Below are positions 1 through 44,321 of a stretch of 44,321 nucleotides of DNA, piece by piece. The translations under genes were made by a program, and so were the position numbers. Numbering within the stretch: the stretch's first letter is position 1; each line of letters starts with the position of its first letter. This DNA comes from Chloroflexota bacterium (GTDB lineage Bacteria > Chloroflexota > Anaerolineae > Anaerolineales > Villigracilaceae): the NCBI GenBank assembly GCA_016191955.1, contig JACPVC010000026.1, forward strand, positions 1 through 44,321, read 5' to 3'. The notes below the pieces were generated by a model. The model was not told the origin of the DNA, ran no database searches, and worked only from the letters and a program-made list of their open reading frames with translations.

Positions 1-1
1 T

Positions 2-583
2 CGCTTTCGGATGCACTACGGCAAGGAAATTCTGCACATGCGCATCCCGATGATTGGGCGGCATTCCATTCACACGGCGTTACGCGCCGCTGCGGTTGGA
101 CTGAACGACGGCATCTCGTGGCAGGAGATTCTCGAAGGTCTCTCTCATGGGCACACTCAACTTCGCCTGGTGGCAGCCCGCAGCCAGAACGGCGCCTTAA
201 TCCTCGATGACACGTATAATGCAGCCCCTGAATCCATGCTTGCGGCGTTGAACCTGCTCGATGAACTCGACGGGCGCAAGATTGCCGTCTTGGGTGATAT
301 GCTTGAGCTTGGTCCCTACGAACGACAGGGACATGAAATGGTCGGCATGCGTGCCGCTCAAGTAGCGAAGGTGCTCATCACCCTCGGCACACGCGGGCAT
401 ATGATCGCCGACGCCGCCCGCCGCGCAGGCATGAAAGCCTCCACGATCATGGAGTATGAAGACATCGCTCCCATCGTGGATTGGTTGACGAAGAATTTGA
501 ATTCGAATGATGCAGTGTTGATTAAAGGTTCCCACGGTTTGCGCATGGACCGCATCGCTGCCGCTTTGGAGGTACGCTCGTGA
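2..583 (+). CDS. murF: UDP-N-acetylmuramoyl-tripeptide--D-Ala-D-Ala ligase, 3' part (MurF)
   Basis: Adds D-Ala-D-Ala to UDP-MurNAc-tripeptide, the last cytoplasmic step of peptide stem assembly. Only the C-terminal 193 or so codons are in the window. The frame is open through the left edge, so the ATG at 11 is internal. Visible Mur ligase features are the middle-domain segment GRHSIHTALRAAAVG and the C-terminal domain start ILDDTYNAAPESMLAAL, followed by VLGDMLELG, all typical of MurF. The stop overlaps the GTG start of mraY by four bases (GTGA), which points to translational coupling in the dcw operon. The product is confident. Only the N-terminal portion, with the ATP loop, is missing because of the window edge. 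Confidence 0.95.
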   Translation, partial: RFRMHYGKEILHMRIPMIGRHSIHTALRAAAVGLNDGISWQEILEGLSHGHTQLRLVAARSQNGALILDDTYNAAPESMLAALNLLDELDGRKIAVLGDMLELGPYERQGHEMVGMRAAQVAKVLITLGTRGHMIADAARRAGMKASTIMEYEDIAPIVDWLTKNLNSNDAVLIKGSHGLRMDRIAAALEVRS

Positions 584-1578
584 GAGACATCGCCCTTTCC
601 CTAAGCCTTGCGGGGTTGGCGTTTATTATGACTGCCATTTGGGGAAATCCGTTGTTGCGCATCTTGCGACATTTCAAGCTTGGCAAGATCATCCGCATCG
701 AACAGCCGGAAGGTCATCGCGTGAAGATGGGCACGCCCACCATGGGCGGCGTGATGTTCATCATGCCGGTTTTGCTGCTTAGCGGTTTGCTCAATGCCGT
801 TGCGCTGATCGGCGTCACCACCGGCGGGATCGGTCGTTCCGTACTTTTGCCGATGGTCGTCATGGTCGGTTTTGCCATCCTCGGTGCAGTGGATGATTGG
901 GAAGGCATCCATGGCAAACGCAAAGGCTCCGGCATGCGTGCCCGCACCAAGTTCATGTTTCAGGTGATTCTGGGTTTGGCGACAGCCTACGTCTTGAAAT
1001 ATGTCATCGATGCGCCGGACCTCTACCTGCCCGGTTATTTCTTCGAGATCGAGATCGGTTGGATCTACGTGCCCATCGCTGCCTTCATCATCGTGGCTGA
1101 ATCGAATGCCGTAAATTTCACAGACGGTCTCGACGGCTTGGCAGGCTTGATCGCTGCCACGGCGATTGCGGCATTCGGCGGCATTGCCCTGATGCAGGAA
1201 CAGACTTATCTGGCGCGTTTCTGTTTTATTTTGGTTGGAGCCTTGTTCGGGTTCCTATGGTTCAACGTTCACCCCGCCCAATTGATTATGGGTGATACCG
1301 GCTCGATGGCTCTGGGTTCCGTGCTGGCTGTCATCGCGTTGATGACGGGGCAGTGGCCCATGCTTCTGATCATTGCCATTATTCCGCTCGCCGAAATGCT
1401 GAGCGTTGTGATTCAGGTTGTTTACTTCCGCGCGACGGGCGGGAAACGCTTCTTCAAGATGACGCCCATCCATCATCATTTTGAATTGCTCGGTTGGAGC
1501 GAGACTCAGATCGTGCAGCGCTTTTGGCTCATCGGTTTGATGGCGGCGTTGATTGGAATAGGATTATCGCAGGTTTAA
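580..1578 (+). CDS. mraY: Phospho-N-acetylmuramoyl-pentapeptide-transferase (MraY)
   Basis: Transfers phospho-MurNAc-pentapeptide to undecaprenyl phosphate to make lipid I at the inner face of the membrane. The 332-residue length and about ten hydrophobic segments fit the family. Signature motifs are present: AVDDW followed by a basic loop, NFTDGLDGLAGL, MGDTGSMALG, and the histidine loop PIHHHFELLGWSE near the C terminus. The start is GTG at 580, overlapping murF by 4 bp and encoding MRDIALSLSL. The next gene, murD, follows after 46 bp that contain a perfect hairpin. Confidence 0.97.
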   Translation: MRDIALSLSLAGLAFIMTAIWGNPLLRILRHFKLGKIIRIEQPEGHRVKMGTPTMGGVMFIMPVLLLSGLLNAVALIGVTTGGIGRSVLLPMVVMVGFAILGAVDDWEGIHGKRKGSGMRARTKFMFQVILGLATAYVLKYVIDAPDLYLPGYFFEIEIGWIYVPIAAFIIVAESNAVNFTDGLDGLAGLIAATAIAAFGGIALMQEQTYLARFCFILVGALFGFLWFNVHPAQLIMGDTGSMALGSVLAVIALMTGQWPMLLIIAIIPLAEMLSVVIQVVYFRATGGKRFFKMTPIHHHFELLGWSETQIVQRFWLIGLMAALIGIGLSQV

Positions 1579-1582
1579 CCAA

Positions 1583-1615
1583 TGCTCCGTTGGGGGCTTA
1601 GCCCCCAACGGAGCA
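1583..1615. repeat. Perfect palindromic hairpin between mraY and murD
   Basis: Fifteen-base arms (TGCTCCGTTGGGGGC and its complement) enclose the loop TTA. The centre GGGGGCTTAGCCCCC is identical to that of a second hairpin at 5809-5839 upstream of murC, while the outer arm bases differ in a compensatory way. There is no T-tract, and it lies inside an operon, so it is unlikely to be a simple terminator. It could be an mRNA processing or stability element or a mobile palindrome. Confidence 0.85.
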
Positions 1616-1624
1616 GGAATAATT

Positions 1625-3040
1625 ATGACCAACTGGACTGGCAAACACGTTCTCATCCTCGGAGCCGCCCGGCAGGGACTCGCCCTCGCCCGTTGGCTCT
1701 CCCGTCACGGCGCAAACGTGACTTTGAACGATTCACGCCGCGAAGAGGAACTTGCCTCCGCGAAGAAATCGCTTTCGGATGTGAACGTGAGCTGGGCAAC
1801 GGGCGGGCATCCGCTTGAGTTGCTGGATAAGACTGACATGCTTTGCCTTTCCGGCGGCGTCCCGTTGACATTGCCTATCGTGGAAGAAGCCATCAAGCGC
1901 GGCATTCCGCTTTCGAATGATTCGCAGATTTTCATGGAAGTTGTTCCCTGCAAGACGGTTGGCATCACGGGTTCGGCTGGTAAGACGACCACGACGACGC
2001 TGGTGGGTGAGATGGCGAAGAAAGATGCGGAAGGCAGAAGGCAAAAAGCAGAGTCTTCATCCCTTATCCTTCATCCTTCATCCTTCACAGGTGGCAACAT
2101 CGGCGACCCGCTCATCAACTATGTGGACGATATGACTGCCGATGACATCGCCGTTTTGGAATTATCTTCCTTCCAACTCGACCAGATGACGGTCTCCCCG
2201 AATATCGCGGCGATCTTGAACATCACCCCGAATCACTTGGACCGCCACGGCACGATGGAAGCCTACACAAACGCCAAGGCTCGCATCCTTGAATTCCAAT
2301 CTGCGAATGACACCGCCATCCTTGGTCGTGATGACAAAGGCGCGTGGAGTTTGAAGAACCGTGTCAAAGGCAATTTGTTGACCTTCTCTTTACAAGACTT
2401 GGAAGAAGGCTTGAACGGCACCTATCTGCATGACGACTTGTTGAGCCTGCGTGATGGGTTTGCTTATATCCCGTTGTTGATGCGCGAGAAAGTCCATTTG
2501 CGCGGTGCCCATAATGTGGCGAATGTGCTTGCAGCCTTTGCCATCGGTCATGCGGCGGGATTCAAACTGGATGACATGCTTGAAGCTGCGGAGGAATTTC
2601 GCGGCGTACCGCACCGGTTGGAGCTCGTCCGCGAGTTGCGCGGGGTGCGTTGGTACAACGACTCAATTGCGACGGCACCCGAACGCGCGGCGGCGGCTGT
2701 CCATGCGTTTACGGAGCCTGTCGTGCTCATGCTTGGCGGGCGCGATAAGAACCTTCCCTGGGGCGACCTTGCCAAACTCATCCACGAACGCGTGGACCAT
2801 GTGGTGGTCTTTGGCGAGGCTGGGCAAATGATTCAGAAAACAATAACAAGCGTCGGCGGGGAAAGAGGCGTGGACGTTCGCAGGGCAACGACTCTCAAAG
2901 AGGCGGTCACACTCGCGGCAGAAGTTGCATCCAAAGGAGATGTCGTCCTTTTATCGCCGGGTGGCACGAGTTTTGACGAGTTTAAAGATTTCGCAGAGAG
3001 AGGAGAAGCGTTTAGAAAATGGGTATCGGAACTTTCGTAA
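1625..3040 (+). CDS. murD: UDP-N-acetylmuramoyl-L-alanine--D-glutamate ligase (MurD)
   Basis: Adds D-glutamate to UDP-MurNAc-L-Ala. An N-terminal Rossmann-like UDP-binding domain is followed by the ATP loop GITGSAGKTTTT (the second G of the usual GTNGKT is kept, but the loop is SAGKT). Then come the central-domain motif NHLDRHGTMEAY and the C-terminal motif LGGRDKNLPW. The protein has 471 residues, slightly long for the family because of an extra block of about 22 residues at 133-155. That block falls just after the ATP-loop helix, where other MurD proteins pass quickly to GGNIG. The DNA for the block is low-complexity repeat (see 2022-2091). Its reading frame is intact, so the gene is probably functional. 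Its 3' end overlaps ftsW by 22 bp. Confidence 0.96.
   Translation: MTNWTGKHVLILGAARQGLALARWLSRHGANVTLNDSRREEELASAKKSLSDVNVSWATGGHPLELLDKTDMLCLSGGVPLTLPIVEEAIKRGIPLSNDSQIFMEVVPCKTVGITGSAGKTTTTTLVGEMAKKDAEGRRQKAESSSLILHPSSFTGGNIGDPLINYVDDMTADDIAVLELSSFQLDQMTVSPNIAAILNITPNHLDRHGTMEAYTNAKARILEFQSANDTAILGRDDKGAWSLKNRVKGNLLTFSLQDLEEGLNGTYLHDDLLSLRDGFAYIPLLMREKVHLRGAHNVANVLAAFAIGHAAGFKLDDMLEAAEEFRGVPHRLELVRELRGVRWYNDSIATAPERAAAAVHAFTEPVVLMLGGRDKNLPWGDLAKLIHERVDHVVVFGEAGQMIQKTITSVGGERGVDVRRATTLKEAVTLAAEVASKGDVVLLSPGGTSFDEFKDFAERGEAFRKWVSELS
2022..2091. repeat. In-frame low-complexity insert inside murD
   Basis: About 70 bp made of GAAGGCAGAAGGCAAAAAGC-like purine-rich sequence followed by tandem TCATCCT heptamers (TTCATCC repeated three to four times). 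It encodes a hydrophilic segment DAEGRRQKAESSSLILHPSS that is not part of the MurD consensus. The sequence style matches heptamer tracts seen between genes elsewhere in the window. The boundaries are approximate. Confidence 0.6.
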
Positions 3041-4257
3041 AAGAAACAACTCCACAAAGCCAGTCACGATCTGGTTTTGATATGCCGCTGCTGGTGATCG
3101 TGGTGGCGTTGATCGTGTTCGGCTTGGTGATGTTGTACTCTGCTTCGTGGGATTTTTCGCGCGCCGCTTATGATGGCGATGCGATGTATATGTTCAATCG
3201 TCAACTGATGTGGCTTGGCTTGGGTGTGGTTGGCGCAACCGTGCTTGCCTTTCTCGATTATCACCGCTGGCGTCAGTTGATCGTGCCTGCCATGGCGTTT
3301 ACGATCTTGTTGTTGATCGCGGTCTTGGTGGCGAGCGAAGTGCGCTTCAATGCCACACGTACCATTTTCAACGGTTCGATTCAACCCTCCGAGTTGGCGA
3401 AGTTGGTTTCGATTTTGTATCTTGCGGTTTGGTTGTATGCCAAGCGCGAGATGTTGAAAGACATTACATTCGGTTTGATCCCGCTCGGTGTCATCCTCGG
3501 TTTCATCGGCGGTTTGATCTATCAACAACCAGACTTAAGCGCCGCGGCTACCGTGCTTATGCTCGGCGGTCTGCTCTTCTTCCTTGCCGGCGGCGACTTG
3601 AAACAGATCGGCGGCTTGCTGATTATTGCTTTCGTGGTGGCATGGTTGGTGGTATCTGTCAGCCTTACCGGCCAACAGCGCGTGGGTGACTTTATTGCAG
3701 GCATCAAAGACCCCTTGCAGGCTTCGTATCATGTGCGCCGTTCGTTCGAAGCGATTGTCAACGGCGGCTGGTTCGGCGTGGGCATCGGCAAATCGCTTTC
3801 CAAAGTGACCGGCTTGCCTGTGCCTCCCACCGATAGCATTTACGCCGTCGTTGTTGAGGAACTCGGTTGGTTTGGCGGCGTTGGCTTAATTGGTTTATTC
3901 GGCTCGTTGATCTGGCGCGGACTCGTCATTGCCCGCCGCGCGCCCGATATGCTTGGAACCCTGATCGCTTCGGGTCTGGTCATTTGGATCGGCTTGGAAG
4001 CGCTCATCAACATGGCAGTCATGGTTGGTCTGCTGCCGTTCGCAGGGAATGCATTACCCTTCGTGAGTGCAGGCGGTTCGAATCTCGTCACCACGCTTGC
4101 GGCGTTGGGCATTCTCTTCAACGTTTCCCGGCAGGGAAACAGCACGAATGTACCGGATGATGAATGGAGGTCTTACAGTGCGGTTGCTAATTTGCGCTGG
4201 TGGAACGGGCGGGGGCGTGTATCCCGCTCTAGCCGTTTACGAAGCGCTAAGGGTTAA
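3019..4257 (+). CDS. ftsW: Septal peptidoglycan polymerase of the SEDS family (FtsW)
   Basis: Lipid II polymerase of the divisome. About ten membrane segments are visible after a short cytoplasmic head of roughly 24 residues. Family motifs include LMLYSAS near the first segment, the conserved loop IQPSELAKL, the YQQPDLSAAATV segment, and GLPVPPTDSIYAVVVEELG followed by LPFVSAGGSNL. The ATG at 3019 lies within the end of murD, with a GAGAGGAG Shine-Dalgarno-like run before it. The C terminus continues about 26 residues past the murG start as an arginine-rich tail, so the two genes share 80 bp. That long tail is unusual for FtsW and may be a by-product of the overlap. Confidence 0.93.
   Translation: MGIGTFVKETTPQSQSRSGFDMPLLVIVVALIVFGLVMLYSASWDFSRAAYDGDAMYMFNRQLMWLGLGVVGATVLAFLDYHRWRQLIVPAMAFTILLLIAVLVASEVRFNATRTIFNGSIQPSELAKLVSILYLAVWLYAKREMLKDITFGLIPLGVILGFIGGLIYQQPDLSAAATVLMLGGLLFFLAGGDLKQIGGLLIIAFVVAWLVVSVSLTGQQRVGDFIAGIKDPLQASYHVRRSFEAIVNGGWFGVGIGKSLSKVTGLPVPPTDSIYAVVVEELGWFGGVGLIGLFGSLIWRGLVIARRAPDMLGTLIASGLVIWIGLEALINMAVMVGLLPFAGNALPFVSAGGSNLVTTLAALGILFNVSRQGNSTNVPDDEWRSYSAVANLRWWNGRGRVSRSSRLRSAKG
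4166..4170 (+). promoter_or_regulatory. Shine-Dalgarno that sets the murG start
   Basis: GGAGG lies 7 bases before a GTG at 4178. The encoded protein then begins MRLLICAGGTGGG, exactly the normal N terminus of MurG. Longer readings of the frame (for example from ATG 4067) would add residues that only translate ftsW DNA in another frame. Confidence 0.85.
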
Positions 4258-5275
4258 GCATCCAAACGTCGAAACCCTTTGGGTCGGCGGTGAAGGCGGC
4301 ATGGAAGAAGACCTCGTGAAACGCGCGGGCATTCCATACCGTTCCGTTCCCGCTGCCGGGGTGCATGGCGTCGGTCTGCGCGCGCTGCCTGGCAACATCG
4401 CCAAGCTCACACGCGGAGTTCTCGAATCGCGCCGCATCCTCAAAACCTTCAAACCCGATGTGCTCTTCTTCACCGGTGGTTATGTGGCGGGTCCGCTGGC
4501 AGTGGCTGGGCAGGACTTTCCCACCGTCTTGTACGTGCCTGATATCGAGCCAGGTCTTGCGCTCAAATTCCTTGGCTATTTTTCGGATGTCATCACCGTG
4601 ACCGCGCCGGACTCAAAGAAGTTTTTCTCACGCCCCGAACGCATCGTCCACACCGGCTACCCGCTTCGCCCCGGACTTTTGAACTGGTCCCGCGAAAAAG
4701 CCATTTCTCACTTCGGGCTGGACTCTTCACTTCCCACCCTGTTGGTGACCGGCGGCAGCAAAGGCGCGCGTTCGATCAATATGGCGATCCTGAACCACCT
4801 CAATGAACTGCTTGAGATGACTCAGCTCATCCATCTCACCGGTTCATTGGATTTTCAGGCCGCCGAACAAAGGGCTGAGAAATTGCCCGCCGACAAAAAA
4901 CGCCGCTATCACATCATGCCATATTTACATGAAATGGGCGCGGCTCTTTCGGCGGCGGACCTCGTCCTCTCGCGTTCGGGCGCTTCTTCGATAGGGGAGT
5001 ATCCCTTCTTTGGGTTGCCCGCCGTGCTGACGCCCTATCCGTATGCATGGCAGTATCAAAAGGTCAATGCCGATTATCTCGCCGAGCGCAACGCCGCCGT
5101 CATCTTGCAGGATGAACTCTTGAACGATAAACTTTTGCCTATTATCAAAGACCTACTCACGAACGGACATAAACGGGACGCCATGCGTGCCGCCATGAAG
5201 AATCTATCCATGCCAAATGCGGCAGAGGCAATTGCCAGCCAGTTGGTGAAACTGGCAGGAGACGAAACCTTATGA
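4178..5275 (+). CDS. murG: UDP-GlcNAc:lipid I N-acetylglucosaminyltransferase (MurG)
   Basis: Makes lipid II by adding GlcNAc to lipid I at the cytoplasmic membrane face. It has 365 residues from the GTG at 4178. The GT-B fold begins with the G-loop ICAGGTGGGVYPALA (the usual histidine of GGHVFPALA-type loops is V-Y here). A second glycine loop, VTGGSKGARSIN, and the donor-site stretch SRSGASSIGEYPFFGLPAVLTPYPYA are present. This gene overlaps ftsW by 80 bp and shares ATGA with the following membrane protein gene, so translation is probably coupled along the operon. Confidence 0.95.
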   Translation: MRLLICAGGTGGGVYPALAVYEALRVKHPNVETLWVGGEGGMEEDLVKRAGIPYRSVPAAGVHGVGLRALPGNIAKLTRGVLESRRILKTFKPDVLFFTGGYVAGPLAVAGQDFPTVLYVPDIEPGLALKFLGYFSDVITVTAPDSKKFFSRPERIVHTGYPLRPGLLNWSREKAISHFGLDSSLPTLLVTGGSKGARSINMAILNHLNELLEMTQLIHLTGSLDFQAAEQRAEKLPADKKRRYHIMPYLHEMGAALSAADLVLSRSGASSIGEYPFFGLPAVLTPYPYAWQYQKVNADYLAERNAAVILQDELLNDKLLPIIKDLLTNGHKRDAMRAAMKNLSMPNAAEAIASQLVKLAGDETL

Positions 5276-5799
5276 TGAGCGTTGTTTATATATTCTGGAT
5301 GTACGTCTTTCTCTTCGGCGTGATCGGCGCAATGCGCGGCTGGGCGAAGGAATTGATGGTCATCTTCAGCGTGGTCACATCGCTGGCGGTTAATCTGCTG
5401 CTGGAAAAATACATCCCGCTGGTGCGCGACCTGGACAAGACATCCACATCGGTGTTCTGGATTCGCGTCATCATCCTCGTCGCCCTGGTGTACTTTGGCT
5501 ATCAGACCGTGAACATATCCCGGTTTGCGGGTAAGGCGGCGCGTGAACGTTTACAGGATTCGCTCTTCGGCGCCGTGCTTGGCGGCGTCAACGGATATTT
5601 GGTGGCAGGTTCGATCTTGTACTACAACCACATGGCGAACTATCCCTATAGCAAGATCATCAGCCGCGCCACAGACCCCACCATCGCCGAAGCCATCGAA
5701 CGGATGATGCTGGTCATGCCGCCGCGTTTCCTGGCCGAGCCGCAAATCTATTTCGCCGTCATCCTTATTCTCATCTTCATCATCGTTGTTTATATCTAA
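5272..5799 (+). CDS. CvpA-like membrane protein within the dcw cluster
   Basis: A 175-residue integral membrane protein with about four hydrophobic segments (roughly residues 3-20, 32-48, 62-80 and 155-175), the last ending at the C terminus. The motif GAMRGWAKELMVIFSVV near the N terminus resembles the first helix of CvpA-family proteins, which begin with a G-x-x-R/K-G-hydrophobic pattern. It starts at ATG 5272, overlapping the murG stop. A second ATG at 5275 is equally possible. Its position between murG and murC is not part of the classical dcw set. A role in envelope assembly is inferred from position only, and the CvpA assignment is tentative. Confidence 0.7.
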   Translation: MMSVVYIFWMYVFLFGVIGAMRGWAKELMVIFSVVTSLAVNLLLEKYIPLVRDLDKTSTSVFWIRVIILVALVYFGYQTVNISRFAGKAARERLQDSLFGAVLGGVNGYLVAGSILYYNHMANYPYSKIISRATDPTIAEAIERMMLVMPPRFLAEPQIYFAVILILIFIIVVYI

Positions 5800-5808
5800 T
5801 CAAGAATC

Positions 5809-5839
5809 GCTCTTTCGGGGGCTTAGCCCCCGAAAGAGC
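5809..5839. repeat. Perfect palindromic hairpin upstream of murC
   Basis: Fourteen-base arms GCTCTTTCGGGGGC and its complement enclose TTA. It shares the centre GGGGGCTTAGCCCCC with the hairpin at 1583-1615, and both are followed by GCAGG. The differing outer arms remain fully complementary. It lies 10 bp after the upstream stop codon. Confidence 0.85.
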
Positions 5840-5854
5840 AGGTATCACTAAACT

Positions 5855-7237
5855 ATGACTCACGTTCATTTCATCGGCATTGGAGGTTCAGGGCTTTCTG
5901 CCATCGCGCGCCTGCTCAAAGAGAGCGGCTACGAGGTGACAGGTTCCGATCAATCGCTTTCCTCCTTCGCCGCCGATTTACAGAACATCGGCGTGCAGAT
6001 CTTCGTGGGTCATCACCCCCGCAACGTCTCCGGCGCGGAAATGGTCATCCGTTCCTCTGCCATCAAGGATGAGAACCCTGAAGTGCAGGCGGCATTGCAG
6101 GCGGGCATCCCCGTCTATAAGCGTTCAGACTTCCTCGGTCGCCTGATGCAGAACAAGACCGGCATTGGCATCGCCGGAACACATGGCAAGACCACCACTA
6201 CCGCCATGATCGCATGGATGTTGTACGCGCTCAAACGCGATCCCTCTTTTATTGCGGGTGGCACATTGAACAATCTCAAAGTCAATGCTCGCGCCGGCAA
6301 AGGCGAGGCATTTGTGATCGAGGCAGACGAGTACGACCGCATGTTCCTTGGGCTGAAACCGCAGATCGAAGTGGTTACCAACCTCGAACACGATCATCCC
6401 GATTGCTTCCCGACCTTCCAGGATATGCATTCCGCCTTCGAAAGCTTTGTCGATTTGCTCCCGCCCGATGGCACGCTCATTGCCTGTGCAGAGGACGAAG
6501 GCGCTGTGACGTTGATTACCCATGCCCGCCGCAAGGGACTGAGTGTTGTTTCCTACTCCATTCAAGGCGAGATGACCATCAACAGTCCGCAGTGGGTGCA
6601 GGCGCGTGCGATTAAGCCAAATGAGAAAGGCGGCTTTAATTTTTCGGTGATGACCAATATGGGCAGCATGACCAATGCCTTTAATGTGTCGTTACAGGTT
6701 CCGGGCGAGCATAACATCCGCAATGCGCTGGCGGCGTTATCGGTTGCAGCGGTGATGGGACTTCCCATGAAAAGAGCTGCAGACGCCTTGAGTCAATTCA
6801 CTGGGACGGGTCGCAGGTTTGAGGTTCGAGGTGAGCCGAAAGGTGTTCTGCTTGTGGATGATTATGCTCATCATCCGACAGAGATCCGCGCTACGTTGGC
6901 GGGTGCTCGTGCGCGTTACCCCGAACGCCGCATCTGGGCGGTCTGGCAGCCGCACACCTATTCGCGGACGCAAACTCTGCTTTACGAATTCTCGCGCGCG
7001 TTCAGCGATGCAGATGAAGTGATCGTTACCGAAGTTTACGCCTCGCGCGAAGCCAAACAAGATTTTTCGGCTGCCGAAGTGGTCAGCTCCATGCCGCACA
7101 CGTCCGCGCGATATGGCGGCTCGCTGGCAGATACGAAGAAATATTTGTTGGAACATTTACGGTTCAATGATGTGGTCATCGTCCTCTCGGCAGGCGATGC
7201 AGACCGGATTACAGCTGATTTGTTGAAGGAACTTTAA
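5855..7237 (+). CDS. murC: UDP-N-acetylmuramate--L-alanine ligase (MurC)
   Basis: Adds the first L-alanine to UDP-MurNAc. It has 460 residues, normal for the family. The N-terminal nucleotide-sugar domain starts HFIGIGGSGLSAIARLL. The ATP loop GIAGTHGKTTTTAMIAWML is at about residues 105-122, EADEYDRMFLGLKP and NLEHDHPDCF follow, and the C-terminal domain carries DDYAHHPTEIRATL and WQPHTYSRTQTLL. All are canonical. It starts at ATG 5855, 15 bp after a hairpin. The following murB is separated by 87 bp that hold a palindromic repeat. Confidence 0.97.
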   Translation: MTHVHFIGIGGSGLSAIARLLKESGYEVTGSDQSLSSFAADLQNIGVQIFVGHHPRNVSGAEMVIRSSAIKDENPEVQAALQAGIPVYKRSDFLGRLMQNKTGIGIAGTHGKTTTTAMIAWMLYALKRDPSFIAGGTLNNLKVNARAGKGEAFVIEADEYDRMFLGLKPQIEVVTNLEHDHPDCFPTFQDMHSAFESFVDLLPPDGTLIACAEDEGAVTLITHARRKGLSVVSYSIQGEMTINSPQWVQARAIKPNEKGGFNFSVMTNMGSMTNAFNVSLQVPGEHNIRNALAALSVAAVMGLPMKRAADALSQFTGTGRRFEVRGEPKGVLLVDDYAHHPTEIRATLAGARARYPERRIWAVWQPHTYSRTQTLLYEFSRAFSDADEVIVTEVYASREAKQDFSAAEVVSSMPHTSARYGGSLADTKKYLLEHLRFNDVVIVLSAGDADRITADLLKEL

Positions 7238-7240
7238 GCG

Positions 7241-7304
7241 ATGCTCCAGCCGCCGTACCCATACTGGGCACTTTCCTCGGCGGCGGGGACGGCGCCGTGA
7301 GCAT
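7241..7304. repeat. 64-bp palindromic repeat between murC and murB
   Basis: Bounded by ATGCTC and its complement GAGCAT, with further complementary bases inside the ends. It shares the core CCCATACTGGGCACTTTCCTCG and the GGGGACGGCG stretch, with few differences, with a 61-bp element inside the ATPase gene at 26348-26408. On the - strand both could encode a similar peptide (AVP..EESAQ.GY). Here it is non-coding. Confidence 0.8.
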
Positions 7305-7324
7305 AATAAGGAATAGTAGTCAGG

Positions 7325-8245
7325 ATGTTGATGGTGAATACCACCTTTGCAGTTGATATGTTACGCCGGAAGTTTGGCGATGCCGTGCAAGAGAATGTGC
7401 CTCTTGCGCCATACACGTCTGCGCGCATTGGCGGACCTGCCGATGTGTTGCTCAAGGTCAAGTCTGCGGATGAGTTGGCAGATGTGATGCAGTTGATCTG
7501 GGAACATGACTTGCCGTTTTACATCCTTGGCGGCGGCTCGAACGTGCTGGTGAGCGATAAAGGCTTTCGCGGAGTCGTGGTTTTGAATCGGGCGAAGGAA
7601 GTCCGCTTTGAGATGGGCGACCAGCCCCAAGTCTGGTGTGAGGCGGGGGTCGTCATCGCGAACCTTGCCAAGCGCTGCGCATCCAAAGGTCTTGCCGGGT
7701 TCGAATGGTCAGTGGCGGTCCCTGGCACAATAGGAGGCGCCGTGTATGGCAATGCAGGCGCGTTCGGCGGCGATATGACTCATAATCTCATTTGGGCAGA
7801 GATGCTCACGAAGAATGGACGTGAAAGATTCACGCTCGATCAAATGGGATATGGCTATCGCACCAGTGTGTTGAAACGCGGTGACGTACAAGGGATTGTG
7901 TTAAGTGCATTGTTGAAGTTAAAAAATTCTACGAAGGAAGAAGTGTCTGTTAAAATCGAGCAATTCAGCGAACGCCGAAAAGCCACACAACCGCCGGGTG
8001 CAAGCATGGGTTCGATGTTCAAGAACCCGGAAGGCGACCATGCGGGACGATTGATCGAGTCCGCAGGCTTGAAGGGGACGCGCATCGGCAATGCTGAGAT
8101 CAGCACGGTGCACGGAAATTTTTTCATCAACCACGGCAAGACCAAAGCCGAAGATATTCGCGCTTTGATCGCCCTTGTGCAAAAGACTGTATCTGAAAAG
8201 TTTAATGTGAAATTGGAATTGGAAGTTGAGTTGATTGGTGACTAG
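7325..8245 (+). CDS. murB: UDP-N-acetylenolpyruvoylglucosamine reductase (MurB)
   Basis: FAD enzyme that reduces UDP-GlcNAc-enolpyruvate to UDP-MurNAc. At 306 residues it fits the shorter type II MurB class. Motifs are [14 protein letters not shown] (FAD domain start), [39 protein letters not shown], and the C-terminal substrate domain with [11 protein letters not shown] (active-site serine region), LIESAGLKG and [17 protein letters not shown]. Start choice is between ATG 7325 and ATG 7331; AGGA upstream favours the second only slightly. It sits in the usual murC-murB-ddl order. Confidence 0.95.
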
Positions 8246-8309
8246 AGATTAGTAATTGATAATTCAATCTCTAATCACTAATCTCCAGTTACTGCTCACA
8301 AATTACGAA
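8246..8309 (+). repeat. AT-rich heptamer-like tract before ddl
   Basis: The spacer repeats the theme AGAGATTAG / CTCTAATCA / CTAATCTCCAG and is partly self-complementary (AGAGATTAGTAATTGAT against CAATCTCTAATCACTAATC). It is open in the ddl frame from an ATG at 8256, but the encoded residues do not resemble Ddl. I therefore treat it as non-coding repeat of the kind also found near 16563 and 29079. Confidence 0.6.
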
Positions 8310-9446
8310 ATGACAACTACACCTACCCCAACCCGCAAGCTCCGCGTTGCCGTGCTCTTTGGCGGACGTTCAGGCGAATATGATGTTTCGCTGATGTCTG
8401 CGCGCTCGGTTGTTTCCGTCTTGGACCCTAAGCGATATGAAGTCGTTCAAGTGGGCATTACGCTCAACGGCAACTGGTTGACCGGTGATAACGCGCTTGC
8501 CGCTTTTGAAAAAGGCGATACCAAAGATCTCGACCGCGTCATTCCTCCCACCGACCCGGCTTCGCGACAATCGTTGTTCGTGTTGCGCTCTACCAAGGTG
8601 GGGGAGAAACTTGAAACCCTCGCGTCCATCGATGTGTTCTTCCCCGTCTTGCATGGACCGTTCGGCGAAGATGGCACGATTCAAGGTCTGTTCGAAATGG
8701 CAGATGTTGCCTATGTGGGCGCAGGTGTGGCAGGTTCATCTGTGGGCATGGACAAGGGCATCTTCAAAGATGTGATGCGCGCCAATGGCATTCCGCTGGT
8801 TGAGTCGATCATGGTCTTGCGCGGTGACATCGAAAACGATCTGGATGCCGTCATCAAGAAAGCCGAAGCATTAGGTGAATACCCCCTGTTCACCAAGCCT
8901 GCCAATCTTGGCTCATCGGTGGGGATCAGCAAATGCACCAGCCGTTCTGATCTTTCCGAAGGTTTGATGGACGCTGCCCGCTATGACCGCCGCATTATTA
9001 TCGAGAACGGCGTGAAGAATGTGCGCGAGATCGAAGTCAGCGTGTTGGGCAACGAAGACCCGCAGGCATCCGTTTGCGGAGAGATTCTGCCGAGTCGCGA
9101 GTTCTATTCCTACGAATCAAAATACATCGACGGCACATCCGGCTTGTTGATCCCCGCGCCCTTGCCTGAAGACGTTGCCAGCAAAATTCGCGAGTATGCC
9201 ATCCGCGCTTACAAAGCGATTGATTGCGCAGGTATGGCGCGCGCCGATTTCTTCGTTGAAAAAGATACGAACAAAGTTTATCTGAATGAATTGAACACGA
9301 TCCCTGGTTTCACTTCCATCAGTATGTACCCGAAACTTTGGCAGGCAAGCGGCTTGACCTATGCTCAGCTCGTTGACCGCCTCATCGAACTTGCTCTCGA
9401 ACGCAAGTCACAGCGCGACCGCACCGAGCACCGGAGGACGGCATGA
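8310..9446 (+). CDS. ddl: D-alanine--D-alanine ligase (Ddl)
   Basis: ATP-grasp enzyme that joins two D-alanines for the peptidoglycan stem. From ATG 8310 the protein has 378 residues and begins with a short polar head before LRVAVLFGGRSGEYDVSLMSA, the normal N-terminal motif. Further motifs are VLHGPFGEDGTIQGLFEMA, the ATP loop KPANLGSSVGISKC, EIEVSVLGNE, YESKYIDGTSGL and the metal and phosphate site YLNELNTIPGFTSISMYPKLW. The upstream extension to 8256 only translates repeat DNA. The stop overlaps the ftsQ start (ATGA). Confidence 0.95.
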   Translation: MTTTPTPTRKLRVAVLFGGRSGEYDVSLMSARSVVSVLDPKRYEVVQVGITLNGNWLTGDNALAAFEKGDTKDLDRVIPPTDPASRQSLFVLRSTKVGEKLETLASIDVFFPVLHGPFGEDGTIQGLFEMADVAYVGAGVAGSSVGMDKGIFKDVMRANGIPLVESIMVLRGDIENDLDAVIKKAEALGEYPLFTKPANLGSSVGISKCTSRSDLSEGLMDAARYDRRIIIENGVKNVREIEVSVLGNEDPQASVCGEILPSREFYSYESKYIDGTSGLLIPAPLPEDVASKIREYAIRAYKAIDCAGMARADFFVEKDTNKVYLNELNTIPGFTSISMYPKLWQASGLTYAQLVDRLIELALERKSQRDRTEHRRTA

Positions 9447-10495
9447 GCGATAAGCGTAATCTCACTCGCGCCGAACAAGTCCGCCTGCGCCGCACCGAAC
9501 GCGCTGCCAAAGAACTTCAGCAGGCAGCCAAACAGGCGACCAAGCCATTGGTCAAAGTCTCTTCGCGCACACCGACCATCCCGGTCATGGCTGCGCCCAA
9601 AAAGCAGGAACACCGCCGCTTCAATATCGCCCTGGGCTTGCCTGAGTTTCACCTCAACAAGCCGAAGCTTTCCCTGCCGAAATTTTCCGCGCCGCACATG
9701 CCGCGCATGCCGAAGTTCCATGCCAATTGGCGGCTTGGCGCATTGATCCTCGTGCTTGTCTTCGTCACGGCATTGGTGTTGGCGTTTCAATTACCGTACT
9801 TCTATGTTCCCTCGGCGTATGTGTTCGGCAACACGCGCATCCTCAGCGAAGAGATCAACGGCATCATCGGCGTCTCGAATCAGAACATCTTCACCGTCCA
9901 GCCCGATGAACTCGAACGCCGCTTGCGTTTGAACTACCCCGAACTCACCTCCGCCCAGGTGGATGTGTACCTGCCCAACTATGTCTACGTCACCGTCACG
10001 GAGCGTCAGCCCGTGATTCTGTGGCAGCAAAACGGAGGATACACCTGGGTCGATGGAACAGGCGTCGCCTTTAGACCGCGAGGCGAGGCGGCGGGGTTGA
10101 TCGTCGTCGATGCCGTGGATGCTCCGCCCGCCGGAATCCAAACCTCGACGGATCCTTACAGCCCGCCGCCCTTCATCCAAAAAGTATATGTGGATGCCGC
10201 TCTCGCTCTTGCCCCGCTCGTGCCTGCCGGCTCGACCCTAACCTACACCGCCGCTGACGGCTTTAGCTGGAAAGACCCGCGCGGTTGGACGGTGGCATTC
10301 GGCACATCTGCCCATGACATGCCCTTGAAAGTTCGCGTCTACCAGGCATTGGTCGACTCGCTTGTGCAACGCAACAAGACGCCCGAATTCATCAGTGTTG
10401 TTCACCCCGATGGTCCGTACTACCGCATGGCGGAAGTGACGAACCTCGAAGAAATTGAAGAAACTCAAGAAGAAACCGTTGTAGAGAATCCGTAA
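9443..10495 (+). CDS. ftsQ: Cell division protein FtsQ/DivIB
   Basis: Bitopic divisome protein that links FtsB/FtsL with later proteins. It has 350 residues. A long basic cytoplasmic part (about residues 1-97) contains a proline/lysine-rich stretch with repeating LPKF/MPKF words. One membrane helix follows at about 100-117, then a POTRA domain at about 119-190 (VFGNTRILSEEINGIIG...NIFTVQPDELERRL) and the FtsQ beta domain (VYLPNYVYVTVTERQPVILW...YTWVDGTGVAF). The acidic C-terminal tail is likely disordered. The start overlaps ddl by 4 bp and ftsA follows after 2 bp. Confidence 0.9.
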   Translation: MSDKRNLTRAEQVRLRRTERAAKELQQAAKQATKPLVKVSSRTPTIPVMAAPKKQEHRRFNIALGLPEFHLNKPKLSLPKFSAPHMPRMPKFHANWRLGALILVLVFVTALVLAFQLPYFYVPSAYVFGNTRILSEEINGIIGVSNQNIFTVQPDELERRLRLNYPELTSAQVDVYLPNYVYVTVTERQPVILWQQNGGYTWVDGTGVAFRPRGEAAGLIVVDAVDAPPAGIQTSTDPYSPPPFIQKVYVDAALALAPLVPAGSTLTYTAADGFSWKDPRGWTVAFGTSAHDMPLKVRVYQALVDSLVQRNKTPEFISVVHPDGPYYRMAEVTNLEEIEETQEETVVENP

Positions 10496-10497
10496 TT

Positions 10498-11739
10498 ATG
10501 GAAGAGATCGTTGTAGGTATCGATGTAGGTACGACCAAGGTCTGCACCCTCGTAGGGCGGGTGGAGGATGATATGTCCATCCGCATTTTGGGCGTGGGCA
10601 TTGAACCGTCCGAAGGGATCCGCAAAGGCATCGTGGTGGACCTTGCGGCGGCTTCACGCGCCATCAAACGTTCGGTCGAAAAAGCGGAAAGCACATCGAG
10701 CCTTGAAATCACCACTGCGTTTGTCAGCCTGGCTGGAGCGCATGTTTCATCTGTGAATAGCCGCGGCGCGGCGGGCATTCCCAGCGGCGTGATCGACATT
10801 CACGATATGGCGCGCGCGCTCGAACAGGCGCAAGCGATTGCCATCCCGCATGACCGCGAGATCATCCACGTCATCCAGCGCGGCATCACCGTCGATGGGC
10901 AGGAAGGTGTGAAGACCCCGGTCGGGATGCACGGCTACAAGCTCGAAGTGGAAACTCACATCATTACCGCCGCCAGTGCAACCATTGATAATATCCGCCA
11001 ATGTGTGAACGCAGCCGGTGTGGATATTCAGCAGTTCGTTTTGAATCCGCTCGCTTCGGCGGAAGTGGTGCTGACCGAACAGGAACGCCAGATGGGTGTG
11101 GCTGTTTGCGACATCGGCGGCGGGACCACTGACCTCGCGATCTACGTCGATGGCGATGTATGGCACACGATGGTGCTGGCAGTAGGCGGCAATCACATTA
11201 CTCAAGACATCGCGCACGGACTTCGCCTGTCCCTTTCTCAGGCAGAAGAAGTCAAAAAACAGCAGGGACATGCCTTGACATCTGTCATCGGCAGTGAAGA
11301 ATATTTCCATATGCGTCCGTTCGGTGAAGATAAAGATGTCCGCATCAGCCGCCAGGATCTTGCGCACATCATCGAAGCACGCGTGGAAGAGACCTTCAAT
11401 TTGATCCTGCAAGAGATCAAGCGCTCTGGGTACGATGGTTTGCTCCCCGCAGGCATGGTGTTAACCGGCGGCACTTCGGCATTGCCGGGTATCAGCCGCG
11501 TGGCAAGTGAAGTTCTCGGTATGTCCGTGCGAACAGCGCAGCCGCAGAACTTGAAAGGGCTTGTGGATAAGCTCAACTCGCCCATGTATTCCACCAGCTT
11601 CGGTTTACTGCAATGGGCGATCAGTATGCACGATCATCAAGTGACGGTTTCGAATAGCGGCAAACGCCGCAAGCCGCGTGGTGAAAGCAATGTGAAGTTC
11701 GATGCGCTTAAAGATTGGATGAAGAGGTTGTTGCCGTGA
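10498..11739 (+). CDS. ftsA: Cell division protein FtsA
   Basis: Actin-like membrane tether for FtsZ. It has 413 residues. The nucleotide loop VVGIDVGTTKVCTLVG is at residues 5-20, phosphate 2 motif VCDIGGGTTDLAIYVDG lies in the middle, and the adenosine motif GMVLTGGTSALPGI is near residue 320. The SHS2/1C insertion follows the first subdomain (TTAFVSLAGAHVSS). The last residues KDWMKRLLP form the short basic-hydrophobic helix used for membrane binding. It starts 2 bp after ftsQ. The next gene, ftsZ, is 216 bp away with its own candidate promoter. Confidence 0.95.
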   Translation: MEEIVVGIDVGTTKVCTLVGRVEDDMSIRILGVGIEPSEGIRKGIVVDLAAASRAIKRSVEKAESTSSLEITTAFVSLAGAHVSSVNSRGAAGIPSGVIDIHDMARALEQAQAIAIPHDREIIHVIQRGITVDGQEGVKTPVGMHGYKLEVETHIITAASATIDNIRQCVNAAGVDIQQFVLNPLASAEVVLTEQERQMGVAVCDIGGGTTDLAIYVDGDVWHTMVLAVGGNHITQDIAHGLRLSLSQAEEVKKQQGHALTSVIGSEEYFHMRPFGEDKDVRISRQDLAHIIEARVEETFNLILQEIKRSGYDGLLPAGMVLTGGTSALPGISRVASEVLGMSVRTAQPQNLKGLVDKLNSPMYSTSFGLLQWAISMHDHQVTVSNSGKRRKPRGESNVKFDALKDWMKRLLP

Positions 11740-11756
11740 TGTCATGTCATGTTGGA

Positions 11757-11843
11757 GTGCGTCGCACCATACGGGTGGACTCTTCCAATAAACCAGGAAG
11801 AGTCTCCAGTGTGGACTCGTCCGACCATGATGGTGCGACGCAC
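11757..11843. repeat. 87-bp palindromic element, copy 1 (ftsA-ftsZ)
   Basis: The ends are GTGCGTCGCACCAT and its exact complement (14 bp). The interior has a second pair, GACTCTTCC against GGAAGAGTC. It has the same length and the same terminal 13 bp as copies at 16475-16561 and 22796-22882. Each arm is itself nearly palindromic (GTGCG T CGCAC). It lies just upstream of the ftsZ promoter region. Confidence 0.9.
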
Positions 11844-11888
11844 CCCGTGCGTAATGAGAAAAGATTCACAAGCAGTGAATTTTGATGT

Positions 11889-11917
11889 TTGTCAACCCTG
11901 TTAAAAAAACGTATTCT
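11889..11917 (+). promoter_or_regulatory. Candidate sigma-A promoter of ftsZ
   Basis: TTGTCA (5 of 6 to the -35 consensus) and TATTCT (4 of 6 to -10) are separated by 17 bases, including a run of seven A. The predicted start would be about 30 bases before the ftsZ ATG. Confidence 0.45.
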
Positions 11918-11955
11918 CGTTTAAGATATGGCATATTCCTTGCCAGGAGGAACAA

Positions 11956-13128
11956 ATGGACCCGAACAAAAAGAATCTGCAGACCGAAGCCTTTGCCCGC
12001 ATCAAAGTGATTGGTGTTGGCGGTGCCGGTCAGAATGCCGTCAACCGCATGATGGAGGAAGGCATTCAGGGCGTTGAATTTATTGCTGCCAACTCTGATG
12101 CCCAGGCGTTGACTCTTTCGCGCGCTCCCATTCGCGTGCGCCTCGGCGACAAGATCACCCGTGGTCTTGGCGCAGGCGGCGACCCCGAGATTGGGCGCAA
12201 AGCTGCGGAAGAATCCTCCGACGAACTCTATAACGTGCTCAAAGGCGCGGACATGGTCTTCGTCACGGCGGGTATGGGCGGCGGCACCGGAACCGGCGCG
12301 GCTCCCGTTGTCTCGCAAATTGCGAAGGAATGCGGCGCGCTCACCATCGGTGTTGTGACTCGTCCGTTCACCTTTGAAGGCGGCAAGCGTTCACAGTCTG
12401 CTGAAGCGGGTGTGACGAAGATGAAAGAACACGCGCACACGCTCATCTCCATTCCCAATGACCGTCTGCTCCAACTGGCGGATAAAAAATCATCCTTGCA
12501 AGACGCCTTTAGAATGGCGGACGAAGTTCTGCATCAGGGTATTCAAGGCATCTCCGAATTGATCACCATCCCCGGTTTGATCAACCTCGATTTCGCCGAT
12601 GTGCGCTCGATCATGTCCGAAGGCGGCGCTGCATTGATGGCGGTCGGTCGCGGCTCCGGCGATGACCGCGCCAAGAATGCTGCCGAACAAGCCATCTCCA
12701 GCCAGTTGCTCGACATCACCATCGACGGCGCGCGCGGCGTGCTCTTCAACGTCACCGGTGGACCGAACATGACCCTCTTCGAAGTCAACCAGGCGGCCGC
12801 CATCATTCGTGAGACGGCCCACCCCGATGTCAACATGATCTTCGGCGCCGTCATCGACCCGAACATGGGCGATGAGATTCGCTGTACCGTGATCGCCACC
12901 GGCTTCGAACGCAGCGGCGTTACCCGCCGGGTGTTGGAACGCCTGCCCCGCACCAACGAGAAACCCATCTCGACCGCGAACACTCCATTCCAGGCGCGCC
13001 CAACCGAATCGGTGAGTGCCATCCCTGAAACCCGCTCCTCTTCGGATGTAAAGTCCCAACCCGCGCCGAGCATCAACAACGACGATCTTGATGTCCCGAC
13101 GTTTTTGAGAAAAAACAGAAATCGATAA
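11956..13128 (+). CDS. ftsZ: Cell division protein FtsZ
   Basis: Tubulin-like GTPase that forms the Z ring. It has 390 residues. The N-terminal nucleotide domain starts [18 protein letters not shown], and the tubulin signature [12 protein letters not shown] is at 106-117. The T7 synergy-loop region [13 protein letters not shown] is present, the C-terminal domain follows, then a variable linker of about 50 residues, and the terminal FtsA-binding peptide [19 protein letters not shown] at 11945-11950 lies 5 bases before the ATG. The gene ends the dcw cluster and is followed by a strong hairpin terminator. Confidence 0.98.
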
Positions 13129-13164
13129 TTATCTAAAGAAACCCAATCAGATAATTCTGTCTAA

Positions 13165-13207
13165 CAAAAGAGATTGAAGGAGATAAATATTTCTTCAATC
13201 TCTTTTG
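13165..13207. terminator. Bidirectional terminator between ftsZ and the TIR-TPR gene
   Basis: Perfect 15-bp arms (CAAAAGAGATTGAAG and complement) with a 13-base loop. The A/T-rich arm ends supply U-runs on both strands. It is placed between convergent genes. Confidence 0.8.
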
Positions 13208-13267
13208 GATTAAATTGGTCTAATAATCAGAGTTGGTTCGTACCATCTAGTTTTCTGCTTATCGATT

Positions 13268-13619
13268 TTATGTATTGAGTGCTTTATAGATATTTGTACG
13301 AACTTGGTAAGCAGGAGCGTATTTTGGATCGAGTTCAATCGAGCGATTTACATCGGTAAGAGCCTCATGAAATTTTCCCATGGCAAAATTCGCTTCCGAT
13401 CTTGCAAAATGATAACCTCCTACGTTCGGGTTAATTCTGATTGCGATGTCAGCATTTTTTATAGCTTCCGGATAATTCTTTAGATAAACAAAAGCGATCG
13501 CAAGAGTCCCATAGGCAAAATCTTCATTTGGCATTAATTGAGTAATACTGTTTGAGTCCTCGATTGCTTTGGCATAATCTCCTATCATTATATATGACTT
13601 TGCCCTGGTAATATATGCG
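13268..13619 (-). pseudogene. 3' fragment of TIR-TPR gene (TPR repeats), cut off by an IS
   Basis: This fragment encodes the last three to four tetratricopeptide repeats of a - strand gene whose 5' part lies at 14922-15693. Repeat words include AYITRAKSYIMIGDYAKAIED, AYGTLAIAFVYLKNYPEAIK and GYHFARSEANFAMGKFHEAL. If the 1302-bp IS and one copy of its 5-bp duplication are removed, the reading continues without a frame change as ...KPNVDA-YITRAKSY..., giving a complete repeat. Alone it has no plausible start signal and is unlikely to be translated. Confidence 0.85.
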
Positions 13620-14921
13620 CGAATTGCATCGCGGAAAATGTTACTTTGGGAAGTATCGTTGCATCAGGAAAAATGTTACTTTCCGATAGGCGAAAAAGCC
13701 AGTCGGAGGAGCCACATGATGAGCCTGAAAAGCAAGCGCGAGTTGTTAGAAGTGGTGCAACCCAGATACCTGAAAGCCAATAAACTTGAAAAGCAGAAAA
13801 TGCTGGACGAGTTTACATCTGCCACTGGATACCATCGGAAACATGCGATCCGAGTACTAAAAAACCAAGTGCAAGTTCAAAACCACCTTAAAGGGAAAAC
13901 CAAAACCTATAAAACCGTCTATGGCGGTGAAGTTGTACAGGCGCTTGAACAAATCTGGGAAATCTGTGGACAGATCTGTTCCAAGCGACTGCAACCATTC
14001 TTGCCCGAAGCGATTAAAGTATTGGAACGTTGTAAAGAAATTGAACTTTCCAAAGACACAAAAGAACTGCTCCTGAAAATCAGCTCCGCCAGCATAGATC
14101 GTTGCTTGCTTCCCGTCCGAATCAAATCACCGCATGGCTTGAGCACCACCAAGTCTGGTAGCCTGCTCAAAAACCTCATTCCAGTCCGCACCTTTACCGA
14201 ATGGGATCAAGAACGACCCGGTTTCATGGAAATTGACCTCGTCGCGCACTGTGGGAACACCACCGAAGGGCAATACCTGAATACGTTGACCTGTACTGAC
14301 ATTTGCACAGGCTGGACGGATGTGACTGCCTTGCCACACCGCTCGCAAGAGGCAGTTTCTGAAGCGATCCACCTCATGCGCCAAAGACTGCCTTTTCCAT
14401 TGCTTGGCATTGATTCGGATAACGGCAGTGAATTTATCAACGATCTGTTATACCGCTACTGTCTGGATGAGAAAATCACTTTCACCCGTTCTCGTCCTTA
14501 CCAGAAAAACGATCAGGCGCATGTAGAACAGAAGAACTGGTCTGTGGTTCGTCATACTGTGGGTTATGACCGCTGGGAAACAGAGCAAGAGTTTGCCATT
14601 CTACAAAATATCCATGCTGACTTACGGCTTTACATCAACTTCTTTCAGCCGTCTTTCAAGCTGATTGCCAAACAACGCATTGGCAACAAGACCATCAAAC
14701 GGTATGATACTGCCAGGACACCTTACCAGCGTGTTCTCGAACGCCAAAACATTTCTCTTGAAGCCAAAGCGAGGCTCATGAACTTGTACCTCCAACTCAA
14801 TCCTGCCGAACTTCGTCGCTCGATTGACCACAAAACCGCCAAGCTTTGGAAAATTTCTCGGTAACATTTTGCCTTGATGCAACCTGTCCCTCAAAGTAAC
14901 ATTTTATCTTGATGCATTACG
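13620..14921 (+). mobile_element. 1302-bp insertion sequence with DDE transposase
   Basis: The ends are related inverted repeats (CGAATTGCATC on the left and CGTAATGCATC read inward from the right, 9 of 11 matching), continuing to a shared AAAATGTTACTTTG. The flanking 5-bp direct repeat ATGCG (13615-13619 and 14922-14926) is the target duplication. Each end carries a second, inner copy of the same terminal motif (13660-13684 and 14861-14882), probably transposase binding sites. It contains a single transposase gene and interrupts a TIR-TPR gene. The family is not certain; it carries a retroviral-integrase-type DDE core. Confidence 0.9.
13716..14864 (+). CDS. IS transposase, integrase-core DDE type
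   Basis: A 382-residue transposase. The start at ATG 13716 follows GGAGGA at 13705-13710; the frame is open further upstream but that part is the IS end. The N-terminal region (about 1-60) looks like a helix-turn-helix (LDEFTSATGYHRKHAIRVL). The rve-like catalytic core spans about 165-330, with D174 in MEIDLVAHCG, D235 in GIDSDNGSEF and E271 in KNDQAHVEQKN, giving the DDE triad. A C-terminal tail with SIDHKTAKLWK follows. All three catalytic residues are intact, so the element may still be active. Family placement (IS481-like or unclassified) needs a search. Confidence 0.9.
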   Translation: MMSLKSKRELLEVVQPRYLKANKLEKQKMLDEFTSATGYHRKHAIRVLKNQVQVQNHLKGKTKTYKTVYGGEVVQALEQIWEICGQICSKRLQPFLPEAIKVLERCKEIELSKDTKELLLKISSASIDRCLLPVRIKSPHGLSTTKSGSLLKNLIPVRTFTEWDQERPGFMEIDLVAHCGNTTEGQYLNTLTCTDICTGWTDVTALPHRSQEAVSEAIHLMRQRLPFPLLGIDSDNGSEFINDLLYRYCLDEKITFTRSRPYQKNDQAHVEQKNWSVVRHTVGYDRWETEQEFAILQNIHADLRLYINFFQPSFKLIAKQRIGNKTIKRYDTARTPYQRVLERQNISLEAKARLMNLYLQLNPAELRRSIDHKTAKLWKISR

Positions 14922-15693
14922 ATGCGTCAACATTCGGCTTGAGTTTAATGGACATTGAAGCATCAGCAACAGATTGCTGATATAACTGTTTCATTCGATA
15001 TGCATCCGCTCGAATTTGGTAGGCTAAAAAAGATTTCGGGTTTAATTCGATTGCCCGTATGGAATCCAAAATCGCAAGGCTGTCATGGTTCTGATGATAA
15101 TATGCCTGCGCTCTGGTGATATAAAGTTCTGCATTGATGGGGTCGACTGTCAATAATTGATCACATAATCGTATTACCGTAGACCATTGCGATTTATTCT
15201 TCGCGTGCGACAATTCTGCTAATAAGTCGGTCTCACCGATATCTCCTTTTTCAAGCGGTATTGGTTTAAGTTGATTCGCGCGCGTAGTCAGCGCTGATTT
15301 TAATTTTTCGTATCCTTTTGATTTGGTCAAATCTACCCATTGCCAGCGGATAAGCCTTTCGGGAACCTTACACTCCTCTAGTTTAGCTGGAATGAGAAAT
15401 ATGGTTCCATCCGGTTTTTCATCGGCAGCATCCAAAGCAATCTTTATTTCCTTCTGCCCATATCCTTCCTTCGTGGTGAATTTTCTGGAAAGACAAATTA
15501 TTACGATATCTGAATTTCGTACAGCCTTGGGTATCTCAGTCTGCCATTCTTGCCCTGGTAATAAATTTTCTTCATCTAGCCATGTGTCAAATCCGTCCGC
15601 AACCAGCTTGTTATATAGGGAGCGTACTTTGCTTTTATCTTCCGAGACATGGCAAAGAAAAACTCGAAGGGATGTAGTGAATTGATTTTTCAT
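14922..15693 (-). pseudogene. 5' part of TIR-TPR gene, truncated by an IS
   Basis: Encodes an N-terminal TIR domain (about residues 8-130) and the first TPR repeats. The TIR motifs are LRVFLCHVSEDK, WLDEENLLPGQEW and YGQKEIKIAL, with E82 at the position of the catalytic glutamate of NAD-cleaving TIR domains. The IS end adds a stop shortly after PNVDA, so the present frame yields 258 residues instead of the restored 372. Bacterial TIR proteins often act in anti-phage or stress responses by consuming NAD, but no partner gene is next to it here. The truncated product keeps the whole TIR domain and could still be made. Confidence 0.85.
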
Positions 15694-15771
15694 ACATTAA
15701 TCGCCGCAACTTTGTGTTTCTGATTATATCTGATTATTTATGGCCGCTTTTTTCATGTTAAAATACATTTA

Positions 15772-16221
15772 ATGTTCCACAAACTCCCCGAACTCGCTGA
15801 ACGGCTGAAAACACCGCCCACGCACTACTCCTACCTCAAACATCGCAGGCAGGTGATGCGGCAGATCATTTTGCCGGTCCTGCTCAGCGCGTTGATTCTG
15901 GTGGGCATCGTCGTTTGGGTTAGCTTCGCCACCTTCAGCCAGGGCGGCGATGTGGGACGCTGGGCAGCCATCTCCACCATGTGGGTCATCATCCCCATGC
16001 TGATCGGCGGGCTGGTCGTGCTTGCCATCCTCGGCGGGCTGATTTACCTGATGGCGCGCGCCCTGAACGCCCTGCCCTACTACACCGGTATCGCGCAAGA
16101 TTACGTCTTCATCGCGCGCGGCTATATCATACGCGGGGCGGATATGGTCGTGAAGCCCATCCTCGCCCTGAACGAATGGCTTCAAACTGCAAAAGCCTTC
16201 TTTGAAAGGATGACACCATGA
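15772..16221 (+). CDS. Small membrane protein of unknown function
   Basis: 149 residues. A basic N-terminal head of about 28 residues is followed by two strong membrane segments (about residues 32-50 and 67-92) and a C-terminal amphipathic part. I do not recognise the family. There is no clear Shine-Dalgarno. TAAAAT lies 7 bases before the ATG, which could be a -10 element of a leaderless transcript. It overlaps the next small membrane gene by 4 bp (ATGA), so the two probably form one unit. Confidence 0.7.
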   Translation: MFHKLPELAERLKTPPTHYSYLKHRRQVMRQIILPVLLSALILVGIVVWVSFATFSQGGDVGRWAAISTMWVIIPMLIGGLVVLAILGGLIYLMARALNALPYYTGIAQDYVFIARGYIIRGADMVVKPILALNEWLQTAKAFFERMTP

Positions 16222-16412
16222 AAAATAGCAGAGTACTTCTCGGCGGCGCGTTGGCAGGCGCCATTGTCGGGCTGATCGCCGCCATGCTCCTCAATCGCCG
16301 CGCCGAAAAGAACGAAACCGAAACCGCCATCACCGCAGGCGAAGGCATCAAACTCGGCGTGCTGGTCTTCGGCTTGCTGCGCGCCATTGCATCCTTGGGC
16401 GATGACAATTGA
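16218..16412 (+). CDS. Small membrane-anchored protein of unknown function
   Basis: 64 residues with one N-terminal glycine-rich membrane segment (LLGGALAGAIVGLIAAMLL) and a second weaker hydrophobic stretch near the C terminus (IKLGVLVFGLLRAIASL). The first segment resembles YtxH-type anchors, but the protein is too short to assign. It is coupled to the preceding membrane protein by a 4-bp overlap and followed directly by a terminator. Confidence 0.65.
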   Translation: MKNSRVLLGGALAGAIVGLIAAMLLNRRAEKNETETAITAGEGIKLGVLVFGLLRAIASLGDDN

Positions 16413-16433
16413 CCGCAGACCGTGGACAATTGA

Positions 16434-16459
16434 CCGAGGTGTAACGCCTCGGTTTTTTT
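16434..16459 (+). terminator. Rho-independent terminator
   Basis: Arms CCGAGG and CCTCGG with a short loop (extended by adjacent bases) are followed by seven T. It ends the two-gene membrane protein unit. Confidence 0.85.
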
Positions 16460-16474
16460 AATCTCAATGTGTGA

Positions 16475-16561
16475 GTGCGTCGCACCAGACTTAAGTAGAC
16501 TCATCGACAGTTTGGGCGAGTCTCATTAAGAAGATGAATCCACCCGTCTGGTGCGACGCAC
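16475..16561. repeat. 87-bp palindromic element, copy 2
   Basis: Perfect 16-bp terminal inverted repeat GTGCGTCGCACCAGAC. The last three bases differ from copy 1, and the opposite arm changed to match. It lies between a terminator and the AlkX-like gene. Confidence 0.9.
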
Positions 16562-16562
16562 A

Positions 16563-16592
16563 TTGGACTTTCGACCTTCGACTTTAGACTAT
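16563..16592 (+). repeat. Short heptamer-like tract
   Basis: Repeated GACTTTC / GACCTTC / GACTTTA units immediately upstream of the AlkX-like start codon. It resembles the heptamer tracts near ddl and near 29079. No Shine-Dalgarno is visible for the next gene. Confidence 0.5.
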
Positions 16593-16597
16593 TACTC

Positions 16598-17860
16598 ATG
16601 GACACCATCTCAAAACAAACCTACCGTCGCTTCCTCCTCGGCTCACAGGGACTTTGGCCTGGTCGCCGTTACTCGGGCATTTCCGGCACCGAATCCGCTT
16701 TGCGCCAGATGCAGGCGTTACAACTTGACCCGCTGGTCATGGTCGCCCGCAGTCAGGACATCGCCATGTATGGGCGCGTCCTCGATTACAAGCCGGAACT
16801 GTTGTACAAAATGGCTTATGAAAAACGCAAAGCCTTCGATTACGGCGGCTGGCTGATGATGTATCCCATGCATGAATTTCCGTATTGGCAATTGCACATG
16901 AAACACCGCAAGGAAAGAGGCTTGCGTTGGGAGCACTTTGCCCATCCTCCAAAGGAAGTGGTCAAGTTCGTGCTGGATGAACTGCGCGAGAAAGGACCGC
17001 TTGGGAATCGCGACATCGAAGGCGACGCCGTCAAAGTGTGGAGTTATCGCGGGCGCAAGGAAACCTCGGTCACATTGTTCTATCTCTGGTTGGTAGGCGA
17101 AGTGATGATTACCAACCGCAAAGGCTTCGACCGCATCTACGACCTGCGCGAGCGCGTCTTGCCGTCTGAGTATGATTATGCCGCCCCTGTGGATGAAGCC
17201 GAAGATTTCTTTGGCAAGAAACACATCGCTTTTTCTGGCATTGCGCGCGAGCCTTCGTGGAAGACCGGCTTGGGCGATTTCATCCATCGCACGGTGACGA
17301 TACAGGAAGGCAAAGAACGCATCGAGCGGCTGATCGAACAAGGCGAGGTTTCGCGGATAGGTGTGGAAGGCTTCAAGGAAAACTTCCTCATCTTGAGCAG
17401 CGACCAGGCTCATCTGTCCGCTCTTGAGGCGGGGCGCGTCCCGAAGGCATGGAAGCCCAAAGGTCCGACCACATCCGAAGAGGTCACCTTCCTCGCGCCG
17501 TTGGAAATCGTCAGTGCCCGTGGACGGGCGAAACGCGTCTTTGATTTTGATTATGTGTGGGAGGTGTACAAGCCCGCGCATCAACGCAAGTGGGGCTACT
17601 ACACGTTGCCCATTTTATACGGCGATGATCTCGTTGCCCGCCTCGACCCGAAACTGGATCGCACGACGAACACCCTGCACATCCTTGGCTTCTGGCTGGA
17701 GGATGATGCTCCGAAAGATGGCGCGTTTGCCGATGCGCTCGCCAATGGACTGAAACGCTTTGCCGATATGATCGGCGCAAAGAAGATCGATTTGAACGGG
17801 GTAAAACCTGCTACACTGAAATCGGAATTGAAGATGAGACTCAAACGATTTGGATTTTAA
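16598..17860 (+). CDS. AlkX/YcaQ-like DNA glycosylase (HTH_42 family)
   Basis: 420 residues, the length of the YcaQ/AlkZ family of winged-helix DNA glycosylases, which remove bulky adducts and open interstrand crosslinks. The N-terminal tract LGSQGLWPGR...ALRQMQALQLDPL includes Q42-L43-D44, which fits the Q-hydrophobic-D catalytic motif described for the AlkX (YcaQ) branch rather than QxQ of AlkZ. Other family words are YEYW-like HEFPYWQLHMKHRKER, WSYRGRKETSVTLFYLWLVGEVMI (winged helix), LAPLEIVSARGRAKRVFDFDYVWEVY and PILYGDDLVARLDPK. The start is ATG 16598, and an upstream ATG-lacking extension is unlikely. Activity is inferred from the motif. Confidence 0.85.
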   Translation: MDTISKQTYRRFLLGSQGLWPGRRYSGISGTESALRQMQALQLDPLVMVARSQDIAMYGRVLDYKPELLYKMAYEKRKAFDYGGWLMMYPMHEFPYWQLHMKHRKERGLRWEHFAHPPKEVVKFVLDELREKGPLGNRDIEGDAVKVWSYRGRKETSVTLFYLWLVGEVMITNRKGFDRIYDLRERVLPSEYDYAAPVDEAEDFFGKKHIAFSGIAREPSWKTGLGDFIHRTVTIQEGKERIERLIEQGEVSRIGVEGFKENFLILSSDQAHLSALEAGRVPKAWKPKGPTTSEEVTFLAPLEIVSARGRAKRVFDFDYVWEVYKPAHQRKWGYYTLPILYGDDLVARLDPKLDRTTNTLHILGFWLEDDAPKDGAFADALANGLKRFADMIGAKKIDLNGVKPATLKSELKMRLKRFGF

Positions 17861-17876
17861 GCGAAGTGAGGTGAGC

Positions 17877-18494
17877 ATGAAATCAACTCAAGTGATGTGG
17901 ACGACTGTCGTTCTGGCGCTTGGGGCTTGTGCTCCAGCCCTTTCGACACAAACGCTCGAACCCGTTTTGACTCCTACAGAAAATTCGCTGGAGCCTGCCC
18001 AAGCCTCAGAGGAGGTAGAGATGGAATCTGCGCCGATTGAATTTACCCTGACCAGCGCCGCCTTTTCTGAAGGCGGGACGATCCCCGATCAATATACATA
18101 CAATCTTGGAAGCCAATGCAACGGCGATAATTTCTCGCCCCCACTTGCATGGACGGGTGCGCCCGAAGGCACACAGAGTTTTGCCGTCCTTATGACCGAC
18201 CCGGATGGCGGGGATTGGGTGCATTGGTTGCAATTCAATATCCCTGCCGGTACAACCCAGTTTGCCGAAGTGGTTGCCGGACCGAACGTGGGCACCAAAG
18301 GTGAGAATGACTTTGGTGAACTTGGCTACGGCGGACCCTGCCCGCCCAGCGGCACGCATCGTTATGTTTTCACCCTGTATGCGTTGGATGCAACCCTCTC
18401 GCTTTCAGAAGGCGCGAACCGCGCGGACTTTGAATCCGCGATCAAAGGGCATGTGCTGGGAACGTCGCAATTGACGGGATTACGTTCAAAATAA
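17877..18494 (+). CDS. YbhB/PEBP-family lipoprotein
   Basis: 205 residues from ATG 17877, chosen because GAGGTGAG lies just upstream and the product then begins with a lipoprotein signal ending LALGAC (lipidated cysteine 18). The ATG at 17850 would add a hydrophilic extension inside the previous gene. After a linker of about 40 residues comes a phosphatidylethanolamine-binding-protein domain with the ligand-site motifs SPPLAWTGAPEGTQSFAVLM, DPDGGDWVHWLQFNIPAGT and GYGGPCPPSGTHRYVFTLYALD. PEBP proteins bind anionic groups, and the role of secreted bacterial members is unclear. Confidence 0.88.
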   Translation: MKSTQVMWTTVVLALGACAPALSTQTLEPVLTPTENSLEPAQASEEVEMESAPIEFTLTSAAFSEGGTIPDQYTYNLGSQCNGDNFSPPLAWTGAPEGTQSFAVLMTDPDGGDWVHWLQFNIPAGTTQFAEVVAGPNVGTKGENDFGELGYGGPCPPSGTHRYVFTLYALDATLSLSEGANRADFESAIKGHVLGTSQLTGLRSK

Positions 18495-18496
18495 TA

Positions 18497-18952
18497 ATGA
18501 TGACTTTTGCATTACGCCCTGCTATCGTTGCCGACGCTCCCGCCGTGCAAGCCTGCGTTCGTAAAGCTTTCAGCCATTATATAGAACGCATTGGTATGAA
18601 ACCTGCCCCCATGGAAATGGACTATGCCCATGAGATCCGCGAACATCAAGTATTCGTCGTGGAAGATGCCGGGCAGGTGGTGGGTTCACTTGTGCTTGGC
18701 ATTACGGATGAGGGCTTTTTGCTGGACGTCATCGCCGTCGACCCGAGCTGGTGGGGCAAGGGCGTGGGACACATCATGCTCGAACATGCAGAGACTGAAG
18801 CCAAACGACAGGGATTCGATAGCATCTATCTTTTTACTCATGAGAAGATGACCGAGAACCAAGCCTTGTATAAAAAGATCGGCTACGCAGAGTACGACCG
18901 CCGTCTCGAAGACGGACGCAGGCGCGTGTATATGCGGAAATCACTCAAGTAA
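18497..18952 (+). CDS. GNAT-family N-acetyltransferase
   Basis: 151 residues covering one GNAT domain. Motif A, which binds acetyl-CoA, is seen as VDPSWWGKGVGHIMLEHAE, preceded by the strand LLDVIAV. The C-terminal motif B contains NQALYKKIGYAEYDRR. The substrate cannot be told. It starts 2 bp after the PEBP gene stop, suggesting one transcript. ATG 18497 and ATG 18500 are both possible starts. Confidence 0.85.
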   Translation: MMTFALRPAIVADAPAVQACVRKAFSHYIERIGMKPAPMEMDYAHEIREHQVFVVEDAGQVVGSLVLGITDEGFLLDVIAVDPSWWGKGVGHIMLEHAETEAKRQGFDSIYLFTHEKMTENQALYKKIGYAEYDRRLEDGRRRVYMRKSLK

Positions 18953-18998
18953 TCGTGGAAAGTTCAACATGGTATCATGATGACTTCAAAGGAGCATC

Positions 18999-19652
18999 AT
19001 GATAAAACCCGTTCGTTGGAATACATTCATCCGCGATTTCATTCGCATTCAGATCGGCTTTATTTTGTTCGGGCTGGCGATCAGTTTGATGATTCACGGC
19101 AATATCGGCACAAGCGCCTGGGTGGTCTTGGAAGCGGCGCTGGCATATAAACTCGGAATTACAGTTGGAACCATGACCGTCATCATGGGGTTTCTGGTGT
19201 TGGTTAGCGCGGTGCTTATGCGCGAGAAGATGGGTTGGGGCACGCTCGCAAATATTCTCTCCATTGGTCCCTGGGTGGATCTGTGGAATTCGTTCATGCC
19301 ATCCGTGAAAGATAACCTGCCGCTGCAAATTGGTATGCTCTTGCTGGCGATCTTGCTCATGGGATTGGGCAGCGCCATCTACATCGGCGTGGATGCGGGC
19401 GCAGGTCCGCGCGACAGTTTGATGCTGGCGATCAAGCGCACGACGGGCGTGAGCATCCGTGTTTCGCGCGCCATCATCGAAGTGACCGTGGTCTTCATCG
19501 GCTGGCTGCTGGGCGGACCGGCTGGGTTGGGAACGTTGGTGTACGCTCTGTTGATCGGTCCTTCCGTGCAATGGGGATTCAAGATATTCAATGTCCAGCC
19601 GCATAAGGAAGATGAAGAAGTACAGGCGGGTATCGAAGGCGGGGCAGAGTAA
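18999..19652 (+). CDS. YczE/YitT-like membrane protein
   Basis: 217 residues with about five membrane segments. The pattern RIQIGFILFGLAISLMIHGNIG followed by SAWVVLEAALAYKLGITVGTM, and GVDAGAGPRDSLMLAIKRTTGVSIRVSRAIIEV, matches the YczE/YyaS family of membrane proteins of unknown biochemical role. AAAGGAG lies 6 bases upstream of the ATG. The C-terminal tail is acidic (KEDEEVQ). It is separated by 46 bp from the GNAT gene. Confidence 0.8.
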   Translation: MIKPVRWNTFIRDFIRIQIGFILFGLAISLMIHGNIGTSAWVVLEAALAYKLGITVGTMTVIMGFLVLVSAVLMREKMGWGTLANILSIGPWVDLWNSFMPSVKDNLPLQIGMLLLAILLMGLGSAIYIGVDAGAGPRDSLMLAIKRTTGVSIRVSRAIIEVTVVFIGWLLGGPAGLGTLVYALLIGPSVQWGFKIFNVQPHKEDEEVQAGIEGGAE

Positions 19653-19733
19653 CTTATTTTCTGCATCCTTGTAACTCTATGGCAAAATTGACGATATTTA
19701 TTCATTTGATCGACGCTTACTAGGAGAATAGCA

Positions 19734-20225
19734 ATGCCAAAAATTACCCGCCCGAAATTGCCGAAAGGTTATGTCGATAACCCCATCTCTGAAGTTCCTT
19801 GGGAACATGTTGAGAAGCGCCTGACCGAATCGATCAATTACTGGTTATGTTCGGTTTACCCCGATGGACGTCCGCATGTTGTGCCGCGCTGGGGCGCATA
19901 TCTCGTTGGCAAACTTTATTACGATGGAAGTCCCGAAACGCGCCATGCTCGCAACATCGAAAAAAATCCAAATGTGACTCTGCACCTCGAAAGCGGGAAC
20001 GATGTAGTCATCATGGAAGGGACATCCGTCCCCGCCTCCAAACCGGACCCGGAACTGGGTCAACGCCTCTCAGCCGCCTATAAGCTGAAATATGAGTCCG
20101 ATGGCTACGCCCCCGAGCCAAGTCAATGGGACGAAGGCGGCTTGTATGTTTTCACTCCGCGTCAATGTATCGCATGGACGACCTTCTTCGAGAACCCAAC
20201 CAAGTTTATTTTCAATAAGGAGTAA
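19734..20225 (+). CDS. Pyridoxamine 5'-phosphate oxidase-like flavin split-barrel protein
   Basis: 163 residues. The fold pattern YWLCSVYPDGRPHVVPRWGAYLVGKLYYDGSPETRHARNIEKNPNVTLHLESG is typical of the PPOX-like split barrel that binds FMN or F420. TAGGAGAATAGC before the ATG supplies the ribosome site. It begins a three-gene run with the following ABM protein (3-bp gap) and LysE exporter (1-bp overlap). The substrate is unknown. Confidence 0.85.
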   Translation: MPKITRPKLPKGYVDNPISEVPWEHVEKRLTESINYWLCSVYPDGRPHVVPRWGAYLVGKLYYDGSPETRHARNIEKNPNVTLHLESGNDVVIMEGTSVPASKPDPELGQRLSAAYKLKYESDGYAPEPSQWDEGGLYVFTPRQCIAWTTFFENPTKFIFNKE

Positions 20226-20228
20226 AAA

Positions 20229-20537
20229 ATGATTGCGCGAATGTGGCACGGGAGAGTCCCGACGGGAATGGCAAAAGCATATCGTGAAATTCTCAATGTG
20301 CGCGCCATTCCAGATTATCGCTCGGTAAAGGGGAACATCAGCGTTCATATCCTCGAACGCGCCGAAGGCGAGATTACGCATTTCATCACACTCACGTTTT
20401 GGGAGAGTATCGAATCCATCAAAGCCTTTGCCGGCGACGATGTGGATGTTGCGAAATATTATCCAGAGGATAAGGACTTCCTGCTTGAGTTTGAACCGAG
20501 AGTTCTGCATTATGAAGTTAAGGGGCAGGCTCCATAA
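20229..20537 (+). CDS. Antibiotic biosynthesis monooxygenase-fold (ABM) protein
   Basis: 102 residues forming one ferredoxin-like ABM domain: MWHGRVPTGMAKAYREIL at the first strand and helix, SVHILERAEGEITHFITLTFW in the middle strands, and AGDDVDVAKYYPEDKDFLLEF near the end. Such dimeric proteins include quinol monooxygenases and heme-degrading enzymes, but many have no known activity. It sits directly between the flavin split-barrel gene and the LysE gene. Confidence 0.8.
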   Translation: MIARMWHGRVPTGMAKAYREILNVRAIPDYRSVKGNISVHILERAEGEITHFITLTFWESIESIKAFAGDDVDVAKYYPEDKDFLLEFEPRVLHYEVKGQAP

Positions 20538-21148
20538 TGTGGCTTTACCTCGTTCAAGGCATCGGATACGGCTTCGCCGCCGCCTCACAACCCGGACCGT
20601 TCCAAACGTTCCTCATTTCTCAAGCCTTAACCCGCGGCTGGAAGCATGCCCTGCCCGGCGCATTCGCGCCGCTGTTGAGCGATGGTCCCATCATTTTATT
20701 GAGCGTTCTCGTGCTCAGTCAATTGCCGGAATGGATTCAACGTATCATGTACCTCGTCGGGGGAATCTTCATTCTGTATCTCGCGTATGGCGCGTTCAAA
20801 ACCTGGCGTGATTATGATGAGACAATACCACATGCAGAACTTTCAGGTCACCAGACCATACTCAAAGCAGCATTGACCAACGCCCTCGCCCCTGGTGCCT
20901 ACATTTTTTGGATGTTGGTGACGGGTCCTGTACTGGTGCAGGGCTGGCGCGAAACGCCTACGTACGGACTTGCATTCCTGCTTGGCTTTTATGTCACAAT
21001 GATCACAGGCTTGGCGTCCATCATCATTTTCTTTGGGGCTGCGGCAAAGTTGGGACCCAAGCTCAACCGTGCCTTACTCGGTATATCTTGTGTCGTTCTG
21101 CTTGGCTTTGGCTTCTATCAGTTGTGGCTTGGTATTTTTCAAAGTTAA
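20537..21148 (+). CDS. LysE-family transporter
   Basis: 203 residues with about six membrane segments. The family pattern GYGFAAASQPGPFQTFLISQALTRGWKHALPGAFAPLLSDGPII corresponds to the usual PGP-containing first loop and the D-P/G motif of LysE/RhtB exporters. The second half carries KAALTNALAPGAYIFWMLVTGP. Its ATG overlaps the stop of the ABM gene by one base. The substrate is unknown. Confidence 0.88.
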   Translation: MWLYLVQGIGYGFAAASQPGPFQTFLISQALTRGWKHALPGAFAPLLSDGPIILLSVLVLSQLPEWIQRIMYLVGGIFILYLAYGAFKTWRDYDETIPHAELSGHQTILKAALTNALAPGAYIFWMLVTGPVLVQGWRETPTYGLAFLLGFYVTMITGLASIIIFFGAAAKLGPKLNRALLGISCVVLLGFGFYQLWLGIFQS

Positions 21149-21228
21149 TTGCCCTCCATGTGGAACCAATCCCGAAGGCGTCGCGTGGCGCCGTGGCGAC
21201 AGATGGCATAGTTTTGGTAGGCTCTGAC

Positions 21229-21291
21229 ACCCCTTCGGGGTTGAATTTGCAAACTTTCCTACAACTATAATCATTTGACCCCTTCGGGGTC
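21229..21291 (+). terminator. Two CCCC-TTCG-GGGG hairpins after the LysE gene
   Basis: Identical ACCCCTTCGGGGT cores at 21229-21241 and 21278-21290. Both form stems capped by a stable TTCG tetraloop. The second has an extra G-C pair (21277 and 21291) and is followed by GTTTCTT, a weak T-run, so it may end transcription. The rest of the 183-bp gap shows a GGCGCC-rich stretch without a gene. Confidence 0.5.
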
Positions 21292-21331
21292 GTTTCTTAC
21301 AGTTTAAAGTTAGCGAAAAAGGAGAAACAAA

Positions 21332-22480
21332 ATGCAGATGCAAACAGACTTACTCATTATCGGCGCGGGTCCCTTTGGTCTGTCATTGGCGGCATATGCA
21401 AAGCACTTGGGTATCCATTATCTTGTGGCAGGCAGACCGATGGAGTTTTGGAAGAAGAACATGCCCGATGGCATGTACCTGCGTTCTGCGTCAGACTGGT
21501 CATTGGACCCGACCGATCGTTTCTCCATCATGAAATACCTCGAATCACTTGGCAAGACGCCAAAAGATGTCGAACCGCTATCGCTTGAATTCTATTTGAA
21601 ATACGCACAATGGTTTCAAGAAAGCTCCGGTATTCAAACCATTCCCGATTATGTGACCAGACTAGACCAAGCCAACGGTGGTTTTCAAGCTGTGATGGAA
21701 AATGGCGATGTCATCGAGGCGAAGAATGTGGTTATCGCCATTGGCATGGGCTATTTCAAGAATCAACCGTCCGCGTTGACCGAGATTCTGCCTGAAGGTA
21801 GATACGAGCATACGTGTGACGCGGTGCAACTGTCCCGTAGGAAAGGGAGGCGGGTGCTCATCCTTGGCGGGAGGCAAAGTGCCTTCGAGTGGGCGGCGTT
21901 GTTGAACGATGGCGGTGCGGCGGAGGTTCATGTAGTGCATCGGCATGAGTCGCCGAGGTTCGCCGAAGCGGATTGGAGTTGGGTCCCGCCGTTGGTGGAT
22001 AAGGTGGTTAGTGATCCTGCCTGGTTCCGCGGACTGCCGCAGGAAGAGAAAGATGCCATTAATAAACGCATGTGGGGCGAGGGACGTTTGAAGGTCGAGC
22101 CGTGGTTGGAGAAGCGCGTGATGAAGCCGAATACGAGCATCCATCAGAAAGCCAGCCTTGCTTCTTGTACTGAACGAGCCGATGGCGCGTTGGATATCAA
22201 GTTGGATACCGGCGACACATTTGTTGTGGATGATGTCATCCTCGCCACTGGCTACAAAGTGGATTTGGATCGCCTGCCATTCTTAATGAGTGGCAATGTA
22301 TTCGAAAAGATCGAAGTGAAGAATGGTTTTCCTGTTCTAGACCCCCACTTTCAAACCAGCGTGAATGGACTTTACTTCACCAGCATGCCTGCCGGGCAGG
22401 ATTTTGGTCCATTCTTTGGGTTCACCGTCTCGGTGCGGACTTCTGCGAAGGTCATCGGAAATGCGTTAGTTTCAAAATAG
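21332..22480 (+). CDS. Flavin-dependent monooxygenase-like oxidoreductase
   Basis: 382 residues. The FAD-binding glycine motif is GAGPFG at residues 11-16, and a second nucleotide (NADPH) loop reads ILGGRQSAFEWAALL, with one glycine replaced. LATGYKVDLDRLPFL near the C terminus matches the ATG motif of flavin-containing monooxygenases and ornithine/lysine hydroxylases. AAAAAGGAGAAAC gives a strong ribosome site. An ABM-fold gene follows after 9 bp, an arrangement seen with other flavin oxygenases. The substrate is not predictable. Confidence 0.85.
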   Translation: MQMQTDLLIIGAGPFGLSLAAYAKHLGIHYLVAGRPMEFWKKNMPDGMYLRSASDWSLDPTDRFSIMKYLESLGKTPKDVEPLSLEFYLKYAQWFQESSGIQTIPDYVTRLDQANGGFQAVMENGDVIEAKNVVIAIGMGYFKNQPSALTEILPEGRYEHTCDAVQLSRRKGRRVLILGGRQSAFEWAALLNDGGAAEVHVVHRHESPRFAEADWSWVPPLVDKVVSDPAWFRGLPQEEKDAINKRMWGEGRLKVEPWLEKRVMKPNTSIHQKASLASCTERADGALDIKLDTGDTFVVDDVILATGYKVDLDRLPFLMSGNVFEKIEVKNGFPVLDPHFQTSVNGLYFTSMPAGQDFGPFFGFTVSVRTSAKVIGNALVSK

Positions 22481-22489
22481 GAGAGAAAG

Positions 22490-22795
22490 ATGAATATCGT
22501 CCTTGTGCATGTGCATGTCAAGCCGGAGGTTGTGGAAGCGTTCAAGCAAGCATCTCTTGAGAATGCGTCCAACAGTGTGAAAGAGGAAGGTATTGCGCGC
22601 TTCGATGTTATCCAGCAAGCCGATGACCCGACGCGGTTTATCCTTGTGGAAGTGTATAAGACAACCGAAGCTCAATCTGCGCATAAAGAGACCGCGCATT
22701 ATCTCAAGTGGCGCGATACCGTGGCGGACATGATGGCAGAACCGAGGCAGGGGATCAAGTACGGGAATATTTTTCCTGAAGATTCCGGTTGGTGA
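22490..22795 (+). CDS. Putative quinol monooxygenase (ABM fold, YgiN/LsrG-like)
   Basis: 101 residues. The sequence [68 protein letters not shown] follows the classic YgiN/LsrG pattern, including the conserved histidines in the HKETAHY helix. GGAGAGAAAG precedes the ATG. An 87-bp palindromic element starts immediately after the stop codon. Confidence 0.88.
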
Positions 22796-22882
22796 GTGCG
22801 TCGCACCATACTAAATTAGAGTCGCTCACCCGGTAGATTCTTCTCATTAACTGGACAATCCAACCTGTTTGGTGCGACGCAC
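22796..22882. repeat. 87-bp palindromic element, copy 3
   Basis: Terminal 13-bp inverted repeat GTGCGTCGCACCA. It begins at the base after the preceding stop codon and ends 14 bp before the iron-ADH ATG. It shares TCTCATTAA in its interior with copy 2. Confidence 0.9.
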
Positions 22883-22896
22883 CCTTTGAGGTAATT

Positions 22897-24039
22897 ATGC
22901 TTACTTTTGAATTTGCCACGGTGGATCGGATCATGTTCGGCGCAGGGAAACTCTCTGGGTTGGGGGATCAACTCAAAGGGAGTGTGAAGCGTCTGCTGTT
23001 GGTGAGGGGCAGATCATCAGACGCGATTCCGCGCGTGAGGGAGATTCTGTCTGCACAGGGAATCGCATTCGATGAATTTGAAATCCACGGCGAGCCGACG
23101 GTGGATGTTGTTCGTGAAGGTGTGCGCGCTGCCGAAGGGTGCGATGTGGTGATCGGCTTGGGCGGCGGCAGTGTGATGGATGCGGGCAAGGCGATTGCTG
23201 CGCTGGCGACGAACCATCATGACGTGCTCGATTATTTGGAAGTGGTGGGCAAGGGACAGCCACTGACCGAGAAGCCGTTGACCTATGTTGCGATTCCAAC
23301 CACGGCAGGGACGGGCGCGGAAGTGACGCGCAATGCGGTGCTGGAGTCGCCGGAGCATGGCGTGAAGGTGAGTCTGCGCAGCCCGATGATGCTGCCGAGC
23401 CTCGCCATCGTGGACCCTGAGTTGACGTATTCCTTGCCGCCGGAGATCACCGCGAGTTCAGGCTTGGATGCGTTGACACAGTTGATCGAGCCGTTTGTTT
23501 CGGTGAAGGCGAACCCGATGACGGATGCGATCTGCCGCGAAGGGATGATGCACGCAGCCAAGTCTTTACGGAGTGCATATCACAATGGTGCGGATGTTTC
23601 TGCGCGTGAAGGTATGGCATTGGCAAGTCTATTTGGAGGCATAGCGTTGGCGAATGCCACGCTGGGAGCCGTGCATGGTTTTGCAGGTCCGTTGGGTGGA
23701 ATGTTACACGCGCCGCATGGAGCGATCTGTGCAAAGTTGCTGCCACTGGTGATGGGTGCGAATCTCAACGCGTTGGAGACTTTGAATGCGAATCACCCGG
23801 TCATTGCACGATATGCTGAAATCGCGCGGATACTCACCGATTCTGCATCCGCATCTGCAAGGGATGGAGTAATGTGGGTGGATGCCTTGGTGCGCGAGTT
23901 GAATATCCCGCCGCTTTCGGTGCATGGAATGACAGAGGTACACATCTCTGAGGTGGTGCAAAAGACGTTGAACGCCAGTAGTTATAAAGGGAATCCGATT
24001 CCGTTGAGCGTGGAGGTAATGCAGAAGATTTTAGAGTAG
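22897..24039 (+). CDS. Iron-containing alcohol dehydrogenase family protein
   Basis: 380 residues of the group III ADH fold: N-terminal nucleotide domain with GLGGGSVMDAGKAIAAL and IPTTAGTGAEVTRNAVL, then the helical metal domain. Of the four usual metal ligands, the aspartate (SGLDALTQLIE) and two histidines (GAVHGF and HAPHGAI) are present. The histidine normally three residues after ALT is glutamine. The nearby second histidine of HGxAHPLG is glycine. Such Q variants exist in this family, and metal content and substrate are uncertain. A 54-residue C-terminal region is normal in length. It is followed by a clear terminator. Confidence 0.85.
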   Translation: MLTFEFATVDRIMFGAGKLSGLGDQLKGSVKRLLLVRGRSSDAIPRVREILSAQGIAFDEFEIHGEPTVDVVREGVRAAEGCDVVIGLGGGSVMDAGKAIAALATNHHDVLDYLEVVGKGQPLTEKPLTYVAIPTTAGTGAEVTRNAVLESPEHGVKVSLRSPMMLPSLAIVDPELTYSLPPEITASSGLDALTQLIEPFVSVKANPMTDAICREGMMHAAKSLRSAYHNGADVSAREGMALASLFGGIALANATLGAVHGFAGPLGGMLHAPHGAICAKLLPLVMGANLNALETLNANHPVIARYAEIARILTDSASASARDGVMWVDALVRELNIPPLSVHGMTEVHISEVVQKTLNASSYKGNPIPLSVEVMQKILE

Positions 24040-24059
24040 GCGATGTAATGCATAAATAA

Positions 24060-24086
24060 GTGGAGCCGCCATATAGGCGGCTCCAC
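24060..24086. terminator. Terminator shared by convergent genes
   Basis: Perfect 11-bp arms GTGGAGCCGCC and complement, loop ATATA, followed by AGTTTATTT on the + strand. It lies between the dehydrogenase gene and the oppositely oriented protease gene. Confidence 0.85.
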
Positions 24087-24108
24087 AGTTTATTTCAGGA
24101 GATCGGAG

Positions 24109-24930
24109 CTACTGCATGAATTCGTTGATCCATGCCAGCACTTCCGGAATGTCGATCCGGTTGGAGTAGCCGACGCCTGAACAATTGGAGTTGGTCACAT
24201 AGGAATTGACCGCGAGGACGGTGTCCGTTCCGGCGAGCAGGTCGGGTCCGCCTGAGTCACCGAAACAGGTTCCTCCTGAGCCGCCGCCCGGATTCAGGGC
24301 GATCTTCATGAACTCATCGCTATGCACGAAGTTGCCGGAGACCAGTTCACTCGGCGTATAGAGGCGGTTTCGGAGTCCAGCCCAGATGGGGGGACCCTGA
24401 CCAACAATCTGTTCTTGCACGCCATAGCCAACGAGGTCGAGCTGGGTCTTGTTTTTCAGGGTATCCACCAAGCCTTCAGACGGCAAGGTGGCGTACTCAC
24501 CAACAACACTTTCAGGGACGGCTTCGCTTAGGACAACGATCCCAACGTCTCCAGCGGCGAACCCAGGCAGACCGTCACCACACCCGATACAAAATCCGGG
24601 GTAGGTATATGGCGTGCCATCATAGGAGGTTTCTCCGCTGTACGGATATTCAGGGTTGCCCTGAACGACCTCGTCGAACCAGATACGGGCTTCGACGGTC
24701 CCATCTGTACAATGACCAACCGTCAGAACAACGGTCGGGGTAAGTAGTGAGGCACTGCAACGGTGCGATGGCACCTGATTGCCATTTTCGTCCAGTACAT
24801 CGAACACGACCAAACCCACATAGGGATGATTGTCGCCGTCGGGCTGTCCATTGGTGATGGCGCTGACATGGCCGATCAGGCTGATCGCCAAAATCAGTGC
24901 AAGTCCCAGAACGGGTATTATCTTTTTCAT
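24109..24930 (-). CDS. Secreted trypsin-like serine protease (S1)
   Basis: 273 residues with a Sec signal peptide (MKKIIPVLGLALILAISLIG, cleavage near HVSA). The mature enzyme starts ITNGQPDGDNHPYVGLVVF, similar to the activation-site N terminus of chymotrypsin-fold proteases. The catalytic triad is H73 in VLTVGHC, D128 in GDVGIVVL and S226 in CFGDSGGPD. Six or more cysteines could form disulfides. An AAAGGA ribosome site lies about 11 bases before the ATG. It is likely extracellular, with unknown substrate. Confidence 0.9.
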   Translation of the reverse strand: MKKIIPVLGLALILAISLIGHVSAITNGQPDGDNHPYVGLVVFDVLDENGNQVPSHRCSASLLTPTVVLTVGHCTDGTVEARIWFDEVVQGNPEYPYSGETSYDGTPYTYPGFCIGCGDGLPGFAAGDVGIVVLSEAVPESVVGEYATLPSEGLVDTLKNKTQLDLVGYGVQEQIVGQGPPIWAGLRNRLYTPSELVSGNFVHSDEFMKIALNPGGGSGGTCFGDSGGPDLLAGTDTVLAVNSYVTNSNCSGVGYSNRIDIPEVLAWINEFMQ

Positions 24931-25364
24931 TTCTTATTTATCCTTTCGTTCATTGGTCAATTCTTTGTCGTTCCTGTTGATTTACAAGGAAACGACAGTA
25001 CATGGCACGTGTATAGGCAAAGGCATCACCTCCTTCCAATGTAGGGATGGGGGAATAATTACGAGTTTAGAACGCGGTCTGTGAAGCGAAGCGACTGAAT
25101 CCACCTTGTCGCCAGAGGTGATTATTACATTCCGGTTTATGGAATGGCTTGGATGGTCATGGATGCCATCGAACGCTGGTAAAAGATAATAGGTCTATGC
25201 TACATGCGATAAATGAATCTCGTCTTAACTGGTACTAAAAGCTAAATAAGAAAAGAAAGGCTAGGCGAATAAGAAACGACTTATTCTCAGTACTTCACGA
25301 AAAGGTTTTGCAGCGGCGACCTCAGTTGCTTTTTAGCCGAACGACACTACGTAACATCAGTGAT
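24931..25364. other. Intergenic region with no gene seen
   Basis: About 430 bp between the divergent upstream side of the protease gene and the downstream side of the ATPase gene. Both neighbours are on the - strand. I see an imperfect hairpin (GTCGTTCCT against AGGAAACGAC, about 24968-24997) in the protease leader. I find no convincing ORF, tRNA or known riboswitch. Confidence 0.5.
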
Positions 25365-25396
25365 TAAAAAGAACCCGCCTCTTTTCGAGACGGGTT
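25365..25396 (-). terminator. Terminator of the cation ATPase gene
   Basis: On the - strand the arms AACCCGTCTC and GAGGCGGGTT pair with one G-U wobble and are followed by CTTTTTA. On the + strand the wobble becomes a mismatch, so it favours the - strand gene. Confidence 0.75.
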
Positions 25397-25422
25397 TCTG
25401 GTTACTGTCCACTGATTGCTGC

Positions 25423-28212
25423 TTACTTCCTCAACTTCTTCCCCACTTCCATCGCCGTGAACACGATCACACCTGTTGCCGCCGCAATGGACAGGTCACA
25501 CAGGCTGAGCGGAACGACCTCGAAGAAATTCGCCAATGCAGGAATATAGATGACTGCCATTTGCAGGGCGAAGACCAGTAAAGCCATACCCGCTAGAACC
25601 GGGTTGCTCATCACCCCAAGTTTGAAGAGAGATTCTTTATCAGAGCGGGAAGCCAAGCCTTGGAAGATTTGCATGAACGCGAGCGAGGTGAAGATCATCG
25701 TCTGCCATTCGGGGCGGGTAGTGAAGTAATACCATGAGCCAAGCCCAAGCGCGAGCGCGCCAATCAGCACACCAACCCAGATGGTCTGCGCCGCCGCGCC
25801 GCGCGAGAACACGCCTTCGGTGGGGGAGTATGGCTTGCGCTGCATCGTATCCTTTTCAGGATTCTCCACGCCCATGCCCAAACCAAGCAAACCGTCCGTC
25901 AATAAATTCAACCACAACAACTGCAAAGGCAGCAGCGGCAAAGGCTTGCCGAGGAACGGCGCGATCAACATGACCAATACCTTGCCGATATTGCCCGCCA
26001 CACTGAAGCGCACGAACTTGCGGATGTTGTCGTAGATCGTGCGACCTTCTTTGACTGCCGCAACGATGGTCGCAAAATTATCGTCGAGCAAAACGAGGTC
26101 GGAGGCTTCTTTGGAAACGTCCGTGCCGGTGATGCCCATTGCAACGCCGATATCCGCTTTGCGCAGCGCGGGCGCATCGTTGACGCCGTCGCCGGTCATC
26201 GCCACGACATGACCCTTTTCCTGCAACGCCTGTACGATTCTCAATTTGTGTTCCGGTGCGACACGGGCGAAGACACTGACTTCATCTACGACGTTTTTCA
26301 ATTCGTCAGGTGTCAGGTTTTCGATTTCGGCACCCGTCAATGCTTTTATGCTCAAGGCAGCATACCCATGCTGGGCACTTTCCTCGCCGGGGACGGCGGT
26401 GGGAGCATGAAGAGCGGCGGGAGCGTGGACAATTCCCAATTGACGCGCGATCTCCATCGCCGTCAACGGGTGGTCGCCGGTAATCATGATCGGGCGAATC
26501 CCCGCGGACCTGGCGACTGCCACGGCGTCTCTCACTTCATTGCGCGGCGGGTCGATCATGCCAAACAAGCCCACCAGGGTGATGTTCTGTTCAAGGTCGG
26601 TTTGGATGATCTCAGGGATGGAGTTCATCAAACGGAAGCCGACGCCGAGGACGCGCATGCCCTTCTTGGCAAGGCGTTCATTCGCCGCTTCGATGCGGGT
26701 CTTCCACTCTTCATCGATCTGAATAGACTTTCCATCCGCCCAGACGTGACTGGTGATGTCGAGCAGTCCATCTATGCCGCCTTTGGTGAAGGCGATGTAA
26801 CGCGTGTCGCCGATCTCCAAGCCCGAAAGCACGGTGGGGTCGTACTGTGCCAAATGATGCACGGTCGTCATACGCTTGCGTTCAGAGTCGAAGGGCAGTT
26901 CGGCAGAGCGCGGGAAGGATGAATCGAGCGAAGATTTCCAATACCCCATCTTTGCCGCGGCAACCACCAACGCGCCTTCGGTCGGGTCGCCCATCGTGTG
27001 GAAACGGTCATCGCCTTCATCCACTAGTTTGGCATCGTTGCACAATGCGCCGCCGATCATTGTCAGCGAGAGAGAGGATTGGACGGGCGAACCAAGCCCA
27101 CGGGTGGCATGAAGCGAACCGTCGCGGGCTACTTCGCCTGTCAGGTCGATGGCATGTTCCGCTACATCCAACACAACCACGGTCATGCGGTTTTCAGTCA
27201 GCGTGCCGGTTTTATCGGAACAGATCACCGTGACGGAGCCAAGCGTTTCTACGGCGGGGAGTTTACGAATCAACGCCTGACGCTGCAACATGCGTTGCGC
27301 GCCGAGCGCGAGGGTGATGGTGACAACGGCGGGCAGACCTTCGGGCACGATAGCGACGGCGACACTGACCGCCGTGAGCAGCATGTGACGAAGTTCATCG
27401 CCGCGCAACATGCCGAGGATGAAGATCAAGGCGGCGATGCCGACGCCGATGAGTGCGAGATTTTTGCCAAGCGAGTCGAGCCGGCGTTGAAGCGGGGTTT
27501 GCTCCTGCTTCACCTGTTGGATCATATCTGCGATCTTGCCGAGTTCGGTATTCATGCCCGTGGCAACCACAAGCGCGAGACCGCGCCCCTGCGTGACAAT
27601 GGTTCCCATGTATGCCATGTTGCGGCGGTCACCCAGCGGAAGCGCCTGCCCGGAACCTGATGAGGGATCGTTGGAGAGCGCGGCGGTGTGTTTTCCGATG
27701 GCTTCGGATTCACCCGTCAACGCGGCTTCTTGAATGCGCAAGTTGACCGCTTCGAGCAGGCGCAAATCTGCCGGGATGACGTTACCCGTTTCGAGTTGAA
27801 TGATGTCGCCGGGCACAAGTTCGCGCGCCGAAGTTTCATGCAATTTGCCGTCGCGCAGCACGCGCACATTCGGCACAGCCATTTCTTTGAGCGCGGCAAT
27901 CGCCTTCTCGGCGCGGTATTCCTGAATGAAACCGAGAAACGCATACAACGCCACAATGGCGAGGATGGCGATGGTGTTCTTGGTGTCGCCAAGTAAGCCC
28001 GCCGCAACCGCCGCCGCGATGAGGATGAGCACCATCGTTGCGGTGAGTTGTTCCCATAGAATTTGCAGAGGCGTGCGCCCGCCGCGTTCGATGAGTTCGT
28101 TTGCGCCGTATTTATTTTGATGTTCTTCTGCCTGAGAAGAGGTCAACCCTGCGTCAGAGGACGAATCAAGTTCGTTCAGAGCTGTCTGGGTCTCAATCGT
28201 ATGCCAATTCAT
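25423..28212 (-). CDS. P-type cation-transporting ATPase, Ca2+ (PMCA/SERCA) type
   Basis: 929 residues with ten expected membrane helices. The A-domain motif is LTGES, the phosphorylation site is DKTGTLT with D333, the hinge is [22 protein letters not shown], and M4 contains [16 protein letters not shown] as in Ca2+ pumps. The M6 stretch [13 protein letters not shown] is also typical. In the P domain, between ARQLGIV and ALTGAEIE, about 20 extra residues (near 602-622) are encoded by a palindromic repeat also found between murC and murB. The frame is kept and all catalytic motifs are intact. An AGGAA ribosome site precedes the ATG. It probably exports Ca2+ or a similar cation. Confidence 0.93.
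26348..26408. repeat. 61-bp palindromic repeat inserted in frame in the ATPase gene
   Basis: Ends ATGCTC and GAGCAT, with the core CCCATGCTGGGCACTTTCCT matching the murC-murB element at 7241-7304 (which has an A for G in one place and three extra bases further on). On the coding strand it supplies residues containing [19 protein letters not shown], absent from normal Ca2+ ATPases. Confidence 0.8.
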
Positions 28213-28630
28213 TATGTTCCTATTTTTTAAATGAACTTCTTGATCTTTATGAGATAATGCCTGAGAAGAGTTTACCCTAAAAAGTAGAGCGCATTGTACA
28301 GGGAATATATTAGACAGATGTTATAGCTACCTTTCCTGGGCGCTGTCAGGATAAACTCTATCTCCAATGCTGCCACCTGTTTTGCCTCTTAGGGTCTGTA
28401 AATAATTAACTTCCCGTGTCATGTCGTTGCGAGCCGCCGCTCTTGTTCTTGGCGGCGAAGCAATCTCCGTATTCACGAGGGGATTGCTTCGGGCGAAGAG
28501 CAAGAGCGCCCTCGCAAAGACATGGTTCAACAGTGAGTGAGGGAAATTATATTTTTACGAGCCCTTAGACCCTCCACTTTTATTTGTAAAGTTCTTTCGA
28601 CGAGAAAAGATTTAGAGTTGAGGTACCAAA
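28213..28630. other. Intergenic region holding a large palindromic repeat
   Basis: A 418-bp gap between the divergent ATPase and small membrane protein genes. Apart from the element at 28420-28524 and the ATPase leader, I see no gene. A short - strand frame across the palindrome is explained by the repeat. Confidence 0.5.
28420..28524. repeat. 105-bp MITE-like palindrome
   Basis: Outer arms CATGTCGTTGCGAG and CTCGCAAAGACATG pair with one mismatch. Inner arms GCTCTTG/CAAGAGC and GAAGCAATC/GATTGCTTC also pair. No ORF inside is credible. The nested structure suggests a non-autonomous mobile element or a REP-like sequence. Confidence 0.75.
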
Positions 28631-29029
28631 ATGTTCAAACATTTTTCCACTGCCTACCCGCGTCTTGCACCCTTTCTGACGGGCTTCTTTGGCTGGTTCT
28701 TGTTCAATACGGTTGTTTGGATTCCGATTTTCATTCTTCTGGAGACTGCCTTTGCCCCGACCCCAAGTTCCGAAGGATTCAATCAACTGGCCATCATCCC
28801 TTATTGTTTCATTCCCGGACTTTTGAACATCGGCATCGTTATCCTTCTGCTTATCAAATGGCGTTGGGCGGCGTTGGGTTGGATTCTTGCTGGTTTGTTC
28901 AACCTGGGAATGCACAGTGTTCTTAGTCACATCTTACTTAATGAAGCGGCTGCACAACTCTTTTTGCTTGTATCGGCATTCTTTGGTTTCCCGTTTTATT
29001 TTCTGTTGATTTTGATATTGTTGGTATGA
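28631..29029 (+). CDS. Small four-helix membrane protein of unknown function
   Basis: 132 residues, nearly all hydrophobic, with four likely membrane segments (about 12-40, 52-75, 80-100 and 108-132). I do not recognise the family. The ATG at 28631 follows GAGTTGAGGTACC, a moderate ribosome site. Aromatic residues are frequent at the helix ends. It stands alone between two - strand genes. Confidence 0.65.
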   Translation: MFKHFSTAYPRLAPFLTGFFGWFLFNTVVWIPIFILLETAFAPTPSSEGFNQLAIIPYCFIPGLLNIGIVILLLIKWRWAALGWILAGLFNLGMHSVLSHILLNEAAAQLFLLVSAFFGFPFYFLLILILLV

Positions 29030-29047
29030 ACAGAAACTTTCACCAAA

Positions 29048-29078
29048 TAAAAAATCGCCCATCTCACCGATGAGCGAT
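29048..29078 (-). terminator. Terminator between convergent genes
   Basis: Arms ATCGCCCATC and GATGAGCGAT pair fully on the - strand with one G-U wobble and are followed there by six T, so it mainly serves the - strand oxoamine synthase gene. It may also end the small + strand membrane gene. Confidence 0.75.
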
Positions 29079-29116
29079 CTATTCTCTAATCTCTATTCTC
29101 TATTCTCTGCTCTCTC
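29079..29116. repeat. Heptamer tract TCTATTC / TCTAATC
   Basis: Tandem seven-base units (CTATTCT, CTAATCT, CTATTCT, CTATTCT, CTGCTCT) between the terminator and the 3' end of the oxoamine synthase gene. The same style occurs before ddl and inside murD. Confidence 0.6.
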
Positions 29117-30328
29117 TTACTTCACCATCCCTATCGCCTTGCCTGCCTGATAGATCACTTCCATTGCCTGTTCGATGTCGGAAGGCTCATGCGCGGCAGT
29201 GACGGTCGCTCGCAGGCGAGACATGCCTTCCTGCACCGCGGGGGAGACGACGGGCAACACGAACACATCCTCTTCCTGACAGCGCTTCGTCAGCTCGAAT
29301 GCCTTTTCGTCCGTGCCGCAAAGAACAGGGACAATGGCGGTCTCGGTCAGCAGGGTATCGAAGCCCATGCCTTTCAACCCGCCAATGAACTGTTGGGTGT
29401 TGGCATTCAAGCGGTCGATGCGTTCGGGTTCGTCGAGGATAACCTTGAAGGCTTCGTTTGCGGCGGCGGCTTGAGCCGGGGGCAGCGCCGCAGAGAAAAT
29501 GTACGCGCGGCTGCCGTGGCGCAGGTAGTCGATCAATTCTTTTTTGCCCGCAATGTATCCGCCCACCGAAGGGATGGTCTTGCTGAGCGTGCCCATCTTG
29601 ATGTCGATCACATCGCCCAACCCAAAGTGTTCTTCGATGCCCGTGCCTTGTTTGCCGAGCACGCCCACCGAATGCGCTTCGTCGATCATGAGCCAGGCGT
29701 TGTATTTTTTGGTGAGTTCCACGATCTTGGGCAGGTCGATGATGTCGCCATCCATGCTGAAGACCGAATCTGCGATGACGAGTTTGGAGACGTCCGCAGG
29801 CGCGTTCTTGAGCAGACCTTCGAGATGCTCCATGTCGTTATGGCGGAAGCGGCGGAACTCCGCGCCAGACATCACACAACCGTCCACAATGGAGGCGTGG
29901 TTGATCTTATCCGAGAAGACGTAATCGCCGCGTCCCATCAAAGAGGAGATGACGGTCAGGTTGGTCACATAACCGGATGTGTAGGTAATGGCGGTTTCGG
30001 TGTGCTTGAAATTCGCAATTGTCTCTTCGAGTTCGTTGTGAATGGTCAGCGTCCCTGCCAGGGTGCGGACGCCGTTTGTGCCCGTGCCGTATTGGTCCAC
30101 GGCGCGTTTGGCGGCTTCGTTAATTCTTGGGTGACCGACCAAGCCCAGGTACGAGTATGAGGCGTACATGCCCATCACGCGTCCGTTCACGCGCACTTTT
30201 GCGTTGGGCAGCATTTCCGTCACTGCCTGGTTGTAAAAGTAATAGTCGTGTTCCTTCATCATATCCACGCGCTGCTTGAGCGCGGCAATACGCCGGGTGC
30301 TGTTGTTGTCTACGCTGTGAAAATCCAT
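29117..30328 (-). CDS. Alpha-oxoamine synthase family PLP enzyme (KBL/AONS-like)
   Basis: 403 residues. This family condenses an amino acid with an acyl-CoA, as in 8-amino-7-oxononanoate synthase, glycine C-acetyltransferase or serine palmitoyltransferase. Visible motifs are YLGLVGHPRINEAAKRAVDQYGTG, GTNGVRTLAGT, the cofactor-stacking HASIVDG, DSVFSMDGD, MIDEAHSVGVLG, and the PLP lysine K250 in GTLSKTIPSVGGYIAG. The SVGG form after the lysine resembles the palmitoyltransferase or general KBL branch more than BioF, so I leave the substrate open. A GGAGGA ribosome site precedes the ATG. No biotin or threonine genes are adjacent. Confidence 0.88.
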   Translation of the reverse strand: MDFHSVDNNSTRRIAALKQRVDMMKEHDYYFYNQAVTEMLPNAKVRVNGRVMGMYASYSYLGLVGHPRINEAAKRAVDQYGTGTNGVRTLAGTLTIHNELEETIANFKHTETAITYTSGYVTNLTVISSLMGRGDYVFSDKINHASIVDGCVMSGAEFRRFRHNDMEHLEGLLKNAPADVSKLVIADSVFSMDGDIIDLPKIVELTKKYNAWLMIDEAHSVGVLGKQGTGIEEHFGLGDVIDIKMGTLSKTIPSVGGYIAGKKELIDYLRHGSRAYIFSAALPPAQAAAANEAFKVILDEPERIDRLNANTQQFIGGLKGMGFDTLLTETAIVPVLCGTDEKAFELTKRCQEEDVFVLPVVSPAVQEGMSRLRATVTAAHEPSDIEQAMEVIYQAGKAIGMVK

Positions 30329-30459
30329 TGAGTTCCTCCGAAAGGGAATGGCGCAAGTTTAGCCGAGGGAATGGTTTCTGTCTAGCTGATTTGCGAAGAT
30401 AAAGAGTAGCCACGCTTCAAGCGTGACCTATTTTTGTCTGTCAAACAGATTCTCATACA

Positions 30460-30583
30460 GTTAGGACTTACGCAAACCCCAAAAACAAGCCGCGAATTAT
30501 GCGAATTGTCACGAATTTTTTGAACAATTCGCGTGAATTAGCGAAATTCGCGGCAAAAGATTTTGAACTGCGTAAGTCCTAAC
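30460..30583. mobile_element. 124-bp MITE-like palindromic element
   Basis: Perfect 15-bp terminal inverted repeats GTTAGGACTTACGCA and complement. The interior is also largely palindromic (GCCGCGAATT near the left, AATTCGCGGC near the right). CAG occurs just outside the TTAGG/CCTAA ends on both sides as a possible 3-bp duplication. No coding capacity. Confidence 0.75.
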
Positions 30584-30590
30584 AGTTTTT

Positions 30591-30650
30591 AACGCAAAGC
30601 CGCAAAGACGCTAGGAGATGTTTTTCTTTGCGCCTCCGCGTCTTTGCGTT
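30591..30650. repeat. Inverted repeat AACGCAAAG...CTTTGCGTT
   Basis: The arms GCAAAGACGC (30602-30611) and GCGTCTTTGC (30638-30647) are perfect complements, with outer AACGCAAAG pairing too. It lies 45 bp downstream of the ligA stop and could act as a transcript end, but lacks a clear T-run. Confidence 0.6.
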
Positions 30651-30694
30651 GAATCTTTGTGAAAATTCTACAGGTATACGATTTGGGTAGGGTG

Positions 30695-32923
<2,229 letters not shown>

Positions 32924-32934
32924 GGCATTATATA

Positions 32935-32969
32935 GAAAAATAAAACCCGCCTGTTTATGGCAGGCGGGT
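32935..32969 (-). terminator. Terminator after the small partner gene
   Basis: Arms ACCCGCCTG and CAGGCGGGT with a 7-base loop. On the - strand it is followed by TTTTATTTTT, giving a strong terminator for the two-gene - strand unit. Confidence 0.85.
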
Positions 32970-32975
32970 GAGGGG

Positions 32976-33311
32976 TCAGTCGATTTTTTTCCAGATATCC
33001 GAAGGCGGGCGCGAGAGCGGGCGGGTGAGAGCGGAGAGGCGCGCTTGATAATAAGGCTCCGCTTCGGTGGCGAAACGAGAGAGGTCGAACAAGTGACGCT
33101 TTATCAGCAGGTCTGCGATGCGCTTCACTTCGTCTCTGGTGAATTCGGGAAGCTTTTCATGGAATTCAGTCAGGCTAAAACGTCCCAGCCGGATGACGAA
33201 ATTCACAGCGGAGCGCATAGGTTCGGAGAATAACACGACATCCGACGGACGGACATCTTCTTGTCGTTCCTCCAATTCCTTGATCGCAGTTTCAAAGAGC
33301 GGGTTGCTCAT
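32976..33311 (-). CDS. Small putative winged-helix partner of the MinD-like ATPase (copy A)
   Basis: 111 residues, unknown family. Alpha-helical, with a central stretch EPMRSAVNFVIRLGRFSLTEFHEKL, then FTRDEVKRIADLLIKRHLF, whose spacing suggests a winged helix, and a C terminus ending SDIWKKID. The same order of elements is seen in the protein at 42299-42679, which also follows a MinD-like ATPase: LF near the start, the basic central helix, the acidic helix pair, and xxIWxxLD at the end. I infer they are distant homologues. It starts 26 bp after the ATPase gene with AAAGGGA as ribosome site. Confidence 0.7.
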   Translation of the reverse strand: MSNPLFETAIKELEERQEDVRPSDVVLFSEPMRSAVNFVIRLGRFSLTEFHEKLPEFTRDEVKRIADLLIKRHLFDLSRFATEAEPYYQARLSALTRPLSRPPSDIWKKID

Positions 33312-33337
33312 GACGACATCCCTTTGGCAGGTTTCGC

Positions 33338-34093
33338 CTAGGCTTTGAGTTGATCCACCAGGCTGCGCAAACCTTTGGTCACCACATTCTCGGGATAGTG
33401 AACCGTGAAGAGACCGGAACTTGCGAGCATCATCATTTCATCGGAGTGGGGGAGAATGGCTCCTACTTTGGCTTCATAGGTCTGCTCCACGCGGGCGCGG
33501 ACTTCTTCAAAATCCAGGTTGTTGGGAGCTTTGTTGACGAGGATGAAAAGCTTCGGCACATCCAATTTCTTTGCAACATCCACGGTCACTGCCGTGCCCT
33601 GATAATCCTGCTGGTCGGGGCGCATGATGATGACCAAAGCGTTAGATATCGCAATGGAAAGCAGGGTCTCTTCATTAAGACCAGGGTGGGTGTCGATCAA
33701 AAGGTAGTCCAGCTTCAGCCTTTCGATCACGTCGCGGAAACCGTCGTTCAGCAAGCCCACATCGTAACCTTCGCGCAGAATGCGGGCGATCTCGCCGGCT
33801 TTAATGCTGGAGGGGATCAGGAATATCTGACCCTTAACTTCTGCTCCGATATGCCCGGTCACATCCTGGGCGGCTTGTTCAATGGTGCACTTACCCCACA
33901 GGTAGTCGTTGAGAGAGTGTTCTATATCCGCTTCATCTAAATTGAAGAGAACATGAATACCGGGGGAGGCAATGTCAGTATCTACTACACCCACACGCGC
34001 TCCATCCATTGCAAGAAGCGCCGCAATATTGGCAGTGGTGTTCGATTTACCTGTCCCGCCGCGGAACGAATGAACTGAAATGATTTTGGACAT
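33338..34093 (-). CDS. MinD/ParA-like ATPase (copy A)
   Basis: 251 residues. The deviant Walker A loop reads HSFRGGTGKSNTTANIA. The signature lysine of the usual KGGxGKT/S is arginine here (R12 by alignment with copy B), while the catalytic-site lysine (GKS) is kept. Walker A' is VVDTDIASPGIH, and the Walker B-like segment is DYLLIDTHPGLNEETLL. LILVNK near the C terminus is the base-binding strand region. It is clearly paralogous to 41280-42062 along its whole length. It lacks an obvious membrane-targeting tail, and no minC or minE is nearby, so a role other than septum placement is likely. CGGAG precedes the ATG. Confidence 0.9.
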   Translation of the reverse strand: MSKIISVHSFRGGTGKSNTTANIAALLAMDGARVGVVDTDIASPGIHVLFNLDEADIEHSLNDYLWGKCTIEQAAQDVTGHIGAEVKGQIFLIPSSIKAGEIARILREGYDVGLLNDGFRDVIERLKLDYLLIDTHPGLNEETLLSIAISNALVIIMRPDQQDYQGTAVTVDVAKKLDVPKLFILVNKAPNNLDFEEVRARVEQTYEAKVGAILPHSDEMMMLASSGLFTVHYPENVVTKGLRSLVDQLKA

Positions 34094-34147
34094 GCGCCAT
34101 CTCCGATTCTATGATAGTCTTGCCAAATCCTAGGCTTTTGTAGGGCA

Positions 34148-34175
34148 ATTATAGCCTAACTATATTGAAAATCAA
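34148..34175 (-). promoter_or_regulatory. Candidate sigma-A promoter of the - strand ATPase unit
   Basis: On the - strand TTGATT and a perfect TATAAT are separated by 16 bases. The start would fall near 34141, about 48 bases before the ATG. Confidence 0.5.
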
Positions 34176-34288
34176 ATCCCTACTTTTCCCGTCCTAATTA
34201 TGTTATAGTAAATTTCTAAGCAGTCGGTCGAAATAAATTTTTACAAAATAAATTTTACAAATTATCGCTTATGGTGGCGTCCCCACCA

Positions 34289-34307
34289 CCGAGGACGGCG
34301 GCTTGAG
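34289..34307. repeat. Fragment shared with the ligA-side MITE
   Basis: CCGAGGACGGCGGCTTGAG is nearly identical to the segment in the element at 32737-32923 (one base differs). It is preceded by the small inverted repeat GGTGG-CCACC. Confidence 0.6.
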
Positions 34308-34460
34308 CTGGGAATCGTTTTCTGAGAACTTATGATCGACTACTTGGTACTCACTGAAAAAATAATTCATAATAGCGGTATCAACCGCTGCACGAACGAT
34401 TGAAACCGTCATGGCGGCATTTTCCAAAAAACAGACTCAAACGACCCATTTTCGCGATTT

Positions 34461-35027
34461 ATGACAACAAACTATATGCAAAACACCTTGATACCCCTAC
34501 AGGACACCAGCGACGAAATTCTCATCCAGAAATATATGGATGGGAGCAAGGAAGCGTTCGATGTGCTCTACCACCGTCACCTTCCCAAAGTTTACAAGAG
34601 GGTAAGGTACGTGGTCCCCGAAAACGATGTGGAGGATGTAACGCAGGAGATTTTCATCGCCGCGCTCAAGTCCCTGTCCTCGTTTCGTGGGGATGCCAAG
34701 TTCGGCACCTGGCTGCGCACGTTAACCAATCATAAAGTGGCTGAGTTCTATCGAAGGCGTACCCGCAAACAGGAACCACGGCTTGCTCCGCTTTCCGATG
34801 CGGTCGCCCAGGTTACAGGCAGTACCTCTCAATCGCTGGAGGAACGCATCTTCCTTCAACGGGCACTGCAGAACCTGCCCGAAAACTACCGGGAGATCAT
34901 CCTGCTCCGTTTTGCAGAAGATATGCAGTTCAATGAGATCGCCGAATTGACCAACCAAAACCTTGAGGCAACCAAATCGCTATTCCGCCGAGCCGTTACT
35001 GCGCTTCGCAATCATTTGGAAAAATAA
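34461..35027 (+). CDS. ECF-type RNA polymerase sigma factor
   Basis: 188 residues with region 2 (DEILIQKYMDGSKEAFDVLYHRHLPKVY...VEDVTQEIFIAALKSLSSFRGDAKFGTWLRTLTNHKVAEFYRRR) and region 4 (LQRALQNLPENYREIILLRFAEDMQFNEIAELTNQNLEATKSLFRRAVTALR). The pattern is the standard sigma-70 family ECF type. No ribosome site is evident before either ATG 34461 or ATG 34476. The next gene, 3 bp downstream, encodes a membrane protein with a cytoplasmic head, the usual place of an anti-sigma factor. Downstream lipoproteins are candidate members of its regulon. Confidence 0.93.
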   Translation: MTTNYMQNTLIPLQDTSDEILIQKYMDGSKEAFDVLYHRHLPKVYKRVRYVVPENDVEDVTQEIFIAALKSLSSFRGDAKFGTWLRTLTNHKVAEFYRRRTRKQEPRLAPLSDAVAQVTGSTSQSLEERIFLQRALQNLPENYREIILLRFAEDMQFNEIAELTNQNLEATKSLFRRAVTALRNHLEK

Positions 35028-35029
35028 TC

Positions 35030-35497
35030 ATGTATCAAAAAGATGAAACTACCGAAAAAGATAACGAACTCGCGGATTTTGCCGACCGCATGATTAAAGG
35101 AAGGATCGCCCCCCCCGCCTCTGCCTCAGACGAGGAGCTGTTCGGCCTCGAAAAAACGCTTCTCCGTTTGAACGATACCTTCCCTCCAGTGACATTGGAT
35201 GATGCCAAATCCAAGCAGATGCTGGTGCGGCTCAAAGCTCGAATGCGGCGGGAGGAGGAAGAGCAGGCAGCCAAACCGTCCTTTTGGAAGCGGCTCTTTG
35301 ACCTTCAGTCCAACCCGCAGGTCGGTTTGCTCATTGCAGCGGCGGCGGTTGTGCTACTGGTCATTATCAACCTGCCCTCTGTGGACCCTTCCGGCAACTC
35401 GGTTACCGGAACAGCATTCCCCGGAACCAACCTCTTTACTGCCCTGGGGCTGATCGGCGTGCTGCTTATTTTCTATTGGATATCTCGCCGTAAATAG
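35030..35497 (+). CDS. Putative membrane-bound anti-sigma factor
   Basis: 155 residues. The N-terminal half (about 1-95) is charged and likely cytoplasmic, ending in a coiled-coil-like basic and acidic stretch (VRLKARMRREEEEQ). Two membrane helices follow at about 98-115 and 133-151, joined by a short outside loop (PSVDPSGNSVTGTAFPGTN). It has no HxxxCxxC zinc motif, so it is not a classical ZAS protein. The anti-sigma role is inferred from its place 3 bp after the sigma gene and from its topology. A PrsW-family protease, known elsewhere to cut anti-sigma factors, is encoded at 39421-40530. Confidence 0.65.
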   Translation: MYQKDETTEKDNELADFADRMIKGRIAPPASASDEELFGLEKTLLRLNDTFPPVTLDDAKSKQMLVRLKARMRREEEEQAAKPSFWKRLFDLQSNPQVGLLIAAAAVVLLVIINLPSVDPSGNSVTGTAFPGTNLFTALGLIGVLLIFYWISRRK

Positions 35498-35570
35498 AAC
35501 GATTGGCGGTGTGAATCAAGAACGTGTACGTTGTTTATTGTCAAAGGATCAATTTAAAAAGGAGAGAGAA

Positions 35571-37202
35571 ATGAATAGTAAACCTAATCAAAAATGGGGA
35601 AAGTTACTTTTCATGCTGATCGCAGTGCTGACCGTATCTTCGCTGCTGCTTTCTGCCTGCGCCCCTTCTCAAGGATTGGAAGGTGGCGGTGGTGGCGGTG
35701 GTGGAAATGGCGGCGACAACGGCGGTGGCAATGATAATCAGGGTGGCGGCAATGACAACCAGGGTGGCGGCAATGATAATCAGGGCGGTGGTAATGACAA
35801 TCAGGGCAACAGCGGAAATTCTGGTAACGCTGGCGGCGGTGGCCAAAACCAGGGCGGCTCCCCGAGCGACCCCGGCACTGGCGACCCGAGCGTCCAGAAC
35901 CCTGACGGTGTAGTCGTGCGCGGCTCGAAACAGGATGGTTCCGATCCCTGTCTAGACAAAGGCGAACTGCCTTGCGGTCAAGGTGACCATGGCAAGGGCA
36001 ACCCTGTAAACGGAAGCCTGCACGCCAACTGTCGCGCAGCCCAGGGTGAAGTGGATCCGAACTGCACTTCCAAGGATATTGAATGTGACCCCGCAGTTGA
36101 GGATTGTTCACCTTGTGATCCCGCAACCGAAACTTGTGGCGAGGTCAAGATCTGCGATCCTGCCACAGACCCAACCTGTGCGCCGACTCCTCCGATCACT
36201 GAGGTGAAAGCCAAGGAACCCCCCGTTGCAGGCTCCTGCCCGAACTGGATCCTGTTCCACTCCTTCCGCACGGGTAACCTGGATGTCTTCCGCCTGGATG
36301 GTATCGAAGGTATCGAAGGATTTGAAGCCATCAACCTGAGCAACGGTGGCACCCAGGACTCTCGCCCGAGCCGTTCTGATAATGATGAATGGGTCGTCTT
36401 CCAGAGTGACCGTGATGGCAACGTCGAGTTGTACTTGACGGACAGCATGGGCAAGTCGCAGACCCGCCTGACGAACACCAGCGCCAACAACATCAACGCC
36501 ATGTTCAGCCCGAACAACCAAAGCGTGATCTACCAGAGTGACCGCAACGGTAACTGGGACATCTTCCTCCTGAACAAGGACACTGGCGAAGAACTGCAAT
36601 TGACCTCCAATGCCGGTGACGATGTTAATCCCTTCTACTCGCCGGATGCGAACTGGATCACTTTCCAGTCCAACCGCACAGGCTCATGGAATGTGTTCGT
36701 CTTCGACATCTCAACCGGTACGGAATACCAGGTGACCTCGTTCTCGACCGACGTGCTCTTCCCGAGTTGGTCACCGAACGGCAAGCAGTTGGCGTTCTTC
36801 ATCAATACGACCGGCACTTGGGACCTGTATGTGTCTGATATTCAGGGCAAGACGTTCAGACAGGTTTCCATCGGTGGTGACGCGCAGAACGCGAGTTGGT
36901 CACCGGAAGGGAACCGCCTCGCCTACCAGGTGACGACTGGTGACAATACCGACGTCTTCACCTTCGACCTGACGACGAACACCGAGTACCAGTTGACGAC
37001 CTTCGGCGGCGTAGACTCTGCCCCGACCTGGAACTGTGGTGGTACGGATGTGTCCTTCACCTCGAACCGCGAAGGCAACCCGAACATCTACTCGTCCTGG
37101 TGGCAGGGTGGTGGCGACATCTACGGCATCACTTTGCACCCCTCGACCGACAAGTGGTCGCAGTGGACACCCTCCAAGGAACCCGGTTCTCGCGGGTACT
37201 AA
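35571..37202 (+). CDS. Secreted lipoprotein with PD40 beta-propeller repeats (copy 1)
   Basis: 543 residues from ATG 35571, chosen because AAAGGAGAGAG lies just upstream. The frame is open further 5' but has no signal. The lipoprotein signal ends LLLSAC with C30. A Gly/Asn-rich linker has four GGGNDNQ units, then a cysteine-rich region (CDPAVEDC, CDPATETC, CDPATDPTC). The C-terminal about 320 residues form TolB-like PD40 blades with repeating words such as VVFQSDRDGNVELYL, VIYQSDRNGNWDIFLL, ITFQSNRTGSWNVFVF and LAFFINTTGTWDLYV. It is likely anchored outside the cell, with the propeller displayed for binding. It is nearly identical in this part to copy 2 downstream. Confidence 0.88.
   Translation: MNSKPNQKWGKLLFMLIAVLTVSSLLLSACAPSQGLEGGGGGGGGNGGDNGGGNDNQGGGNDNQGGGNDNQGGGNDNQGNSGNSGNAGGGGQNQGGSPSDPGTGDPSVQNPDGVVVRGSKQDGSDPCLDKGELPCGQGDHGKGNPVNGSLHANCRAAQGEVDPNCTSKDIECDPAVEDCSPCDPATETCGEVKICDPATDPTCAPTPPITEVKAKEPPVAGSCPNWILFHSFRTGNLDVFRLDGIEGIEGFEAINLSNGGTQDSRPSRSDNDEWVVFQSDRDGNVELYLTDSMGKSQTRLTNTSANNINAMFSPNNQSVIYQSDRNGNWDIFLLNKDTGEELQLTSNAGDDVNPFYSPDANWITFQSNRTGSWNVFVFDISTGTEYQVTSFSTDVLFPSWSPNGKQLAFFINTTGTWDLYVSDIQGKTFRQVSIGGDAQNASWSPEGNRLAYQVTTGDNTDVFTFDLTTNTEYQLTTFGGVDSAPTWNCGGTDVSFTSNREGNPNIYSSWWQGGGDIYGITLHPSTDKWSQWTPSKEPGSRGY
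35730..35804 (+). repeat. 21-bp tandem coding repeat in lipoprotein copy 1
   Basis: Four AATGAYAAYCAGGG-type units begin at 35730, 35751, 35772 and 35793, each coding NDNQGGG. Synonymous differences between units show that they have drifted while keeping the peptide. Confidence 0.85.
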
Positions 37203-37211
37203 TCTAAAACG

Positions 37212-37256
37212 AATCCCATGCGGCATTGGAACACCTTATGTCGCATGGGATTTTTT
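37212..37256 (+). terminator. Terminator after lipoprotein copy 1
   Basis: Arms AATCCCATGCG and CGCATGGGATT (11 bp) followed by a run of T. It separates the two lipoprotein genes into different transcripts. Confidence 0.85.
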
Positions 37257-37442
37257 GCAACCCGAAACTCAACAAATCAACGACAAAGTTTACAGGTAGA
37301 TCGCGGAAAGTGCTTTGAGATAATGCCTGACAAATCCCTTTATTGTGTATAACGCATGCGGAAGCAAGTTGCCAAAGGCGTGTGCAAGCATATTGATCGT
37401 TACTTTAAAGAAATAAGGATGTCTGTTCGAAAGGAGAAAAAA

Positions 37443-39308
37443 ATGAGTAATTTATCCAAGCAAAAACAACAGGGAAGACGGCTATTTGCCTTGATCGCAG
37501 TGTTGACCATACTATCATTGCTGTTCTCTGCTTGTGTCCCTTCGCAAGGACTGGAAGGCGGCGCTGGCGGTAATGGGAATGGCGGCGGTAATGGCAACGG
37601 CGGCGGCAACGATAATCAGGGTGGTGGTGGTGGCAACGATAATCAGGGTGGCGGTGGTGGCAACGATAATCAGGGTGGCGGTGGCGGCAACGATAATCAG
37701 GGTGGTGGTGGCGGCAACGATAACCAGGGCGGTGGTGGCGGCACCAACGACAATCAGGGCGGCGGTGGTAACTCCGATAACAGTGGGAACTCTGGAAATT
37801 CCGGCAACAGCGGTAACTCTGGTGGTGGCGGTGGTCAAGACCAGGGTGGCTCTCCCAGCGACCCCGGCACTGGCGACCCGAGTGTCCAGAACCCCGATGG
37901 CGTAGTTGTCCGCGGCTCCAAGCAAGATAGTTCCGATCCCTGTCTGGATAAAGGCGAACTGCCTTGCGGTCAAGGTGACCATGGCAAGGGCAACCCTGTA
38001 AACGGAAGTCTGCACGCTAACTGCCGTGCTGCACAAGGTGAAGTGGATCCGAACTGCACGCCCAAGGATGTTGTCTGTAACCCTGCCAAGGAAGATTGCG
38101 GCAAGAAATGTGATCCTGCCACGGAGGATTGCGGTGATACTACCTGTGATCCTGCCACAGAGGATTGTGGTTGTGACCCTGCCACGGAGGATTGCGGTGA
38201 TGTCTGTGATCCTGCCACAGAGGATTGTGGTTGTGACCCTGCAACCGAAGACTGCGGACCCGTTACCTGCGTTGGAGCAGAATGCGCACCGACTCCTCCG
38301 ATCACCGAGGTGAAAGCCAAGGAACCCCCCGTTGCAGGTTCCTGCCCGAACTGGATCCTGTTCCACTCTTTCCGCACGGGTAACCTGGATGTCTTCCGCC
38401 TGGATGGTATCGAAGGTATCGAAGGATTTGAAGCCATCAACCTGAGCAACGGTGGCACCCAGGACTCTCGCCCGAGCCGTTCTGATAATGATGAATGGGT
38501 CGTCTTCCAAAGCGACCGTGATGGCAACGTCGAGTTGTACCTGACAGATAGCATGGGCAAATCCCAGACCCGTCTGACGAACACCAGCGCGAACAACATC
38601 AACGCCATGTTCAGCCCGGACAACCAGAGCGTGATCTACCAGAGTGACCGAAACGGTAACTGGGATATCTTCCTCCTGAACAAAGATACGGGCGAAGAAC
38701 TGCAATTGACCTCCAATGCTGGTGACGATGTTAATCCCTTCTACTCGCCGGATGCGAACTGGATCACTTTCCAGTCCAACCGCAACGGCTCATGGAATGT
38801 GTTCATCTTCGACATCTCGACCGGTACGGAATACCAGGTGACCTCGTTCTCGACCGACGTGCTCTTCCCGAGCTGGTCGCCGAACGGCAAGCAGTTGGCG
38901 TTCTTCATCAATACGACCGGCACTTGGGACCTGTATGTGTCTGACATTCAAGGCAAGAGCTTCAGACAGGTTTCCATCGGCGGTGACGCGCAGAACGCGA
39001 CTTGGTCACCGGAAGGGAACCGCCTCGCCTACCAGGTGACGACTGGTGACAACACCGACGTCTTCACCTTCGACCTGACCTCGAATCAGGAGTACCAGTT
39101 GACGACCTTCGGCGGTGTGGACTCTGCTCCGACCTGGAACTGTGGTGGTACGGATGTGTCCTTCACCTCGAACCGCGAAGGCAACCCGAACATCTACTCG
39201 ACCTGGTGGCAGGGTGGTGGTGACATCTATGGCATCACTTTGCACCCCTCGACCGACAAGTGGTCACAGTGGTCGCCCTCCAAGGAACCTGGTTCCCGCG
39301 GGTATTAA
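37443..39308 (+). CDS. Secreted lipoprotein with PD40 beta-propeller repeats (copy 2)
   Basis: 621 residues from ATG 37443, preceded by GAAAGGAG. The signal peptide ends LLFSAC with C31. The linker has six NDNQ units spaced by about five glycines, then an NSGNSG stretch. A cysteine region follows with CNPAKEDCG and five CDPATEDCG units, longer than in copy 1. The propeller part, from TEVKAKEPPVAGSCPNW to EPGSRGY, differs from copy 1 at only a handful of residues, and the DNA is also almost identical. This indicates recent duplication or gene conversion limited to the propeller. Possible roles are surface binding or signal sensing; no enzyme motif is visible. Confidence 0.88.
   Translation: MSNLSKQKQQGRRLFALIAVLTILSLLFSACVPSQGLEGGAGGNGNGGGNGNGGGNDNQGGGGGNDNQGGGGGNDNQGGGGGNDNQGGGGGNDNQGGGGGTNDNQGGGGNSDNSGNSGNSGNSGNSGGGGGQDQGGSPSDPGTGDPSVQNPDGVVVRGSKQDSSDPCLDKGELPCGQGDHGKGNPVNGSLHANCRAAQGEVDPNCTPKDVVCNPAKEDCGKKCDPATEDCGDTTCDPATEDCGCDPATEDCGDVCDPATEDCGCDPATEDCGPVTCVGAECAPTPPITEVKAKEPPVAGSCPNWILFHSFRTGNLDVFRLDGIEGIEGFEAINLSNGGTQDSRPSRSDNDEWVVFQSDRDGNVELYLTDSMGKSQTRLTNTSANNINAMFSPDNQSVIYQSDRNGNWDIFLLNKDTGEELQLTSNAGDDVNPFYSPDANWITFQSNRNGSWNVFIFDISTGTEYQVTSFSTDVLFPSWSPNGKQLAFFINTTGTWDLYVSDIQGKSFRQVSIGGDAQNATWSPEGNRLAYQVTTGDNTDVFTFDLTSNQEYQLTTFGGVDSAPTWNCGGTDVSFTSNREGNPNIYSTWWQGGGDIYGITLHPSTDKWSQWSPSKEPGSRGY
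37608..37757 (+). repeat. 27-bp tandem coding repeat in lipoprotein copy 2
   Basis: Six units coding NDNQ plus about five glycines. The last unit has an extra threonine codon. The period is 27 bp instead of 21 bp in copy 1. Confidence 0.85.
38076..38258 (+). repeat. Tandem cysteine-pair coding repeat in lipoprotein copy 2
   Basis: One CNPAKEDCG and five CDPATEDCG units, spaced by 0-3 residues. Each has a Cys-x6-Cys pair. Copy 1 has only three looser units at the equivalent place. Confidence 0.85.
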
Positions 39309-39346
39309 TCCAAGACGGCACATCGATGTGCTGACCTGAAATAAAC

Positions 39347-39380
39347 AAAACGCGGCTGCAAAACATTGCAGCCGCGTTTT
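39347..39380. terminator. Terminator after lipoprotein copy 2
   Basis: Arms AAAACGCGGCTGCAA and complement (15 bp) with loop AACA. The T-rich end of the right arm acts as the U-run. Confidence 0.85.
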
Positions 39381-39420
39381 CGTCCTTGCAGGGCATTTCC
39401 AGATAAGGTATTATTTCGCC

Positions 39421-40530
39421 ATGATATTGGTGGTTTCGATTGTCATTGCTTTGACCGTGCCTGTGATTTTTCTTTTCGCGCTGCGGTCCTTTGACTTGCA
39501 CAAGACGGTAAAATTTGGGAGAAACATCGTCACGCTTGTTTGTGGGGTGATCGCCTACCTACTGGCGGCACAGATCAACCCGGCAATTGCTGATGCGGGT
39601 TGGCTCGAATGGAAGCAGGTGGTCCGCATTGTAGCGCCCATTGTTGAAGAAATTCTCAAGGCGGCGATCCTGATCTATTTGGTCAACCGTGCTGATTTCA
39701 ATTATGTGGTCGATGGCGCCTTATATGGCTTTGGGGCGGGCATTGGTTTTGCGATCATCGAGAATGTGGAATATGTGCAGGGGAATATCGAATTTGCGCT
39801 GGTGGTCGCGCTGGCGCGCGTATTCTCCACCAACCTGATGCATGCCACCAGCAGCGGATTGATCGGCACGTCATTGGCATATCATCGCGGAGAGACCAAT
39901 AAAAAACGGGGCCTTCTGGTGGTTCTTGGCGGGTACATCCTTGCCATGTTCTTTCATGGAGTATTCAATACAATGGTCAATGCGGGAACCTTCCTTGCCT
40001 TCGCCATTATTTACGGAGTGATTGGCGCTGCGCTGATCTGGCTTGTCATTCGGAATGGCATGGCTGCTCAAAGAGGTTGGGTGGGCGAAAAACTTGGAAT
40101 GGAGGACCGCGTTACCAAGGAAGAGACCCGCGCTGTGACCAGTATCGATAAGATGGTGGAGACTTTGATCGAGCCTTTCCAGGAACGTTTCGGAGATGAT
40201 AAGGTTCCGCTGGTAAAGGAATTGATGTACAAGCAGGCAGAGATGGGCATCAAGCGCAAATTGTTAGACGCCACACCCAGCCCTACCAAACGCAAAGAAG
40301 TCGAAGAGATCATTCAGGGTCTCTATAAGGAAATGGAAATCCTGCGCAAGCAGATCGGGATGTACCCGATGATGTTCGTACGCGAGGTGTACCTCGGGCA
40401 GGACAGCCGTGTTTGGGACAGGCTCCAGACCCGTATCGCCGAAACAAGCACAGGTCAAAAAGGAGGCGGGCTGTGGGATATGGCAACCAACAAGATCAAG
40501 CAGTCCAAATCTCAGGAGGAGAATCAGTGA
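39421..40530 (+). CDS. PrsW-family intramembrane metalloprotease (M82)
   Basis: 369 residues. The first about 220 hold seven to eight membrane helices with the M82 motifs: EExxK (E76, E77, K80 in PIVEEILKA), F110xxxE114 in GFAIIENVEY, H141 in NLMHATSSG and H179 in FFHGVFN. PrsW in Bacillus makes the first cut in the anti-sigma factor RsiW, and the substrate here is unknown. The remaining about 140 residues form a soluble, charged cytoplasmic domain not needed in classical PrsW. Its stop overlaps the start of the cyclic-nucleotide-binding gene, so the two are coupled. A separate anti-sigma candidate lies about 4 kb upstream. Confidence 0.88.
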   Translation: MILVVSIVIALTVPVIFLFALRSFDLHKTVKFGRNIVTLVCGVIAYLLAAQINPAIADAGWLEWKQVVRIVAPIVEEILKAAILIYLVNRADFNYVVDGALYGFGAGIGFAIIENVEYVQGNIEFALVVALARVFSTNLMHATSSGLIGTSLAYHRGETNKKRGLLVVLGGYILAMFFHGVFNTMVNAGTFLAFAIIYGVIGAALIWLVIRNGMAAQRGWVGEKLGMEDRVTKEETRAVTSIDKMVETLIEPFQERFGDDKVPLVKELMYKQAEMGIKRKLLDATPSPTKRKEVEEIIQGLYKEMEILRKQIGMYPMMFVREVYLGQDSRVWDRLQTRIAETSTGQKGGGLWDMATNKIKQSKSQEENQ

Positions 40531-41261
40531 CCGGCGATATCCTCAACAAGATTCGAGAAACGGAATTTTTCAAGGAACTGTCGGATGATGCTTCGGCTGC
40601 TGTGGCGGCAAAGGCGTCGATTCGTAAATTTGCAGTGGGAGATGCCCTCATGCGCAAGGGCGACCCGGCTGATTCTTTTTTTGTGATCCTCGATGGGCAT
40701 CTTAAGATCGTAACAACGGATGCCAAGGGCGACGAGATCATCATCAATAAAGTGGGACCCGGCGAAAGCATCGGCGAGCTTGCGCTTGTGGATGAACGCC
40801 CGCGCTCGGCGGGGGTGGTAGCGCTGGATGCAGTGGAAGCGTTGGAGTTAACGAAGGAAGCTTTTTTCGATCTTCTCAATCACCGCTTGGACGTTTCGCT
40901 TGGCATCTTGCGCGGTTTCTCGAACCGCCTGAGATTCTCAACGACCTACATCGAGAAAGTGATCGACTGGTCGCAGAAGACTGCGGAAGGGGATTATTCG
41001 TTCATGGAGCAGACCCAGCCCATTAATAACCGCACCGGGAACGACGACGATAAAGCGGCGCAACTGCTCTCTGCATTCTATTCGATGGTACGAAAAGTGA
41101 AGGCGCGTGAAGAGACCTTGAAGCAGGAATTGGAGCGACTGACGTTCGAGATCGATCAGGAACGCCGCAAGAAGGAATTCGACGAGATCACCGGTTCGGA
41201 GTTCTACGCCAAGTTGAAGGAACAGGCGAAATCGCTGCGTCAGAAACGCGCAGACCAGTAA
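40527..41261 (+). CDS. Cyclic-nucleotide-binding (CRP N-domain-like) protein with coiled-coil tail
   Basis: 244 residues from GTG 40527, which follows AGGAGGA and overlaps the upstream stop (GTGA). Residues about 8-130 form a cNMP-binding beta-roll: VGDALMRKGDPADSFFVILDGHLKI, then the phosphate cassette GESIGELALVDERPRSAGV with G83-E84-L85 and the conserved arginine (R93). There is no helix-turn-helix DNA-binding domain. Instead a long charged coiled coil runs to the end (REETLKQELERL...EITGSEFYAKLKEQAKSLR). It thus looks like a cAMP or cGMP sensor acting on a partner protein, plausibly the neighbouring ATPase. Confidence 0.88.
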   Translation: MTGDILNKIRETEFFKELSDDASAAVAAKASIRKFAVGDALMRKGDPADSFFVILDGHLKIVTTDAKGDEIIINKVGPGESIGELALVDERPRSAGVVALDAVEALELTKEAFFDLLNHRLDVSLGILRGFSNRLRFSTTYIEKVIDWSQKTAEGDYSFMEQTQPINNRTGNDDDKAAQLLSAFYSMVRKVKAREETLKQELERLTFEIDQERRKKEFDEITGSEFYAKLKEQAKSLRQKRADQ

Positions 41262-41279
41262 AAGCAACACGGAGGAATT

Positions 41280-42062
41280 ATGGCAGGCAAGATCGTATCC
41301 ATTCATTCATTTCGGGGCGGGACGGGTAAATCGAACACAACGGCAAACCTTGCTTCGCAGGTTGCCATGACCGGCAAGCGTGTCGGCGTTGTGGATACGG
41401 ATATTCAGTCGCCGGGCATCCATGTTCTCTTTGGTTTGGATGAACATAAAATGGGAAAGACCTTGAACGATTATTTGCATGGCAAAGCCAGCATTCGTGA
41501 GGTTGGGTACTCGGTGGGGGATAACAAGGTGGAAGGCGAAGGGCGCTCCCAGTTGGCTGGCAAGAATCTTTTCCTGTTCCCGTCCAGCATCAAGGGCAAG
41601 GAGATCAGCCAGATCCTTCATGAAGGCGTTGATTTCAACAAGTTGAATGAGGGTCTGCAGACCGCCATTACCGAATTCAATCTCGATTATCTTTTCATCG
41701 ATACGCATCCTGGCTTGAACGAAGAGACCCTGCTCTCCATCGCTACGTCGGATATTCTTATCATCATCCTGCGCCCCGATAATCAAGACCTTCAAGGAAC
41801 AGCGGTGACTGTGGATGTTGCCCGCAGCCTGGATGTTCCAAACCTCTTTTTGATGGTGAATAAAGCCCTGCCCAAATACGATTTTGCTGAGATCAAAAAA
41901 GACATCGAAGAGCAGTTCCAGGCGATTGTGACCAGCGTGCTGCCGCTCTCGTTTGACATGGCGGAAAATGCCAGCAGGGACCTGTTTTCCCTGCGCTACC
42001 CTGACCATGAATGGTCGAAGGCATTGAAGAATATCGTTCCGCACATCCTGAACGCGAAATAG
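41280..42062 (+). CDS. MinD/ParA-like ATPase (copy B)
   Basis: 260 residues, paralogous to 33338-34093. Deviant Walker A is HSFRGGTGKSNTTANLA, with R12 where KGG-type ATPases have the signature lysine, and K17 intact. Walker A' is VVDTDIQSPGIHVLFGLDEHKMG, and the hydrolysis-site strand is DYLFIDTHPGLNEETLLS. A base-contact motif LMVNKALPKYDF follows. Compared with copy A it has a 10-residue insert (DNKVEGEGRSQ). ACGGAGGAATT precedes the ATG. It lies 18 bp after the cyclic-nucleotide sensor gene and 12 bp before the zinc-finger gene, so it is probably co-transcribed. Confidence 0.9.
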   Translation: MAGKIVSIHSFRGGTGKSNTTANLASQVAMTGKRVGVVDTDIQSPGIHVLFGLDEHKMGKTLNDYLHGKASIREVGYSVGDNKVEGEGRSQLAGKNLFLFPSSIKGKEISQILHEGVDFNKLNEGLQTAITEFNLDYLFIDTHPGLNEETLLSIATSDILIIILRPDNQDLQGTAVTVDVARSLDVPNLFLMVNKALPKYDFAEIKKDIEEQFQAIVTSVLPLSFDMAENASRDLFSLRYPDHEWSKALKNIVPHILNAK

Positions 42063-42074
42063 GAGCACATCATT

Positions 42075-42287
42075 ATGAAATGCTGGCATTGTGAAGAAGA
42101 AGCCCGCGCATCCTGCGCGTTTTGTGGCCGTTTTGTATGCAAGGACCATGCTGCGACCATGTCCACATTCATTACGATGTTTGTCGGTGCGAACAATACC
42201 CCAAAAGGGTTGGCAGTTTCCAATGTGATCTGGTGCGGCGAGTGCGAACCCCAGCCCGAGCCGATCAGCATGCCTGAGTTGTACTAA
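42075..42287 (+). CDS. Small zinc-finger protein
   Basis: 70 residues with paired metal-ligand motifs: CWHC near the start, CAFCGRFVCKDH in the first third, and CGEC near the end. The C-x2-C ... C-x2-C-x4-C-x2-H pattern suggests a B-box or AN1-like zinc fold. An AGGAG site lies before the ATG. It is in line with the MinD-like ATPase and the small partner gene (11-bp gap) and may act as an adaptor. The function is unknown. Confidence 0.75.
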   Translation: MKCWHCEEEARASCAFCGRFVCKDHAATMSTFITMFVGANNTPKGLAVSNVIWCGECEPQPEPISMPELY

Positions 42288-42298
42288 GTGAGGTAGAC

Positions 42299-42679
42299 AT
42301 GCCCGGACTCTTTGATCGCCTGGATAAAGAAATAAAGGATAGTCAAAAGGATGGCGGCATCTCGCCGCTCGACATTGCCAAGCTGCCGCCATCCCTGAGA
42401 AAGATCATGCGCGTGATGCTGCGTGAATTGCAGTTGACTTATCCGCGCATATGTGAGGTGATGGACGCCATGCCCGAACAGGATCGCCTCACACACGCCG
42501 AGTTGGATGAAGCTCTTGCAGCCCTGTCTGAGCAATTCTGGCTGATCCGCATCGGCGAAAAGGAAAAGGCGATCTACAAAGTCAATCTGCGCCGCAGGGC
42601 TGGCAGCACCCTGATGGCGGGCATCTGGTCTTCGTTGGATGAAAAACTAAAGGGCAACCCGCCTAGTAAGCCAAAATAA
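42299..42679 (+). CDS. Small putative winged-helix partner of the MinD-like ATPase (copy B)
   Basis: 126 residues of unknown family. It has the same order of features as 32976-33311: GLFDRLDKEI at the start, a basic helix PPSLRKIMRVMLRELQLTYPRICEVM, then LTHAELDEALAALSEQFWLIRIG, a beta-like segment KAIYKVNLRRRAG, and IWSSLDEKL near the end. The middle looks like a winged helix, so DNA or protein binding is possible. It follows the ATPase and zinc-finger genes and is the last gene of that + strand unit. Confidence 0.7.
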   Translation: MPGLFDRLDKEIKDSQKDGGISPLDIAKLPPSLRKIMRVMLRELQLTYPRICEVMDAMPEQDRLTHAELDEALAALSEQFWLIRIGEKEKAIYKVNLRRRAGSTLMAGIWSSLDEKLKGNPPSKPK

Positions 42680-42680
42680 A

Positions 42681-42704
42681 AAAGCGCCGCATTCGCGGCG
42701 CTTT
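42681..42704. terminator. Bidirectional terminator
   Basis: Arms AAAGCGCCGC and complement around ATTC. The - strand copy is followed by TTTTTTATTTTGG, so it serves the cyclase gene best and probably also ends the + strand unit. Confidence 0.85.
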
Positions 42705-42708
42705 CTAC

Positions 42709-44268
42709 TTAAATTTCCTTCGGCTTTTTCTTGACCAGTTCATACAAGCTCATGGGCTTGCTCTTGCCCTTCAGTGGAATCTCGCCAAGAGATATGCATT
42801 CATATTTTATTTCTACCGCCTGCCTCACCGACTCTGAAATCACAATCTGGTTCTTCTGCGCGCGGTTCATCAAACGCGCCGCCGTGTTGACTGTGTCGCC
42901 CAGCACGTTGAATTCGCGCCGTCCGCGCGGGTCGCCGACTTCTGCCACGAATGCTGGTCCCATGTTGATGCCGATCTGACAAAAAACCTCCGGCTTGATG
43001 CCGCCGATGGTGGGCGCTTTGACATTGATGCCTTCCACAACCTCACGGATGGCGACTGCGGCAGAGGCAGCCCGCATTTCGTTGTTGGTGTGCGCGTTTG
43101 GCACGCCGAAGTAGATCACGATATCTGAACCAGACAGATGATAGGTCACCTTTTTGAGAACGCCGCCGCGCGCTTCCACGGCTGCGTTGATGAGCGAGAA
43201 TGCCTTGGAAAAACTCGCCGCCAATTTACGCTCCTCGCCCGGCAAAACACGGTCTGCAGATTCGGGCAAGCCGACAAAGTTAACGAACATAATGGTTGGG
43301 TTCGGAAAATCCGGTGGGATACGACGGTCTGCCGCGCTCTCTACCAGCATGGAAAGCACCGGGTCGGGGATATAACTGGCGAGCGGCTCGATGGAATTCA
43401 ACAGCTCGATGATGTTATTCAAAACTTCCTTCTTGTCCTTCATGTCGAAGAGCACACTGCTTGCCATGCGGCGCCCAACCGGGGTGATCTCATAATCGCC
43501 GAGGGTTTCAGCGGTCAGGTCGTCGATCACAAGCTGATAATCGGGGTTGCCCTCTTCAAAGTGGAAGTCATTCTTTGCCTGCTCGTATGCGGTCTGCGAG
43601 ACGTTCACCCGCTCATTGAACCCATTGCTTTCGGTCAACTTTGCCTTTTGCACATCCTTGCCGAGCAGCACATGCTCCATGCGGCGCGGTGTGCCGATCT
43701 CTGCGGTAAGGAACTTGCCGGTGTGAATGCCGATACGCATTTTCAGGTTGACAATTCCCGAAGGCGTTTGGATCTCTGCGAAATCCTTCATCGCACGCTG
43801 CATGCGCAGTCCCGCGCGGATGGCGCGCCTGGCATCGTCTGCCTTGTCCTTTTTCTTTGAGAAAACCACCAGCATTGCATCGCCGGTGAACTCCACCAAC
43901 TCGCCGCCCGCTTTGCTGATGATCGAGATCATCGTGGAAAAATATTTTGTCAGTTCCTTCAGCAGGTTCTCGGCGCCTTCGCGTCCCTTCGAGGCGTTGG
44001 CTTCCATGAGTTTGGTGAACCCTGCCAGGTCGGTGAACATCATCGTGCCATACTGCCACTCGGTCTTTACATCTCCGGGTTTGAGTTTGGTAATATCGAT
44101 TTGCCGCGAAGTATAATCGTGTAAAATTCGCTGGAGAGTCCGCAAATGATTGTGGACCTGGATCATCACCTCGATGGACGGATTTCCCCACATCGAGACG
44201 TACATTTCCGATGGTAACAAATATCGCAAACGGTTTTCAATTGTGGTAAGTGGTGACTCAGGAAGCAT
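42709..44268 (-). CDS. Tandem-domain class III adenylate/guanylate cyclase
   Basis: 519 residues. Two class III cyclase domains are visible, C1 about residues 72-235 and C2 about 323-500, joined by a linker with helical segments. C1 has both metal aspartates (D80 in MFTDLAGFT, D130 in FTGDAMLVVF) but not the catalytic N/R pair. C2 has N461 and R465 in LGDTVNTAARL but lacks both metal aspartates (N330 in MFVNFVG, S381 in LSGSDIVIYFG). The layout matches the pseudo-heterodimer of soluble adenylyl cyclase, with one active site at the C1/C2 face. No transmembrane segment is seen. The choice between cAMP and cGMP cannot be told from the residues visible. It is convergent to the cyclic-nucleotide sensor unit. 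Confidence 0.9.
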   Translation of the reverse strand: MLPESPLTTIENRLRYLLPSEMYVSMWGNPSIEVMIQVHNHLRTLQRILHDYTSRQIDITKLKPGDVKTEWQYGTMMFTDLAGFTKLMEANASKGREGAENLLKELTKYFSTMISIISKAGGELVEFTGDAMLVVFSKKKDKADDARRAIRAGLRMQRAMKDFAEIQTPSGIVNLKMRIGIHTGKFLTAEIGTPRRMEHVLLGKDVQKAKLTESNGFNERVNVSQTAYEQAKNDFHFEEGNPDYQLVIDDLTAETLGDYEITPVGRRMASSVLFDMKDKKEVLNNIIELLNSIEPLASYIPDPVLSMLVESAADRRIPPDFPNPTIMFVNFVGLPESADRVLPGEERKLAASFSKAFSLINAAVEARGGVLKKVTYHLSGSDIVIYFGVPNAHTNNEMRAASAAVAIREVVEGINVKAPTIGGIKPEVFCQIGINMGPAFVAEVGDPRGRREFNVLGDTVNTAARLMNRAQKNQIVISESVRQAVEIKYECISLGEIPLKGKSKPMSLYELVKKKPKEI

Positions 44269-44321
44269 AAATTACATTATACTTGAATTGGATGTCTTCG
44301 CTCCAATAGCGATTAAATCAA

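Follow-up and report, generated by a model that had tools for sequence, protein, structure and literature searches.

We analyzed a 44,321-nucleotide window of a Chloroflexota bacterium (contig JACPVC010000026.1; "window" denotes this whole stretch) and found a gene module that is real and larger than first described. Five tightly packed genes on the plus strand encode a PrsW-family intramembrane protease with a C-terminal cytosolic region (39421..40530; PF13367, E 5.6e-26), a cyclic-nucleotide-binding (cNMP) sensor (40527..41261; PF00027, E 9.1e-24), a MinD/ParA-like ATPase with the motif FRGGTGKSN (41280..42062), a 70-aa Cys/His zinc-ribbon-like (zinc-finger-like, ZF) protein (42075..42287), and a small winged-helix protein (42299..42679) with a C-terminal IWxxLD motif conserved in a 33-sequence alignment; the last two had no Pfam match over its cut-off. 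The successive gaps between the five genes are -4, 18, 12, and 11 bases. A tandem class III nucleotidyl cyclase with one composite active site converges on this run from the minus strand (42709..44268; PF00211, E 6.9e-39), and a hairpin scan placed an unstranded hairpin at the convergence (42679..42706). The preliminary description had placed these six genes correctly and grouped them rightly, but it drew the boundary too narrowly: we rejected the five genes and the cyclase as the entire unit, as an ECF sigma factor and an anti-sigma-like gene, both left out, track them.

The unit extends upstream to this pair. The ECF sigma factor (34461..35027, plus strand; Sigma70_r2 E 7.7e-15, Sigma70_r4_2 E 7.7e-11; its true start may be the ATG at 34476) has just ahead of it an ECF-type promoter-like element, CRACCC-N-TTT-N13-CNACNAA, found with a motif model (34442..34471, plus strand). 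The anti-sigma-like membrane protein follows (35030..35497, plus strand; 33-sequence alignment and hydropathy), and then two PD40/TolB-like beta-propeller lipoproteins on the same strand, the first at 35511..37202 (start probably 35571; lipobox LLLSAC read by eye) and the second at 37356..39308 (PF07676, E 1.8e-31). In the gap between the second lipoprotein and PrsW lies a strong hairpin with a 15-pair stem (39347..39380; given here as unstranded, assigned by the scan to the minus strand), which may be a terminator that splits the cluster into two transcripts. Farther upstream, on the minus strand, a second MinD-like ATPase (33338..34093; 56% identical to that of the block) adjoins a small paralogue of the winged-helix protein, of the same family (32976..33311). 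The MinD and small-protein pair is thus present twice in the window, and in loci without the PrsW-sensor block the second MinD and its small paralogue partner a cyclase.

The preliminary description had proposed looking for the gene order in other Chloroflexota, and the genes do co-occur in related genomes. Of 61 related genomes, 27 had both PrsW and the sensor and 34 had neither, and the presence or absence of the sigma factor agreed with that of PrsW in 58 of the 61, counts from genomes that share ancestry and are not independent events. The order PrsW-sensor-MinD-ZF-small was seen in all 23 same-genus sensor loci reaching all five genes, our own included. The locus was gained or lost as one block, and among genus loci of sufficient length its position near ligA was kept. 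Presences are lower limits because many loci end at contig ends. There are exceptions to the intact run. In one locus (L030, genome G015) the PrsW gene and the sensor gene are each split across two frames; in G002, G006, G448, and G049 the sensor does not lie between PrsW and MinD; and in G002 and G006, both of the same genus, the PrsW-MinD-ZF-small run lacks the sensor, whose diverged relatives lie on other contigs.

Most module genes recur in distant Chloroflexota, in other orders. To follow them we used loci chosen by MinD similarity, at least 80 among the matches listed (39 from Chloroflexota and 41 from Cyanobacteria), a set in which some genomes give more than one locus and which overlaps with the other genomes surveyed. 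Among the matches listed, 25 Chloroflexota loci found via MinD alone bear the zinc protein, and PrsW lies near 22 of these, against a chance expectation of about 2% (4 PrsW genes in 4.34 Mb); zinc protein and PrsW share a strand in all 22.

The anti-sigma-like protein had no Pfam family over the cut-off. It has cytoplasmic helices and two membrane segments, with a conserved G-T-A between the latter (residues 127-129). The window protein shows two hydropathy segments, as do 27 of the 33 aligned sequences; GTA occurs in 22 of the 33, and G[TSA][AS] between residues -60 and -20 from the C-terminus in 30. Zinc-containing anti-sigma factors (ZAS) carry the signature HxxxCxxC; the window protein lacks it, having neither Cys nor His. 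The promoter motif model, trained on the same loci as it was scored on, matched upstream of the sigma gene in 25 of 26 scanned loci and never in one simple shuffle per locus, while a looser expression matched in 37 of 40 loci, the match in L049 at least being probably due to chance. The element ahead of the sigma gene is the only exact match in its genome and points to probable autoregulation. A wide sigma regulon was rejected: the loose pattern gave 10 genome matches vs. 21 for the control, and a stricter one, allowing one mismatch, 5 vs. 6.

PrsW is genetically linked to the ECF sigma factor and membrane anti-sigma-like protein beyond the window as well. The pair stands directly before PrsW in L115, L121, L134, L186, and L211, and in L119 and L135 it precedes a propeller gene and the run sensor-MinD-ZF-small-PrsW; propeller lipoprotein 1 is associated but nonobligatory: in L115 and L134 no gene of this kind separates anti-sigma from PrsW. 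These arrangements, together with the agreement of sigma and PrsW across genomes, speak against reading the cluster as two side-by-side units, one of sigma, anti-sigma, and lipoproteins and the other of PrsW, sensor, MinD, ZF, and winged-helix protein, with PrsW cutting another membrane protein, for example in envelope maintenance. We consider that reading unlikely, although the hairpin divides the cluster at just this boundary and, among the matches listed, only 12 of the 25 zinc-protein-bearing loci yielded a sigma gene. It would also fit the 3 of the 25 (L143, L190, and L196, among the matches listed) in which PrsW was not found and the locus holds another cNMP protein, of HEAT/cNMP type; because of these three, PrsW is not obligatory.

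The protease itself shows the four motifs of the PrsW family as listed in a recent paper (PMC12943098), EExxK, FxxxE, H, and HxxxD/N. They read E76E77xxK80, F110xxxE114, H141, and H179xxxN183, and were invariant in 13 aligned sequences. The protein scored 39.5 bits against a cut-off of 225 for the NCBIfam equivalog and is thus a family member, not the curated equivalog. PrsW is a known site-1 protease acting on an anti-sigma (PMC10202637, PMC3498285), and two genes for M50 site-2 proteases (PF02163) lie elsewhere in the same genome.

The GTG start of the sensor overlaps the PrsW stop. No helix-turn-helix family was found in it with Pfam, in agreement with its earlier description as a binder without a DNA-binding domain; of the coiled coil said to end it, the helical tail (motif EIT-x-[ST]-x-[FY]) stands, and the coiled coil, judged by eye, is probable. 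The phosphate-binding cassette has E84 and R93, and Glu and Arg were each kept in 48 of 49 distinct sensors, so that the claimed cyclic-nucleotide binding is predicted from retained ligand-binding residues. A fused sensor (L204) has Asp in place of the cassette Glu, and another sensor (L254) lacks the Arg. If the C-helix is aligned without gaps, T139 falls on what we take to be Ser128 in CRP chain numbering, and Thr at this position, found in 44 of 49 sensors, suggests a leaning to cAMP. A PDB sequence search with the C-helix stretch gave no meaningful match.

Supporting the preliminary description, natural fusions tie the sensor to the protease, the ATPase, and a cyclase. PrsW-sensor fusions occur in L044/L207, L214, L134/L197, and L204, probably with two or more origins, and the sensor is fused to MinD in one locus (L146) and to a cyclase in one genome (L054). 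Fused to PrsW, MinD, and cyclase in different places, the sensor therefore looks like a hub. Fusion partners can also be mere neighbors. A structure model of the PrsW-sensor fusion was dropped as too poor (mean pLDDT 54).

The active site of class III cyclases comprises two metal-binding Asp and a transition-state Asn and Arg, and in the tandem cyclase these come from two domains, the Asp pair from domain 1 and the Asn/Arg from domain 2. Base-selecting residues are Lys with Asp/Thr in adenylate and Glu with Cys/Gly in guanylate cyclases. The composite site has neither pattern: it has His and Asn, and a plain adenylate or guanylate cyclase was rejected. Glu occurs only in the domain 1 pseudo-site, a half-site without its partners, and a cGMP reading based on it was rejected too. 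With the unusual His/Asn, the earlier "cAMP or cGMP" does not follow from the tandem cyclase, to which this reading applies; some distant loci, L137 among them, encode larger cyclases that carry AAA/TPR regions.

A class III cyclase beside a membrane protein with a cNMP domain recalls Pycsar, in which such a cyclase works with a cNMP-binding membrane effector and clade A PycC likewise has two cyclase domains (PMC11224242). The locus could accordingly be an anti-phage system whose cyclase activates an effector that harms the cell, and PADLOC does score the cyclase with PycC models (best E 4.6e-29) and the sensor with a PycTIR model (E 7.9e-14). We take these as general cyclase and cNMP-domain matches and rejected a known phage defense on that ground; the joint encoding of cyclase and cNMP effector is likewise not specific. 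The parts of the Pycsar account drawn on here describe no protease or sigma switch (PMC11224242), whereas our locus holds a sigma/anti-sigma pair with a conserved promoter-like element, sits at a fixed chromosomal position close to ligA in the genus, and is gained or lost as a block. A Pycsar-like function is thus very improbable.

MinD/ParA proteins have a deviant Walker A motif with an N-terminal signature Lys. The window ATPase resembles them in its P-loop families (AAA_31, ParA, and CbiA) and differs in having Arg in the place of that Lys (FRGGTGKS), invariant in 11 of 11 diverse members aligned. The zinc-finger-like protein is the most conserved member, 90-99% identical across 22 same-genus loci, while third codon positions of its gene were 44-73% identical (12 compared). 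No model of Pfam or NCBIfam matched it above cut-off, and its own HMM matched in 66 of 400 phylum genomes. We rejected it as a module marker on its own: in 30 ZF loci drawn from the matches in the 66 genomes, MinD lay within 1.5 kb in 18 but not in the other 12 (L073-L079 and L081-L085).

The AlphaFold model of the small protein (pLDDT 71) had winged-helix proteins as its best Foldseek matches, none at E <= 0.001, and a PDB sequence search gave no meaningful match. Among many ArsR/MarR/BlaI types, the fold matches include the centromere-binding AspA, pNOB8 protein, and TubR. The core could then be a spatial ATPase that, like ParA/centromere-binding pairs, positions something, with the cyclic nucleotide setting its cycle and PrsW as one cargo or target. 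The doubling of the MinD/small-protein pair in the window and cyanobacterial loci with MinD near a cyclase and without PrsW (L147, L151, and L182) fit such a role. Against it stand the weakness of the fold matches (best E 0.01), the sensor-MinD fusion of L146, and the association of MinD with PrsW in Chloroflexota. We regard a positioning core as rather improbable.

We favor, at a probability of about 0.5, a cyclic-nucleotide-gated switch for regulated intramembrane proteolysis that would free an autoregulated ECF sigma factor. The cyclase would make a cyclic nucleotide and the cytosolic sensor would bind it; the sensor would alter PrsW activity by way of its helical tail and of the MinD-like ATPase and the latter's zinc and winged-helix partners. 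PrsW would then cut the extracytoplasmic loop of the neighboring anti-sigma, the candidate site being the GTA before the second membrane segment, and an unlinked M50 site-2 protease would complete the cleavage. Once free, the sigma factor would drive transcription of the operon that encodes it, as well as of neighboring propeller-lipoprotein or oxidoreductase genes in some relatives. The order of these steps and the sign of the regulation, like the binding, the gating, the cleavage, and the role of MinD, are what we infer from the observed gene content, conserved linkage, retained catalytic and ligand-binding residues, fusions, and promoter-like element. The "envelope signaling" proposed earlier is narrowed to PrsW-type sigma release, the most likely output because the ECF sigma/anti-sigma pair adjoins the module.

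Points against the switch are the sigma gene in only 12 of 25 loci among the matches listed, the hairpin ahead of PrsW, the nonobligatory PrsW, the displaced or frame-broken sensors, the deviant sensors of L204 and L254, an anti-sigma without a Pfam match, and a promoter element not in excess over control elsewhere in the genome.

A close known counterpart is the sigmaW-RsiW-PrsW-RasP cascade of Bacillus subtilis, which shares the four PrsW motifs, the ECF sigma, and the membrane anti-sigma (PMC10202637, PMC3498285), with M50 proteases present in our genome; PrsW there is described as an independent protease (PMC12943098). Fusions of PrsW to cNMP, PilZ, FHA, or Zn-ribbon domains were noted in 2012 (PMC3482391); the portions of that paper used here give these fusions no sigma/anti-sigma target and mention neither MinD nor a winged-helix partner, a cyclase, or a survey of genomes. 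In the Leptospira PrsW-PilZ protein LIC_20173, reported in 2026, PrsW is likewise predicted to be under second-messenger control, but there through a noncanonical PilZ domain and c-di-GMP, in a single protein with no similar operon in the portions of that report used here (PMC12943098). Within the literature searched, the earlier statement that no such system is described holds for the full module and not for PrsW-cNMP fusions. In titles and abstract openings of the papers listed on PrsW, cyclic nucleotides, ECF sigma factors, and Pycsar, we found no description of the module, none joining Chloroflexota with PrsW, and none joining cNMP domain, anti-sigma, and intramembrane protease.

To our knowledge, the B. 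subtilis cascade has no cyclic-nucleotide sensor, MinD-like ATPase, zinc protein, or cyclase attached, and what triggers PrsW proteases is an open question. The candidate trigger, receptor, relay ATPase, and candidate substrate encoded side by side here could explain how PrsW is switched on. If true, the switch would connect regulated intramembrane proteolysis and ECF sigma factors with cyclic-nucleotide signaling. Two proteins would also gain a role: a MinD family present in both Chloroflexota and Cyanobacteria, and the zinc-finger-like protein of 70 residues, which is nearly invariant. More tentatively, the switch might be the first case in which a cyclic mononucleotide, perhaps of unusual base, acts via a MinD-type ATPase on intramembrane anti-sigma proteolysis. 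The protease would then be triggered from the cytosol and not only from outside, and the output membrane protein would be exchangeable (PrsW, HEAT/transporter-like, or possibly M50). The natural fusions can be expressed and assayed.

In the window, the preliminary description had proposed a signalling module of six genes, all of which were borne out by open reading frames and Pfam. Five of these lie on the + strand, encoding a PrsW intramembrane protease (39421-40530), a cyclic nucleotide (cNMP)-binding sensor (40527-41261), a MinD/ParA-like ATPase (MinD; 41280-42062), a 70-aa zinc-finger-like protein (ZF; 42075-42287) and a small protein (42299-42679). The gaps between them are -4, 18, 12 and 11 bases, the GTG start of the sensor at 40527 overlapping the PrsW stop. 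The sixth, a convergent class III cyclase (42709-44268, - strand), contains two PF00211 stretches by Pfam and is thus a tandem enzyme. Upstream of PrsW, an ECF sigma factor (34461-35027, + strand) and an anti-sigma-like membrane protein (35030-35497, + strand) are followed by two tandem PD40 propeller lipoproteins (35511-39308), nearly identical by eye, whose Gly/Asn-rich repeats after the lipobox differ in length. A second MinD-like ATPase (33338-34093, - strand), 56% identical to the first, has its own small partner (32976-33311, - strand) and lies beside ligA.

The cluster is real and conserved. The order PrsW-sensor-MinD-ZF-small protein was kept in all 23 same-genus sensor loci that reach all five genes, the window's own included; at L030, a locus of the related genome G015, PrsW and sensor are each split into two frames and the order is retained. 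At E below 1e-30, the sensor and the window-type PrsW had identical distributions over 61 genomes, with both present in 27 and both absent from 34, although these genomes share ancestry and the co-occurrence counts do not represent independent events. The sigma factor (E below 1e-50) was present in 26 of the 27 and additionally in genomes G011 and G043, agreeing with PrsW and sensor in 58 of the 61; at this threshold it was not found in G024, where the contig ends inside PrsW (L026). MinD proper (E below 1e-100) was likewise found in 26 of the 27, the exception being G003, whose contig ends after the sensor (L045). A diverged sensor (31-34%) lies on another contig in G002 and G006, and the PrsW-MinD-ZF-small protein runs of G002, G006, G448 and G049 pass from PrsW to MinD without a sensor.

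In most relatives bearing the eight-gene block, it is flanked by the second MinD and the cyclase; at loci L051 and L053, additional genes separate the small protein from the cyclase. At other loci (L125 and L210 of genome G007, L173 and L263 of G384, L174 and L191), the second MinD directly adjoins the cyclase and the block between them is absent. The block thus comes and goes as a unit. Within it, the ZF protein is 90 to 99% identical across 22 same-genus loci while its third codon positions are 44 to 73% identical in the 12 loci compared, indicating strong constraint on the protein itself. For the small protein, structure prediction gives a winged helix (pLDDT 71), whose fold matches are ArsR, BlaI/MecI and MarR types together with some proteins that bind centromeres, the best at E 0.01; its conserved C-terminal IWxxLD motif reads IWKKID in the paralogue beside the second MinD.

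Gene fusions point to the sensor as the hub. PrsW and sensor share a single frame in UBA2317 (L207, likewise L044; 609 aa), in UW1SPNA009 (L197, likewise L134; 604 aa), at L214 and at L204 of Aggregatilineales (600 aa), while the sensor is joined to MinD at L146 (506 aa) and to the cyclase in genome G036 (L054; 780 aa). Both halves were Pfam-confirmed for L044, L134, L204, L146 and L054; for L207, L197 and L214 the fusion was read from the frames. The two genus-level PrsW-sensor fusions may have one shared origin; that of L204 is separate, as it belongs to another order.

Profiles for ZF and MinD matched 66 and 49 of 400 Chloroflexota genomes, respectively. Among 30 ZF loci looked at, MinD was within 1.5 kb in all 17 with E below 1e-25 and at L080, and the other 12 had no MinD within that distance. 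A diverse MinD alignment, scanned against named genomes, recovered at least 80 loci, 39 from Chloroflexota and 41 from Cyanobacteria (phylum from record titles). Among the matches listed, the ZF gene was found in 25 of the 39 Chloroflexota loci, accompanied by the small protein in 25, PrsW in 22, the cyclase in 20, a full sensor in 17 and the sigma/anti-sigma pair in 12, and ZF and PrsW shared a strand in 22 of 22. With 4 PrsW genes in 4.34 Mb, chance alone would put one no more than 10 kb from any given gene ~2% of the time. Gene orders were reshuffled: sigma-anti-sigma-propeller-sensor-MinD-ZF-small-PrsW (L119, L135), cyclase-sensor-MinD-MinD-sigma-anti-sigma-PrsW-MinD-ZF-small (L211, and L121 on the other strand) and a sensor-tail protein with MinD-ZF-small-PrsW-cyclase-sensor (L138, L141, L142). 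The three ZF loci where PrsW was not found encode a large HEAT-repeat protein with a terminal cNMP domain, some 3 kb before MinD at L143, at 11611-15192 in L190 and, with a match to a TLC transporter that narrowly exceeds the cut-off, at 10867-14706 in L196. At L131 (6775-10179), the neighbour of a ZF homologue is 1036 aa long and matches an M50 protease as well as the cNMP domain, the latter in two stretches; it is a further case of a membrane protease carrying a cNMP domain.

Among the matches listed, ZF and PrsW were found in none of the 41 cyanobacterial loci, and a tandem cyclase closely related to the window's (E 6e-175 to 6e-207) was near MinD in three (L147, L151, L182), so the MinD-cyclase link crosses phyla. 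In another cyanobacterial locus (L158, 7824-10762), genes for a CHASE2 protein, an HTH-like small protein of 98 aa and MinD occur in succession, which suggests a general sensor-adaptor-ATPase unit.

The four PrsW motifs listed in a passage of PMC12943098 showed no variation across 13 aligned sequences. Of 49 distinct full sensors, 48 retained the Glu of the phosphate cassette, 48 the Arg and 47 the Ser following Arg; the exceptions include the sensor fused to PrsW at L204, with Asp for Glu, and that of L254, which lacks the Arg. Thr139 of the window's sensor, Thr in 44 of the 49, aligns to CRP Ser128 provided that the C-helix is gap-free (as placed by the ends of its match to 1i5z). At that position, according to a passage of PMC11224242, Ser or Thr goes with cAMP, Asn with cUMP and Glu with cGMP; Thr139 would thus lean the ligand weakly towards cAMP. 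In cyclase domain 1 both metal-binding Asp residues are kept and the transition-state Asn and Arg are lost; domain 2 shows the reverse. The composite site has His at the Lys and Asn at the Asp/Thr position, a pair found in all 25 aligned rows covering domain 2, cyanobacterial members included; given these residues at base-selecting positions, we leave the product unnamed. MinD has Arg in place of the expected signature Lys.

The sigma factor contains regions 2 and 4. The anti-sigma-like protein combines conserved cytoplasmic helices with membrane segments, which hydropathy puts at two in 27 of 33 relatives and at three or four in the other six; no Pfam family exceeded the cut-off and the zinc motif is absent. 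Ahead of the second segment, GTA occurs in 22 and G[TSA][AS] in 30 of 33 nonredundant sequences, a candidate cleavage site. In Bacillus subtilis, passages of PMC10202637 and PMC3498285 give PrsW as the site-1 protease of RsiW. The simplest reading of a PrsW that neighbours an ECF sigma/anti-sigma pair, and that is linked or fused to a sensor of cNMP, is that a cyclic nucleotide controls the release of sigma. The cluster is probably one signalling system, and a plausible mechanism is that a cyclic nucleotide, via the sensor, would control PrsW-dependent sigma release; we infer the sign of this control, and the place that MinD, ZF and the winged helix would take in the signalling chain. In 2012, PrsW fused to cNMP or other signalling domains was proposed to couple protein cleavage to the signal sensed by those domains (PMC3482391). 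To the passage making that proposal, the present analysis adds the module with its conservation, a candidate substrate, its sigma factor, the set of MinD, ZF and winged helix, the cyclase and the co-inheritance test, and we regard the cluster as a novel form of PrsW/ECF regulated proteolysis.

A promoter-like element just upstream of the sigma gene was matched in 25 of 26 loci (L119 below threshold; L116 and L201 being one contig) by a model derived from 31 unique sites, with overlapping training and test sets; shuffled loci gave no match. Weaker sites precede two PD40 genes at L053 and a gene for a DAO-type oxidoreductase, which was tested at L040 and L050 and assigned by position at L043. 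In the window's own genome, near matches were not above control and the sigma site was the sole exact match. Elsewhere in this genome, at G000:C194:26434-31928, a further PrsW gene stands ~5 kb from a further cyclase gene. In the window, an integrase-like transposase (13638-14864) lies downstream of the division gene cluster, and a protein with a TIR-like domain followed by repeats (14917-15693) lies just past the division and cell-wall genes, both recognized by eye.
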